Position numbers and translations under genes: made by a program
Notes under the pieces: model-generated
Seen by the model: only the letters and a program-made list of their open reading frames with translations
Told to the model about the DNA's origin: nothing
Database searches by the model: none
In this document: piece after piece, positions 1 to 53,217 of the stretch
How the letters are laid out: each line of letters starts with the position of its first letter
Numbering within the stretch: position 1 is the stretch's first letter
Origin: Paracoccaceae bacterium
GTDB lineage: Bacteria > Pseudomonadota > Alphaproteobacteria > Rhodobacterales > Rhodobacteraceae
Direction of reading: 5' to 3'
DNA: 53,217 bases
Assembly (NCBI GenBank): GCA_947476475.1
Contig: CANJQT010000011.1
Location: forward strand, 1-53,217

Positions 1-2
1 AT

Positions 3-1622
3 GACAATTGCATCATGTGCGACACCAAGGGGGTGATCTGGCAGGGCCGCACCGAAGGCATGAACCAGTGGAAATCGGCGCATGCCGCCAGAACCGATGC
101 GCGCACCCTCGACGATGCGATGAAGGGCGCCGATGTGTTCCTCGGCGTTTCGGCCAAAGGGGCGGTCACACAGGACATGGTCCTGTCGATGGCCGAAAAC
201 CCGGTCATCTTCGCCATGGCCAACCCCGATCCGGAAATCACCCCCGAAGATGCCCACGCCGTCCGCCCCGATGCGATCGTGGCCACCGGGCGCAGCGATT
301 ACCCCAATCAGGTCAACAACGTCCTCGGCTTTCCCTACCTGTTCCGCGGGGCGCTGGATATCCACGCCCGCGCCATTAATGACGAAATGAAGATCGCCTG
401 CGCCGAAGCCTTGGCAAAACTGGCGCGCGAAGATGTGCCCGATGAAGTCGCCATGGCCTACGGGCGCAAACTTTCCTTCGGTCGCGATTACATCATCCCC
501 ACACCCTTCGACCCGCGCCTGATCTACGTGATCCCGCCTGCCGTCGCGCGCGCCGGAATGAAGACGGGCGCCGCGCGCCGCCCCATCGTCGACATGGCGG
601 CATACGAACTCAGCCTCAAGGCGCGGATGGACCCGACCGCCGCGATCCTTCAGGGCATCCACTCCCGCGCCCGCGTGGCGCAAGCGCGGATGCTCTTTGC
701 CGAAGGCGACGATCCGCGCGTGTTGCGCGCCGCCGTCGCCTATGCCCGCGCGGGCCTTGGCAAGGCATTGGTCGTAGGCCGCGAAACGGATGTGAAGGAA
801 AAGCTGACCGCCGAAGGCCTGGGCGACGCCATGCGCGAGATCGAGGTGGTGAATGCCGCCAACACCCGCCACCTTCAGCACTACAAGGATTTCCTCTACG
901 ACCGTCTGCAACGCAAAGGCTTCGACAGCCACGACATTCACCGCCTGGCCGCGCGGGATCGGCACGTTTTTTCGGCCCTGATGCTGGCGCACGGCCATGC
1001 CGATGGTCTGGTCACCGGCGCCACCCGCAAATCGGCACATGTGTTGGAACTGATCAATCATGTGTTCGACGCCAAACCATCCGATGGCGCGGTGGGCATC
1101 ACCGCCATCGTCCACAAGGGTCGGATCGTGCTGATGGGCGACACGTTGGTGCATGAATGGCCAAACGAGGAAGACCTCGCAGACATCGCCGAACGCGGGG
1201 CCCATGTGGCGCGCGGGCTTGGCCTTGATCCGCGGGTGGCGTTCCTTTCGTTCTCGACCTTCGGCTATCCGGTGTCCGAACGCGCGACCAAAATGCATCA
1301 GGCGCCGCGCGTACTGGATGAACGCGGCGTCGATTTCGAATATGATGGCGAAATGACCGTGGATGTCGCGCTGAACCCCGATCAGATGGCGCATTACCCC
1401 TTCTGCCGCCTGACCGGCCCAGCGAACGTGCTGGTGGTGCCCGCGCGCCATTCGGCGTCGATCTCGGTGAAACTCATGCAGGAAATGGCGGGGGCAACCG
1501 TGATCGGCCCGATCCTGACCGGCATCGACAAGCCGATTCAGATCTGCTCAACCGGATCAACGGTAAACGATATCCTCAATATGGCGGTGATCGCCGCCTG
1601 CAAGCTCGGCCAGACCGCATGA
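3..1622 (+). CDS. maeB: NADP-dependent malic enzyme, malic/phosphotransacetylase fusion (5' partial)
   Basis: Oxidative decarboxylation of malate to pyruvate in the cytoplasm, a gluconeogenic/NADPH-supplying step. The open frame runs in from the left edge, so the N-terminal malic domain is cut off; about 539 residues remain. The first part holds the end of the NAD(P)-binding half (CDTKGV; FAMANPDPEITPE; ATGRSDYPNQVNN). From about residue 215 it continues into a phosphotransacetylase-like domain (FAEGDDPRVLRA; LVTGATRKSAHVLE; LTGPANVLVVPARHS). This two-domain build is the MaeB type of proteobacteria, in which the Pta-like part is regulatory (family knowledge). The stop overlaps the start of the following kinase by 4 nt, so the two are probably co-transcribed. 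Confidence 0.93.
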   Translation, partial: DNCIMCDTKGVIWQGRTEGMNQWKSAHAARTDARTLDDAMKGADVFLGVSAKGAVTQDMVLSMAENPVIFAMANPDPEITPEDAHAVRPDAIVATGRSDYPNQVNNVLGFPYLFRGALDIHARAINDEMKIACAEALAKLAREDVPDEVAMAYGRKLSFGRDYIIPTPFDPRLIYVIPPAVARAGMKTGAARRPIVDMAAYELSLKARMDPTAAILQGIHSRARVAQARMLFAEGDDPRVLRAAVAYARAGLGKALVVGRETDVKEKLTAEGLGDAMREIEVVNAANTRHLQHYKDFLYDRLQRKGFDSHDIHRLAARDRHVFSALMLAHGHADGLVTGATRKSAHVLELINHVFDAKPSDGAVGITAIVHKGRIVLMGDTLVHEWPNEEDLADIAERGAHVARGLGLDPRVAFLSFSTFGYPVSERATKMHQAPRVLDERGVDFEYDGEMTVDVALNPDQMAHYPFCRLTGPANVLVVPARHSASISVKLMQEMAGATVIGPILTGIDKPIQICSTGSTVNDILNMAVIAACKLGQTA

Positions 1623-2494
1623 TCTACAACCTCGGCTCGATCAACATCGACCATTTCTATCGCGTGGCCCATTTGCCCGCGCCGGGGGAAACACTGGCCG
1701 CCAGCGCCTATCACACGGGCCTCGGCGGCAAGGGAGCCAACCAGTCCACCGCCGCCGCCAAGGCCGGGGCTCGGGTCGCTCATGTCGGCGCCGTGGGGCC
1801 TGACGGCCGCTGGGCGATTGACAGACTGGCCGGCTGGGGCGTCGACACGACCCATATCGTGCAGCTCGACACCCCTTCGGGCCATGCGATCATCAATGTT
1901 GATCAGGCCGCCGAAAACACCATCATCCTCTATCCGGGCGCCAACCGCGCGCTGGGCTGGGCGCAGGTCGAACAGGCGCTGAACAAGGCAGCACCCGCCG
2001 ACACGCTGATCTTGCAGAATGAAACCGCCCACCAGGCCGAAGCCGCAGCGCTCGCACACGCCAAGGGCCTTCGGGTCATATACTCCGCAGCCCCCTTCGA
2101 TGCGGATGCGGTGCGGGCGGTGCTGAAACATGTCACCACCCTTGTCCTGAATGCGGTTGAGGCTGAACAGTTGTGCGCCGCCCTCGGCCAGACGCTGGAT
2201 GCCATCGACGTGCCCGAACTGCTGGTAACCCGCGGTGCCGACGGCGCCGAATGGCGTGCCCGCACTGGCAAGCGCGCCTTCGCCCCGGCGCTCAAGGTCA
2301 CGCCCGTCGATACGACTGGCGCGGGCGACACCTTCGCGGGTTATTTCGCCGCCGGCCGCGACAAAGGCCTTTCCCCGCAGGACGCACTCGATTGGGCCGC
2401 CGCCGCCGCCGCCCTGAAGGTCACACGTCATGGCACTGCTGACGCAATCCCCACTGCTGCCGAAGTCGCGGCATTCCGTGCGCAGTGCCGCTGA
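1619..2494 (+). CDS. rbsK: Ribokinase / PfkB-family carbohydrate kinase
   Basis: ATP-dependent sugar kinase, most like ribokinase (ribose to ribose 5-phosphate). It has 291 residues, the usual family size. The N-terminus has the ribokinase pattern NLGSINIDHFYRV and GGKGANQSTAAAKAGA, which bind the sugar. The second PfkB signature, DTTGAGDTFAGYF, near residue 235 holds the catalytic Asp and anion hole. It overlaps maeB by 4 nt. No ribose transporter or repressor lies nearby, so the substrate is inferred only from the family; another pentose or nucleoside is possible. Confidence 0.85.
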   Translation: MIYNLGSINIDHFYRVAHLPAPGETLAASAYHTGLGGKGANQSTAAAKAGARVAHVGAVGPDGRWAIDRLAGWGVDTTHIVQLDTPSGHAIINVDQAAENTIILYPGANRALGWAQVEQALNKAAPADTLILQNETAHQAEAAALAHAKGLRVIYSAAPFDADAVRAVLKHVTTLVLNAVEAEQLCAALGQTLDAIDVPELLVTRGADGAEWRARTGKRAFAPALKVTPVDTTGAGDTFAGYFAAGRDKGLSPQDALDWAAAAAALKVTRHGTADAIPTAAEVAAFRAQCR

Positions 2495-2522
2495 TCCCAT
2501 CTTCTTTTCACAAGTATCCCGG

Positions 2523-2554
2523 GGGAGCGCGAGGGGGCAGCGCCCCCTCGCTCC
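2523..2554. terminator. GC-rich hairpin after rbsK
   Basis: A long inverted repeat: an inner 9-bp perfect stem (2530-2538 with 2542-2550, AGC loop) is extended outward by GGAG/CTCC-type pairing with a 2-nt bulge. It lies 28 nt after the kinase stop and has no T tract. It could be a terminator or a REP-like intergenic palindrome. The rest of 2495-2692 shows no gene. Confidence 0.5.
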
Positions 2555-2692
2555 GGTCGGCGCGCGCAGCGCGGCGAAATGCCTGATCCGCAAATCCGGC
2601 CGCCGATCCTGCCCCGCACAAGCCGGTTTCCCGCGAAACGCCCCTTGGCCCCGCGCATCCCGCCGATTAGCCTGCCCTGAACGGAGGATGAA

Positions 2693-3592
2693 ATGACCGA
2701 TCACGTTTCCACCCATGCGTCCGAAGAAGACGCGCGAAATGAACAAATCCTGATCTATGTCGATGGCCGCATCGTGCCCAAGTCGCAGGCCACGGTCAGC
2801 GTTTATGACAGCGGCTTCATGCTGGGCGATGGTGTCTGGGAAGGCATAAGGCTTTATGACGGCCGCTGGGCCTTTGTCGACGAACATATCGACCGGCTGT
2901 TCGACGCAGCAAAGTGCATCGACCTCGATATCGGCCTGACCCGCGAGGGCGTAAAAAAGGCCTTGTTAGACACGCAAAAGGCCAATGGGATGACAACAGA
3001 TGCCCACGCGCGGCTGATGGTGACGCGCGGGGTAAAGGTGCGGCCCTTCCAGAATCCGCGCCTGTCGCAGTCCGGCCCGACCATGGTGATCATCATGGAA
3101 CATTCCCGCCCGAAACTTCCGCGCCCGATCCGCCTTGCGACCGTGCCACATTTGCGCGGCCTGCCGATGACTCAGGATCCAAAACTGAATTCGCATTCCA
3201 AGCTCAACTGCATCCTTGCCTGCATCGCCGCGCAAAAGGCCGGCGCCGACGAGGCGCTGATGCTTGACGTTCACGGCTTCGTGAACACCACCAACGCCTG
3301 CAACTTCTTTATCGTGCGCAAGGGTCAGGTTTGGACGTCAACCGGCGACTACTGCATGAATGGCATCACCCGCCAAAAGGTTATCGACCTGTGTCGCGCC
3401 AACGGCATCCCGGTTTTTGAACGCAACTTCTCGCTTTACGATACCTATTCGGCAGACGAAGCCTTCCTGACTGGCACCTTCGGCGCCCAGACCCCGGTCA
3501 GCGAAATCGACGGCCGCATGATCGGCAGTGGCCAGATGGGTCCAATGACCGAACGCCTGCGCACGCTGTACAAAGCGCTGGTGGCCGCATGA
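2693..3592 (+). CDS. Class IV (BCAT/D-amino-acid type) aminotransferase
   Basis: PLP-dependent fold-type IV enzyme of 299 residues. The N-terminal SVYDSGFMLGDGVWEGIR block is typical of the family. The Schiff-base lysine is probably K170 in NSHSKLNCILA. The block GFVNTTNACNFF (about 195-206) aligns with the family motif G-x-x-x-E-x(4)-N-x-F. There the Glu that contacts the PLP pyridine nitrogen would be Thr199, so the chemistry may differ from true branched-chain transaminases. A GGAGG ribosome site lies just before the ATG. Its stop overlaps the next gene by 4 nt. The substrate cannot be named from sequence. Confidence 0.8.
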   Translation: MTDHVSTHASEEDARNEQILIYVDGRIVPKSQATVSVYDSGFMLGDGVWEGIRLYDGRWAFVDEHIDRLFDAAKCIDLDIGLTREGVKKALLDTQKANGMTTDAHARLMVTRGVKVRPFQNPRLSQSGPTMVIIMEHSRPKLPRPIRLATVPHLRGLPMTQDPKLNSHSKLNCILACIAAQKAGADEALMLDVHGFVNTTNACNFFIVRKGQVWTSTGDYCMNGITRQKVIDLCRANGIPVFERNFSLYDTYSADEAFLTGTFGAQTPVSEIDGRMIGSGQMGPMTERLRTLYKALVAA

Positions 3593-4308
3593 GGATTGCC
3601 ATGTGGTCGGGGCCGCGGAACCTTTCCACGGCAATGATGTATGCTTTTGCCGCGCGCGGCGATTGCGCGGTTTGGGACGAACCTTTCTATGCGGCCTATC
3701 TGAAGAAAACCGGCCTTGATCACCCGATGCGCGATGAAATCATCGCCACACATCAGGCGGACCCTGCCCGGGTCGCTGCCGCCTGCCGGGGCCCGATTCC
3801 CCAAGAACAGAGCCTGTTTTACCAAAAACACATGACACTGCACATGATCCCCGGCTTTGACCGCAGCTTCATGCGCGACTGCACAAATGTCTTCCTGATC
3901 CGCCATCCGGCGCGGGTCGTGGCAAGCTACGCCAAGAAACGCGAAGGCCCGACGCTTATGGACATCGGCTTTGTCCAGCAGGCGGAACTGTTTGACGAGG
4001 TGGCGGGCTGGCTGGGCCGCGCGCCCCTTGTCATCGACAGCGCCGATATCCGCGCCGACCCTGCCGCATCGCTGACCCGGCTTTGTGCGGCGATTGGCAT
4101 CCCTTACACCGACCGGATGCTGCATTGGCCCGCCGGGCCAAAGCCCTTCGACGGCGTCTGGGCCGCGCATTGGTATAATGCCGTTCACGCCTCGACCGGT
4201 TTTGAAGATCCCGAAGGGTGCCTTCCGGACCTGCCCGCGGACTACCGGCGGCTGGTTGATCAGGCGATGCCCTATTATGAACGGCTGGCGGCGCTCAGGT
4301 TGGCGTGA
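3589..4308 (+). CDS. Sulfotransferase-family protein
   Basis: A 239-residue protein with the two nucleotide-binding elements of PAPS-dependent sulfotransferases. WSGPRNLSTAMM at the N-terminus is the 5'-phosphosulfate loop type. FLIRHPARVVASYAK (about residues 102-116) is the 3'-phosphate type. It starts inside the preceding aminotransferase gene (ATGA overlap), so the two are translationally coupled. The pair suggests modification of one small metabolite, but the acceptor is unknown. The family also contains P-loop proteins without proven sulfotransferase activity, so the biochemical role is inferred. Confidence 0.7.
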   Translation: MRIAMWSGPRNLSTAMMYAFAARGDCAVWDEPFYAAYLKKTGLDHPMRDEIIATHQADPARVAAACRGPIPQEQSLFYQKHMTLHMIPGFDRSFMRDCTNVFLIRHPARVVASYAKKREGPTLMDIGFVQQAELFDEVAGWLGRAPLVIDSADIRADPAASLTRLCAAIGIPYTDRMLHWPAGPKPFDGVWAAHWYNAVHASTGFEDPEGCLPDLPADYRRLVDQAMPYYERLAALRLA

Positions 4309-4332
4309 CCAAAGCCGCACGAATACGCAACA

Positions 4333-4352
4333 GGGCGGGCATCGGCCCGCCC
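4333..4352. terminator. Hairpin between convergent genes
   Basis: Perfect 8-bp GC stem (GGGCGGGC / GCCCGCCC) with a 4-nt loop, placed between the sulfotransferase-like gene and argG, which run toward each other. It has no clear T tract and may serve both directions. Confidence 0.6.
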
Positions 4353-4435
4353 CCATTCCAGATTAAAATCCGGTTAATTTAAAAAACCAACATATTGAAA
4401 ACAAATGGCTTTCATCTTTGTCCGAGTTCGGACAC

Positions 4436-5662
4436 TTAGCCGCCAACCCGCTTGTTGCGCGTGGCAATCAGCTTCAGCCGCAGCGCGTTCAGGCGGATAA
4501 AGCCTGCCGCGTCCTTCTGATCATAGGCGCCGGCATCCTCTTCGAAGGTGACGTGCTTTTCAGAATAAAGCGAATGATCCGACCAGCGGGCCACGGTCCG
4601 GGCCGAGCCCTTGTAAAGCTTCACCCGCACGGTGCCGCTGACATGCTCCTGGCTCTTGTCGATCAGGGCCTGCAACATCTCGCGTTCGGGGCTGAACCAG
4701 AAACCGTTATAGATCAGTTCCGCATAGCGCGGCATGATGCTGTCTTTCAGGTGGCCCGCGCCGGAATCCAGGGTGATCTGCTCGATCCCGCGGTGGGCTT
4801 CCAGCAGGATGGTGCCGCCGGGGGTTTCATAAACGCCGCGCGACTTCATGCCGACAAAGCGGTTTTCCACCAGATCAAGGCGACCGACGCCATGCTTGCC
4901 ACCCAGTTCGTTCAGTTTGGTCAATACCGTCGCCGGGCTCATCGCCACGCCGTTGATCGCCACCGCATCGCCCTTCTCAAAGGTGATTTCCACCATCTCG
5001 GCCTGATCCGGCGCTTCTTCCGGGCTTACCGTGCGCTGATAGACGTATTCGGGGGCCTCGTGCCCTGGGTTTTCCAGCGCCTTGCCCTCTGACGAGGTGT
5101 GCAGAAGGTTGGCGTCAACGCTGAACGGCGCCTCGCCGCGCTTGTCCTTGGCGATCGGAATCTGGTTGGTTTCGGCGAATTCGATCAGCCGGGTGCGGCT
5201 GGTCAGGTCCCATTCGCGCCAGGGCGCGATGACCCTGATGGCCGGGTTCAGCGCATAGGCGGAAAGTTCGAACCGCACCTGATCGTTGCCCTTGCCGGTG
5301 GCGCCATGCGCCACGGCATCGGCGCCGCATTCCTCGGCGATACGGACCAGATGCTTTGAAATCAGCGGTCGCGCGATCGAGGTGCCAAGCAGGTAAAGCC
5401 CCTCATAAAGCGCGTTGGCCCGGAACATCGGAAAGACGAAGTCGCGCACGAATTCCTCGCGCACATCGACGATGTGAATGTTTTCCGGCTTGATGCCCAG
5501 AAGCTCGGCCTTGGCGCGGGCCGGTTCCAGTTCCTCGCCTTGGCCAAGATCGGCGGTGAAGGTCACCACCTCGCAACCGTATTCGGTCTGCAACCATTTG
5601 AGGATGATCGAGGTATCAAGCCCGCCGGAGTAGGCAAGCACGACTTTCTTGGGCTTGGACAT
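4436..5662 (-). CDS. argG: Argininosuccinate synthase
   Basis: Joins citrulline and aspartate with ATP to form argininosuccinate, the penultimate step of arginine synthesis, in the cytoplasm. The N-terminal [18 protein letters not shown] is the ATP-pyrophosphatase P-loop. [13 protein letters not shown] and the following [10 protein letters not shown] are family hallmarks. The chosen start gives 408 residues, a normal length. The ATG at 5662 has GGAG six bases upstream; the in-frame ATG 15 nt further upstream overlaps that site and is less likely. Confidence 0.97.
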
Positions 5663-5731
5663 CAAAAGCTCCATCACGATTTTGCCCGCGATTACCGGGA
5701 AACGGCCGTGAGGGCAAGCAGACAGAAGCCC

Positions 5732-7336
5732 TTATGCGCGCAGGGGGTCAAGCTGCGATGTGTCGACTTCCAGCCGGGGCCGACGGGCCCAGTGAACCTG
5801 CAGGCGTTCTTCGCTCGCGCGGGTGAACTGCACAAGCACGGCGCCAGCCGGCAAGGGGGAAAAGCGGGCGGTCAGCTTGTGGCCGTTCATTAGGGTTAGA
5901 TCGGCGCCCCAATCCGCCCGCTCCTCCATGTCGCCGACAAAATCGCGCAGATCGCCCCAGGCCGGGCTTGGCAGGCACTGCGCCTGCCAGTTGCGCGTCG
6001 CGTCAAGAATGGTGAAACGGCTGAGCGTTTCAGAGGGGTCGAAGCCCCACAAGGCCGCATGGGCGGCGTTCGACATGACCAGATCACCACTGCCGGAAAA
6101 GACCGCAACAGCGCTCTTCATGGCGTCGATAACTGACTGGCCAAGTTGGATTTCGCTGCGGAACCTCCGGGTAAGCGAGACTTCGGCGCTGATGTCCTCA
6201 AACAGAAAGGCCACCGCTCCGTCAGGGTGAGGTCGGCCGCTGACACGGTAGGTTTGGCCGGTGCCAAGCGACCAGGTTTCTTCATAATGGCCGGCTGCGG
6301 CAGCCGTTTCCAGATCTGCCATCATCTGCCGCCACGCGCCGAAATCCTTGAGTTCAGGCACCATCCGCGCCTCGCGAAGGCGGTCGAGAAAGGTAAAGAG
6401 CGTTGGGCGCGCCGACAGAAAATCTGGGGCCAGCGTGGTGAGATCTGCCAACGCCGGATTGAAAAGCGCCAGCTGGCGCTGCCGATCGAAGACCGCAAGG
6501 CCGACCGACAAGTGAGCGAACGTCTTGGCCAATGTCTGGACGAATTCGCGCAAGGACCGTTCGGCCCGCACCACGTTGTCGGCAGGCAGGGCGAAGTGGA
6601 TGCGCCCAACGACCGCAGGAAAGGATTGGCGGTCGAACCACCTGGCCGCATGCCCGTTGGGCAAGACCGCCTGGACGCGCTGCGCGCAGTCAGCGGGCGG
6701 AATGGGGTCCCGATCATCAAACAAGGCCGGAAGCGGCCAGACAAGCCCCTCGTCGCCGTCTGGCGCCACCAGAGACAGATAGGCGCGATTGGCCCAAAGC
6801 ACCGTGTTTTCATCGTCTGTCCGCCATGCCGGGATCGGCAGACTTGCCATGGCTTCACGCAGGTTGAACACCTCGTCTTCCTGCGCTTTCAGGCTGAGGC
6901 TGTCGACAAGAATGGCTTGCCCTTCAGCGCCACGGTCGGTCAGCGTCAGGCGGACGCGGTCGCCGAAATGTTCGGCCTCAAGATGCAGGCCCGGATGGCT
7001 TTTTGACGTGATATCCAGTGTCCCATCCTCCGCAAGGCGGGCCATGCGATCTGTGATATCGGTAAAGCGCGGCGCAAGGTAGGCGACAAGCCTGTCCCAA
7101 TCGCAACCGGCGCCCGGTATCTTTTCCAGAAGCGCGATTGCAGGGGCGGTGGCATCAATGACCCCTGCCTCATCAAGCAAGAAGACCGTGGGCTCCATAG
7201 CGTGATGAAGCGGAACAGTCCGCTCGACCCTGCGTTTTTTTCGGTGGCTTATGGCCGACAGGATGAGCAGCGCGGCGACGGCAGTTGCGGCAGATGAGCA
7301 GACGACGACCGACGCCAACAGAAGATTGGACAACAT
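5732..7336 (-). CDS. Membrane-anchored multi-PAS protein without a kinase domain
   Basis: About 534 residues. A single N-terminal hydrophobic segment (about 5-28) is followed by basic residues (HRKKRR), so the rest is probably cytoplasmic. Repeated PAS-like blocks follow: LPIPAWRTDDENTVLWANRAY, then HLSVGLAVFDRQRQLALFNPAL, then AMKSAVAVFSGSGDLVMSNAAH. The protein ends shortly after the last one. It has no HELRTPL-type H-box and no ATPase N/G boxes, so it is not a histidine kinase by itself. The PAS layout recalls the sensory half of DivL-like kinases. It lies directly downstream of regB on the same strand, suggesting a role in redox or cell-cycle signalling (inference). The GTG at 7345 is an alternative start. 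Confidence 0.75.
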   Translation of the reverse strand: MLSNLLLASVVVCSSAATAVAALLILSAISHRKKRRVERTVPLHHAMEPTVFLLDEAGVIDATAPAIALLEKIPGAGCDWDRLVAYLAPRFTDITDRMARLAEDGTLDITSKSHPGLHLEAEHFGDRVRLTLTDRGAEGQAILVDSLSLKAQEDEVFNLREAMASLPIPAWRTDDENTVLWANRAYLSLVAPDGDEGLVWPLPALFDDRDPIPPADCAQRVQAVLPNGHAARWFDRQSFPAVVGRIHFALPADNVVRAERSLREFVQTLAKTFAHLSVGLAVFDRQRQLALFNPALADLTTLAPDFLSARPTLFTFLDRLREARMVPELKDFGAWRQMMADLETAAAAGHYEETWSLGTGQTYRVSGRPHPDGAVAFLFEDISAEVSLTRRFRSEIQLGQSVIDAMKSAVAVFSGSGDLVMSNAAHAALWGFDPSETLSRFTILDATRNWQAQCLPSPAWGDLRDFVGDMEERADWGADLTLMNGHKLTARFSPLPAGAVLVQFTRASEERLQVHWARRPRLEVDTSQLDPLRA

Positions 7337-7438
7337 AGCGGACACGCCTTCTGCATGGATCCTTTCTGCCGAATGTTTGCCAGTTCGGTTAATGCGGGGT
7401 TAACGGATCCCGCATCGCGGGAAAAAACAACCGCAGAC

Positions 7439-8812
7439 CTATTGCAGGGGCATGTTCTGGCCGCGCAATTCGGCCTCGCCGACCTCTATCAAGGCGCGCG
7501 GCCAAGTGACTGTGACGGTAGCGCCGCATCTTGCCGTGCGCTCTTCTTCTGACAGAAACGGGTCTGTGGCGTTGGTGAATTCAAGCCGTGCGCCCGTGCG
7601 GCCCAACAGAGTCTTGGCGATGAAAAGGCCAAGCCCCATGCCTTCGTAATGCGGGCGGCTCGGGTCCGGGCGGGTGTCGCGCTGGCGCATGAACGGGTCG
7701 CCGATCCGCCCAAGGACAGCTGGCGGAAACCCGGGGCCGTCATCGGTGATGGTGAGGATCAGGTGGTGATCGGTCCAGTCCAGATCAATCCAGACGGACG
7801 TGCGTGCGAAATCCACGGCGTTTTGCACGAGGTTGCGCAGCCCGTGGATGATCTCGGGGCGGCGGCGGACCATCGGTTGGCGTTGATCGCCACCGGTGGG
7901 CAAAAGCAGGTGCACGCGAGCTTTGCGCTGGCTGTGGGGTTCGGCTGCCTCTTGGATGACGCTGGCGAACGGTGCTGCGCGCATGTGCAGGTCGTCTTTT
8001 CCCGCGCGGCCCATGGACCGCAGAATATCGCGGCAGCGATCAGCCTGATCGCGGATCAGTTCGGCGTCGGCGCGTAGATCGGCCCGGTCGGCAAGTTCGT
8101 CTGCCAGTTCGCTGCTGGCCAGTTTGATCGTCGCAAGCGGGGTGCCAAGTTCGTGTGCAGCTGCGGCGACGACGCCAGACAGATCGGTAAGTTTCTGTTC
8201 ACGCGCAAGCGCCATTTGAGTGGCCATCAAAGCGTCACTCATTGCGTGAAGTTCGGTGCTGACCCTGCGGGCGTAAAGGGCGAGGAACAGAACACCGGTC
8301 ACAATGGCAAGCCAGAATCCAAAGCCGAAAAGGGCAGGCACCGTTATGGCTGTTCCATCGCGGAGTTTGAGCGGTACGTGTGCAACCGCAAGGATGGTGA
8401 CCAATACCAGAGTAAGGGCCACGACAATCGTTGTTGCGCGACGTTCAAGCGCTGTCGCTGCAATAGTGGCGGGGGCCAGAAACAACAGCGCAAACGGGTT
8501 GGTAAGCCCGCCGGTCAGGAACAACAATGCTGCCAGCTGAAAGCAGTCAAACAGCAGCAAGGACAGCGCCTCACCTTCGGACAGGCGACGGTTTTCGGGG
8601 TAAAGCACCCCGGAAATGACGTTGGCGAGGGCTGAAAGGCCGACCAGAAACAGCGCGGCAGGCAGGTTCAGCGCCAGGTCATAATAGCCCGACGCAATGA
8701 GGATAGCGGCCAGCTGCCCGCAGATTGCCATCCACCGCAGCATCACCAGCGTGCGCAGGCGCACCCAGTTGCTTCGGTCTGCCAGACCTATGAAGTTGGG
8801 CCTGTCGGCCAT
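7439..8812 (-). CDS. regB: Redox sensor histidine kinase RegB/PrrB
   Basis: Membrane kinase of the global RegB/RegA redox system, which controls photosynthesis, CO2 and N2 fixation and respiration genes in Rhodobacter relatives. The N-terminal half (about residues 20-180) has six hydrophobic segments. GGLTNPF at 101-107 matches the conserved quinone-binding motif. The H-box HELGTPLATIK places the phosphorylated His at 220. C260 in DQADRCRDILRSMGR matches the redox-active Cys of R. capsulatus RegB. The N-box (LRNLVQNAVDFA) and DDGPGFPP complete the ATPase domain. Length is 457 residues, as expected. It is divergent from senC-regA, the classical arrangement. Confidence 0.95.
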   Translation of the reverse strand: MADRPNFIGLADRSNWVRLRTLVMLRWMAICGQLAAILIASGYYDLALNLPAALFLVGLSALANVISGVLYPENRRLSEGEALSLLLFDCFQLAALLFLTGGLTNPFALLFLAPATIAATALERRATTIVVALTLVLVTILAVAHVPLKLRDGTAITVPALFGFGFWLAIVTGVLFLALYARRVSTELHAMSDALMATQMALAREQKLTDLSGVVAAAAHELGTPLATIKLASSELADELADRADLRADAELIRDQADRCRDILRSMGRAGKDDLHMRAAPFASVIQEAAEPHSQRKARVHLLLPTGGDQRQPMVRRRPEIIHGLRNLVQNAVDFARTSVWIDLDWTDHHLILTITDDGPGFPPAVLGRIGDPFMRQRDTRPDPSRPHYEGMGLGLFIAKTLLGRTGARLEFTNATDPFLSEEERTARCGATVTVTWPRALIEVGEAELRGQNMPLQ

Positions 8813-8903
8813 TGGCGCGCCCCGTTGTCTCAGCCCCGTGCTTGTGATTGATAGTCGGCCAAGGATCGGCGATCAATGCGCGCCGAAAGACCTGGGAGCA
8901 ATC
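8813..8903. promoter_or_regulatory. Divergent regB / senC control region
   Basis: A 91-bp gap separates regB (leftward) from senC (rightward), so both promoters must lie here or just inside the genes. In R. capsulatus this interval is bound by phosphorylated RegA (established knowledge). I could not pick out convincing -35/-10 boxes by eye. A GGAG at 8895-8898 serves senC. Confidence 0.4.
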
Positions 8904-9545
8904 ATGAGCGTTTCGACAAAGAGTCTGGCTGTTGCGGCCGCAGCCACTTTGGCAATCTTGCTGACCGCTACTTACAGCCTGACGCGGAAAAGCGGGCTTG
9001 ATGCTTTTTCCGCCTGTCGGACGAGCAAGGTCAGCGGAGTGGCCACGATTGGCGGAGCATTCACGCTGACAGATGAAGATGGCAGGCAGGTCAGCGAACG
9101 CGATATCATGTCAAAACCGGCGTTGGTGTATTTTGGCTATGCTTACTGCCCTGATGTCTGCCCGACCGACATGGCACGCAACGCCGAAGCTGTCGATGTT
9201 CTGGAAGAGCAAGGATATGAAGTTACGCCGGTTTTTATTTCAGTCGATCCCAAGCGTGATACGCCTGAGGTACTGAAGGAATGGACCGATTATATGCATC
9301 CACGCATGATCGGCCTGACTGGAACCGAAGAACAGATCCGTGCGGTGGCGAAAGAATACAAGACCTTTTATCAGATCCCCGACGCACCCGCCGATGAAAA
9401 CTACCTTGTCGATCATATGACGCAGACATACCTGATGTTACCTGGGGTTGGTTTTGCGGACTTCTTCAGTCGGGAAGAAACCGCGGATGCGGTTGCGGAA
9501 AGAACAGCCTGTTTCCTTCAGGCCTCCGACGGCGCAAGAAATTAA
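8904..9545 (+). CDS. senC: SCO1/SenC (PrrC) copper chaperone-like protein
   Basis: Thioredoxin-fold, membrane-tethered copper protein that helps assemble the CuA centre of cytochrome oxidase. In Rhodobacter it also links oxidase activity to RegB signalling (family knowledge). It has 213 residues. An N-terminal anchor (about 7-25) precedes the domain. YCPDVCPTD carries the CxxxC copper ligands, and the third ligand is the His of VDHMTQTYLM. The ATG at 8904 is chosen because the preceding in-frame codons lie in the promoter region and a GGAG precedes this start. regA follows after 42 nt. Confidence 0.93.
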   Translation: MSVSTKSLAVAAAATLAILLTATYSLTRKSGLDAFSACRTSKVSGVATIGGAFTLTDEDGRQVSERDIMSKPALVYFGYAYCPDVCPTDMARNAEAVDVLEEQGYEVTPVFISVDPKRDTPEVLKEWTDYMHPRMIGLTGTEEQIRAVAKEYKTFYQIPDAPADENYLVDHMTQTYLMLPGVGFADFFSREETADAVAERTACFLQASDGARN

Positions 9546-9587
9546 GGGACTGCTGGCCCGCCGCCAGTATTCTGAAAGGGGCGCGTA

Positions 9588-10139
9588 ATGAACGACAGTG
9601 AGTTTTCCGAGCTTGGACCCGACCGGTCGCTGCTTTTGGTGGATGATGACGCGCCGTTTTTGACCCGCCTTGCGCGCGCCATGGAAAAGCGCGGCTTCAT
9701 CGTCGAAACTGCCGAAAGTGTTGCGGCCGGGCGTGCGGCTGCAAATTTGCGCCCACCGGCCTATGCGGTAATTGACTTGCGGCTGGAAGATGGAAACGGG
9801 CTTGACGTTGTAGAAGCGCTGAGGGATCGGCGGCCAGAATGCCGGATTGTGGTTCTGACCGGATATGGCGCAATTGCCACAGCCGTTGCTGCGGTCAAGT
9901 TTGGTGCGACTGACTACCTTTCCAAGCCGGCGGATGCGAATGACATTGCCAGCGCCCTTTTGTCGCGGGGCGAGGCGCTGCCGCCACCAGAAAACCTGAT
10001 GTCGGCGGATCGCGTACGGTGGGAACATATTCAACGGGTCTATGAACTTTGCGATCGCAACGTATCTGAGACCGCCCGGCGTCTGAGCATGCACCGGCGA
10101 ACACTTCAGCGAATACTGGCGAAGCGCAGCCCGAAATAA
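9588..10139 (+). CDS. regA: Redox response regulator RegA/PrrA
   Basis: DNA-binding response regulator phosphorylated by RegB. It has 183 residues, matching the very conserved family. Receiver-domain residues are visible: acidic pair D19/D20, phospho-acceptor D63 in AVIDLRLEDGNGLD, T91 and K113 (YLSKPA). After a proline-rich linker (LPPPEN), the C-terminal Fis-like helix-turn-helix NVSETARRLSMHRRTLQRI is near identical to the one known in Rhodobacter. It follows senC and precedes hvrA, as in R. capsulatus. Confidence 0.97.
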   Translation: MNDSEFSELGPDRSLLLVDDDAPFLTRLARAMEKRGFIVETAESVAAGRAAANLRPPAYAVIDLRLEDGNGLDVVEALRDRRPECRIVVLTGYGAIATAVAAVKFGATDYLSKPADANDIASALLSRGEALPPPENLMSADRVRWEHIQRVYELCDRNVSETARRLSMHRRTLQRILAKRSPK

Positions 10140-10161
10140 CCGACCTTTCCTAAAGGACAGG

Positions 10162-10184
10162 CATGGCTGCATTGCACAGCCATG
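10162..10184 (+). terminator. Hairpin between regA and hvrA
   Basis: Perfect 8-bp stem CATGGCTG / CAGCCATG with a 7-nt loop, 22 nt after the regA stop, followed by a moderately T-rich stretch. It may terminate or attenuate the senC-regA transcript before hvrA, or protect the 3' end of the message. Confidence 0.45.
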
Positions 10185-10231
10185 ATGTTTGCGTTTAATA
10201 AGCGACATCTGCAATTCGAAGGGATTTTCCG

Positions 10232-10546
10232 ATGAAGATCAATCTTGAAGCAATGTCGCTAAAAGAACTCAAAGAACTGCAAGGTCAGGTTGGAAAAGCC
10301 ATCGCTTCGTATGAGGGTCGCAAGAAGCAGGAAGCCATCCTTGCGTTGGAAGAAAAGGCCCGGTCGATGGGCTTTACGCTGGGCGAACTGGTCGCTGCTG
10401 CGCCGACGCGCAAACGCAAACCGGCCAGGGCCAAATATGCGAACCCGGCGGATTCAAATGAGACATGGACCGGTCGCGGGCGCAAGCCGCGTTGGGTCGA
10501 GGCTGCGCTTAAAGCCGGAAAGTCGCTGGGCGACCTGTTGATCTGA
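10232..10546 (+). CDS. hvrA: H-NS-family nucleoid regulator (HvrA/Spb type)
   Basis: Small DNA-binding protein of 104 residues. In R. capsulatus HvrA, and in R. sphaeroides Spb, it modulates photosynthesis (puf/puh) and nitrogen genes in response to light. The N-terminal part is a charged coiled coil (about 5-50). The C-terminal part carries the H-NS core YANPADSNETWTGRGRKPRW. It lies directly after regA, the known gene order. A hairpin in the 92-nt gap suggests that its expression can be separated from regA. Confidence 0.9.
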   Translation: MKINLEAMSLKELKELQGQVGKAIASYEGRKKQEAILALEEKARSMGFTLGELVAAAPTRKRKPARAKYANPADSNETWTGRGRKPRWVEAALKAGKSLGDLLI

Positions 10547-10585
10547 ATGGACGCAATTGAGGTGGGCCGCGCCTGTCGGGCCCGC

Positions 10586-11185
10586 TTACTGACCAGCCAA
10601 TAGCTGCAACAATTCATTGTGGCGCGCGACGAAGTCCTGGCGGACCATGGCCGGGGGCCGCAGGTTGATTTTCAAGCCAACAATATCTTGATGTGGCGGT
10701 TTTCCAAAATAGCGGTCAGCCTCTGACATTGAAAAGCCCGCAATACTGACGGCCTCCAACCAGGCTGAAATTTTGTCAGCGCGCTTGATCTGCTTTTTTA
10801 TGGCTGCAGGCAAGGTCGAGGGCAGACCAAAACGCAGGTGAATGGCTGACGATAGACGTTCATCCAAAAGCCCATAACCGGCGCCAATCGCGGCTTTTAC
10901 CGGGCTGATCATGTCGCCAATCACATATTCGGGCGCATCGTGCAGCAGGGCGGCCAATTGCCATTTGGGCGCAAGAGCCGGATTGAGTTGGGAAAAGATC
11001 CTTTCGACCAACAGCGAATGTTCCGCGACTGAGTAAGGCCAATCACCCTGTGTCTGGCCATTCCAGCGTGCGACAAAGGCCAAGCCATGCGCAATGTCCT
11101 CAACCTCGATATCCATCGGGGTCGGGTCCAGCAGATCCAGCCTGCGGCCAGATAACATTCTTTGCCATGCTCTGGTCTTGTTCAT
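10586..11185 (-). CDS. HD-domain phosphohydrolase (YfbR-like)
   Basis: Predicted metal-dependent phosphohydrolase of about 199 residues, related to 5'-nucleotidase YfbR and HDDC proteins. The HD pattern is complete: SVAEHSLLVERI supplies the first His, LLHDAPEYVIGDMISPVK the HD pair, and a later Asp lies in RADKISAWLEA. The start MNKTRAWQRM at 11185 is chosen because the family begins here; the open frame continues 36 codons upstream without family features. The gene faces hvrA and is divergent from the acyltransferase. The substrate, probably a nucleotide, is inferred. Confidence 0.75.
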   Translation of the reverse strand: MNKTRAWQRMLSGRRLDLLDPTPMDIEVEDIAHGLAFVARWNGQTQGDWPYSVAEHSLLVERIFSQLNPALAPKWQLAALLHDAPEYVIGDMISPVKAAIGAGYGLLDERLSSAIHLRFGLPSTLPAAIKKQIKRADKISAWLEAVSIAGFSMSEADRYFGKPPHQDIVGLKINLRPPAMVRQDFVARHNELLQLLAGQ

Positions 11186-11307
11186 GAATAGTCCCTGGGC
11201 GCGGGCTGCAGTCTTAGAGTATTCACTGGTCTGTTTGCCGATGGCATTTCCGAAACGCCAGTCAAATTTTGTGTTAAGCAAATTCGCAATCAAAAGTGGC
11301 AGGGTTT

Positions 11308-12393
11308 ATGGACAGGACGGAAAGCGCGCGGATCGACCTGATCAGGATCATCTGTATCCTTTCGATGATGTGGGTTCATGTCAGTCCGGGGCTGTCGGTT
11401 CCCTCGGTTATCAGCGGCGGGTCGATGGATGTCATTGGGCGTGTTCTTGGCAACACGCTCGGTCGAATCAGCGTCACAACCCTCAGCTTTGTTTCGGGCT
11501 ATCTGTTTTGGAAAACAGCCGCGCACAGGAATATGCGCGACGTAGTCCAGCGGTTGAGCATTTCAATCTGTTTGCCCGCTTTAGCATGGAGTGCCGTTTT
11601 CATCCTTATGGCTTTGGCCAAGGTCCGGCTTCTGGGACTCAGTTCGAGTTCGCTGCCTGCAACTTCGGTCGGATGGATGGCGGCGATCAATGCCTGGGCT
11701 GGCCTGACCGGCCCCACCGCGAACCTTTCTTTGTTTTTCATCCGCGATTTGATTGTGTCGACCTTGATTGTGCGCCTGGCCTTTCCCCTTTTTCGCCGCG
11801 CGCCTTGGCTGCCTGTCGTGATGGTTCTGCCGATAGCTTGTGTTGAAACGCTTGCTCCGGTCTTATTCCGGCCGTCCATTTTGGTTTTCGTAACACTGGG
11901 CGCGGCATCGGCGCGGTCTGGGCTGACAATTGTAGGGCTTTCGCTACCTCGGATTGCGCTACCTGCCGGGTTTTTACTGGTGATTTCGGCCCATTTGATG
12001 ACTGCAAATCTAACGGATTTGCGTTTTGAACACTTGGTACACAATCTTCTAAACCGCGCAGGGCTTGGGTTCTTCATCCTCGCTGCTGCGCATGCGTTGA
12101 TGGCAAATGCAGACGGGCGCTCATATGCATTCGTCAGTCGGCATTGCTTCTTGGCTTACTTGTCTCATGTTCCGGTCATCGGGGTTTTCTGGGTGATCTG
12201 GCAGCGTGTGATCGGGGGTGCGCAGGATACGTCTTATGTCGTGTTCTATTTGCTGATGCCGCCGATCATCATGGCGCTGGCGGTTTTTTGCGGTCGTAGG
12301 TTGGATCATGCGCCAACGCGCCTCCAAATCCTTCTGCGGGGGAAGATCGTTGCCGCCTCCGGGCCAGATCCTGGTGCCTTGGCGCCCCACTGA
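11308..12393 (+). CDS. Acyltransferase-3-family integral membrane protein
   Basis: About 361 residues with roughly ten hydrophobic segments. The N-terminal [21 protein letters not shown] has the conserved Arg and a His in the first membrane helix, as in acyltransferase-3 proteins that O-acylate surface sugars or lipids. The target is unknown. A GTG at 11296 is an alternative start; the ATG at 11308 has GGCAGGG just before it. No polysaccharide genes are adjacent. ahcY follows 61 nt later and probably has its own ribosome site. Confidence 0.65.
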
Positions 12394-12454
12394 TTGCCGT
12401 TTTCCGACTTTGGTGATATTGGCGCTGCGACATAAATTTCAGGAGTGTTGCCAG

Positions 12455-13849
12455 ATGGCCAAGGACTATATCGTCAGAGATATTTCGCTCGCAGCCTTTG
12501 GCCGCAAAGAACTGGATATTGCCGAAACCGAGATGCCAGGCCTGATGGCGCTACGCGCTGAATTCGGCAAAGCGCAACCGCTGAGGGGCGCGCGGGTTGC
12601 AGGGTCGCTGCATATGACGATCCAGACGGCTGTGCTGATCGAAACGCTTAAGGCGCTTGGTGCTGACGTGCGTTGGGCATCATGCAACATCTTCTCGACC
12701 CAGGACCACGCGGCGGCAGCAATTGCCGAGGCGGGCATTCCGGTGTTTGCCATCAAGGGCGAGACGCTTGAAGACTACTGGACCTATACCGACAAGATCT
12801 TCCAGTTCCCCGAAGGCACCTGCAACATGATCCTCGACGATGGTGGGGATGCGACGCTTTACATTCTGATGGGCGCACGCGTCGAAGCCGGCGAGAAGGA
12901 CCTGATCGAGGTTCCGACCAGTGACGAAGAAGTCTGCCTTTTCAACCAGATCAAGAAGCGCCTGAAGGAAAGCCCCGGCTGGTTCACCAAACAGCGCGCT
13001 GCGATCAAGGGCGTGTCGGAAGAAACCACCACCGGCGTTCACCGCCTTTATGACCTGCACAAGAAGGGCCTGCTGCCCTTCCCGGCGATCAACGTGAACG
13101 ACAGTGTCACCAAGTCGAAGTTCGACAACAAGTACGGCTGCAAGGAATCTCTGGTCGATGGCATTCGACGTGCGACTGACACGATGATGGCCGGAAAGGT
13201 CGCCGTTGTCTGTGGTTATGGTGATGTGGGCAAAGGCTCTGCTGCATCGCTTCAGGGTGCAGGTGCCCGCGTGAAAGTGACCGAGGTTGACCCGATCTGC
13301 GCGCTTCAGGCGGCGATGGACGGGTTTGAGGTCACTTTGCTGGAAGACGAGGTCGCCACCGCCGACATCTTCATCACGACCACAGGCAACAAGGATGTGA
13401 TCCGCATCGAGCACATGCGCGCGATGAAGAACATGGCGATCGTTGGCAACATCGGCCACTTCGACAATGAAATCCAGGTGGCCGCCCTGAAGAACCACAA
13501 ATGGACCAACATCAAGGACCAGGTGGACATGATCGAAATGCCTTCGGGCAACAAGATCATCCTTCTGTCGGAAGGTCGGCTGCTGAACCTTGGAAATGCC
13601 ACGGGTCATCCGTCCTTCGTGATGTCGGCATCCTTCACCAATCAGGTTCTGGCGCAGATCGAGCTTTGGACGAAGGGCAGTGACTATCAGCCGGGCGTTT
13701 ATATTCTGCCTAAGCATCTGGACGAAAAAGTTGCCCGCCTGCATCTGGGACGGATCGGTGTAAAGCTGACCCAGTTGCGCAAGGATCAGGCCGATTACAT
13801 CGGCGTGACGGTTGATGGACCGTTCAAGTCGGACCACTACCGCTACTGA
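12455..13849 (+). CDS. ahcY: Adenosylhomocysteinase (SAH hydrolase)
   Basis: Splits S-adenosylhomocysteine into adenosine and homocysteine with bound NAD, removing the inhibitory product of SAM-dependent methylations. It has 464 residues. [29 protein letters not shown] and the NAD-binding [18 protein letters not shown] are hallmarks. The C-terminus ends in the canonical DHYRY. The start at 12455 has AGGAG ten bases upstream. In R. capsulatus ahcY lies close to the reg-hvr genes, as here. The short leader leaves no room for an SAH riboswitch. Confidence 0.97.
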
Positions 13850-13871
13850 TAGGGACGACACCGAAACCCGC

Positions 13872-13898
13872 AAGGCCCGGCGCAGTCCGGGCCTTTTG
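13872..13898 (+). terminator. Rho-independent terminator of ahcY
   Basis: Perfect 9-bp stem AAGGCCCGG / CCGGGCCTT with a 6-nt loop, followed by TTT, 22 nt after the ahcY stop. Confidence 0.85.
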
Positions 13899-14017
13899 CT
13901 TTGATCGACGCCGATTCAATTTGTTTTGCCTTTTCGGAAATTCCCCCCCTACTGTTGTCTAAGGATGCGTTAACCTGGCCAAGGCAAGCATCCTGATCAG
14001 GATTTAAGGAGTTTGAC

Positions 14018-14359
14018 ATGGGTAAGAGAGACGATCTGATCGCCAAATATGCCGACGATCTGAAGGCCAAATGCAAAATGACCCCCGACTTGGATCTTCT
14101 GTCGAAAGTGGTCATTGGCTGCGGGCCCGCCATCTACAGCGCAGATTCCGAAACCGTGGCCGCCAGCCAAAGCGCTGAGTTGGAGCTTGTCAGGAAAAAT
14201 TTTCTGGTGAAAAAGCTTGGCCTGAAGGACGGGCCGGAACTGATGGCGGCCATCAACGCCGTCATGGAAACTTACGGCAAGTCAGAGCGGAACAAATATC
14301 GCGCCGTTGTCTATTACATGTTGACCAAGCATTTCGGGAAAGAGTCGGTCTACAAGTAA
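14018..14359 (+). CDS. DUF2853-family protein
   Basis: A 113-residue acidic/basic helical protein with no signal peptide or membrane segment. The pattern (RDDLIAKYADDLK at the N-terminus; ERNKYRAVVYYMLTKHFGK at the C-terminus) matches DUF2853, a small cytoplasmic family of unknown function. A clear GGAG lies seven bases before the ATG. It stands alone between two hairpins, so it is probably monocistronic. Confidence 0.8.
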   Translation: MGKRDDLIAKYADDLKAKCKMTPDLDLLSKVVIGCGPAIYSADSETVAASQSAELELVRKNFLVKKLGLKDGPELMAAINAVMETYGKSERNKYRAVVYYMLTKHFGKESVYK

Positions 14360-14371
14360 CAGACTTTTGCG

Positions 14372-14390
14372 GGGCGCCGTACCGGCGCTC
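14372..14390 (+). terminator. Short GC hairpin after the DUF2853 gene
   Basis: GCGCCG / CGGCGC stem, extended by G-U and G-C pairs, with a 3-nt loop, 13 nt after the stop. The following T richness is weak. Confidence 0.45.
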
Positions 14391-14537
14391 CGTTCGCCTT
14401 ATGCGCTGGTTTGAAACAAGTTTTCCATATCGCGCGCTTGATCGACTCGGCGTTTGCGCGGTAATTCCCAGCTAAGGGCCAGGATGGCCGAGACCTTTAC
14501 AAAGTCACGAATGGTGCAGGGGTGCGCCGGGGTGGCG

Positions 14538-14569
14538 AAAGGGTCCCGGTCAGTTGGCCGGGGCCCTTT
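14538..14569. terminator. Hairpin downstream of the DUF1761 gene
   Basis: 12-bp stem AAAGGGTCCCGG / CCGGGGCCCTTT with one G-U pair and an 8-nt loop. It begins eight bases beyond the stop of the leftward gene at 14577. A-rich and T-rich ends suit either direction. Confidence 0.65.
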
Positions 14570-14576
14570 GGCATTC

Positions 14577-14972
14577 TCAGAACATCATCAGGATCGCGCC
14601 CATGATGGCGCAGCCGAAAATGGCATTCACGCTGTCGATCAGGGTCAGTTTTGCACTGCGCATCGCAAAAGCATAGTTCATTGCCACCCAAGGGGTAATG
14701 AAGAACGCGCCGACCCCCAGGCCTGCCATCATCCCTTTGCCAACGGTATCGATGGACGCCATCACAAAGATGTGGCGCATCATGCCCGCGACCAGAATCA
14801 TTGCGATGATGCCGACAACAAACGGCAGGGGGCTGCCGCCATTGGCCGGCCGGCCGTCTGGCCCGGGCTGGATCCCGGCAGCAGCCATCCAGGCTTTGCC
14901 TACTCGCATGTACCAGATCGCACCAAAGGCAAATGCCCCTGCGGCGGCAGCCAGAATATTCAGAATCTCCAT
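14577..14972 (-). CDS. DUF1761-family membrane protein
   Basis: 131 residues with about four hydrophobic helices: an N-terminal one with AFAFGAIWYM, a middle one with FVVGIIAMILVAGMM, a third with GLGVGAFFITPWVAMNYAFA, and a C-terminal one. This is the DUF1761 pattern of small inner-membrane proteins with no known function. It appears to be a single-gene unit with a good terminator. Confidence 0.75.
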   Translation of the reverse strand: MEILNILAAAAGAFAFGAIWYMRVGKAWMAAAGIQPGPDGRPANGGSPLPFVVGIIAMILVAGMMRHIFVMASIDTVGKGMMAGLGVGAFFITPWVAMNYAFAMRSAKLTLIDSVNAIFGCAIMGAILMMF

Positions 14973-15043
14973 GGTTGTCCCTTCCTCCTATCAAGTCCTG
15001 CGGGAAGTATCGCCCACCTTGAGTCCACCCCAAAACCGTTTTC

Positions 15044-15463
15044 TCAGGGGTCAATGCCGCCCATCCCACAGACAATCACCCATTCGGCATCCGACACGGG
15101 CTGCACTGACAGGCGCGTGTTGTTGACCAGAACCATCTGTTCCAGACCGGGCCGCACCTTGCAGTCCTCCAGCGTGACGGGGGTCTTCAGAGACTTGATC
15201 GCCCTGATCCAAACACAATCCCAGCGCGGGTCGTCACTGGTGCTGTCGGGCGCGCTTTCGCGGCATACCTCGACCACGCCCACCACTTCCTTGCCGACGT
15301 TGGAATGGTAAAAGAAACCTCTGTCGCCTACCTTCATCGCACGCATGTTGTTACGCGCCTGATAGTTGCGCACGCCATGCCATTCTTCGCCCTCATCACC
15401 TTTGGCGACCTGTTGATCCCAACTCCAGGTGTCGGGCTCGGATTTGAACAGCCAATAAGCCAT
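15044..15463 (-). CDS. EVE-domain protein
   Basis: 139 residues consisting of one EVE (PUA-like) domain. MAYWLFKSEPDTWSW, the WHGVRNYQARNNMR block and FFYHSN are diagnostic. EVE domains bind modified bases in RNA or DNA (family knowledge), but the ligand of this subgroup is unsettled. Its ATG overlaps the stop of the YciI-like gene by one base (TGATG), so it is translated by coupling as the last gene of the tsaD-gpsA-yciI run. Confidence 0.9.
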   Translation of the reverse strand: MAYWLFKSEPDTWSWDQQVAKGDEGEEWHGVRNYQARNNMRAMKVGDRGFFYHSNVGKEVVGVVEVCRESAPDSTSDDPRWDCVWIRAIKSLKTPVTLEDCKVRPGLEQMVLVNNTRLSVQPVSDAEWVIVCGMGGIDP

Positions 15464-15732
15464 CAGCCGATCACCTTTTTCCATTCGGTCACGGTGACGT
15501 TTTCAAACAGGCCGGCCTTGCCATAGGGGTCGTGTGCCACCCAATCCTGCGCGGCTTTCAAGCCATCGGCTTCCAGAATGATCAGGGATCCGAACATCTG
15601 GCCGTCTTCAATAAACGGGCCAGCCATTTCGACGATACCGGTGGTTTCGATATAGGCCAGATGGGCGGCACGGTTCTGCATCCGCACCTCAAGATGGCCG
15701 GGCTTGTCGCGGCAGATCACAGCAAAACGCAT
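15463..15732 (-). CDS. YciI-like protein
   Basis: 89 residues of the YciI fold (ferredoxin-like, related to dimeric alpha-beta barrel enzymes). The conserved N-terminal block VICRDKPGHLEVR and the end GKAGLFENVTVTEWKKV fit the family, as does the central His-Leu region. The family is poorly characterised. It lies 3 nt after gpsA and overlaps the EVE gene by one base. The placement is conserved in related bacteria as far as I recall, which may connect it to tRNA or lipid housekeeping only by transcription. Confidence 0.85.
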   Translation of the reverse strand: MRFAVICRDKPGHLEVRMQNRAAHLAYIETTGIVEMAGPFIEDGQMFGSLIILEADGLKAAQDWVAHDPYGKAGLFENVTVTEWKKVIG

Positions 15733-15735
15733 GTC

Positions 15736-16701
15736 CTATTCCTTTTTCAACGGGCGCGCCATCAGGGCGGCCACAGCATCACCAACCGCAATGCGGCCAT
15801 CAACCAAAGCCGCGACCATAGCGGCGATCGGCATGTCTATGTTCTGGGCGTGCGCTATAGCGGCGACCGCCTTGGCGGTGGCGGCTCCTTCAACAGTTGT
15901 GCAAGCGTCGAAGGCCTCGGCTCGGCCAAGGGCATGGCCAAAGCGGAAATTTCGGGACTGCTCTGACGTGCATGTGAGCACAAGATCGCCCAGCCCCGAC
16001 AGGCCGCTCAGTGTTTCCGCGCGCGCGCCCATGTGAAGCGCCAGCCGACCCATTTCAGCAAAGCCGCGCGTCATCAGTGCGGCACGGGCGCTGTCGCCCA
16101 GACCCGCGCCAATCACAACGCCCGCCGCGATGGCGATGACGTTTTTCAACGCCCCGCCCAGTTCTGCACCTACGGTGTCGGTGGTACGGTAAAGCCGCAA
16201 GGTGGAGGTTGAGAGTTGATCTTGCAGGCGCGCGCCAATCGCGTCGTCGTCGCAGGCCAGCGTTAGGGCTGTGGGCAGGCCGCGGGCAATGTCTGCGGCA
16301 AAACTGGGGCCGGTCAGGATCGCCGGGTGGCTGCCGGAGAAAGCCGCGCGCAGAATGGCCAGGGGTCCGCGGCCGGTCTGCAGATCGACGCCTTTGGCGC
16401 AGGCGACAAGTGCCTTGCTGTCAAGCGTCTGGCGATGATGCGCCACGAAGCTGGCCAGTTGTTGCATCGGGATGGCCAAAAGCAGCACGTCTGCCATACG
16501 AAAATCGGCGATTTCAGCCGAAACAGAGACTAACTCTGGCAAGATGACGCCGGGCAGGCGGCGGTCATTTGCGCGGGCTTCCATCATTTCCGCCGCGTGC
16601 TTTGGGTCGCGCGCCCAAAGGCCTATTGGCCGGACTTCGCGGGCCAGTGCGACGGCCAGCGCCGTGCCGAATGCGCCCGCGCCCAGAACTGCGATCTTCA
16701 T
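15736..16701 (-). CDS. gpsA: Glycerol-3-phosphate dehydrogenase [NAD(P)+]
   Basis: Reduces dihydroxyacetone phosphate to sn-glycerol 3-phosphate for phospholipid synthesis. It has 321 residues. The N-terminal [16 protein letters not shown] is the dinucleotide-binding loop. The catalytic Lys lies in [20 protein letters not shown], followed by NxRxAL-like [13 protein letters not shown] and [14 protein letters not shown]. It starts inside the end of tsaD (ATGA, 4-nt overlap). It forms one operon with tsaD, the YciI-like gene and the EVE gene. Confidence 0.95.
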
Positions 16702-17792
16702 GCCTTGGCCCCCTTTTTTCCCGAACCGAGCATGGCCGGGGCGCGATTGTCGAGGGGCCAGCGCGGACGGGCCGACAGATCCATCCCATCGGTCATACCC
16801 AGCCGAAACCGTTCGATACCTGCCCAGGCGATCATCGCGGCATTATCGGTGCACAGTTGCAGTGGGGGTGCCACGAACTGCAAACCCTCGGTTTGGCAAA
16901 GCGTTGTCAGCCGATTGCGGATGGCCTGGTTGGCGGCGACACCGCCCGCCACGGCGAGCGCTGGGCTAGCGGGAGCTTCGGCCAGATATAGGCCTACTGC
17001 GCGGCGCGACTTTTCAGCAAGCACTGCCGCGACAGCGACCTGAAACCCGGCGCACAGATCGGCGCGATCCTGAACCGTCAACCCACCCTTTTCGGCCACC
17101 AACGCGTCCCGCGCGCGCAGCAGCGCGGTCTTGAGGCCGGAAAAAGACATGTCACATCCGGGCCGGTCCAGCAGCGGGCGCGGAAAGGCAAAGCGCTTGG
17201 GGTCGCCCTTGGCCGCCTCGGCCTCGACCGAAGGCCCGCCGGGCTGGGGCAGACCGAGAAGTTTCGCAGTCTTGTCGAACGCTTCTCCGGGGGCATCGTC
17301 GATTGTGCCGCCCAGCCGACTGAAATCTTCGACCCCGCGCACGATCAGAAACTGGCAGTGACCACCCGAGACGAGGAGCATCAGATATGGAAAGTTCAGC
17401 CCGTCGGTCAGGCGTGGAGTCAATGCATGGCCAGCCAGATGGTTCACGCCGACCAGCGGCAGACCTGTGCCGGCAGCTAACCCTTTGGCGCACATGACAC
17501 CTGACAGAACGCCGCCGATCAGGCCCGGTCCGGCGGTCACTGCGATTCCGTCAAGATCGGCAAGCGTCAGGTTGGCGGCTAACAGAGCCTCTTCCACGCA
17601 AAGATCGAGCTTTTCGGCGTGAGCGCGGGCGGCGATCTCTGGCACGATCCCCCCGAAATCGGCATGAAGTGCAGTCTGGCCATATATCACAGACGCCATG
17701 ACCTTGCCTTGCCCGTTCGTGCAGCGGACAATCGCCGCGGCGGTATCGTCGCAGCTGCTTTCCAGCCCAAGAAAGGTGATCGTTTCGGCCAT
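16698..17792 (-). CDS. tsaD: tRNA N6-threonylcarbamoyladenosine transferase
   Basis: Catalytic subunit that attaches threonylcarbamoyl to A37 of ANN-decoding tRNAs. It has 364 residues from the ATG at 17792 ([20 protein letters not shown]). The open frame runs 41 codons further upstream, but that part is not family-like and overlaps hemD control sequence. The metal-binding pair lies in [14 protein letters not shown]. The ASKHA signatures [10 protein letters not shown] and [15 protein letters not shown] are present. It is divergent from hemD and translationally coupled to gpsA. Confidence 0.95.
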
Positions 17793-17863
17793 CGTTCCGC
17801 CGTTGCATGCGTCTTTCGACGCAGGTAACACCGGGGCAGCCCTCGCACAATCCCGGAGGACAA

Positions 17864-18586
17864 GTGCCGGACCATCGACCGCCCTTGCTGTTGACCCGGC
17901 CCGAGGCCGCCGCAAAGCGGTTTGCCGCGGCGTTTCGGGCGCAGGTTGGCGCGGATTGGCCCGTTGTATTATCGCCCTTGATGGATACTGCCTGGTTGTC
18001 GCCCCGGCTGGACCTTGAGGGGTTCGTCGGCCTGATCTTTACTTCGGAAAATGCTGTGCAGGGATATTGCAGGCTGCAAAGCATTCGGAACCTGCGGGCC
18101 TGGTGCGTAGGTGCGCGTACCGCAGAAGTCGCCCGCATGGCAGGGTTTGACGCGGTAGAGGGGCCGGGTGATGCCCTGGGTTTGGCAGCAGTGATCCGTC
18201 AGGCGGGCACGGCCGGGCGGTTGCTTTGGCCGCATGGCCAGCAGATTTCCGTAGACATTGCCAAAATCCTGAACGCTGGCGGGCCGGAGACTGTTTCAGT
18301 GGTTGTCTATGGTCAAAAGGCTCAGAAACCGACCGAGATGGCCCGCGCCCTTATGGCAGGGTCAGATCCTGTGCTTTTGCCACTGTTTTCGGCCCGCTCC
18401 GCATTGCTTGCGCAGGCGGCATTCGCGGGTCATCGTGCCCCGCTTTGGATTGCTGCGCTAAGCCGAACGGTTGCAGAGGCTTGCGCACCGCTTGGGGCCA
18501 GCCGCTTGTCGGTGTCGGCACGGCCAGACAGCGAGAGTCTGCTTGCCACACTAAAGGAATTTCTTTCCGCGCAGACGAACGGTTGA
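17864..18586 (+). CDS. hemD: Uroporphyrinogen-III synthase
   Basis: Cyclises hydroxymethylbilane to uroporphyrinogen III, the branch point to heme, bacteriochlorophyll and cobalamin. It has about 240 residues from a GTG start with GGAGGA four bases upstream; the family N-terminus [15 protein letters not shown] begins there. Other supporting blocks are [29 protein letters not shown] and [10 protein letters not shown]. This family is weakly conserved, but size, motifs and the following hemY support the call. It is divergent from tsaD. Confidence 0.88.
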
Positions 18587-18660
18587 GGCGGCGACGCGCG
18601 ATCACTAGATTAAGGGCGAAAGCAGATTCCCGAATATCTGAACGGATGCAGGAGAGGCAG

Positions 18661-19752
18661 ATGGCGCGACGGAAATTGGCCGAAGACAGCCCACTCCCAT
18701 CAGAAACTCTGGCGGTAGAAGAACATTCGGCTGATGAAACACTGGTATTGTCGCAGGAGTCCGCTGAAGCTCTTGCGGATGTTGCCCCATCGGTTTCTCC
18801 GTCTGAACGCAGGGCGCGCGTTTGGCCGCTGTTTGCTGGCGGTGTCTTTGCGGCGGCGCTAGGTTTTGGCGCGGCGGTCGGGGCTTATCGGTTTGCGCCG
18901 CAGATATTTGCAGGCGCATCGTCAAGCGGGACCGAGCAAAGGTTGTCAGATCAGGACAAGCGGCTGAGTGATCTTGCGGCGCAGCTTGCGGGCATGTCGT
19001 CTGACCAGCCTGGCGAAAGTGCGGAAACGACCGCTGCGTTGGCCGAACAGGCGGCGGTGATTGCAAGCCTTCAAGCAACCCAAAAGGATCTTACGGAACA
19101 GATCAACGGCCTGACAGCACGTTTGAAGCAGCTTGAATCCCTGCCAGTTACGGAAACCGACGCAAATGCCGCCAATGTTGCCGCCGCCGCGCAAACGGCC
19201 ACGCAGGCCGCCAAGATCGCCCGGGCCGAGGCAGAGAAGCTTCAGGATGAAGCCCGCGCCGTCGCGCGCGATGCTGATTTGACCGGGGCGTTGGCGTCGC
19301 TGACTGTCGCCTTGGAAGGTGGCGAGCCGCTTAATTCCGCGTTGGAAAAACTTGCTGGGCTTGGCGTTGCTGTGCCCCAGGCACTGACCAGCCAGTCGCA
19401 AGGAGTGCCAACCCTGACGGCGCTGCGCGACAGCTTCCCTCAGGCGGCCCGAGAAGCGTTGGCACTTTCCTTGCCGGACACGGCAGGTGACAGCCTTTGG
19501 GGGCGGATGACCGCTTTCCTGCGCAGCCAGTCAGGTGCACGGTCCTTGACGCCACGCGCCGGGGATGACCCTGACGCTATTCTTAGCCGTGCCGAGGCAT
19601 TTCTGGGCACCGGCGATCTAACGGCCGCACTGGCCGAGGTTGGCCACCTGCCAGAAGCGGGCCGCGCCCGCATGGCAGAATGGACAGGCCTTGCCGAACG
19701 CCGTCAGGCGGCGTTGTCCGCGCTGGCAGAACTTCAAGCGGAGGTGCCGTGA
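18661..19752 (+). CDS. Mitofilin/Mic60-like inner-membrane coiled-coil protein
   Basis: 363 residues. A cytoplasmic acidic N-terminus leads to one membrane segment (about 54-77). A long Ala/Gln/Glu-rich coiled coil follows (about 92-205), then a C-terminal domain rich in AxxxL repeats (DSFPQAAREALAL; ALAEVGHLP). This is the layout of alphaproteobacterial Mic60/mitofilin-like proteins, which occur beside hem genes and help shape inner membranes (family knowledge). GGAGAGG four bases before 18661 decides the start; an ATG at 18646 is less likely. hemY starts one base after its stop. Confidence 0.75.
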   Translation: MARRKLAEDSPLPSETLAVEEHSADETLVLSQESAEALADVAPSVSPSERRARVWPLFAGGVFAAALGFGAAVGAYRFAPQIFAGASSSGTEQRLSDQDKRLSDLAAQLAGMSSDQPGESAETTAALAEQAAVIASLQATQKDLTEQINGLTARLKQLESLPVTETDANAANVAAAAQTATQAAKIARAEAEKLQDEARAVARDADLTGALASLTVALEGGEPLNSALEKLAGLGVAVPQALTSQSQGVPTLTALRDSFPQAAREALALSLPDTAGDSLWGRMTAFLRSQSGARSLTPRAGDDPDAILSRAEAFLGTGDLTAALAEVGHLPEAGRARMAEWTGLAERRQAALSALAELQAEVP

Positions 19753-19753
19753 C

Positions 19754-21256
19754 ATGATCTGGTCTTTCGCTAAAATTGCGATCTTCGTTGCCGCCGTTGC
19801 CGCCGGGACGCTTCTGGCGGGTTATTTTGCCGAAACCGGCGGCGGCATCCGGATTTCAGTTGCCAATCTGGAGTTCTCGCTGGGTCCGGTGCAGGCGGTC
19901 GTTGCCATAGTGCTGGCACTGGCTTTGTTGTGGATGACCCTGAAGGCGCTGAGCCTTTCGGCGGCAATCATTCGCTTTATCAATGGCGATGAAACGGCGA
20001 TCAGCCGCTACTTTGACCGCAATCGCGAACGCAAGGGCTTTCAGGCTTTGACAGACGGGATGATGGCGCTGGCCTCGGGTGACGGGCAGGCCGCAATGGC
20101 TCAGGCGGTGCGCGCAGAGAAGTTCTTGCGCAAGCCCGAGTTGACCAATCTTTTGTCTGCACAGGCAGCAGAGTTGGCGGGGGAGGCGCGCAAAGCCACG
20201 GTCATTTACAAGCAGCTTTTGGCGGACGAGCGGACGCGATTTGTTGGTGTGCGCGGCTTGTTAAAGCAAAAGCTGGCCGAGGGGGATCGCGACACGGCGC
20301 TGAAGCTTGCTGAAAAGGCTTTTCTGATGAGGCCGTCGAACAAGGATATTCAGGACATTCTTTTTGATCTTCAGGCTTCGTCGGGGGACTGGGCAGGTGC
20401 GCGCAAGGTCTTGGGCGCGAAGCTGAAGCAAGGTGCCCTGCCGCGCGATGTTCACCGGCGGCGCGATGCGATTCTGGCGCTGCAAGAGGCGCGCGCGGTG
20501 TTCGACAACGACCTGCCTGTCGAGGCGCGGGAAGCGGCTATTGCGGCCAACAAGCAATCACCTGATCTTATTCCGGCGGCGGTTCTGGCGGCGCATGGCT
20601 ATCAGGTCGGGGGGCGAGCAAAAAACGCAGTGCGGATCCTGAAGAAGGCGTGGGAGGCGCAGCCCCATCCCGATCTTGCTGCGGCGTTCGCCAGCCTCGA
20701 GCCCGACGAGACCCCCGCAGCACGACTGAAGCGGTTCGAGCAGCTTTTCGCGCTCAGTCCGGATCATGAAGAGACGCGGCTTCTGAAGGCCGAGCTGAAC
20801 ATCGCCGCGGAGGATTTTCCGGCCGCCCGCCGGGCGCTGGGCGATCTGCCGGACCGCCATCCAACCGCACGCACGCTGACCATCATGGCTGCGATCGAGC
20901 GTGGCGAGGGCGAGGACGATGCGGTCGTGCGGGGTTGGCTGACACGCGCCCTGTCCGCCAGTCGCGGCCCGCAATGGCTGTGCGACAAATGCCAGCATGC
21001 CAACGAGGTCTGGTCGCCGGTGTGCGACAATTGCGGTGGCTTCGACACGCTAAGCTGGCGCGAAGCTACAGGTAGTTCGCGCGGACCGTCTTCCGCAGAC
21101 CTGCTGCCGCTGATCGTCGGCAAGGGCAAGAAAGAGACGGAAACAGCGATACCTGCAGCGCACCTTCCGCAGCCAGCGACCCGAAGTGGAGCCGACCACG
21201 CGGTCTATGACGTTGAATTTTTTGAAAGCAACTCCGGCAATAAGCCAGTTCCGTAG
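19754..21256 (+). CDS. hemY: HemY-family TPR protein with C-terminal zinc ribbon
   Basis: About 500 residues. Two N-terminal membrane helices (about 5-25 and 42-62) are followed by the HemY_N domain (FDRNRERKGFQALTDGMMAL) and TPR-like helices. A four-cysteine zinc ribbon, CDKCQHANEVWSPVCDNC, lies near residues 409-426. Despite the name it is not protoporphyrinogen oxidase; the family is thought to help coordinate heme-synthesis enzymes at the membrane. The last about 30 residues overlap a decayed YceI sequence in another frame, so the native C-terminus may have been altered. It is coupled to the mitofilin-like gene (1-nt gap). Confidence 0.85.
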   Translation: MIWSFAKIAIFVAAVAAGTLLAGYFAETGGGIRISVANLEFSLGPVQAVVAIVLALALLWMTLKALSLSAAIIRFINGDETAISRYFDRNRERKGFQALTDGMMALASGDGQAAMAQAVRAEKFLRKPELTNLLSAQAAELAGEARKATVIYKQLLADERTRFVGVRGLLKQKLAEGDRDTALKLAEKAFLMRPSNKDIQDILFDLQASSGDWAGARKVLGAKLKQGALPRDVHRRRDAILALQEARAVFDNDLPVEAREAAIAANKQSPDLIPAAVLAAHGYQVGGRAKNAVRILKKAWEAQPHPDLAAAFASLEPDETPAARLKRFEQLFALSPDHEETRLLKAELNIAAEDFPAARRALGDLPDRHPTARTLTIMAAIERGEGEDDAVVRGWLTRALSASRGPQWLCDKCQHANEVWSPVCDNCGGFDTLSWREATGSSRGPSSADLLPLIVGKGKKETETAIPAAHLPQPATRSGADHAVYDVEFFESNSGNKPVP

Positions 21257-21675
21257 CGTCGCGGGCACGTTGGAATTTGACGCAGCCAATGCAACTGCCT
21301 GCACCCTCTCGGTCACCATCGACACGGCTTCGATCGACACCAATGACGCGGCGGGCGATGAACATCTGCGCAGCCCCGACTTCTTCAGCGCCGTAGAAGT
21401 CCCGACGCTGACCTTTGCGGCCACCGCAATCGAGGTAACGGGCGACAAGACCGACAAGATCACCGCCCACCTCACCACGGTCGGCGTCACCAAGACGGTG
21501 ACCATGGATGTGACCTTCAACACCGAAGCTCCGCTTCTCTGGGACGCTTCGGTTGTCAAAGCTGGCTTCACCGCAACGGAACCGTCAATCCGGCAGACTG
21601 GGGCATGGCAAAGGTCGCGGAATTTGGCCTTGGACCCGATGTCGCAATCACGAGGAATGCGGAAGCCGTGAAGAA
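21243..21675 (+). pseudogene. YceI-family remnant (5' truncated, frameshifted)
   Basis: The frame open from 21186 gives a clear YceI core (VAGTLEFDAANATAC; DTASIDTNDAAGDEHLRSPD; TTVGVTKTVTMDVTFN). It lacks the signal peptide and about the first 30 family residues. Near 21577 the family sequence jumps frame: after AGFTAT it continues in the next frame as GTVNPADWGMAKVAEFGLG. One G missing from ACGGG would explain this. No stop follows at the natural family end (about 21672). Intact YceI proteins are periplasmic isoprenoid-binding lipocalin-like proteins; this copy cannot make one. Confidence 0.8.
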
Positions 21676-21693
21676 GCGATCGCAACTGGCGTG

Positions 21694-21717
21694 GCGGGGT
21701 GGGCTCCCACGCCCCGC
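21694..21717 (-). terminator. Possible terminator of the hpa operon
   Basis: GC-rich interrupted stem (GCGGGGTGGG / CCCACGCCCCGC, 2-nt bulge) 19 nt beyond the hpaI stop. It has no T tract in the leftward direction, so support is modest. Confidence 0.35.
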
Positions 21718-21735
21718 GATGGCGATTTCCGGGGA

Positions 21736-22503
21736 TCAGCCGCGATAGCGCGCCGCCAGGGCGCGCAATGCTCCGACGAAAAGCGTCACATCGATCCCGA
21801 CACCCACGAAATTCGCCCCCGCAGCCTTGGCTGCATCGATAAATTCGCCCCCGGTCGCCAGAATGCCGGCTGCTTTGCCCGCCGCGCGGGTCCGGCGCAG
21901 GCCGTCATATATCGCCTCGCGGACCGAGGGTGTGTCGGCCCGACCGATGTGCCCCATGTCAGCGGCAAGGTCGGCAGGACCGAAGAAGATGGCGTCCACG
22001 CCATCGACGGCAAGAATTTCATCCAGGGCAGCCATGCCCTTAACGCTTTCGACCTGCAGGATCAGGCAGATCTGGTCGTTTGCCGTGGCCAGATAATCCG
22101 GGATAGCCGCAAAGTGCGAGGCGCGGGCCAGCGAGGAACCGACCCCGCGGAAGCCCTTTGGCGGATAGCGCGTGGCCTGGACCAGCATCCGTGCCTGTTC
22201 TGCGCTGTCGACCATCGGGATCAGCAGGCTTTGCGCGCCGATGTCGAGTACTTGCTTGACCTTGACCGGATCGCCATCGGGCAGCCGCACGACGGGGGCC
22301 GCACCCGAGCGTTCCAGAACCGCCAACTGCGCCATGGTCGAGCGTAGGTCATTCGGCGCATGTTCGCCGTCGATCAAAAGCCAGTCGAACCCCGCCGTTC
22401 CGGCCATCTCGGCCGCGTAAGCGTCTGCCATGCACAGCCAGAGGCCATGAGTGACCTCGCCTGCCTTCAAGCGTCGTTTAAGGTTGTTCTCGGGGGCAGG
22501 CAT
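21736..22503 (-). CDS. hpaI: 4-hydroxy-2-oxoheptanedioate aldolase
   Basis: Class II pyruvate-dependent aldolase, the last step of the homoprotocatechuate meta pathway, which yields pyruvate and succinic semialdehyde. It has 255 residues of the HpcH/HpaI fold. WLLIDGEHAPND, SLLIPMVDSAEQA, the metal-binding Glu in LILQVESVKGM and the Asp in IFFGPADLAADMG are the expected active-site elements. It is the last gene of the hpa operon. Its succinic-semialdehyde product would normally go to the SSADH gene of the same operon, which is broken here. Confidence 0.93.
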   Translation of the reverse strand: MPAPENNLKRRLKAGEVTHGLWLCMADAYAAEMAGTAGFDWLLIDGEHAPNDLRSTMAQLAVLERSGAAPVVRLPDGDPVKVKQVLDIGAQSLLIPMVDSAEQARMLVQATRYPPKGFRGVGSSLARASHFAAIPDYLATANDQICLILQVESVKGMAALDEILAVDGVDAIFFGPADLAADMGHIGRADTPSVREAIYDGLRRTRAAGKAAGILATGGEFIDAAKAAGANFVGVGIDVTLFVGALRALAARYRG

Positions 22504-22512
22504 GGCGGCTCC

Positions 22513-23313
22513 TCAGGCAAAGCACAAAGAGACCTGGCCGAAGGGGCCAAAGTCAGCATAGAAATTACTTCCGGACGGCGCTTCGACCGGACGGATGAAG
22601 CTGCCGGACAACACTATGTCGCCGGCGCTGATCCCCTGACCATATTGCGCGAGGCGCCGGACAAGCCAGAGGATTCCCATGGCCGGATCGTCGAGCACGC
22701 CCGCACCAAGGCCGGTTTCCTGGACCACGCCATCGCGCTTGAGGATTGACCCCTGCCAGCGCAGGTCGAACGCATCCACCGGATGGCGCTGACGGCCAAG
22801 GACGATCCCGGCATTGGCGGCATTGTCCGAGATCGTGTCGAAGATCGTACGCGCCTTCCCGGTGGCCGGGTCAGCACGCAGGATGCGGGTATCCAGGATT
22901 TCCAGACTGGGGGCCACATAGTCGGTTGCAGCAAGAACCTCGGCCCTAGTCACCTTGGCCCCCATCAGCGGAGCCTTCATGACAAAGGCAATCTCTGCCT
23001 CGATCCGGGGCTGGATGAAGCGGCCCTTTGGCACGGTCGCGCCGTCGGCGAAAAGCATGTCGTCCAGCAACACCCCGGAGTCGGGAGTGGTGATGTTCAG
23101 CGCCATCTGCATCGCGCGACTGGTCAGGCCAATCTTCCATCCGATCACCTTCGCCCCTCCTGCACGTTTGCGGCGCAACAGGGCCGCCTGCACGGCATAG
23201 GCCTGATCCAGTCCAGCCTTTGGGTAGGTCTGCGACAGAAGTCCGATCTGTCTTCTGGTCCGGTCTGCCTGATAGAGTGCTTCGGCAGCAGCTTCGATTT
23301 GCTCGGGGGTCAT
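22513..23313 (-). CDS. hpaH: 2-oxo-hept-3-ene-1,7-dioate hydratase
   Basis: Mg-dependent hydratase forming 4-hydroxy-2-oxoheptanedioate, the substrate of HpaI. It has 266 residues of the 2-hydroxypentadienoate hydratase (MhpD/FAH-like) family. Supporting blocks are AYAVQAALLRRKRAGG, VIGWKIGLTSRAMQ and IEAEIAFVMKAPL (metal-binding ExE). LGAGVLDDPAMGILWLV and GDIVLSGSFIRPVE lie near the C-terminus. It overlaps hpaG by 4 nt and lies 9 nt before hpaI. Confidence 0.92.
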   Translation of the reverse strand: MTPEQIEAAAEALYQADRTRRQIGLLSQTYPKAGLDQAYAVQAALLRRKRAGGAKVIGWKIGLTSRAMQMALNITTPDSGVLLDDMLFADGATVPKGRFIQPRIEAEIAFVMKAPLMGAKVTRAEVLAATDYVAPSLEILDTRILRADPATGKARTIFDTISDNAANAGIVLGRQRHPVDAFDLRWQGSILKRDGVVQETGLGAGVLDDPAMGILWLVRRLAQYGQGISAGDIVLSGSFIRPVEAPSGSNFYADFGPFGQVSLCFA

Positions 23314-24164
23314 TCGTCCGCCACTCCGTTCCGCAAGGTGCCGATGCCTTCGGCAGTTACCTCGATCACATCGCCCGGTTTAAGCCAAACTGGGGGATCA
23401 AACCGTGCGCCTGCGCCCGCGGGCGTGCCGCTGACGATGATGTCACCCGCCTTCAGGGTGCAGAAGGTCGAGATATAGGCGATCTGGCGCGCGACCGGGA
23501 ACAGCATCCGCCCGGTGCGGTCCCTTTGCCGGACATCGCCGTTCACGCGGGTTTCAAGTGCCACATCCACGATTTGCGCCGGATCGCGGAAGGGCGCCAG
23601 CCAGGGACCCATCGACCCCGAGCCGTCCCAGTTCTTGCCCTGCGTCACGTTGAACTTGGCATGGCGCACCCAGTCGCGGATCGTGCCTTCGTTGCACAGG
23701 GTCAGCGCGGCAATATGCGACAGCGCCTCAGCCTCCGGAATCCGACGCCCGCCCTTGCCGATGACCACCGCGATCTCGCCTTCATAGTCCAACTGCGGGC
23801 TTTCGGGGGGCCGGATCAACGGTTGATCGTGGCCGGTGAACGAGGACGGAAAGCGGATGAAGAGCGACATGTTCGGCGGGGCGTCCTGCCCGTCCTTGTA
23901 TTCGGCATTGCGGTCAGGAAAGTTGACGCCGACGCAGATGATCTTGTCCGGGTCCGGGACTGGGATATCCAGGCGGTAGCGGCCTTCAACATGGCTGGCC
24001 TTGCGGTTCGCGCCCGCGGCCAGCACCTGGTCGATTGCCCCCGCCTCGATCACGCCCCGCAGGGTCTTCCATTGCGGAAACTCGCCCGACAGTGCCAAGA
24101 CCCCGCCTGGCGCGGTCACGCCCCAATGCTGCGCGCCCTCGGCGGTGAACGTCACCAGCTTCAT
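23310..24164 (-). CDS. hpaG: Fumarylacetoacetate-hydrolase-family protein, probable OPET decarboxylase
   Basis: Single-domain FAH-family enzyme of 284 residues. The metal-binding ExE lies in QLDYEGEIAVVIGKGG. Other signatures are IICVGVNFPDRNAEY and IAYISTFCTLKAGDIIVSGTPAGAG. In this operon the missing step is decarboxylation of 5-oxopent-3-ene-1,2,5-tricarboxylate to 2-oxohept-3-ene-dioate, so I assign it to HpaG. E. coli HpaG is a two-domain fusion, whereas this one is single-domain. Some FAH paralogues have other substrates, so the exact reaction is inferred. It overlaps both neighbours by 4 nt. Confidence 0.82.
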   Translation of the reverse strand: MKLVTFTAEGAQHWGVTAPGGVLALSGEFPQWKTLRGVIEAGAIDQVLAAGANRKASHVEGRYRLDIPVPDPDKIICVGVNFPDRNAEYKDGQDAPPNMSLFIRFPSSFTGHDQPLIRPPESPQLDYEGEIAVVIGKGGRRIPEAEALSHIAALTLCNEGTIRDWVRHAKFNVTQGKNWDGSGSMGPWLAPFRDPAQIVDVALETRVNGDVRQRDRTGRMLFPVARQIAYISTFCTLKAGDIIVSGTPAGAGARFDPPVWLKPGDVIEVTAEGIGTLRNGVADE

Positions 24165-24874
24165 TGGATGCCCCCCAGGCAGACAATTTTCAGCTCGAGA
24201 AAGTCATCGAGTCCGTGACAAGACCTCTCGCGGCCGAGGCCCGAAGCATTGACCCCGCCAAAGGGGGCCCTGGCAGTCGAGATAAAGCTGGTATTCACCC
24301 CGACCATGCCATATTCCAGTGCCTCGGAGACCAGGAAGACGCGGGCCAGATTGCGGGAAAAAAGGTAGGACGCCAGGCCGAAATCGGTGTCATTGGCTGA
24401 GGCGATCACTTCGGCCTCGGTCTCGAAGCGGAAGATCGGCGCCAGGGGGCCGAACGTTTCCTCGCGCGCCACGGCCGTCTCGGCGGTGACGCCGGTGATG
24501 ATGGTCGGCTGCCAGAAGGTGCCGCCAAGGGCATGGGGCTTGCCGCCAAGGGTGACCTTGCCCCGCTTGGCGAGGGCATCGGCGACATGTTCGGCGGTCA
24601 GGATGCGGCCGAGGTCGTCCTGATGCACCATCATCAGTTCAAACCAGCGGCGCAGGATCTGCGCGCACTCTTTCGCGGTGCGGGCGGCCCAGCCTTTTTG
24701 CCCAGCCTCCGCCACCTGGATCGCGGCCTCAGCTGCGCCTAGATCGGGCACATGGCTGATGATCGCGCCGGTCGAGGGGTTGGCCACCGCAAAGCCATGG
24801 CCATTCGCCTCGACCCAGCGGTCGCCGACTAAGGCGGCCTCACGGAAGAGGCTTGTGTCCTGCAATGCCAGCAT
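24161..24874 (-). pseudogene. gabD: Succinate-semialdehyde dehydrogenase with a large in-frame internal deletion
   Basis: 237 residues against about 480 for the family. The N-terminal part (LVGDRWVEANGHGFAVANPSTG; MVHQDDLGRILTAE) joins directly at about residue 95 to the C-terminal part (EHVADALAKRGKV; GGTFWQPTIITGV; ARAPFGGVNASGLGRE). About 245 residues are missing, including the NAD-binding segment, the catalytic Glu (LELGG) and the catalytic Cys (GQTC). The reading frame stays open, but the product cannot be an active dehydrogenase. Intact, it would have oxidised the succinic semialdehyde made by HpaI. It overlaps hpaG by 4 nt and lies 1 nt after hpaD. Confidence 0.88.
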
Positions 24875-24875
24875 T

Positions 24876-25856
24876 TCAGGGCGCCACGATAGGGGTTGCT
24901 TTCAGGTCGCTCTCCGCCATAATCGCGCCGTCGAAGACTGAACCCAGCTCGAACCAGCTTTTCGGCGCGGGGGCGCCCCACAGGGTCTGGCGCTGCGGGT
25001 CCTTCAGGTTCCACTTGATCGGTTCCAAATCCGGATCGTTGGTTTGGTAATCCGAGCAGTAGATTTCCGTCCGGTGACCGTCCTTGTCACGGATGTAAAG
25101 GAAGAAGGCGTTCGAAATTCCATGGCGGCCCGGACCACGTTCGATGTTGGAAAGGTATCCGGTGGTCGACATCAGGTCGAGCAGGTCGATGATGTTCAGC
25201 GGCGTCGGCACCCAGAAGGCCGTGTGGTGCAGGCGCGGTCCGGTGCCGTTGGTGAAGGCGATGTCATGCACGCCTCCCTTCCGGTGCATCCAGGCGGCCC
25301 AGGTGCGCCCGGACTCCTCATCAGCGGTGTATTCGGTGACACGGAAGCCCATGTCGCCATAGAACTTCACGGCTTCATCCACATTCGAAGAGAAGAGGTT
25401 GAAGTGATCGATGCGCAGGGGCTTCACCCCCCGGTAAAGCTTGTACTGCTGATGAATGTGCGGCAGCCGGTCCATCCGAGCATAAAATTCCAGTGGCACA
25501 CCCCAGGGGTCCCGCGTGGCCAGCACCCGGCCCATGAAGGGTCGCTCGATGAAGGCCACAGGCAGGCCGCACGCCATGAACCAACGCGACGCGCGGTCGA
25601 GGTCCTCTTCGTCCCAGACTTTGAACCCGAGCACGCCCACCGACCCCGCCTCGGCCTTCCTCAGGATCATGCAGTGATGACCGCGCTCTTCCATGGCCCT
25701 CAAGTAGATCGTCTCCGCGTCCTCATGAGTGACCTGCAGCCCCAGCGTATCGACGTAATACGCGCGCGACCAGGCCAGATCGGTGACCCGCAACTCGACA
25801 TGCGAGAGCCGGACGATGTTGAATGGCGGGTAGAGGTTCGGGGCGGGAATGGGCAT
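24876..25856 (-). CDS. hpaD: Homoprotocatechuate 2,3-dioxygenase, type I (VOC) extradiol enzyme
   Basis: Cleaves the ring of 3,4-dihydroxyphenylacetate to 5-carboxymethyl-2-hydroxymuconate semialdehyde. It has 326 residues with two vicinal-oxygen-chelate modules: IVRLSHVELRVTDLAWS begins the first and RIDHFNLFSSNVDEAVKFYG the second. The 2-His-1-carboxylate metal site is visible in RIDHFNLF, LHHTAFWV and HRTEIYCSDY. It resembles the Fe/Mn enzymes of Brevibacterium and Arthrobacter rather than E. coli HpaD. It is intact and lies directly after a frameshifted LigB-type gene for the same reaction, so it probably carries the activity. Confidence 0.9.
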   Translation of the reverse strand: MPIPAPNLYPPFNIVRLSHVELRVTDLAWSRAYYVDTLGLQVTHEDAETIYLRAMEERGHHCMILRKAEAGSVGVLGFKVWDEEDLDRASRWFMACGLPVAFIERPFMGRVLATRDPWGVPLEFYARMDRLPHIHQQYKLYRGVKPLRIDHFNLFSSNVDEAVKFYGDMGFRVTEYTADEESGRTWAAWMHRKGGVHDIAFTNGTGPRLHHTAFWVPTPLNIIDLLDLMSTTGYLSNIERGPGRHGISNAFFLYIRDKDGHRTEIYCSDYQTNDPDLEPIKWNLKDPQRQTLWGAPAPKSWFELGSVFDGAIMAESDLKATPIVAP

Positions 25857-25865
25857 GACGGGTCC

Positions 25866-26713
25866 TTAGGTGACGAGGAAAATGACGTTGGTCTGTCCGG
25901 TACCAGACGACGGGAAGTAGGGGGTCACGACCTCGCACTTGCCCTGATAGCTGTTCCAGCCAAGCGCGCCGTAAAGCATGGCGGTGTCGTGCATGGAGCC
26001 CTCGCCACAACAGTGCTGGGCGTACTCCGGCAGCTTCTTCAGAAATGTCGCATGGTCGCCGCGCTGCCACATCTCCAGCACATGCAGGTCCATCTGGCGG
26101 TTGAATTCCGAACTGATCGTGAAGGTGCCGTTGTTGGCCGCGTAGTCCTTGTTCGGCCAGATCTTGTGCGACAACGAGCCCGAGGCGACCAGAAGAACCT
26201 TGCTGTCCAATGCTTTGACTGCCGCTGCAATCGCCTCGCCGATGACGCGGCTTTCCTCGTGGCTGTGGACGGTACACCAGGCTGCGACAGAGACGACCTT
26301 CATCCGGTGTGCCCTGCTCATGAAGCGCATGGGCACCAGCGTTCCGTATTCCATCTTCAGGCTGTCCAGGTGATGGGCCAGCGTGTAGACGCCCATCTTG
26401 GTCGCGGCCTTGGCGACGGCATCGCCAAGCGCGGGGTTGCCCTCGTAGTCGTACTCCATGTTCTGGATGAACTGTGGGAATTCGTTCGAGGTGAAGACCC
26501 CCTTGAACCGGTTGTTGGCGTTGATGTGAAACCCGGCGTTGATCACCCAGTGGGTGTCGCAGATCAGCACGGTATCGGCCCCCAGCGCCTTGGCGCGGCG
26601 GGCGATTTCCATATGCCCGTCAATTGCCGCCTGCCCTTCACCGGGCCGTCCTGCTCGGACATGAGCATCGTCGGCACATGCGTGCATTTGGCCGCAAGAA
26701 CGATCTCTCCCAT
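25866..26713 (-). pseudogene. hpaD: LigB-type 3,4-dihydroxyphenylacetate 2,3-dioxygenase, frameshifted
   Basis: The family begins at the ATG at 26713 (MGEIVLAAKCTHVPTMLMSE), which has a strong AGGAG, but this frame is lost near 26640. The remaining about 255 residues read in another frame from EGQAAIDGHMEIARRAKALG to the end FPSSGTGQTNVIFLVT. Conserved type III elements survive (VLICDTHWVINAGFHIN; SRAHRMKVVSVAAWCTVHSHEESR; VASGSLSHKIW). Joining the frames gives an E. coli HpaD-like protein of normal length. Absence of four bases, one AGGC copy, near 26630 would account for the shift. It lies between hpaE and the VOC-type hpaD. Confidence 0.85.
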
Positions 26714-26733
26714 GGCTGTCTCCTTTCCCGGGG

Positions 26734-28238
<1,505 letters not shown>

Positions 28239-28242
<4 letters not shown>

Positions 28243-28631
28243 TCTTTCTCTCCGGGTAGATAGCGGCGGATGGAACTGGTCTTGGGCGAAAGGCTGACGT
28301 CGATGTCACGCATCTCGAACGAAAGCATGAAGGACGATGTTGCCAGAACATTGGCGCAGAAGGCTTCGGCGGCCGCGAAGATCTTGGTCGTCGCGCGTTC
28401 CTTGTCCGACAGCGCGCGACCAGCCCGAAGGCGCAGCAAGATGTCGAGAAAGGCGTGATCAGTGTTGCCATCGGCAATCACCACATGATCGCAGGCGGTC
28501 GCTCGGACCCGGATACCGGCCAGTGGCAGGATCCCCGTCGCCACTGCCGCATCCCGCAAGACGCGGCACAGGCCGGCGATATCCAACCGGTCCTCCAAAT
28601 TGCGCGAATAGTCGATCATGACATGGGGCAA
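28239..28631 (-). CDS. hpaF: 5-carboxymethyl-2-hydroxymuconate delta-isomerase
   Basis: Tautomerase-superfamily isomerase of about 130 residues, the step after HpaE. The start is a TTG with GGAGG five bases upstream; the first in-frame ATG lies four codons later. The TTG is preferred because it puts Pro directly after the initiator Met (MPHVMIDYSRN), and this N-terminal Pro is the catalytic base of the family. The rest (VIADGNTDHAFLDILLRLRAGR; CDHVV) matches CHMI proteins. It is the first gene of the hpa operon, downstream of the palindromic operators. Confidence 0.9.
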
Positions 28632-28641
28632 GGGTGCCTCC

Positions 28642-28669
28642 TATATTACTTGCTTTGTTAAGTAATATA
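28642..28669. promoter_or_regulatory. HpaR operator candidate 1
   Basis: Perfect inverted repeat with 10-bp arms TATATTACTT / AAGTAATATA and an 8-bp spacer. It is AT-rich in a GC-rich genome and lies between the hpaF start and hpaR. A MarR-family dimer is expected to bind such a site. Confidence 0.75.
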
Positions 28670-28689
28670 CTTGTCTTGTCAAGTATATT
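28664..28689. promoter_or_regulatory. HpaR operator candidate 2
   Basis: Second perfect inverted repeat with 10-bp arms AATATACTTG / CAAGTATATT and a 6-bp spacer. Its left arm shares six bases with the right arm of the first palindrome, so two dimers would sit on nearly contiguous DNA. Confidence 0.75.
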
Positions 28690-28733
28690 CCTCCGGAGAA
28701 TAATGACTTTCGTCAGGCTAAGGGAACGATGGC

Positions 28734-29195
28734 ATGCAAAAGAACATGGACAACGCCGCGTTGCGACAAACCCGGCGATCCTTGCCTATCGCTTTGTTGC
28801 GGGCGCGCGAAAAAGTCATGAGCCCGATCCGGGACATGTTGGCAGCATCGGGCGTGAACGAGCAGAAGTGGCGGGTCCTACGGGTTCTGAGCGAGAGTGG
28901 AGCCATGGATCTGACGCGCCTGGCCAATGAGGCCTGCCTGCTCTTGTCCTCATTGCACCGGATGATCGGCCCGTTGGTGGATGACGGCCTGATCCGGCGC
29001 AGCCCACCAAGCAACGACCGCCGAAAAGTCGTGGTCAGTGTAACGGAAAAGGGAGAAGCCTTGATCCGCCAACATTCGGCAGAAAGCGCTCAGATCTTCG
29101 CCCGGATCGAGAAGGGATTCGGTCGAGACCGGCTGGAAGTGTTGCTGGACCTGCTTGAGGAATTGCAGGAGGTGGACTTGCGAACCGGTCGCTGA
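28734..29195 (+). CDS. hpaR: MarR-family regulator of homoprotocatechuate degradation
   Basis: 153 residues. The N-terminal RRSLPIALLRAREKVMSPIR and NEQKWRVLRVLSESG are the HpaR subgroup pattern. The winged helix continues with LANEACLLLSSLHRMIGPLVDDGLI and the wing RRSPPSNDRRKVVVS. HpaR represses the hpa operon and is released by pathway aromatics (family knowledge). It is divergent from hpaF across two perfect palindromes, so it probably controls both directions. The ATG at 28734 is chosen because GGGA precedes it; the ATG at 28746 lacks a ribosome site. Confidence 0.92.
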   Translation: MQKNMDNAALRQTRRSLPIALLRAREKVMSPIRDMLAASGVNEQKWRVLRVLSESGAMDLTRLANEACLLLSSLHRMIGPLVDDGLIRRSPPSNDRRKVVVSVTEKGEALIRQHSAESAQIFARIEKGFGRDRLEVLLDLLEELQEVDLRTGR

Positions 29196-29267
29196 TCGCA
29201 TTTGCCACCTGGCAACTGCGAGATTGGGCGGGAAGTCAACTGCCCTGCGCCAAAAGGTCCGATCAGA

Positions 29268-29532
29268 TCAGCCCCACTTCATCTCGCACTTGGCGACTTT
29301 CGAGCCGATCTCGAGCGCTACGCCCGAAAGATCGGTTGCTGCATCCGGGGCCATGTGGCCGGCCACGACGACCGCCGAATTGCGGGCAGAGATTGCGTTC
29401 AGTTTGGCGAACCAAGCGGCGCGGATCTCGGGCGTCCGCGTGCCGGTGGTGCAGACATGGACGCTCTGGAACACAAGCACGCCGCCCACCACTGGCCAGC
29501 AGCGAGGGAACCCAGAGATAGCGGCGGTTCAC
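29268..29532 (-). pseudogene. C-terminal remnant of an MBL-fold hydrolase, frameshifted
   Basis: Two frames together resemble the C-terminal part of a metallo-beta-lactamase-fold protein. VNRRYLWVPSLLA is read in one frame. VVGGVLVFQSVHV and then RNSAVVVAGHMAPDAATDLS are read in the next. The usual HVWTADT motif is degraded to HVCTTGT. No start, zinc-binding HxHxDH segment or complete domain exists nearby, and a stop lies just upstream. The rest of 29196-29689 shows no other recognisable gene. Confidence 0.65.
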
Positions 29533-29689
29533 CCTTGATATGGCGGGCCTCTATCTCTTTGTCACCAGACCGTCGATTCACTGCTGCGGGCTGCAAGAAA
29601 ACGCTGGTCGCGGCCCGCCGAAGGCGACCGGCCAAGGTCTTTTCTGCCTTGCACGATTTCCGCTGAACGTTTAAACGCACCGTTGGTGT

Positions 29690-29765
<76 letters not shown>

Positions 29766-29826
29766 CAATCACCAAATCTGGCGTATCAGACCGTCGCCGT
29801 TGCAACGACTGTCAGCTTCCGGCACA

Positions 29827-29877
29827 CGAGATGCCGTAAAGGGACCGGCGTCGCGACCCGCCCGCTACGGCATCTCG
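29827..29877. repeat. Long inverted repeat downstream of tRNA-Thr
   Basis: Perfect 12-bp arms CGAGATGCCGTA / TACGGCATCTCG separated by 27 nt. It lies in the 324-nt stretch (29766-30089) between the tRNA and the SDR gene, where I see no convincing gene. It could be an RNA hairpin or the remains of an insertion. Confidence 0.6.
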
Positions 29878-29938
29878 TCGCATAGCGCGGCAGAAGGCCC
29901 TTTTTCGGCGACCGAGCCTTGATTGACTCGGCGCAGCT

Positions 29939-29952
29939 TCTTCGGCCGAAGA
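29939..29952. repeat. 14-bp perfect palindrome
   Basis: TCTTCGGCCGAAGA, self-complementary, in the same gene-free stretch. It is flanked by imperfectly paired GCCCTTTTT (29898 on) and AGAAAGGGC. It may be an operator or part of a larger stem. Confidence 0.5.
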
Positions 29953-30089
29953 TTAAGAAAGGGCTTTCGTGGTTGTCGTTACCGTGGCATGCTGACGGGT
30001 TCATACGTGCGTGCTATTGGGTCGGACAACGGTTTTTTGCAGCAGCACGTCATGCAAGCCGATGAAGTTGATGTCGCCCTGCTTCAAGG

Positions 30090-30812
30090 TCAGAAAAGTG
30101 ATTGAAATAACCGCAGCGGCAGGAAGCGGCCAATGGTGAACAGCCAGGCGAATGGCGCTGGGAAGGTCGCGCAAAACCGGGTGCTGAGCATCAAGCGCAA
30201 AACACGCAACGCTGCGGCTTCCGGACTCATTAATTGCGGCATGCGGAACCGGTTCTTGGCTGTAAGGCGAGTCGCAATATACCCCGGATTGGCCAGTTGT
30301 ACCCGCACGCCGCTGCCGCGAAGGTCAACCCTAAGGTTTTCCGCAAGATGCATCAGCGCAGCCTTACTTGAGCCATAGCCGATCGCACCGGGAAGGCCGC
30401 GAAACCCAGCCAGCGATCCTATGAGCACGATATGCCCCGCCTTTCGCGCAACGAAAACGGGCACCAGATGCGACAACAGCCTTAGTGCGCCGATGTAATT
30501 GGCGTCTGCCATCGCCTCGGCCTGACCTGGTTGCCAGTCAAGTGCACTCATCGGGTCATAAAGCCCGGCGCAGTAGATCACACCATCAACCTCGCCAGCC
30601 AACGCTACGGCTTGCGTGACCGAGGCTGAATCAGTCACATCCATCACCACTGCCCGCAACTTGGGGTGGGAGGCGGAGAATGCCCTGAGCTTGGTGAGGT
30701 CGCGTGCCGAAACCACCACGCTCGCACCTTCCACCACCAGACAGGCGGCCAGCGCGCGCCCCAAGCCTTCACTTGCGCCAACGACCCAATAGGTCTTTCC
30801 TGCCAGCATCAT
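30090..30812 (-). CDS. Short-chain dehydrogenase/reductase
   Basis: 240 residues. The N-terminal VVGASEGLGRALA is the NAD(P)-binding glycine motif. A YGSSKAALM segment supplies the catalytic Tyr and Lys (YxxxK), with the Ser in LIGSLAGFRG. The C-terminal tail has a hydrophobic stretch (FAWLFTIGRFLPLRLF) that may touch the membrane. It is the last gene of the RpoE-linked operon and overlaps the DUF3833 gene by 4 nt. The corresponding R. sphaeroides operon also ends in an SDR as I recall; the substrate, possibly lipid-derived, is unknown. Confidence 0.85.
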   Translation of the reverse strand: MMLAGKTYWVVGASEGLGRALAACLVVEGASVVVSARDLTKLRAFSASHPKLRAVVMDVTDSASVTQAVALAGEVDGVIYCAGLYDPMSALDWQPGQAEAMADANYIGALRLLSHLVPVFVARKAGHIVLIGSLAGFRGLPGAIGYGSSKAALMHLAENLRVDLRGSGVRVQLANPGYIATRLTAKNRFRMPQLMSPEAAALRVLRLMLSTRFCATFPAPFAWLFTIGRFLPLRLFQSLF

Positions 30813-31360
30813 TGCACCGCTGGACGCATAGTGGCAATCAGCTCAGCGACCTTCACCCCGAATTTGCGCATCTCGGATTTGTTCATGATCGCCCCATTCG
30901 GCATCAGATAAAGCCAATCCGTCACGTCGAGCACATGGCCGCCGGCATCGTCCGGGAGCTTGATGCGATAGCTTAACTGCACAGTCGCCCCGCGTTGCCG
31001 GCCCTGCGCCAAACCCACGATATCAGGCGCGGTGGCCGTGAAGTTGCCGTCCTTCTCCATCTTCAGCGTCCAAAGTCGTTGCTGACTTGTGCCGTCGGCA
31101 TAGGTAAAATCCTCGCTGAGCGTCCCGCTGTCGCCTTGCCATTGCCCCTCCATCCGAGCCACAAAGCGGGAGGCCATCACGCCGGAAGGGCCAAAGATCA
31201 CGCCTTCTGAAACGATGGGGCCATTCAGCACGCGACGGACGTCGAACACAGGCTCTGTGGTGGCGTAAGTCTGCGGATCTTGGGCCGCAAAGCTGAAGAA
31301 CAACCGTTGCGCCAACAAGCCCAGAAGAGCAACCAGCGAGATCAGGAAGAGGAGTTTCAT
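30809..31360 (-). CDS. DUF3833-family lipocalin-like protein
   Basis: 183 residues with an N-terminal membrane anchor or signal (LLFLISLVALLGLLA). The rest has the DUF3833 pattern (FDVRRVLNGPIVSEGVIFGP; FTYADGTSQQRLWTLK; VLDVTDWLYLMPNGAIMNKS). It is probably exported or anchored on the outer face of the inner membrane. The function is unknown; lipocalin-like folds often hold lipids. It is coupled by 4-nt overlaps to the MFS carrier upstream and the SDR downstream, pointing to one lipid-linked task. Confidence 0.85.
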   Translation of the reverse strand: MKLLFLISLVALLGLLAQRLFFSFAAQDPQTYATTEPVFDVRRVLNGPIVSEGVIFGPSGVMASRFVARMEGQWQGDSGTLSEDFTYADGTSQQRLWTLKMEKDGNFTATAPDIVGLAQGRQRGATVQLSYRIKLPDDAGGHVLDVTDWLYLMPNGAIMNKSEMRKFGVKVAELIATMRPAVQ

Positions 31361-32616
31361 ATCGCGTCAGCCTTTCGCGGTAAGGCAATCACCAATGCGA
31401 TTGCCAGCGTTTTCAACAAACAGGGAAGAATGGCGTAGCTGGCATTCAATACCGCAATTGCCTGCGGGGAGTTCGGCCCACCCGGCACATAACCCACCCA
31501 ACCCAGAACGGGCAGCAGGGTGGCGGCGGCCAAGGCTAGGGCCATTTTGTTGGTGAATGACCAAAGCCCGAAACCCATTCCTGCAGGCAGATTTGCCGTA
31601 GCCAACATGGAAGCAAACAGTCCGGGAAGTATCACCATGTCCGCGCCAAGCGTCAGGCCGGATAGCGCCGAAATAGCCGCAAAGCCTAGGGCTTCTCCCT
31701 CGGGCAGGGCAGCCGCTCCTGCAAAGGCAGCAATCGAAAGACACATGCTGGGAATCAAAACCTTGACCGGTCCATACCGCGCTACAAGTCGCCACCAGAA
31801 AGGCGCGCTTATCCCTGCAGTCAGAAAAAACAGCACAAGAATGCCACCCGACCACTTGGCCAGACCAAGGCGGTCTTCGACGAAGAACAGAAACAGGCTG
31901 GACGTTATGGCAACGGGCAGGGTGTTGATCAACCCAAGTGCCAACAGCCTTCCGCCACCCGCATTCAGGAAATCTCTTATCGAAAAGCGCGGTGGTGCGG
32001 CGGGCTTTATAATCCATAGCCCCGTAGTCAACCAGCAAACCAACGCTCCGCCTGCTGCCAGAATTGCGCCAAATCCCGCATACCCCGCACGTTCTCCAAA
32101 AGCCCAGATCAGCAGCGAAGGCGCAGCACTTGCGACCACAATTCCGGCAAGGGTCGCTGCCTCTCGATATCCGGCCAACCGATAGTGATCTGTCGGCGCG
32201 CCTGTTTCTGCAATCGCAACGCCTTGGGCGTAAAACAGAATGCTGGCAAGACTATAGGACGTGAAAAGTAGGATCAGCGCTGCCACCAAGCCAGGCATTC
32301 CTGGCTGCAAACTGAAGACAGATGCAAACCCCGCCGACATTCCCAACAGCGCCAGCGCCGCAATCACACGACGATGGTCGCGAAAACGGTCGATCAGCAG
32401 GCCCAAAGCTGGATCTTGCACAAAATCAAGCACACGCAAACCAATCAGCAATATGCCGATACTTGAAAGGCTCATGCCCATAGATGCCGCAAAATGCGGC
32501 AGTTGCACATAAAGCGGCAACCCGGCAGCCGCCAGAAACCCCGAGAAAAGCATGACTGGCCTGGTCACCCCCGGTTTTGGCATGCTCACCCCGGCGCTGG
32601 CGGCTACGTTACGCAT
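31357..32616 (-). CDS. MFS carrier, GPH (melibiose-like) type
   Basis: 419 residues with about twelve membrane helices. The loop FVQDPALGLLIDRFRDHRR after helix 2 is the GPH/MFS motif. The second half (GLINTLPVAITSSLFLFFVEDRLGL; GLTLGADMVILPGLFASM) also matches the sugar:cation symporter-like group. In this operon it may move or flip a lipid-related molecule rather than sugar (inference). It overlaps the methyltransferase gene by 8 nt and the DUF3833 gene by 4 nt. Confidence 0.85.
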   Translation of the reverse strand: MRNVAASAGVSMPKPGVTRPVMLFSGFLAAAGLPLYVQLPHFAASMGMSLSSIGILLIGLRVLDFVQDPALGLLIDRFRDHRRVIAALALLGMSAGFASVFSLQPGMPGLVAALILLFTSYSLASILFYAQGVAIAETGAPTDHYRLAGYREAATLAGIVVASAAPSLLIWAFGERAGYAGFGAILAAGGALVCWLTTGLWIIKPAAPPRFSIRDFLNAGGGRLLALGLINTLPVAITSSLFLFFVEDRLGLAKWSGGILVLFFLTAGISAPFWWRLVARYGPVKVLIPSMCLSIAAFAGAAALPEGEALGFAAISALSGLTLGADMVILPGLFASMLATANLPAGMGFGLWSFTNKMALALAAATLLPVLGWVGYVPGGPNSPQAIAVLNASYAILPCLLKTLAIALVIALPRKADAI

Positions 32617-33769
32617 GTGTCAATTCAATTTGGACGACATCGGTGTGACCTTCAGCGAAGCTTGCTGCACAAGCTGCCAAATAGTAGCGCCAACCGCGCA
32701 TGAACGCCTCGCTATAGCCGATTTTGCGGATACGGCCGTGCTGCACGGCCATCCGCTGACCCCACATCCGGCAAGTCTGGGCATAGTCCTGCCCGAAGGC
32801 GAAACTGTCCTGTACCTTCAAGCCCGCGCGCTGGGCCTGATTGGAAATAATGCTGTTTGAAAGCAGCATGCCTCCTGGGAAAGTGTAGTGCCGGATGAAA
32901 TCGGACGATCTTCGATAGGTTGGAAAATAGTCATCCGGCACGGTAATCACCTGCAGCAACGCGCGCCCGCCCGGTTTCAGCCGATCCCGCAGGGTCGTGA
33001 AGTAAGTCGGCCAATAGGCCTCGCCCACCGCTTCGATCATCTCGATGGACACGATATTGTCGAACCGGCCCTGTGCTGTGCGATAGTCTTGAAGCAAGAT
33101 CTCGGCGCGACCGTCTAGCCGAGCATCGGCATAGCCCTTCTGGCTGGGTGAGATAGTAAGCCCGGTGACCCTGCGCCCTTCATTTGCAGCGCGCTCCGCA
33201 AAGGCACCCCAGCCGCAGCCGATTTCCAGGACCTGTTCGGCCTCGGTCAAGCGGCCAAGAATTCGATCATATTTTCGCCGCTGCGCGCGGACCAGGTCTG
33301 TGTCGCCGGGCGCGAACAAAGCCGAGGAGTAGCTCATCTCTTCGTCGAGCCAAAGCTGATAGAATTCATTGCCTACATCATAATGCGCCCGGATGTTTCT
33401 GGCTGATCCGCGCTTGGAGTTTGCGCGCAGCACGCCGTTGATCAGCCGAAACTTTAATCCCGCCCAGAACCCGGCAAACACATAGTTGCGAAGATGATCA
33501 AAGTTGCGCAGGGCCAATATGGTCAGGCTTTCGATTGACGGGCTTTCCCACAACCCCGCGACATAGGTCTCGCCCAAGCCAATATCGCCGCGCGCCATCG
33601 TCGCCGTCACCACCGCCCAATCGTGCAGCTCCAACTCAGCCTCTGGCAGGCCTGTGCCAAAGTCATGAACGTCGCCTTCCGGTGTGACAAGGCGCAAACT
33701 ACCATGTTGGATACCAGCGCAAGTATCAAGAAAGTCACGCTTTACGCGCTTGGTGAACATGGTTGTCAT
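32609..33769 (-). CDS. Cyclopropane-fatty-acyl-phospholipid synthase-type methyltransferase
   Basis: SAM-dependent methyltransferase acting on double bonds of phospholipid acyl chains. It has 386 residues from the ATG at 33769. The SAM site is VLEIGCGWGAFAERAA. The family blocks HYDVGNEFYQLWLDEEMSYS, MIEAVGEAYWPTYF and YRRSSDFIRHYTFPGGML are present. In R. sphaeroides a Cfa-type gene of the RpoE/ChrR regulon takes part in the singlet-oxygen response, and related enzymes make methylated/furan fatty acids. Whether this one cyclopropanates or only methylates cannot be told here. It overlaps the DUF1365 gene by 4 nt. Confidence 0.9.
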   Translation of the reverse strand: MTTMFTKRVKRDFLDTCAGIQHGSLRLVTPEGDVHDFGTGLPEAELELHDWAVVTATMARGDIGLGETYVAGLWESPSIESLTILALRNFDHLRNYVFAGFWAGLKFRLINGVLRANSKRGSARNIRAHYDVGNEFYQLWLDEEMSYSSALFAPGDTDLVRAQRRKYDRILGRLTEAEQVLEIGCGWGAFAERAANEGRRVTGLTISPSQKGYADARLDGRAEILLQDYRTAQGRFDNIVSIEMIEAVGEAYWPTYFTTLRDRLKPGGRALLQVITVPDDYFPTYRRSSDFIRHYTFPGGMLLSNSIISNQAQRAGLKVQDSFAFGQDYAQTCRMWGQRMAVQHGRIRKIGYSEAFMRGWRYYLAACAASFAEGHTDVVQIELTHA

Positions 33770-34515
33770 GGGCTTACCTCTTGGTCGGGGGCTGGGGGGC
33801 GATCGCGGTACTTTGCACCCTTGGCCCGAAGCAGGAATGCGTTCCAAATGATCAGCGCCATGGTGCGCAACGGTCCGAAAGGGCGGCGCAAACCAGCGCG
33901 CAGGATCGCCGCATTGCTTAACGGCGCCAATGTACCCGTCAGCGTGGCGTTCACGCCTTCGCCGCCATTCTTGTGGTTGATGCGGATCACGATTTGGGTT
34001 TCGGTTACTTTGAACTGAAAGTGGTAACCTCCTGCGATGTCCTGAAACGGCGAGACGTGAAATATCTTGTGGGCGAAGATCACATCCTGGGGGCCAATCG
34101 GCGCAAAACCTTCTAGATGGCAGACATAGCTGTGCCTTTCGCCAAAGGTATTGGTCACCTCAGCTATCACAGCACGCAAGCCGCCCTCAGCAGTCGCCAG
34201 CCAAAAGCTGACAGGGTTGAAGGCGTAACCCAGAAACCGCGCCTGGGTCAGTAACCGCAGGTCAAATGCTGCCAAACCGCGCGCCACCAGCAACTCACGC
34301 GCCCAGGCCGCACCACGTCCTTGACCGGGCGGCCCGCCATGATCACGGTCGTGCACCGAAGTCAGGTTCAGCCGGTTGCGCGAAAACAGAAGCGGGCCAG
34401 CGGCAACCTCGGGGTCGATCAGCACCATGTCGACTCGATAGCTGAAACTATGGTTAAGCCCGCCGTGCCGGACATGTGTTGTACGGGCGGCCATGGATTG
34501 CGGTGCTGCGTTCAC
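33766..34515 (-). CDS. DUF1365-family protein
   Basis: 249 residues without a signal peptide. The motifs HVRHGGLNHSFSYRVDMVLID, LTQARFLGYAFNPVSFWLA and AEVTNTFGERHSYV are the DUF1365 hallmark. The biochemical function is unknown. The family nearly always sits between an FAD-dependent desaturase-like oxidoreductase and a Cfa-type methyltransferase, as here, so it probably assists in acyl-chain modification. In R. sphaeroides a protein of this operon is reported to influence ChrR turnover under singlet oxygen (from memory). 4-nt overlaps on both sides. Confidence 0.9.
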   Translation of the reverse strand: MNAAPQSMAARTTHVRHGGLNHSFSYRVDMVLIDPEVAAGPLLFSRNRLNLTSVHDRDHGGPPGQGRGAAWARELLVARGLAAFDLRLLTQARFLGYAFNPVSFWLATAEGGLRAVIAEVTNTFGERHSYVCHLEGFAPIGPQDVIFAHKIFHVSPFQDIAGGYHFQFKVTETQIVIRINHKNGGEGVNATLTGTLAPLSNAAILRAGLRRPFGPLRTMALIIWNAFLLRAKGAKYRDRPPAPDQEVSP

Positions 34516-35792
34516 GCCAACACCGGGTCAAGCTGGCGGGCCACACGCACAGCACTTGCAAAGCCATCCTCATGGAACCCATGCCGCATATATGCGCCGG
34601 TAAACCAGGTGCTGTTCCGCCCCTGAATCCGCGCCAGATCCTTCTGCGCGGCCAAAGCCTTTCCGTCAAATACGGGGTGTCGAAAGTTGTTCTCGTCATA
34701 GATCAGATCCTCAGCGATCGACGCGTCAGGGTTCAGCGACAGATAGAGCGGATCGCTTTGAGGGATGTTCTGCAAGCGGTTCATCCAATATGTCACCCCC
34801 ACCTTCGCGTTTGTCGCGTTGCCGTCTGACATGTAATTCCATGCTGACCAGCAGCGTTTGCGCCGGGGCATCTGCGTCGAATCCCGGTGTAGCACCGCGC
34901 GGTTGTCCTGATAACGGATTGCTGACAACGCTTCCCTTTCGGCAGGAGAGGGGTCTTGCAGTAGCCGCAAGGCCAAGTCGGAATGGCAGGCAAAAACTAC
35001 CTGATCAAAGCGCTCAACCGTGGCTCCTTCCGCCTTTATCAGTACACTACCCGCCAGGCGCGTAACCGCCTGAACTGGCGTAGCTGGCCGCAGATCCACG
35101 CGGCGTCGTCGCAAGTCCTGCTCAAGCCGATGTACATATTGAATGCTGCCACCCTCGACCGTCCACCACTGATGCTGACCCTTTGTGCTCATCAAGGCGT
35201 GGTTGCTGAAAAACCGCAAAAGGCTTCGGGCTGGGAAGGAATTGACCTCATTGGGCGGCGTGGACCAGATCGCGCCGCAGATCGGCAACAGATAGTAGCG
35301 ACTGAACCAATCCCCCAAGCCCAACTCCCGTACAAGTTCAGCCGTGGTCATGTCATCTGTTTTGACCGCCGCCTGTGAATGACGATTGAACCGGTCGATG
35401 TCTCGCAGCATCCGCAGGAACTGTGGTCGTGCGATGTTGCGGCGCTGGCCAAAAATTCCGCCCAAGTCGCGCAATGCATATTCCACCGCGCCGCCGTTGA
35501 TGGAGGCCCCAAAGCTCATGTCGCTTTTCATTACCGGCACATCAAGATCGGCAAACATCCGGGTAAGATGCGGATAATTGGCATAATTGAAAACGATGAA
35601 CCCGGTATCCACCGGCTGATCACCATGCAAACCCGCCGTCACCGTGCGGGCATGGCCGCCCAGCCGGGGATCTGCCTCGAAAAGTGTCACTTTGTACTGC
35701 GGCGACAAGAGGCGAGCAGCTGCCATACCTGAAATACCGGCGCCGACTATGGCGATATTCTGACGAAAGGCGACAGGGGCATCGAAGGACAT
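34512..35792 (-). CDS. FAD-dependent amine-oxidase/desaturase-like oxidoreductase
   Basis: 426 residues. The N-terminal IAIVGAGISGMAAARLL and the following FEADPRLGGHART form the FAD-binding Rossmann fold. Further blocks are DTGFIVFNYANYPHL, WWTVEGGSIQYVHRLEQDL and NSTWFTGAYMRHGFHEDGF. It is probably the desaturase/oxidase of an unusual-fatty-acid pathway; furan fatty acid synthesis in R. sphaeroides uses such an enzyme, but I cannot assign the exact step. It is the first gene of a six-gene operon and has GGAG five bases before the ATG. An RpoE-type promoter lies 25-54 bases upstream. Confidence 0.85.
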   Translation of the reverse strand: MSFDAPVAFRQNIAIVGAGISGMAAARLLSPQYKVTLFEADPRLGGHARTVTAGLHGDQPVDTGFIVFNYANYPHLTRMFADLDVPVMKSDMSFGASINGGAVEYALRDLGGIFGQRRNIARPQFLRMLRDIDRFNRHSQAAVKTDDMTTAELVRELGLGDWFSRYYLLPICGAIWSTPPNEVNSFPARSLLRFFSNHALMSTKGQHQWWTVEGGSIQYVHRLEQDLRRRRVDLRPATPVQAVTRLAGSVLIKAEGATVERFDQVVFACHSDLALRLLQDPSPAEREALSAIRYQDNRAVLHRDSTQMPRRKRCWSAWNYMSDGNATNAKVGVTYWMNRLQNIPQSDPLYLSLNPDASIAEDLIYDENNFRHPVFDGKALAAQKDLARIQGRNSTWFTGAYMRHGFHEDGFASAVRVARQLDPVLA

Positions 35793-35816
35793 GCAGGCTC
35801 CAAGGTTTCTTCTCTG

Positions 35817-35846
35817 AGATTACGGGCGGAAATCGGGTCTGGATCA
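35817..35846 (-). promoter_or_regulatory. RpoE-type promoter for the fatty-acid operon
   Basis: On the minus strand, TGATCC (35846-35841), an 18-bp spacer and TAATCT (35822-35817). TGATCC is the -35 element known for R. sphaeroides RpoE. It ends 24 bases before the oxidoreductase ATG. Confidence 0.75.
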
Positions 35847-35855
35847 AAAAAAAAG

Positions 35856-35885
35856 TGATCCGGATTTATCGCCGCTGCGTAGGCA
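35856..35885 (+). promoter_or_regulatory. RpoE-type autoregulatory promoter for rpoE-chrR
   Basis: TGATCC (35856-35861), an 18-bp spacer and TAGGCA (35880-35885). Its -35 is a mirror copy of the leftward promoter's -35, with a 9-bp A-rich spacer between them. The leader to the rpoE start is about 110 nt. Confidence 0.65.
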
Positions 35886-35994
35886 GTACATGTTGACACA
35901 AGAATGCATATCCAATGTTCTGACCCTGTCGGTCGCCGCCCTTCTGCAAGGCCGCGTGTCGGGGATGAATCTTGCGTCATACAAGGGAGCAGAC

Positions 35995-36558
35995 GTGACA
36001 GACCGATTGCCGCGCCCGCTGTCGCAGCAAACCACCTGGCTTCTGGACGTCCGCGACAATCGCAACAGGGCAGCCTTTGCGCAACTGTTCGATTTCTATG
36101 CTCCACGCCTGAAGGGGATGCTGCTGCGTGCAGGACTGCAGTCGGGTCAGGCCGAAGACGTGGTTCAAGAGGTGATGTTGGCGATTTGGCGCAAAGCGGA
36201 TCAATTCGATCCCGCCCGCGCACAGGCTTCGGCTTGGATCTATCGTATCGCCCGCAATCGACAGATCGACATGATCAGGCTCGAAAATCGGCCCCTGCCG
36301 GACGAACTTGTGGCAGCAGAAGAAGAAAGCATCGACGACGCGGCCCAAGTACTGGCGTTGGACCAGGAAGGCACTCAACTTCGCGCAGCCCTGATCCGAC
36401 TTGCCCCCGAACAGCGTACTGTGATCGAACAGGCCTATATGGGCGAACTGTCGCACAGTGAAATCACCGCTCAGACCGGGCTGCCATTAGGCACCATCAA
36501 ATCACGCATTCGGCTGGCTCTGGACCGGTTGCGGCACGACTTGAGAGACTTGCGCTGA
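35995..36558 (+). CDS. rpoE: ECF sigma factor RpoE (singlet-oxygen response)
   Basis: Alternative sigma factor of the ECF11 type, released from ChrR by singlet oxygen. It has 187 residues from a GTG start that has GGGAG five bases upstream, where the family N-terminus TDRLPRPLSQQT begins. The frame is open further up to 35890, with an ATG at 35965 as an alternative. Region 2 is FDFYAPRLKGMLLRAG...AEDVVQEVMLAIWRKA with ARNRQIDMIR. Region 4 is LAPEQRTVIEQAYMGELSHSE and LPLGTIKSRIRLAL. chrR starts one base after its stop. Confidence 0.94.
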   Translation: MTDRLPRPLSQQTTWLLDVRDNRNRAAFAQLFDFYAPRLKGMLLRAGLQSGQAEDVVQEVMLAIWRKADQFDPARAQASAWIYRIARNRQIDMIRLENRPLPDELVAAEEESIDDAAQVLALDQEGTQLRAALIRLAPEQRTVIEQAYMGELSHSEITAQTGLPLGTIKSRIRLALDRLRHDLRDLR

Positions 36559-36559
36559 C

Positions 36560-37198
36560 ATGACCGAGATAACCCACCATTTGCCCGAAAATCTGATCAT
36601 CGCTTATGCCGCATGTAGGCTGGGTCATGCCTTCAGCGTCGCAGTAGCCGCACATGTGTCGCTGTGCATGGAGTGCCGCGCCCGGCTGGCAGCACACGAA
36701 CACGCAGGCGGCGCGGTACTGGAGGCGCTACCGAAGGAAACCGTCAGCCACGAACTGAAATTGCGTACCATGGCCGAACTCTCAGCGCCCGCCAGAGTTG
36801 GGCTGCCCCCCCCAGAGCATGCGGGCATCTATCCTGGCGCGGTGATGGCCGCACTTAAAGGCCGCCCACCAAGATGGCGCGCCCTTGGTGCAGGCATCAG
36901 GCAATGCATTCTGACCGAAGACCTTGAAGGTTCGCTGCGGCTCTTGCACATCCCGCCGGCACAGGGGGTGCCTGATCATGGCCATGGCGGGCTGGAACTG
37001 ACGCTGGTTTTGCAAGGCAGCTTCAGCGATGAAACCGGGCGTTTCGGCGCAGGCGACATTCAAGTCGCCACCGAGGATATGGCACACAGTCCCATCGCAG
37101 GCGGCGGCATGCCATGTGTCTGCCTTGCCGCAACCGACGCTCCCTTGAACTTTCGCGGCTGGCTGCCTCGCATGCTACAGCCGATCTTCCGGATCTAG
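36560..37198 (+). CDS. chrR: Zinc-dependent anti-sigma factor ChrR
   Basis: Holds RpoE inactive until singlet oxygen or related stress. It has 212 residues. The N-terminal anti-sigma domain has the zinc ligands: His6/7, then AAHVSLCMECR with H32, C36 and C39. The C-terminal cupin domain has PDHGHGGLELTLVLQG (HxHx3E) and a later His in DMAHSP, matching the second zinc site of R. sphaeroides ChrR. It is co-transcribed with rpoE (1-nt gap), so sigma and anti-sigma are made together. Confidence 0.95.
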   Translation: MTEITHHLPENLIIAYAACRLGHAFSVAVAAHVSLCMECRARLAAHEHAGGAVLEALPKETVSHELKLRTMAELSAPARVGLPPPEHAGIYPGAVMAALKGRPPRWRALGAGIRQCILTEDLEGSLRLLHIPPAQGVPDHGHGGLELTLVLQGSFSDETGRFGAGDIQVATEDMAHSPIAGGGMPCVCLAATDAPLNFRGWLPRMLQPIFRI

Positions 37199-37492
37199 AG
37201 TGTTGGCCCAAAACGAGGAGCTGCTTTAACTGGTTTTCGGCTGGTTTTGACGGGGGTCTGTGCCAGCACGTCGCGCCGCTGTACAAAAGGGGGTGGGCTG
37301 GCAGGTCGCAATGGCACTTCGGTGGCGCTGTTTTCTTCGTTCAGAGCCAATGGTGCCGCTGGGGCGCTGGCGGCCATATCTTTTTTGGCCTTGATGGCGC
37401 GTCATTATTGCTTGCTGCTGCAGATGAGGTTGGCGCCTTAGCCCATTTCTCGGCTGCACCCGCAGCTACCTCTTGGGCGGCACGCCCAAACC

Positions 37493-38197
37493 TCAGATCA
37501 TCCGAATTGCGTCTCTCTTGACGGAAAGCATATAGCCGCGGCGGGTGATGTTTTTGACCAGAAGCTCTGCCACCATCTGATTTCCCAACGCGTCGCGCAG
37601 CCGCTTGATGCGCATGGCGCCTGAAGCTTCGTCGCAATCAGCCTCTTTCTTGCCAGAGATCACGGATTCGATCTGTGCGCCTGTCAGGATATCGTCATCC
37701 ATTCTGGCCTCTGCCAGAACCGAAAGGGTTTCGATGGCGGACTCGGTCAGCTTGAACTCCATATCGTTCAGCACCACCGCATTTTCGCTTCGGCTGATGA
37801 TCAACGACGACACCTGGATGCCCTGCTTCTGGATGGCCTCCATCCTGCGGTTCAGCGACAACAGCATGACGAGAAAGACCAGAGCGGCGATCAAAAGCGC
37901 CGTAGCAAATACCAAGAGCACGAAGATAATGGTGCGGTAGCTGATCAGCACTTCCGAAAATGCGGTGCCGGACTGGGCGAGCACCTCAAGCAGCCTGATC
38001 TGGTCACCACTGGTCAGCGCGTCGTTTTCTACAAAGATCCGTTCGACCCGGGCGTTGAAAGCATTGGCGTCCGGAAGGGAAAAGAACAGGACTGAGGCAG
38101 AGGCGAGAAGAATTGCCACTATTGCTGCAATGCCCCAGACCACCACGCGATTGCCTGACTTCAGGGCAAGCCCTGCGGGATGTTCGCTGTCAGACAC
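37493..38197 (-). CDS. Two-helix membrane protein with C-terminal winged-helix domain
   Basis: About 234 residues. TM1 (about 17-40) and TM2 (about 88-114) flank a periplasmic loop of about 47 residues. A basic cytoplasmic linker (LNRRMEAIQKQ) leads to a domain resembling the OmpR/PhoB winged helix: NDMEFKLTESAIETLSVLAE, then IKRLRDALGNQ and LVKNITRRGYMLSV. This order (membrane first, DNA-binding domain last) is the reverse of ToxR/CadC. Start: the GTG at 38197 has GGAG seven bases upstream; a GTG at 38203 is too close to it. It lies 18 nt after a small exported protein gene. The target genes are unknown. Confidence 0.7.
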   Translation of the reverse strand: MSDSEHPAGLALKSGNRVVVWGIAAIVAILLASASVLFFSLPDANAFNARVERIFVENDALTSGDQIRLLEVLAQSGTAFSEVLISYRTIIFVLLVFATALLIAALVFLVMLLSLNRRMEAIQKQGIQVSSLIISRSENAVVLNDMEFKLTESAIETLSVLAEARMDDDILTGAQIESVISGKKEADCDEASGAMRIKRLRDALGNQMVAELLVKNITRRGYMLSVKRDAIRMI

Positions 38198-38215
38198 AGT
38201 CACTCTCCGCCAAGT

Positions 38216-38458
38216 TCAGTTCGAGGGGATGATGGCTGTGATGGCCAGAAGCGTCCAGCCCTGTTGGGCCAGAATCGGCTGCAAGATGGCGGCTGCGGCC
38301 GCCTTAGAGGCGCAGGCATCGTCCGGCAAACTGATTTCGCCGGCCTGAAGCTGCAAGGGGTCATCCTGCTTGGCTTTGTAGCGCACTGTGCAGTCAGCAC
38401 TGGCCGCAGAAGCAAGGGCGCAAAACAGGGCAAAAGAGAGGGCAAGGCGAGTCATCAT
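38216..38458 (-). CDS. Small exported protein, unknown function
   Basis: About 80 residues. A signal peptide (TRLALSFALFCALASAASA, cleavage about residue 22) precedes a mature part of about 58 residues with two cysteines (ADCTVRY and DDACASKAA), so a disulfide is possible. I do not recognise the family. The gene lies just upstream of the membrane winged-helix gene on the same strand (about 18 nt), so they are probably co-transcribed. A role as periplasmic partner of that protein is only a guess. The 37199-37492 gap downstream of the pair holds no convincing gene. Confidence 0.6.
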   Translation of the reverse strand: MMTRLALSFALFCALASAASADCTVRYKAKQDDPLQLQAGEISLPDDACASKAAAAAILQPILAQQGWTLLAITAIIPSN

Positions 38459-38635
38459 GCGCGGAAAGTTGCGCGTAGCTGCGCCGCTAATCAATAGCAA
38501 AGCGTCCACAGCTGGCTTTGCCGACGCAGTTATCGGATAGCGGGCGCGTGTTATTGCCCTTTTTCGCCCTTTGCCTCCACCTCCAGCGTATCGGTGCCAC
38601 GGGCTACGGTCGCACCACAAAGAAAGGATTTTGGC

Positions 38636-39085
38636 ATGTCACGTCAGTTGATCGCACTTGCAACCGCCGCCGCCATAGCGATTTCGGGTTTCGCTGCTGT
38701 TCCCGCTGAAGCCAAGGGAAAGGACGCCATCAAGATATTGCTGGGTGTTGCTGCCGTCGGGCTGCTGCTCAACCAGATGAATCAGGGCAAAGCGCGCGCG
38801 TCGACCGTTTTGCCCCCGCCAGATCGCTGGGACAACGAATATGACGATGGCTACAGCCAGCCCACCTCAGGCAGGTTGATCCCGTCAGAATGTCTGATGG
38901 ATGTCACCGTGAATGGCAGGTTGCGCGAGGTTGTCTCCTCGCGCTGTGCGCGCGAATTGGGCTTCGCCCAGCAACTGCCCGCAGATTGCGCCTTTGAGGT
39001 GCGCACCGGTGCCGGATCGCGGTCGGTGTATGGGCCGCAATGCCTGCGCGACTATGGATATCGGATCGAAGCCGCACGCTACTGA
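38636..39085 (+). CDS. Secreted hypothetical protein
   Basis: 149 residues with a signal peptide (LIALATAAAIAISGFAAVPAEA), then a second hydrophobic stretch (IKILLGVAAVGLLLNQM). The Cys-containing C-terminal domain follows (IPSECLMDV; SSRCARELGF; ADCAFEVRTG; YGPQCLRDYGYRI). Its four cysteines suggest two disulfides in the periplasm. I do not recognise a named family. AAAGGA lies eight bases before the ATG. A strong terminator follows, so it is its own unit, divergent from the small exported protein gene. Confidence 0.75.
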   Translation: MSRQLIALATAAAIAISGFAAVPAEAKGKDAIKILLGVAAVGLLLNQMNQGKARASTVLPPPDRWDNEYDDGYSQPTSGRLIPSECLMDVTVNGRLREVVSSRCARELGFAQQLPADCAFEVRTGAGSRSVYGPQCLRDYGYRIEAARY

Positions 39086-39140
39086 AGGATAGGGGCCAAC
39101 GATCGGGCAGTTGTGGCGGCCAGCCCCTGGGCCGCCCCGG

Positions 39141-39173
39141 AAAGGGCGGGTGTGGCAGCTCCCGCCCTTTTTT
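39141..39173 (+). terminator. Rho-independent terminator
   Basis: Perfect 10-bp stem AAAGGGCGGG / CCCGCCCTTT with a 10-nt loop, running into a T6 tract. It ends the secreted-protein gene and lies 37 nt before rnhB. Confidence 0.9.
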
Positions 39174-39209
39174 CTTGCGCGCGCTGGCTTTTGCCGCAAA
39201 GGAAAGAAG

Positions 39210-39836
39210 ATGAGCGACGCACCCGATTTCCACTTCGAAGAGGCAGCCCGGCGGCGGTGCCTGACCCTCGTCGCAGGCGTCGACGAGGCCGGTCGAGGCC
39301 CTTTGTGTGGCCCCGTGGTTGCTGCGGCAGTGGTGTTGGACCCGACGCGCATACCCGACGGGCTGAACGACTCCAAGAAGCTGAGCGCAATACGCAGGGC
39401 CACTTTGTTCGACCAGATCATGGCGCAGGCAGAGGTGGGGGTGGGCGAGGCCAGTCCCGCCGAGATCGACGCGATCAATATCCTGCGCGCCAGCCATCTG
39501 GCGATGGAGCGCGCCATTGCCGCGCTGCCCCGCCCACCCGCCCATGTGCTGATCGATGGCAACATGATCCCGCGCGGACTGACACTTTCCGCTGAAGCAA
39601 TCGTAGGGGGTGATGGGCGATCCCTGTCGATTGCCGCCGCTTCTATTGTTGCCAAGGTGACGCGCGACCGGATCATGGTGGATTTGGCGCAACAGCACCC
39701 CGGCTATGGCTGGGCAAAAAACGCCGGATACCCAACGAAGGACCACCTGTTGGCCCTTCAAAATCTTGGCGTGACCCCTTTCCATAGGCGATCGTTCCGA
39801 CCTATCCACAACATCTTGTGCAAGGGAAATTTGTAA
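39210..39836 (+). CDS. rnhB: Ribonuclease HII
   Basis: Removes ribonucleotides and RNA primers from DNA. It has 208 residues from the ATG at 39210, which is preceded by GGAAAG; the frame upstream overlaps a terminator. The catalytic acidic residues are visible in VAGVDEAGRGPLCGPV (Asp-Glu), VLIDGNMIP (Asp) and the later region. SIAAASIVAKVTRDR and HPGYGWAKNAGYPTKDH are typical. It precedes ccrM, an order common in alphaproteobacteria. Confidence 0.95.
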   Translation: MSDAPDFHFEEAARRRCLTLVAGVDEAGRGPLCGPVVAAAVVLDPTRIPDGLNDSKKLSAIRRATLFDQIMAQAEVGVGEASPAEIDAINILRASHLAMERAIAALPRPPAHVLIDGNMIPRGLTLSAEAIVGGDGRSLSIAAASIVAKVTRDRIMVDLAQQHPGYGWAKNAGYPTKDHLLALQNLGVTPFHRRSFRPIHNILCKGNL

Positions 39837-39845
39837 GTATTTGAT

Positions 39846-39881
39846 TTAAAAAAGAATTTGACGGCGAATCACTCCTGACTC
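39846..39881 (+). promoter_or_regulatory. ccrM leader with two GANTC sites and a CtrA-like half box
   Basis: GAATC at 39866-39870 and GACTC at 39877-39881 are CcrM methylation sites 44-59 nt before the ccrM start. TTAA-N7-TTTG at 39846-39860 resembles a degenerate CtrA box (TTAA-N7-TTAA). In Caulobacter both features govern ccrM expression. Confidence 0.55.
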
Positions 39882-39888
39882 ATGTTGA

Positions 39889-41049
<1,161 letters not shown>

Positions 41050-41104
41050 GTCCCAACCGCGAGTTACCGCCGGTGCCTGTGGTCTGAACCACGGCACATA
41101 CCTT

Positions 41105-41133
41105 GCCCCGCCATGACTTGGCGGGGCTTTTTT
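41105..41133 (+). terminator. Rho-independent terminator of ccrM
   Basis: Perfect 8-bp stem GCCCCGCC / GGCGGGGC with a 7-nt loop and a T6 tract, 56 nt after the ccrM stop. Confidence 0.93.
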
Positions 41134-41230
41134 CTGCCTGCCGCATTGATGTCAGCTCGGGCGGACTTGCGGCACATGCCCTTTCGTCCGGGCGCAAATA
41201 TCCTAGGTGCGCGAGGGCAGAACTGTTGCC

Positions 41231-42376
41231 TTAACTTGCCCCTTTGGGCGGCGGAAGGGCACCGGTCTTGTAGGGCGCCCAATCCGTGATTTCTGGGTAG
41301 AACTGCCGCCGCCACGCGCGCACTCGGGGGTTCATAACCCGAAACCACAATGGTGGGATCAGGGCGAGCGCCGTCATTGCCGGATAGCCCAACGGCAGCT
41401 GCGGAGCCTTGTCAGCGTCGTAGGTCTGCAGAAGCGGGAAACGGCGGTCAGGTTTGTAGTGGTGATCCGAATGGCGCTGAAGGTTGATCAGGAACCAGTT
41501 GGTCGCCTTGTGGGCGGCGTTCCAGCTGTGGTGGGGCTTGATGTGTTCATATTTGCCTTCGCCCAGATGTTTGCGGGTCAGGCCGTAATGTTCGATGTAA
41601 TCCACCAGTTCCAGCTGCCAGATGGCAATCAGGGCCTGGAATGTAAAATAGCCAATCGCTGCCCAGCCGCCCACCAGATAGGCTAATATCAGCGCCAGCG
41701 TCATCAGCGCGCCATAGCGCCAGAATGGGTTGGTGCGATGGAATGGGCCCCGTCCAGCGCGTGCCAGCAGTTGGCGTTCGGCCCGCCAGGCAGACCCCGG
41801 ACCTTCGGCAAGAACCCGTAGGAAGAAGCCGTGGAAGCCCTGATTGTAACGCGCGCTGACCACATCACGCGGGGTGCAGACATATCGGTGGTGAACCAGA
41901 AGATGTTCGGTCCGGTAATGGCTGTAAAGCACCATGGCCAGCAGCAGATCGCCAAGCCAACGCTCAAGCCGGTTCTTTTGATGCATGAGTTCGTGCGCAT
42001 AAACGATGCCGACGGCGCCGGACATGATGCCAATGCCGAAGAACAGGCAAAGCCTTTCCCAGATCGCGAGCACCTCAGAATGAGTCACCCACCAAAGCGC
42101 GGAATACAGGACCACAGCCTGGATCGGCGCCCAGGCAAGGGTGATCAGGCGATACCAGAACAAATCGCGGTCAGGTGTATTGGTATCGGGGTTTTCGCGG
42201 TTCAGGCCCAGTGCGATGTCAAGCAGCGGCAACAGCACCCAGCCGTAAAGCGGCAAAAGCAGCAGCGCCCAGCCACCAAGAACCGCAGCCAGCCAGACGC
42301 AGGGCAAAAGGCCGAGACACAGCCAGAACGGCAGGGCCGAAAATGGATGGGTCAAACCACGACCGCCGTTCATCAC
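41231..42376 (-). CDS. alkB: Alkane 1-monooxygenase (AlkB family)
   Basis: Integral-membrane di-iron hydroxylase acting on the terminal methyl of medium-chain alkanes or similar acyl compounds. It has 381 residues with about six membrane helices. The histidine boxes are HELMHQ, EHLLVHHRYV and LQRHSDHHYKP, plus the DYIEHYGL segment typical of true AlkB. No rubredoxin or rubredoxin reductase gene lies nearby, so electrons must come from elsewhere. GGAG lies six bases before the ATG. It is downstream of mutY on the same strand (20-nt gap) and may be read through from it. Confidence 0.9.
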   Translation of the reverse strand: MMNGGRGLTHPFSALPFWLCLGLLPCVWLAAVLGGWALLLLPLYGWVLLPLLDIALGLNRENPDTNTPDRDLFWYRLITLAWAPIQAVVLYSALWWVTHSEVLAIWERLCLFFGIGIMSGAVGIVYAHELMHQKNRLERWLGDLLLAMVLYSHYRTEHLLVHHRYVCTPRDVVSARYNQGFHGFFLRVLAEGPGSAWRAERQLLARAGRGPFHRTNPFWRYGALMTLALILAYLVGGWAAIGYFTFQALIAIWQLELVDYIEHYGLTRKHLGEGKYEHIKPHHSWNAAHKATNWFLINLQRHSDHHYKPDRRFPLLQTYDADKAPQLPLGYPAMTALALIPPLWFRVMNPRVRAWRRQFYPEITDWAPYKTGALPPPKGAS

Positions 42377-42396
42377 TTTCTCCGATCTATTTCAGT

Positions 42397-43497
42397 CTAT
42401 GCTTGGGGGTCGTTCCGCTCAATCAATCCGAACTCTTTCGACGCCACGTCAAGAACCTTGCGCATAACGGTTGGCAGGTCAGACGGCCGAAAGGCACCCA
42501 TGGGCATGAACTGACCTCTTTCGGGGTTTGCGCCTTTGTCAACCTGCGCCACAAGCACAGCGAGGCTCAGGTGAAAATGCGTAAACGTATGACGAACGGT
42601 TGCCGCCAGTGGGTGCCATTCCCCGCTCACTGGCGGGGCGGGATCAGGGGCAAAGACGGCCCAATCGGATCCGGGAAAGCCCAGCATACCGCCCAACAGG
42701 CCACGGTCGGGACGGCGTTCCAGCAATAGCGCGCCGTCCTCGCGCAGCGCGACATAGGCCAAGCCCTGGCGCGTGGGTTTTTCCGGCTTTTCCCGCCTGC
42801 GCGGAAAGCTGGCGGCGGTGCCCTGTGAATGGGCGGCGCAATATGCCATCAGCGGACACATGCCGCAGCCGGGGTTCTTGGGCGTACAGATGGTAGCACC
42901 CAGATCCATCATCGCCTGCGCATGATCGCCGGGGCGGACCCGCGGGGTCAGTGCGGTGGCAAGAACCGTCAATGCGGGTTTCGCATTCGGCAGGGGTGTT
43001 TCGACTGCATAAAGCCTTGCGATCACACGTTCGACATTGCCATCGACCACAGTCGCGGGCCTGTTGAACGCTATCGAGGCGACGGCGGCCGCTGTATAGG
43101 ACCCAATGCCGGGCAAGCGCAAAAGCATCTCTGGTTCGGCTGGAAACGCCCCCCGGTGATCCGCAACCACGGCACGGGCACACTTCAGAAGGTTGCGGGC
43201 ACGGGCGTAATAGCCAAGACCTGCCCATTCGGCCATCACCTCCTCATCTTTCGCGGAAGCCAGATCGGCAACGGTCGGCCAACGGGTGGTGAAACGGTTG
43301 AAATAGCCGGTCACGGCGGCAACAGTTGTCTGTTGCAGCATCACCTCTGACAGCCAAACCCGATAAGGATCTGGGCGCAGGCCGCGCATCAGGTCTGCCG
43401 GTCCAGTCCGCCACGGCATGGATCGGGCATGGGCATCATACCAGCCCAGCAGCGCCACGCCGATTTCAGTGGCGTCGTTCGGGCGCACTTTTTGCAT
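42397..43497 (-). CDS. mutY: A/G-specific adenine glycosylase
   Basis: Removes adenine mispaired with 8-oxoguanine. It has 366 residues. SEVMLQQTTVAAVTGYF and LPGIGSYTAAAVASIAF with VVDGNVERVIAR form the helix-hairpin-helix glycosylase core, including the catalytic Asp. The four-cysteine iron-sulfur loop is CTPKNPGCGMCPLMAYC. The C-terminal NUDIX-like domain (LLLERRPDRGLLGGMLGFPG) recognises 8-oxoG. The ATG at 43497 is preferred to the TTG two codons upstream. It is divergent from dciA. Confidence 0.95.
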   Translation of the reverse strand: MQKVRPNDATEIGVALLGWYDAHARSMPWRTGPADLMRGLRPDPYRVWLSEVMLQQTTVAAVTGYFNRFTTRWPTVADLASAKDEEVMAEWAGLGYYARARNLLKCARAVVADHRGAFPAEPEMLLRLPGIGSYTAAAVASIAFNRPATVVDGNVERVIARLYAVETPLPNAKPALTVLATALTPRVRPGDHAQAMMDLGATICTPKNPGCGMCPLMAYCAAHSQGTAASFPRRREKPEKPTRQGLAYVALREDGALLLERRPDRGLLGGMLGFPGSDWAVFAPDPAPPVSGEWHPLAATVRHTFTHFHLSLAVLVAQVDKGANPERGQFMPMGAFRPSDLPTVMRKVLDVASKEFGLIERNDPQA

Positions 43498-43557
43498 GTC
43501 CAAGGCCCAACCATCCCATTATGCTGCACCCAACATACAAACCGGAGCCGTCGGCGC

Positions 43558-44085
43558 ATGTCCAGCCCAACCCATCGCGGCGAGCGTCGCTTGCGCGGCT
43601 TTGAGGCCGCTGCAGGACTGCTGCGCGACCGGATCCGTTCGACTGGTGAAAGCCGCGGCTTTGCCTTGTCACGCCTGCTGACCCATTGGGCCGCGATCGT
43701 GGGCGAAGAGGTTGCCGCCCGTGCCCAGCCGGTCAAAGTGGGCTATGGCAAGGGCGGGTTAGGGGCGACGCTGACGCTGTTGGTGCAGGGATCGGCGGCA
43801 CCTTTGGTGCAAATGCAGCTGCCGATGATCCAGGAACGCGTGAATGGCTGTTACGGCTACAATGCGATTTCGCGGATTCACTTGACTCAAACTGCGACCC
43901 TTGGCTTTGCCGAGGGGCAGACGCCCTTTGCGCTTGCGCCGAAAACAGCCCCGCCGCCGCCTGACCCGGCGGTTCTTCGCGCGGCCTCTGACCTTTCACG
44001 GGAAGTTCAGGACGAAAGCCTGCGGGTGGCGCTTGAAGCGCTTGGTGAAAAGGTCTTATCTCGGATTCGATCAAGGAAAGGCTGA
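43558..44085 (+). CDS. dciA: DciA-like (DUF721) replicative-helicase loader protein
   Basis: 175 residues of the DUF721 family. RGFALSRLLTHWAAIVGEEVAARAQPVKV is the characteristic N-terminal segment. LTLLVQGSAAPLVQMQLP and RVNGCYGYNAISRIHL complete the KH-like domain. DciA helps load DnaB in bacteria lacking DnaC (family knowledge). The ATG at 43558 is chosen by similarity; the upstream frame overlaps mutY. It is followed by the DsbA-like gene after 3 nt, a conserved neighbourhood. Confidence 0.85.
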   Translation: MSSPTHRGERRLRGFEAAAGLLRDRIRSTGESRGFALSRLLTHWAAIVGEEVAARAQPVKVGYGKGGLGATLTLLVQGSAAPLVQMQLPMIQERVNGCYGYNAISRIHLTQTATLGFAEGQTPFALAPKTAPPPPDPAVLRAASDLSREVQDESLRVALEALGEKVLSRIRSRKG

Positions 44086-44088
44086 CTC

Positions 44089-44802
44089 ATGTCGAAATCC
44101 GTTATTCTTGCTGCCGTTTTGGCGATTGTCGCTGTTGGGGGGGCATGGCTCTATCTGGGTCGTGGCGCGCCGGATGCGATGACGCCGGTTGCCAGCAGCG
44201 CCGCAGCACAGGAAACCTCAGCGACGACCGAAGCCGCCTCAACCGCGACTGCGAGCACCAGTTCCGACATGGCGCTGGTGCCGGATATGATCTTGGGCAG
44301 TGCAGATGCGCCGCTGACGGTGATGGAATATGCGTCCTTCACATGCCCGCATTGCGCCAATTTTCATGCGACGGTCTGGGACAAGTTCAAGAAAAAATAT
44401 ATCGATACCGGCAAGGTGAAGTTCATCTACCGCGAGGTCTATTTCGACAAGTACGGCCTTTGGGGCGCGATGGTGGCGCGCTGTGGTGGACCCGAGAAAT
44501 ACTTCGGCATCTCAGATATTCTTTATGATACGCAGAAGGACTGGCTTGCCTCGGGCGAGGCGGTGGGGATTGCCGATGCATTACGCAGGGTCGGTATAAC
44601 GGCGGGCATGACCGCCGATCAAGTGGATGCGTGCCTGAAGGACAATGCCAAGGCACAGGCAATGGTGACCGCCTATCAGACCAATGCGACCAATGACAAG
44701 ATTGAGGGCACGCCGACCTTCATCATCGCTGGCGAAAGTCATTCGGGCGAAATGACCTATGACGAGTTCGCGGCCCTGCTTGACGCGAAGTTGCCGAAAT
44801 AA
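44089..44802 (+). CDS. DsbA-family thiol:disulfide protein
   Basis: 237 residues. A signal anchor (about 4-24) is followed by a low-complexity Ala/Ser/Thr linker (about 30-60). The thioredoxin-type domain then begins, with active site CPHC at 86-89 (YASFTCPHCANFH) and the cis-Pro loop in EGTPTFIIAG. It probably acts in the periplasm on cell-envelope or cytochrome proteins, as an oxidase or isomerase. It is coupled to dciA (3-nt gap) and followed by a CoA-transferase gene 3 nt later. Confidence 0.9.
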   Translation: MSKSVILAAVLAIVAVGGAWLYLGRGAPDAMTPVASSAAAQETSATTEAASTATASTSSDMALVPDMILGSADAPLTVMEYASFTCPHCANFHATVWDKFKKKYIDTGKVKFIYREVYFDKYGLWGAMVARCGGPEKYFGISDILYDTQKDWLASGEAVGIADALRRVGITAGMTADQVDACLKDNAKAQAMVTAYQTNATNDKIEGTPTFIIAGESHSGEMTYDEFAALLDAKLPK

Positions 44803-44805
44803 GCC

Positions 44806-45942
44806 ATGACGCCATTGTACGGGTTGAAGGTGGTTGAACTGGCGCGGATACTGGCGGGCCCTTGGGCTGGCCAGATCCTGGCCGATCTGGGCGCGGATGT
44901 GATCAAGGTAGAGGCACCGGAGGGTGATGATACCCGCCGCTGGGGCCCGCCCTTCATTGAGCGGGAGGGGGATAGGACTGCTGCCTATTTCCACTCCTGC
45001 AACCGCGGCAAACGTTCGGTAATCGCCGATTTTCGCACGGCTGAAGGACAGGAGTTCGTGCGCGATCTGGTCCGTGACGCGGATATCCTGATCGAGAATT
45101 TCAAGGTGGGCGGGCTTGCGAAGTACGGTCTGGACTACGACAGCCTGCGCAAGGTGAACCCACGCCTAATCTATTGTTCGATTACCGGCTTCGGCCAGGA
45201 TGGCCCGTATGCCCATCGGGCGGGCTATGACTATATCATTCAGGGCATGGGCGGGCTGATGTCGGTCACTGGTGATCCTCAGGGTCAACCGCAGAAAGTG
45301 GGGGTGGCGGTGTCCGACATCTTCACCGGGGTCTATGCGGCGACTGCGATTCTTGCGGCGTTGCATCAGCGGGAAAAGACCGGCGAGGGGCAACAGGTAG
45401 ATATGGCGCTACTTGATGTCACCACCGCGATCATGGCCAACCAGTCGATGAACTTTCTCACCTCTGGCCATGCGCCGGGGAGGATCGGCAATGCGCACCA
45501 GAACCTTGTGCCCTATGCGGTATTTGACTGTGCGGATGGCTGGATCATTCTGGCGACCGGAAATGATGGGCAGTATCAACGGTTGTGCGGGGTGTTGGGG
45601 CTGGAGGATCTGGCGAAGGCGCCCGAATATCTGACCAATGCGGACCGGATCGCCAACCGGGTCGAACTGACCAGAGCGATCACCGAAAAGACCAAAGGTC
45701 GGCAGAAGGCTGATCTTCTGGCCGCCTGCGAGAGGGAAGGCGTGCCCGCTGGACCGATCAACGACCTGTCGGAGGTGTTTGATGACCCGCAGGTTGTTGC
45801 GCGCGGCATGAAGATCGAACTGGATGGGATCCCCTCAGTGCGGTCGCCCTTCGTCTTCTCGGGGGCCGAACTGGCGCTGGAACGGGCGTCGCCGAAGTTG
45901 GGCGAGCACGATGCTGAGGTCCGGGCGACGCTGAAAGGCTAG
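44806..45942 (+). CDS. Class III (CaiB/BaiF) CoA-transferase
   Basis: 378 residues. The N-terminal LKVVELARILAGPWAGQILADLGADVIKVE and RGKRSVIADFR are the family signature. The catalytic Asp lies in the GQQVDMALLD region (about residue 200). GRIGNAHQNLVPYAVFDCADGW and GVPAGPINDLSEVFDDPQV are also typical. It moves CoA between carboxylic acids; the substrate is not evident. It is transcribed with dciA and the DsbA-like gene but is functionally separate. Confidence 0.9.
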   Translation: MTPLYGLKVVELARILAGPWAGQILADLGADVIKVEAPEGDDTRRWGPPFIEREGDRTAAYFHSCNRGKRSVIADFRTAEGQEFVRDLVRDADILIENFKVGGLAKYGLDYDSLRKVNPRLIYCSITGFGQDGPYAHRAGYDYIIQGMGGLMSVTGDPQGQPQKVGVAVSDIFTGVYAATAILAALHQREKTGEGQQVDMALLDVTTAIMANQSMNFLTSGHAPGRIGNAHQNLVPYAVFDCADGWIILATGNDGQYQRLCGVLGLEDLAKAPEYLTNADRIANRVELTRAITEKTKGRQKADLLAACEREGVPAGPINDLSEVFDDPQVVARGMKIELDGIPSVRSPFVFSGAELALERASPKLGEHDAEVRATLKG

Positions 45943-45995
45943 TTGGGGGTCTTTCAATGCCGCAACCCCGAAGAATCCCCATACCTAAGAAAGTA

Positions 45996-46991
45996 TCAGA
46001 GGCCGAGGGCGGCGAGCTTTCCGTCTAGTTCCGCCCAGTCATCAAGTTCCAGCCGCACAGGCAATGCCAGAACTTTCGGGCGGAAGCTGGCAGGCAGGCG
46101 GACCGCGTCCTTTTCGGTGGTGACAAGCTGCGCACCCAGCAGGTCCGCCTCGGTTTCAAGCCGTTGCAGAAGGGCGGGGGTATAGGGCTGGTGATCATCC
46201 AGCGGTTCGGCGCGCATCAGTTTGGCGCCAAGGCTGCGGAGTGTTGCGAAGAATTTCGCCGGATGGCCGATGCCTGCGAAGGCTAGAACTGGCAAGCCCC
46301 GCCAATCCATCCCGGTTTCCAAGGGATATAGGCCTCCGGTGAGATGCGGGCAGGGTAACGCCTTACCCCAGTTTTCGCGAAAGCGCGTCTGGGCTTCAGG
46401 TGGGCCGATCGAGAGTAGGAGATCTGCGCGGGAAAGGCCCGCTGCGACCGGTTCCCGCAGCGGACCTGCTGGCAGGCATCGGCCATTGCCAAAGCCTGTC
46501 GCGGCATCGACGACAACCAACGACAAGCTCTTTTTCACCGATGGGTTTTGATGGCCATCGTCAAGCAGGATGACTTCGGCCCCCGCCTTGGCGGCAGCGG
46601 CGCAACCGGCAGCCCGGTCTTTCGCAACCCAGGTGGGGGCAAAGGCCGAAATTAGGAGGGGTTCATCGCCGGTCTCGACCGCAGAATGGCGGCGCTCATC
46701 AACAAGGACTGGTCCTGACAGGCTACCACCATAACCCCGGCTGACCACATGCACCTTGGCGCCGCGCGCCTGAAGGCGCTGGGCCAGCGCGATGGTGGTC
46801 GGGGTCTTGCCGGTACCCCCCGCGTTGATATTGCCGATACAGATGACCGGCACGCCCGGATCAAACCCTGCGCCCCTGCGAACACGGCGCGTGGTGGCGC
46901 TGGCATAGAGCCAACCCAGCGGGCTCAGAACCCACGCAAGCGGCCCTGGATGGCGGGGCGGGTTGAACCAGAAGCGGGGTGCGCGGGCCAT
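45996..46991 (-). CDS. lpxK: Tetraacyldisaccharide 4'-kinase
   Basis: Adds the 4'-phosphate in lipid A synthesis at the inner membrane. It has 331 residues. The P-loop [17 protein letters not shown], the downstream VVSRGYGG and the [15 protein letters not shown] block are diagnostic. The N-terminal helix (about 18-33) anchors the protein. Its ATG overlaps the stop of waaA by one base, so lipid A and Kdo steps are made from one message. Confidence 0.95.
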
Positions 46992-48214
46992 CAGCGCGAC
47001 TCTTTTTCTGCTACCGCGGCATCGAGTGTGTGAAATACAATTTGCACCAACTTTTCTGCCACCTCCGCACCGCCAGACGAAGCGGCCCAGGCATTGTGCG
47101 CCAGCATGGCGGCTTTGTCAGGGGCAATCAGGTCGGCAATGGCGGTGCAAAGACTTTCAGCGTCAGACAGGGGACGGGCAGCGCGGGCCTCGGTCAGACG
47201 GGCATAGGCCTCCGGATAGGCCCCCGAAATTGGACCATGCACGATAGCTGACCCCAAGGCGGCGGGTTCAAGCGGGCTGCGACCGGCGCTGGTGCCGGTA
47301 AGGGTGCCACCCATGTAGGTGACGGGTGCCAAACGATACCAAAGTCCCAATTCAGTCAGGTTGTCCGTGATCAGCACCTGCACTTCTGCATCAGGTTCTT
47401 CGTCATTGGCGCGCAGGGCGACGACTAGGCCCTGTTCTGACATCAACTGCGTCAGGTCGGCTGCCTGGGCCGGGTCGGCAGGACTGAAGATCAACAGCAA
47501 ACGATGGGAGTGGCTCAGGGCATGGATATGCGCATCGATCACTGCCTGTTCCTCGGCTATCGGGCAGTCGACGGCCAGCCAGACAGGGCGTGCGCGCAAG
47601 ATATCGGCCATATCCTCCCGCTCGGCCTCGTTGCATGGCAGGGGATCGGTGCTTTCCTCGATCCGTCCGCCCAGTTCAACCGCCAGCGCCCGCCCACCTA
47701 GCTTGCGCAGCGCTGCCACGCTTTCCGGATCTTGCGCAAGAACACGGCTGAAGCGGCCAAGGGCCGATCCAATCATCCCGCGCCGCCAAAGCGGGATCGA
47801 GTCAAGCGTTAGACGCGCCTCTGCCAAAAGCAGCGGGATATGTCGGTCGTGCGCCTCTGAGACCAGAGCGAGTGGGAGTGCATTGCCCACAAGCAGCGCC
47901 GTCGCAGGTTGCCAATGGTCAAGAAAGGCACGGACCTGTGGCAGTCGATCGTCAGGCAGCGGGTCAGTCAGCACCCCGTCGGGCAGGCTTGCCGTGTCAG
48001 GCACGCCAACCGGATCGTGGGTCAGAAGCAGAGTCAGGTCTGGGCGCTCGCGCCGGATCATCCGCAGGACCTGTCGCAGGCTTTCTGCGCGGTGACCCTG
48101 ACCCGCGTGGCACCACAGAAGCGGCCCTTTCGGCCGCGGGGCACGCGCAATCCCTTCGTCGCCGCCACGGTCGGCGAGCAGGAGGTACAGTCCAAGGGCA
48201 AGCGAGCGCACCAT
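46991..48214 (-). CDS. waaA: Kdo transferase
   Basis: Transfers 3-deoxy-D-manno-octulosonate to lipid IVA. It has 407 residues, slightly short. The N-terminal [14 protein letters not shown] stands where most WaaA proteins have an SVGE motif, so the acceptor-side catalytic region is divergent. The C-terminal donor-binding half is clear ([37 protein letters not shown]). The lpxK and DUF4170 neighbours fit the standard Rhodobacter order, which supports the assignment despite the divergence. Whether it transfers one or two Kdo residues cannot be read here. Confidence 0.85.
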
Positions 48215-48225
48215 CCGCGCGGGCC

Positions 48226-48471
48226 CTAGCTGCCCAGTTCTTCGGTTGGGCCAGAGGGATGCGCTTCGTCCCGAAGACGGTGAATATGAGCGATGTAATA
48301 CCGCATGTGGGCGTCATCGACGGTGCGCTGCGCCTCTGCTTTCCAAGCCGCGTGGGCGCTTTCATAGTCGGGAAAAATGCCCACCACATGAATTTTCGAG
48401 ACATCCTTGAAGACGTTCTTTGTGGGTGAGACAAGTTCGCCGCCGAAAACGAGATGCAGGCGCTGGGTCAT
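48226..48471 (-). CDS. DUF4170-family protein
   Basis: About 81 residues, cytoplasmic, from the ATG at 48471 (MTQRLHLVFGGEL). HVVGIFPDYESAHAAWKAEAQRTVDDA and RYYIAHIHRL are the DUF4170 pattern. The function is unknown. It regularly lies between the inositol-phosphatase-like gene and waaA in related bacteria. The frame is open 14 codons further upstream, but GGA near 48480 favours this start. Confidence 0.85.
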   Translation of the reverse strand: MTQRLHLVFGGELVSPTKNVFKDVSKIHVVGIFPDYESAHAAWKAEAQRTVDDAHMRYYIAHIHRLRDEAHPSGPTEELGS

Positions 48472-48542
48472 CACACGTCCTTGGTCCAGGGTTCGGGCGT
48501 AGTCTAGTTGCAAGGTGGGCGCGCCTCAAGGGAAGGTCTTCG

Positions 48543-49325
48543 TCAGCCAGCCAACTGGCCCAGAAGGGCGGCCTGCAGCACCGGCGGCGCAGTGATCAGG
48601 CCGTTCAGGCGGGCTGTTGGGCCATTGAAGCGTGGCAGGGTTCCGGTGCGGTCGGTGACATCGGCCCCGGCGCGCAGTGCAATCAGGGTGCCTGCCGCCA
48701 CATCCCATTCCCATGTCGGGCGCAATGTCAGCATCGCGTCAAAGCGCCCCTCAGCCACCAGGCACATGCGCCAGGCAAGCGACGAGCGAAATTCGCGGCG
48801 GACCGGAGGGGGAGTGCCATCCCGCCAATGTTCGCGGGCAAGATTCGGGCGAGCGGTCAGCAGTGTGGCATCCGCAATCTCGTTTCTGGAGGAGCAGGCG
48901 AGGGCTTCGCCATTCACGGTTGCAGGACCACCATCAACGGCTGAGTAGAGCCTGTCCTTGGCTGGCAGAAATACCACGCCCGCAATGATCCGGCCCGCTT
49001 CGGCGATGGCCAGTGAATGGGCGAAGTCCGGGGAGCCGTCAATAAAAGCGCGGGTGCCGTCGATTGGGTCGATAATGAATGTGCGGGCCTTGTCCAGGCG
49101 ATCGGCCGTGTCGGGGGTTTCTTCGGACAGCCAGCCATAATCCGGGCGCGCGGCTAGAAGCTTGTCCTTTAGCATCCGATCCACAGCCAGATCCGCCTCT
49201 GTCACCGGGCCAGCGCCCGCGTCCTTGTCCCAGGCGACATGATCGGTGCGCCAGAAGCGCATGGCGATGTCGCCGGCGGCGCGGGCGGCATCGATCAGAA
49301 GGGCAAGGTCGTCACTGTCCGGCAA
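48543..49325 (-). CDS. Inositol-monophosphatase-family protein (CysQ-like 3'(2'),5'-bisphosphate nucleotidase)
   Basis: 260 residues. The metal-binding motifs are complete: WLSEETPD (first Glu), IIDPIDGTRAFIDG, and WEWDVAAGTLIA near the C-terminus. The family covers inositol phosphatases and pAp phosphatases (CysQ); position beside pmbA and envelope genes does not settle which. The start is a TTG within the last 14 bases of pmbA, with AAGGG seven bases upstream; no downstream ATG precedes the conserved first helix. Confidence 0.88.
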   Translation of the reverse strand: MPDSDDLALLIDAARAAGDIAMRFWRTDHVAWDKDAGAGPVTEADLAVDRMLKDKLLAARPDYGWLSEETPDTADRLDKARTFIIDPIDGTRAFIDGSPDFAHSLAIAEAGRIIAGVVFLPAKDRLYSAVDGGPATVNGEALACSSRNEIADATLLTARPNLAREHWRDGTPPPVRREFRSSLAWRMCLVAEGRFDAMLTLRPTWEWDVAAGTLIALRAGADVTDRTGTLPRFNGPTARLNGLITAPPVLQAALLGQLAG

Positions 49326-50658
49326 GGGTCAGCCCTTCGACCAGCAGACTGGGCACGACATGTGACAAGTGCGTGCGCGCGTCATTTCCGGGAATGATCC
49401 GCATCAGCATGTCGCGCAGATTACCAGCGATTGTGCACTCATTGACTGGAAATGCGATCTGTCCGCCTTCGACCCAGAAGCCGGAAACACCGCGCGAATA
49501 GTCCCCGGTGGTAGGGTTGATTGATGCGCCGAGAAAGCCGGTGACCAGAAGCCCGCTGCCCATGTCGGCCACCAGTTCGGCGCGCGACCTCGCGCCCTGA
49601 GTCAGGGCGATGTTGCCATTCCCCGGCGACGGCGGGGCCGAGGTGCTGCGCGAGGCGGATGCGGTGGAACGCATCCCCAACCGACGCGCGGTGCCAAGAT
49701 CCAGCGTCCAGCCTGTCAGAACCCCGTCGGCGACAATGTCACGCGCACGGGTGGGCAGGCCTTCACCGTCAAAAGGGCGGCTGCCGGCCAAGCGTTTGCG
49801 ATAAGGGTTTTCGGTCAGGTTCAGGCCCTTGGGCAGGATCTGTTGGCCAAGCGCATCGCGCAGCCATGACCCGCCACGGACAATGGAGGATCCGTTGATC
49901 GCCGACAGGATGTGTCCAATCAGGCTTGCGGATATCCGTTCGTCAAACAGAACCGGGAAGGTGCCGGTGACGGGCTTGCGCGCCCCAGCGCGTTCGACAG
50001 TGCGTTCACCGGCAAGGCGGCCAACATCTTCGGCGGGTGGCAGATCGGCCTGAAAGGTGCGCGATTCTGCTGCCCAGTCGCGTTCCATCTGTAGCCCGTC
50101 GCCGGTAATTGCAACTGCCGAAACCGACCGAGAGGTGCGCTCATACCCGCCTGAAAAACCGTTGGTTGCTACCATATGCAAGCGCCGCCGCCCATATGAG
50201 GCCGATGCGCTGTCAACCTGACTGATGCCTTTCACCGCCAACGCAGCAACTTCGGCGCGGCGCGCATCCAATTCCAGATCGGCCGCTGACGGGTCGGGCG
50301 TGGGATCCGACAATTCAAACGCCGCCAGATCCCAGTTCCGCGCAAGGTCATCGGCATCAGCCAGCCCCAGCGACGAATCTTCAGGCGCTTCGCGTGCCAT
50401 GGCCACGGCGCGTTCGGCCATGTCAGTCATGGTTCGCAAGGATGTGTCCGAAGCAGAAACACAGGCCTGCCTCTGGCCCACCAGAACCCTCAGGCCAATC
50501 TCGATCCCGTCAGAGCGTTCGGCTTGTTCCAGCCGCCCCTGGCGGACATCGACGGAAATTGCTGTTCCATCGACGGTCATCGCATCTGCCGCTGTAGCGC
50601 CGGCCTTCAATGCGGCACACAGAAGCGCCTCGGCCAAGGTTTCAAGTTTGCCTGCCAT
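49312..50658 (-). CDS. pmbA: TldD/PmbA-family protein
   Basis: About 448 residues from the ATG at 50658. Of the TldD/TldE peptidase pair this is the PmbA (TldE) type: it lacks the HExxxH zinc motif. Supporting blocks are ISVDVRQGRLEQAERSDGIEIGLRV, AVAMAREAPEDSSLGLAD, GTFPVLFDERISASLIGHILS and GDYSRGVSGFWVEGG. The pair cuts small peptides such as microcin precursors and antitoxins in other bacteria. No tldD lies in the window. It overlaps the phosphatase gene by 14 nt. Confidence 0.92.
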   Translation of the reverse strand: MAGKLETLAEALLCAALKAGATAADAMTVDGTAISVDVRQGRLEQAERSDGIEIGLRVLVGQRQACVSASDTSLRTMTDMAERAVAMAREAPEDSSLGLADADDLARNWDLAAFELSDPTPDPSAADLELDARRAEVAALAVKGISQVDSASASYGRRRLHMVATNGFSGGYERTSRSVSAVAITGDGLQMERDWAAESRTFQADLPPAEDVGRLAGERTVERAGARKPVTGTFPVLFDERISASLIGHILSAINGSSIVRGGSWLRDALGQQILPKGLNLTENPYRKRLAGSRPFDGEGLPTRARDIVADGVLTGWTLDLGTARRLGMRSTASASRSTSAPPSPGNGNIALTQGARSRAELVADMGSGLLVTGFLGASINPTTGDYSRGVSGFWVEGGQIAFPVNECTIAGNLRDMLMRIIPGNDARTHLSHVVPSLLVEGLTLAGQ

Positions 50659-50765
50659 CGTCTTTTTCCTTGCCTGCCTGCGCAGCACCTAAGCCTTGCA
50701 CGGCAGTTTGCCAAGACGAGGGTCGTACGGATTGGACAAACGGCCCTTCTTTTCGAGCCTTGCGC

Positions 50766-52262
50766 TTACTGAATGCGCTGACCGTTGGCGTAGATGCCGC
50801 CATCGTCCCTGAATTCGATTCTGGAGGTGAGGGCGTCTTCCCCGGCGGGAACGGCAAACATGCCCATCATCATCCGCATTCCCATCATCTGATCTTCCGG
50901 CACCAGACCCATTGCCACCAGATTGTCCATCAGCTTGTTGGCCCCGCTCAGATTAAGATCGACCGCACCGAGCGGCTTGGGCGGCGTTGCACTGTTGTCC
51001 AGCGTAACGGCCCCGGTTCCCGTCAGATCGGCGCCGACGGCTTTCAGGTGAAGTTCGTTGATCTTGGCCTCAGACACTTCGAATGGTGAGGTCTGCTCTG
51101 ATGCGGCGGCTTCTGCCTCTTTCGCGTCGAACAGGTTGATCAGCGGTCTGATCGAGCCGGATAGGTCCAGCACCAGCGTTGCCGGATCATGGGGCAACTG
51201 CGCCATCGGGTCGAACATGCCCCACAGGCTGTCCGAAATGCCCAGATCGACGATCTTGATCAGAAGCGAAGCGGGATGAGCGGTATCGGATTTCGATACT
51301 GGCATAGTCAGATTAAAGGCGGACTGGCCAACCGTAGCTTCGACAGGGAAGGGCATCGATGTACCCGACAGCGCCATCTTGCTGTCGGTCGACTCTCCGC
51401 CATAGGCGAGCCCATCCCTTGACATCTTGAAGGTCAACTTGCCCGCCCCGCCCATAGAATCGGCAGTGAAATTGCCGTCCGTTCCGGCGCCCTCGATTTT
51501 GTAGTTGCCGTCAGAGTAGCCGAAACTGCCATCCATCGACAGGCCCGCCTGCAGGGCTGCGTTCATGTCGTCCATTGTCGCGCCATCAGGCATGGTCACA
51601 AGGCCCGCGCCCGACAATCCGTTCAGCTTGCCGCTTAGGTTGAATGTGCCGCCACTTTCCTGGTCAGCCCCCGCCACGGCGAAATCGACGCTGTCGGCGC
51701 TGAAGTCGGATCTGACGGAATGGCCTGCGGTCTTTTCGCTGTGGTAGGTGCCATGGTTGCCGTTGGCGGTAATCTGCATCTTCAGCGGGGCGGCAGAACC
51801 ATCTACCTTGACCTCGTCCATCGACAGGCCGACGTCGGTTGCGCTGAAGGTGTAGTGCATCGAATCTGCGGTGCCGCTGACCAAAGCCTTGGCATCGGAA
51901 TGGGTCAGCATAATGGATATGTCCGACACAGGACCTTCGGCAGGTGTTTTGCGGATCAAGACAGGAATTTCTGGCGACAGGGTCAGTTCGACTGTGCCAT
52001 CGCCTATTTCTTTCAGCCGCACTTCGGCAATCGTGCCTTCGCTTGTGGCATCGGGCATGGTGGTGGTGAACTTCACGTCCTTGACCACGAGCGTATCGCC
52101 TTCGCGGCTTTCGGAGCCCGCGGTGATCGTTTGGCCCATCTGAACATAATAGGATTTCCAATCCTGCCAGACCTGATCGGCGGTGACATCGGCCTGCACT
52201 GCCGTGGCGCAAAACAGGGCAGCAAGGACAGTTGAGGCGCTGAGATGGGTGCGGATGTTCAT
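50766..52262 (-). CDS. DUF2125-family exported protein
   Basis: About 498 residues from the ATG at 52262. The N-terminus is a signal peptide (THLSASTVLAALFCATAVQA) with cleavage before DVTADQVW. The mature protein is beta-rich with many short Gly/Asp/Ser-rich strands (GTFNLSGKLNGLSGAG; LSMDGSFGYSDGNYK), suggesting a long beta structure in the periplasm or outer membrane. The C-terminal INELHLKAVGADLTGTG and DVNLSG-type segments resemble DUF2125/DUF945-like proteins. The function is unknown. It is divergent from the enoyl-CoA hydratase gene. Confidence 0.75.
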   Translation of the reverse strand: MNIRTHLSASTVLAALFCATAVQADVTADQVWQDWKSYYVQMGQTITAGSESREGDTLVVKDVKFTTTMPDATSEGTIAEVRLKEIGDGTVELTLSPEIPVLIRKTPAEGPVSDISIMLTHSDAKALVSGTADSMHYTFSATDVGLSMDEVKVDGSAAPLKMQITANGNHGTYHSEKTAGHSVRSDFSADSVDFAVAGADQESGGTFNLSGKLNGLSGAGLVTMPDGATMDDMNAALQAGLSMDGSFGYSDGNYKIEGAGTDGNFTADSMGGAGKLTFKMSRDGLAYGGESTDSKMALSGTSMPFPVEATVGQSAFNLTMPVSKSDTAHPASLLIKIVDLGISDSLWGMFDPMAQLPHDPATLVLDLSGSIRPLINLFDAKEAEAAASEQTSPFEVSEAKINELHLKAVGADLTGTGAVTLDNSATPPKPLGAVDLNLSGANKLMDNLVAMGLVPEDQMMGMRMMMGMFAVPAGEDALTSRIEFRDDGGIYANGQRIQ

Positions 52263-52397
52263 GATTGGCCTTTCGAAGTGCAACTTTAGTTGCGCAAAGT
52301 CTACCTGACGCCAGCCCGGGTCAAGGGACACACGGGTCTGGATTTCTGTTGCTTGCAGGTGTTTATGCAGACCAGACAGGCAAAAATGAGGCGGGGC

Positions 52398-53012
52398 ATG
52401 ATTGGGTTGGAAAAAGATGGCGGGCTATGGACCCTAACCCTGCGCCGCCCAGACAAGGCAAATTCCCTGACCCGCGACATGCTGATCCGGTTGGCCGACC
52501 ATGCAGAGGCGGCGGCGCGCGAAGGCGCGCAGGCCCTGATTCTGACCGGAGAAGGCAAGGTCTTTTCGGCAGGTGCAGACCTTGAAGAAGCCCGGGCCGG
52601 CCTGGCGACTGACCCGGTTTGGGAACGGCTGTCCGGCACACTTGCAGCGGCACCTTTCCTGACAATTGCCGCGCTGAATGGCACGCTGGCGGGCGGTGCA
52701 TTCGGTATGGCGCTGGCATGTGACATCCGGCTTGCGGTGCCAGGGGCGAAGTTCTTCTATCCGGTGATGAAACTTGGCTTCTTGCCTCAGCCTTCTGACC
52801 CGACGCGTCTAGCAATGCTGGTCGGGCCGGCCCGCGCCAAGATGATCCTGATGGCCGGTGCCAGGATCGAGGTGGACGAAGCTGTTGCGTGGGGCTTGGT
52901 TGATCGGATCCGTCCGCCAGAATCCCTGATCGAGTGCGCGCGCGCCTTGTCCGCAGATGCCCTTTCTGCCAACGGCAGCCATGTTGCGGGCATAAAGGCA
53001 ATGCTACGCTGA
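52398..53012 (+). CDS. Enoyl-CoA hydratase/isomerase-family protein
   Basis: About 204 residues, shorter than the usual 255-265. The crotonase core is clear: WTLTLRRPDKANSLT, LTGEGKVFSAGADLEE, and the oxyanion-hole region IAALNGTLAGGAFGMALACDIRLA. PVMKLGFLPQPSDPTRLAMLVG follows. The C-terminal helical part is reduced. In the region of the catalytic Glu residues, KLGFLPQPSD replaces the usual LG(L/I)xPxxGG. The substrate is unknown. The ATG at 52386 is an alternative start. A strong hairpin follows the stop. Confidence 0.8.
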   Translation: MIGLEKDGGLWTLTLRRPDKANSLTRDMLIRLADHAEAAAREGAQALILTGEGKVFSAGADLEEARAGLATDPVWERLSGTLAAAPFLTIAALNGTLAGGAFGMALACDIRLAVPGAKFFYPVMKLGFLPQPSDPTRLAMLVGPARAKMILMAGARIEVDEAVAWGLVDRIRPPESLIECARALSADALSANGSHVAGIKAMLR

Positions 53013-53018
53013 AAGATG

Positions 53019-53049
53019 AATCCGGCCCCGTGCAAGGCGGGGCCGGATT
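53019..53049. terminator. Strong hairpin between convergent genes
   Basis: Perfect 12-bp stem AATCCGGCCCCG / CGGGGCCGGATT with a 7-nt loop, six bases after the enoyl-CoA hydratase stop and just beyond the end of the leftward gene. It probably serves both directions. Confidence 0.8.
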
Positions 53050-53070
53050 AGGCATTGCATGAGGATACTG

Positions 53071-53217
53071 TCAGATATCCAGCGTGTTTTCTGATTCCCA
53101 CTTCGAGAAATGCGACGCGTAGCTGTCCCATTCCTTGTGCTTCAGCTTCAGATAGGCCGCAGAGAATTCATCGCCCATCATGGATTTGAGCGTCTTGTCC
53201 TTGTCGTATTCGCGCAA
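53071..53217 (-). CDS. C-terminal end of a glutamine-synthetase-like protein (partial)
   Basis: The last 48 codons of a gene entering from the right edge. The segment MMGDEFSAAYLKLKHKEWDSY followed by HFSKWESENTLDI matches the C-terminal helices of glutamine-synthetase-family proteins (EWxxYxxHxSxWExxxxL). The active-site domains lie outside the window, so the subtype (GlnA, GlnT or a gamma-glutamylamide synthetase) cannot be decided. Confidence 0.6.
   Translation of the reverse strand: MREYDKDKTLKSMMGDEFSAAYLKLKHKEWDSYASHFSKWESENTLDI

Follow-up and report, generated by a model that had tools for sequence, protein, structure and literature searches.

The window, i.e., the whole analysed stretch of 53,217 nucleotides from a Paracoccaceae bacterium, harbors on its minus strand two small adjacent genes read in the same direction. 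The downstream one (37493..38203), recognized from its open reading frame, alignment, and structural model, starts with GTG and encodes a membrane-tethered winged-helix protein of 236 amino acids, referred to here as WH. The upstream one (38216..38458), outlined by alignment and model, encodes an exported protein of 80 amino acids (SP) with the invariant cysteines C23 and C49. On the plus strand, a divergent gene, assigned by open reading frame and profile, codes for another exported protein, LP (38636..39085), and is followed by rnhB (39210..39836) and ccrM (39925..41049). The intergenic region of SP and LP carries two palindromes, TGTTATCSGATAACA and TGTTATTGAATAACA, representing a candidate operator.

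The original prediction placed two membrane helices and a periplasmic loop ahead of a C-terminal winged helix in WH, and this layout is borne out by hydropathy, charge pattern, and model. The hydropathy maxima (centres of the averaging windows at residues 25–37 and 89–112) delimit the first transmembrane helix (residues 20–43, 38075..38146, minus strand; model helix 9–42) and the second one (residues 90–117, 37853..37936, minus strand), which is part of a long model helix spanning residues 66–126. The intervening loop (residues 44–89, 37937..38074, minus strand) bears a charge of −4 and residues 117–130 a charge of +2, which fits the location of both termini in the cytoplasm and of the loop in the periplasm, the membrane side being assigned from charge; residues 1–20 are neutral, and the N-terminus is uninformative for topology. 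As many as 17 residues of this putative periplasmic loop are invariant in 81 sequences.

The C-terminal part of WH (residues 131–231, 37511..37813, minus strand; recognition helix at about 192–206) folds in the AlphaFold2 model as a winged helix, as expected, and judging from this model it is a domain of the OmpR/PhoB type. The best Foldseek match of the model is the DNA-binding domain of ToxR (8b4b, E 2.6e-4), and VIA-align returned for approximately the same residues Z scores of 12.1 with RpaA, 11.8 with CovR, 11.1 with CadC (5ju7), and 10.2 with ToxR (8b4b), the solved structures closest to it being the DNA-binding domains of ToxR, BaeR, RpaA, CovR, and CadC. The model, built on an 81-row alignment, has a pLDDT of 72 and a pTM of 0.45 as a whole; ten-residue pLDDT means in the winged helix are 72–87 (60 at residues 211–220), the linker 121–130 has a pLDDT of 52, and the placement of the winged helix relative to the membrane part is uncertain at this pTM. 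A search of PDB sequences with WH returned no useful match (best E 0.24), and two public plasmid records encoding WH annotate it as a hypothetical protein.

A winged helix of this kind might serve as a protein-interaction module at the membrane and not bind DNA at all, and the Trans_reg_C result for the window protein (19.9 bits in Pfam, below the gathering score of 26.2) could be read in this way. Against such a role, which is considered highly improbable, stands the distribution of conservation: it peaks in the recognition helix (0.93), the loop and the wing come next (0.87 each), and none of 81 sequences departs from R198, K200, R201, or R203. All 81 members match Trans_reg_C at E ≤0.1 (best 7.4e-6). 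Just before the recognition helix, C190 (37634–37636) is also invariant in these 81 sequences; in a separate comparison of 28 sequences it is kept in 27 and replaced by alanine in one relative. This cytoplasmic cysteine is a possible second, redox input.

The N-terminus of SP resembles a signal peptide, as judged by inspection of the translation, and C23 and C49 are invariant in 79 sequences. The protein is modelled as a small beta-beta-alpha-beta domain (ten-residue pLDDT means of 88–95 over residues 21–80), for which Foldseek gave no match at E ≤0.001; the best VIA Z score was 6.3, and no family is claimed. Sequence searches were similarly uninformative: the best PDB hit was an unrelated-looking dihydroorotase (E 0.6), the window protein matched no family in Pfam or NCBIfam, and Pfam matches of its relatives were weak, scattered, and confined to single relatives. 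The expectation of an exported protein of about 80 residues with a cysteine pair, encoded upstream of WH in the same direction, proved correct except for the distance between the genes, given as 18 nt and actually amounting to 12 nt (38204–38215).

In the named genome collection, at least 583 stretches encode a WH relative, of which the best 80 were used. SP was read in 78 of these 80 loci, in 52 of the 78 in a form longer than the short one of the window, and a candidate WH start codon precedes the end of SP in 51 of the 52 loci with the longer form. One of the two exceptions is a contig end, in a genome (G422) with parts of SP on two contigs. In the other (L102, genome G421), WH is found on another contig devoid of SP, with SP, LP, rnhB, and the two palindromes remaining as a group elsewhere (L102, L156); since this record is a metagenome assembly, WH may have truly relocated, or the separation may be an artefact of binning. 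Here the palindromes accompany SP and LP and are separated from WH, so action in trans is possible.

The same picture emerged from other samples. Of 61 genomes, including that of the window, 28 encode WH; these belong without exception to the window's own family, and SP adjoins WH directly upstream in every one of them. In an even sample of the class, five of 385 genomes possess WH, again all of this family, and within the family, represented by genomes at least 95% complete, WH is present in 57 of 70. The joint conservation of SP and WH, without which the original prediction would have failed, is confirmed, along with the reversed domain order of WH and its exported partner, and WH is restricted to a family which includes Rhodobacter and Roseovarius. 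The SP profile had no match at E ≤1 in nine WH-lacking family genomes (two of the nine less than 90% complete); an earlier SP search returned weak matches (E 0.1–0.75) in five WH-lacking family genomes.

The divergent side of the locus is conserved as well. The LP profile matched in 70 of the best 80 loci, always on the opposite strand and upstream of WH by no more than 1.7 kb; four cysteines are present in the last 110 residues of LP in 65 of these 70 loci, and some LP relatives are rich in histidine (up to a fraction of 0.15). In eight loci with SP and WH the profile failed to detect LP, and each of them keeps at least one palindrome. The neighbors rnhB and ccrM were recorded in 73 and 72 of the best 80 loci, respectively, some of which are cut by contig ends. 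Downstream of WH the search for conserved genes was fruitless, the largest cluster comprising 11 of the 80 loci. As stated in the original prediction, WH lies beside chrR and is transcribed toward it (chrR ends at 37198 and WH at 37493). A functional link of WH to chrR and rpoE was rejected: neither gene occurs in any of the best 80 loci, and chrR is an accidental neighbor in the window. Positions 30090–37198 hold an ECF sigma factor and ChrR beside a block whose members, judged from their translations, we take to be genes of the SDR, DUF3833-like, MFS, cyclopropane-fatty-acid synthase, DUF1365-like, and FAD-dependent types; this region resembles the singlet-oxygen sigmaE–ChrR island of Rhodobacter.

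The palindrome was first spotted by eye in the window and afterwards generalised to relatives. Site A (38527..38543, minus strand CCGCTATCCGATAACTG, score 19.3) and site B (38484..38500, minus strand TTGCTATTGATTAGCGG, score 10.8, degenerate in this genome) are 43 bp apart. The core TATCSGATA was present with at most one mismatch in 59 of 74 SP/LP regions, as compared with 2.9 expected from plain and 2.65 from dinucleotide shuffles. As SP escaped tblastn in L113, L114, L118, L121, and L130, these five loci were not counted among the 74; each of them possesses an exact TATCSGATA. In all 74 regions the best site reached at least 12.3 on a matrix which was trained on the very regions it scores; the TATCSGATA counts and the dinucleotide shuffles (best score below 4.1 in 95% of cases, maximum 12.7) are the fairer tests. 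A second site scored above 5 in 68 of the 74 regions and in 23 of the 28 loci from the first search (the two sets have some organisms in common); 66 of the 68 exceed the plain-shuffle maximum of 7.1, although the dinucleotide-shuffle maximum is 12.7.

The sites have a 7-1-7 layout whose middle letter is C or G, in most cases with G or A after it, and their spacing follows a ladder of 10.5 bp: most pairs are 32–33 or 42–44 bp apart, and 22 bp (L040), 53 bp (L051), and 64–65 bp (L092 and L041) occur rarely. Only 0.03% of random sets of five spacings were equally well phased, in a test framed after the spacings were known, with two of the five classes represented by one locus each and with second sites scoring 5 or less omitted (six in the 74 regions and five in the 28 loci, the five including a site spaced by 60 bp and another by 22 bp). 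A ladder with the step of one helical turn is the pattern that two dimers seated on one DNA face would leave. Residue 197 of WH, which is either M or T, seems to vary along with the second site: the site-B core ATTGATT accompanies M in 8 of 14 cases and T in none of 60 (raw counts, ancestry uncorrected); yet the WH of genome G034 also has M197 and only a weak second site (3.4). The regulatory role proposed for the pair in the original prediction, that of a one-component system, is strengthened by the twin palindromes; its periplasmic sensing is conjectural, and as an interpretation the prediction is partly supported.

Similar sites were found elsewhere in the genomes. The pattern TGNTATBSRATANCA matched in 42 of 70 family genomes at 78 unique places, against three control matches; in the window's own genome it matched nowhere, missing the genome's own sites A and B. 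Three pattern searches yielded 71 site regions for examination, 16 at the own locus and 55 at others, which were clustered by chaining through any shared gene. A cluster of 13 regions is associated with an exported DUF5333 protein of the nuo operon, read in ten of them (Pfam E 7e-39 for one); palindromes precede this protein in L175, L195, L202, L204, L229, L237, L239, and L244. DUF5333 was not found in the window's own genome and is not mentioned in the open-access literature searched. Further clusters include an OmpA-type glycine-zipper lipoprotein (six regions, read in five, Pfam-supported in one), coproporphyrinogen oxidase (three regions, Pfam-supported in one), a LolA protein (two regions, identified through Pfam in a single one), and the meaB/DUF3108 intergenic region (two regions, DUF3108 read in one by Pfam). 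The cluster of L149, L191, L193, L205, L209, and L241 is mixed, L209 coming from a WH-lacking genome. Behind the palindromes of L193, L205, and L241 there are small exported proteins, the first part of which resembles LP; that of L193 has a peptidoglycan-binding domain (Pfam). Among the single sites, several are followed by proteins whose N-termini resemble signal peptides, and others lie in or before genes without an envelope role. Overall, the twin phased palindromes between SP and LP, together with the similar sites ahead of DUF5333 and other exported-protein genes in WH-bearing genomes, are the new finding reported here.

The occurrence of the sites was also compared with that of WH. Counted over all places, an exact palindrome was present in 39 of 57 family genomes with WH and in 3 of 13 without it (p 0.004, shared ancestry uncorrected); upon exclusion of the own-locus sites the figures became 30 of 57 and 3 of 13 (p 0.07, likewise uncorrected), a weak contrast. 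Of the WH-bearing genomes, 17 are devoid of an exact palindrome; DUF5333 is encoded in 14 of the 17, only seven of these having a promoter site above chance, and in four of the 13 WH-lacking family genomes, none of the four with a promoter site (ancestry again uncorrected). Outside the family, 27 of 113 genomes of any size matched, 24 of the 27 being smaller than 2.8 Mb; at 2.8 Mb or more, a cut chosen after the results, the match was found in 3 of 55 genomes (4 of 65 with the cut at 2.4 Mb). At nine rnhB loci of WH-lacking genomes there is neither LP nor a palindrome (best score 5.2; at L161 only about 320 bases precede rnhB).

We regard WH as the probable owner of the palindromes, despite the fact that factors of the OmpR family often bind direct repeats, as stated in the available part of PMC9275681. 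CenR was set aside as the owner on account of its published direct-repeat motif TGA-N8-TGA (PMC9275681, available part), the palindrome consensus being of another form. The main rival is a Fur-family regulator, Zur or a paralogue, in which case SP, WH, LP, and the envelope genes would be its targets and WH would have different sites. It owes this position to the half-sites GTTA...TAAC which Zur boxes share with the palindromes: many of the 7-1-7 sites between SP and LP fit the general Zur core GTTA-N5-TAAC, as given in the available passages of PMC4176598, and others possess GCTA or GATA half-sites. Zur-type strings score 10.5–14.9 on the SP/LP site matrix, sites preceding ZnuA (L178) and a gene of the Fur family (L177) are likewise picked up by a looser pattern, L186 clustering with them, and in one of the three WH-lacking genomes with a match (G019) the site found with the stricter pattern is in the ZnuA promoter (L233). 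The histidine-rich LP relatives would be in line with a zinc-related role, too.

The ownership by Zur is nevertheless unlikely in our opinion. The zinc-gene sites found with the looser pattern have the centres TCT, AGT, and GTT, in contrast to the C/G centre between SP and LP. Unlike those of the Zur regulon, the other recurrent targets are mostly exported proteins, not zinc uptake genes, and to our knowledge most of them have no known zinc role. Moreover, only three of the 13 WH-lacking family genomes have a site anywhere, and the seven of the 13 checked at rnhB lack it there. Since the Zur-type boxes (L177, L178, L186, and L233) and the SP/LP operator share half-sites, two regulators may overlap in recognition within this family.

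With WH as the probable binder of the palindromes, we propose the following mechanism. WH would be a one-component transcription factor anchored by its N-terminal helical hairpin in the inner membrane and exposing the winged helix to the cytoplasm, and SP, encoded just before WH and probably in the same operon, would be its exported partner. SP would dock on the periplasmic loop of WH, which is strongly conserved, and report an envelope condition such as folding, disulfide state, or a component of the outer membrane. The signal would run down the long second helix and alter the DNA binding of the WH dimer; such dimers, bound to the two palindromes on one DNA face, would control the WH operon itself and the divergent LP gene. 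Single palindromes may bring under WH control a small, lineage-variable set of envelope genes, including those of DUF5333 in the nuo operon, the OmpA-type lipoprotein, LolA, and DUF3108. We infer the contact of SP with WH, DNA binding by WH, the signal, and the sense of control, be it activation or repression. We slightly favor the view that the pair works like a mirror image of co-component systems of the ToxR/ToxS type, with its own genes, LP, and a small envelope regulon under its control. The fuller version, in which a soluble exported protein gates a hairpin-tethered C-terminal winged-helix factor acting via phased twin palindromes and governing an envelope regulon unnamed in the literature searched (LP, DUF5333, the OmpA-type lipoprotein, and LolA) across the Rhodobacter/Roseovarius family, is tentative and somewhat less likely than not.

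The part assigned to SP in this scheme has a competitor: SP could be an output, a small envelope protein made from the regulator's operon, with WH itself doing the sensing, by way of its periplasmic loop or of the membrane. Such an arrangement would agree with the lower conservation of SP (mean column identity of 50%, against 80% in WH), with the presence of LP, also exported, under the same candidate operator, and with the fact that SP and LP stay with the operator where WH has moved away (G421). The constancy of the SP–WH arrangement (78 of the best 80 loci, often with overlapping frames), compared with the detection of LP in 70 of the 80, argues against it, and SP as an output is deemed rather doubtful. 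All in all, the pair is real, conserved, and furnished with a candidate operator of its own, and a co-component-like envelope system of reversed topology is its most likely identity.

The pair may watch over the cell envelope, and envelope monitoring in alphaproteobacteria, among which many lack homologues of the envelope regulators known from model bacteria (PMC9275681, available part), is poorly known; the pair occurs in 57 of the 70 sampled genomes of its family. If the proposed mechanism is true, the combination of a membrane-tethered winged-helix factor and an exported partner also occurs in the orientation opposite to that of ToxR. The concrete candidate operator and the list of targets make this idea directly testable. 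The open-access literature searched, with the network paper PMC4344238 covered in passages, contained no description of the pair, and the reversed arrangement is not described in the available passages of the transmembrane-regulator survey PMC10269533, which mention alphaproteobacterial LytTR regulators with membrane regions.

With the CadC/ToxR-like regulators (PMC10269533 and PMC5430869, available passages), WH shares the inner-membrane one-component design and a winged helix that aligns with theirs. These proteins are built of an N-terminal cytoplasmic winged helix, one membrane helix, and a C-terminal periplasmic domain, a layout that WH does not conform to: its domain order is reversed, and its periplasmic part is a loop of 46 residues instead of a folded C-terminal domain. 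CenKR of Rhodobacter sphaeroides is comparable in its OmpR-type winged helix, its envelope genes, and its origin from a related bacterium; unlike WH, CenR is a response regulator phosphorylated by a kinase and recognizing a direct repeat (PMC9275681, available part). In ToxR/ToxS and VtrA/VtrC, as portrayed in the available passages of PMC9214523, a tethered winged-helix regulator is combined with a small periplasmic co-protein encoded by an adjacent, often overlapping gene. WH and SP form a similar two-gene cassette, side by side and in one direction (78 of the best 80 loci and 28 of 28 genomes), albeit one that is near-constant in a single environmental family, unlike these virulence cassettes. 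The partner gene is located upstream of the regulator, not downstream as in the co-component systems, and SP looks like a cleaved exported protein, unlike their co-proteins. VtrC-like co-proteins have a lipocalin-like fold; SP is modelled as beta-beta-alpha-beta, with no Foldseek match at E ≤0.001. An obligate periplasmic heterodimer is a further trait of co-component systems, which SP and WH might form as well. In contrast to ToxR, the winged helix of WH is C-terminal, behind a two-helix hairpin. Since both the gene order and the domain order are reversed, WH and SP are not classed as a member of the co-component group; by analogy, ToxR/ToxS and VtrA/VtrC appear to be the closest systems in working principle.
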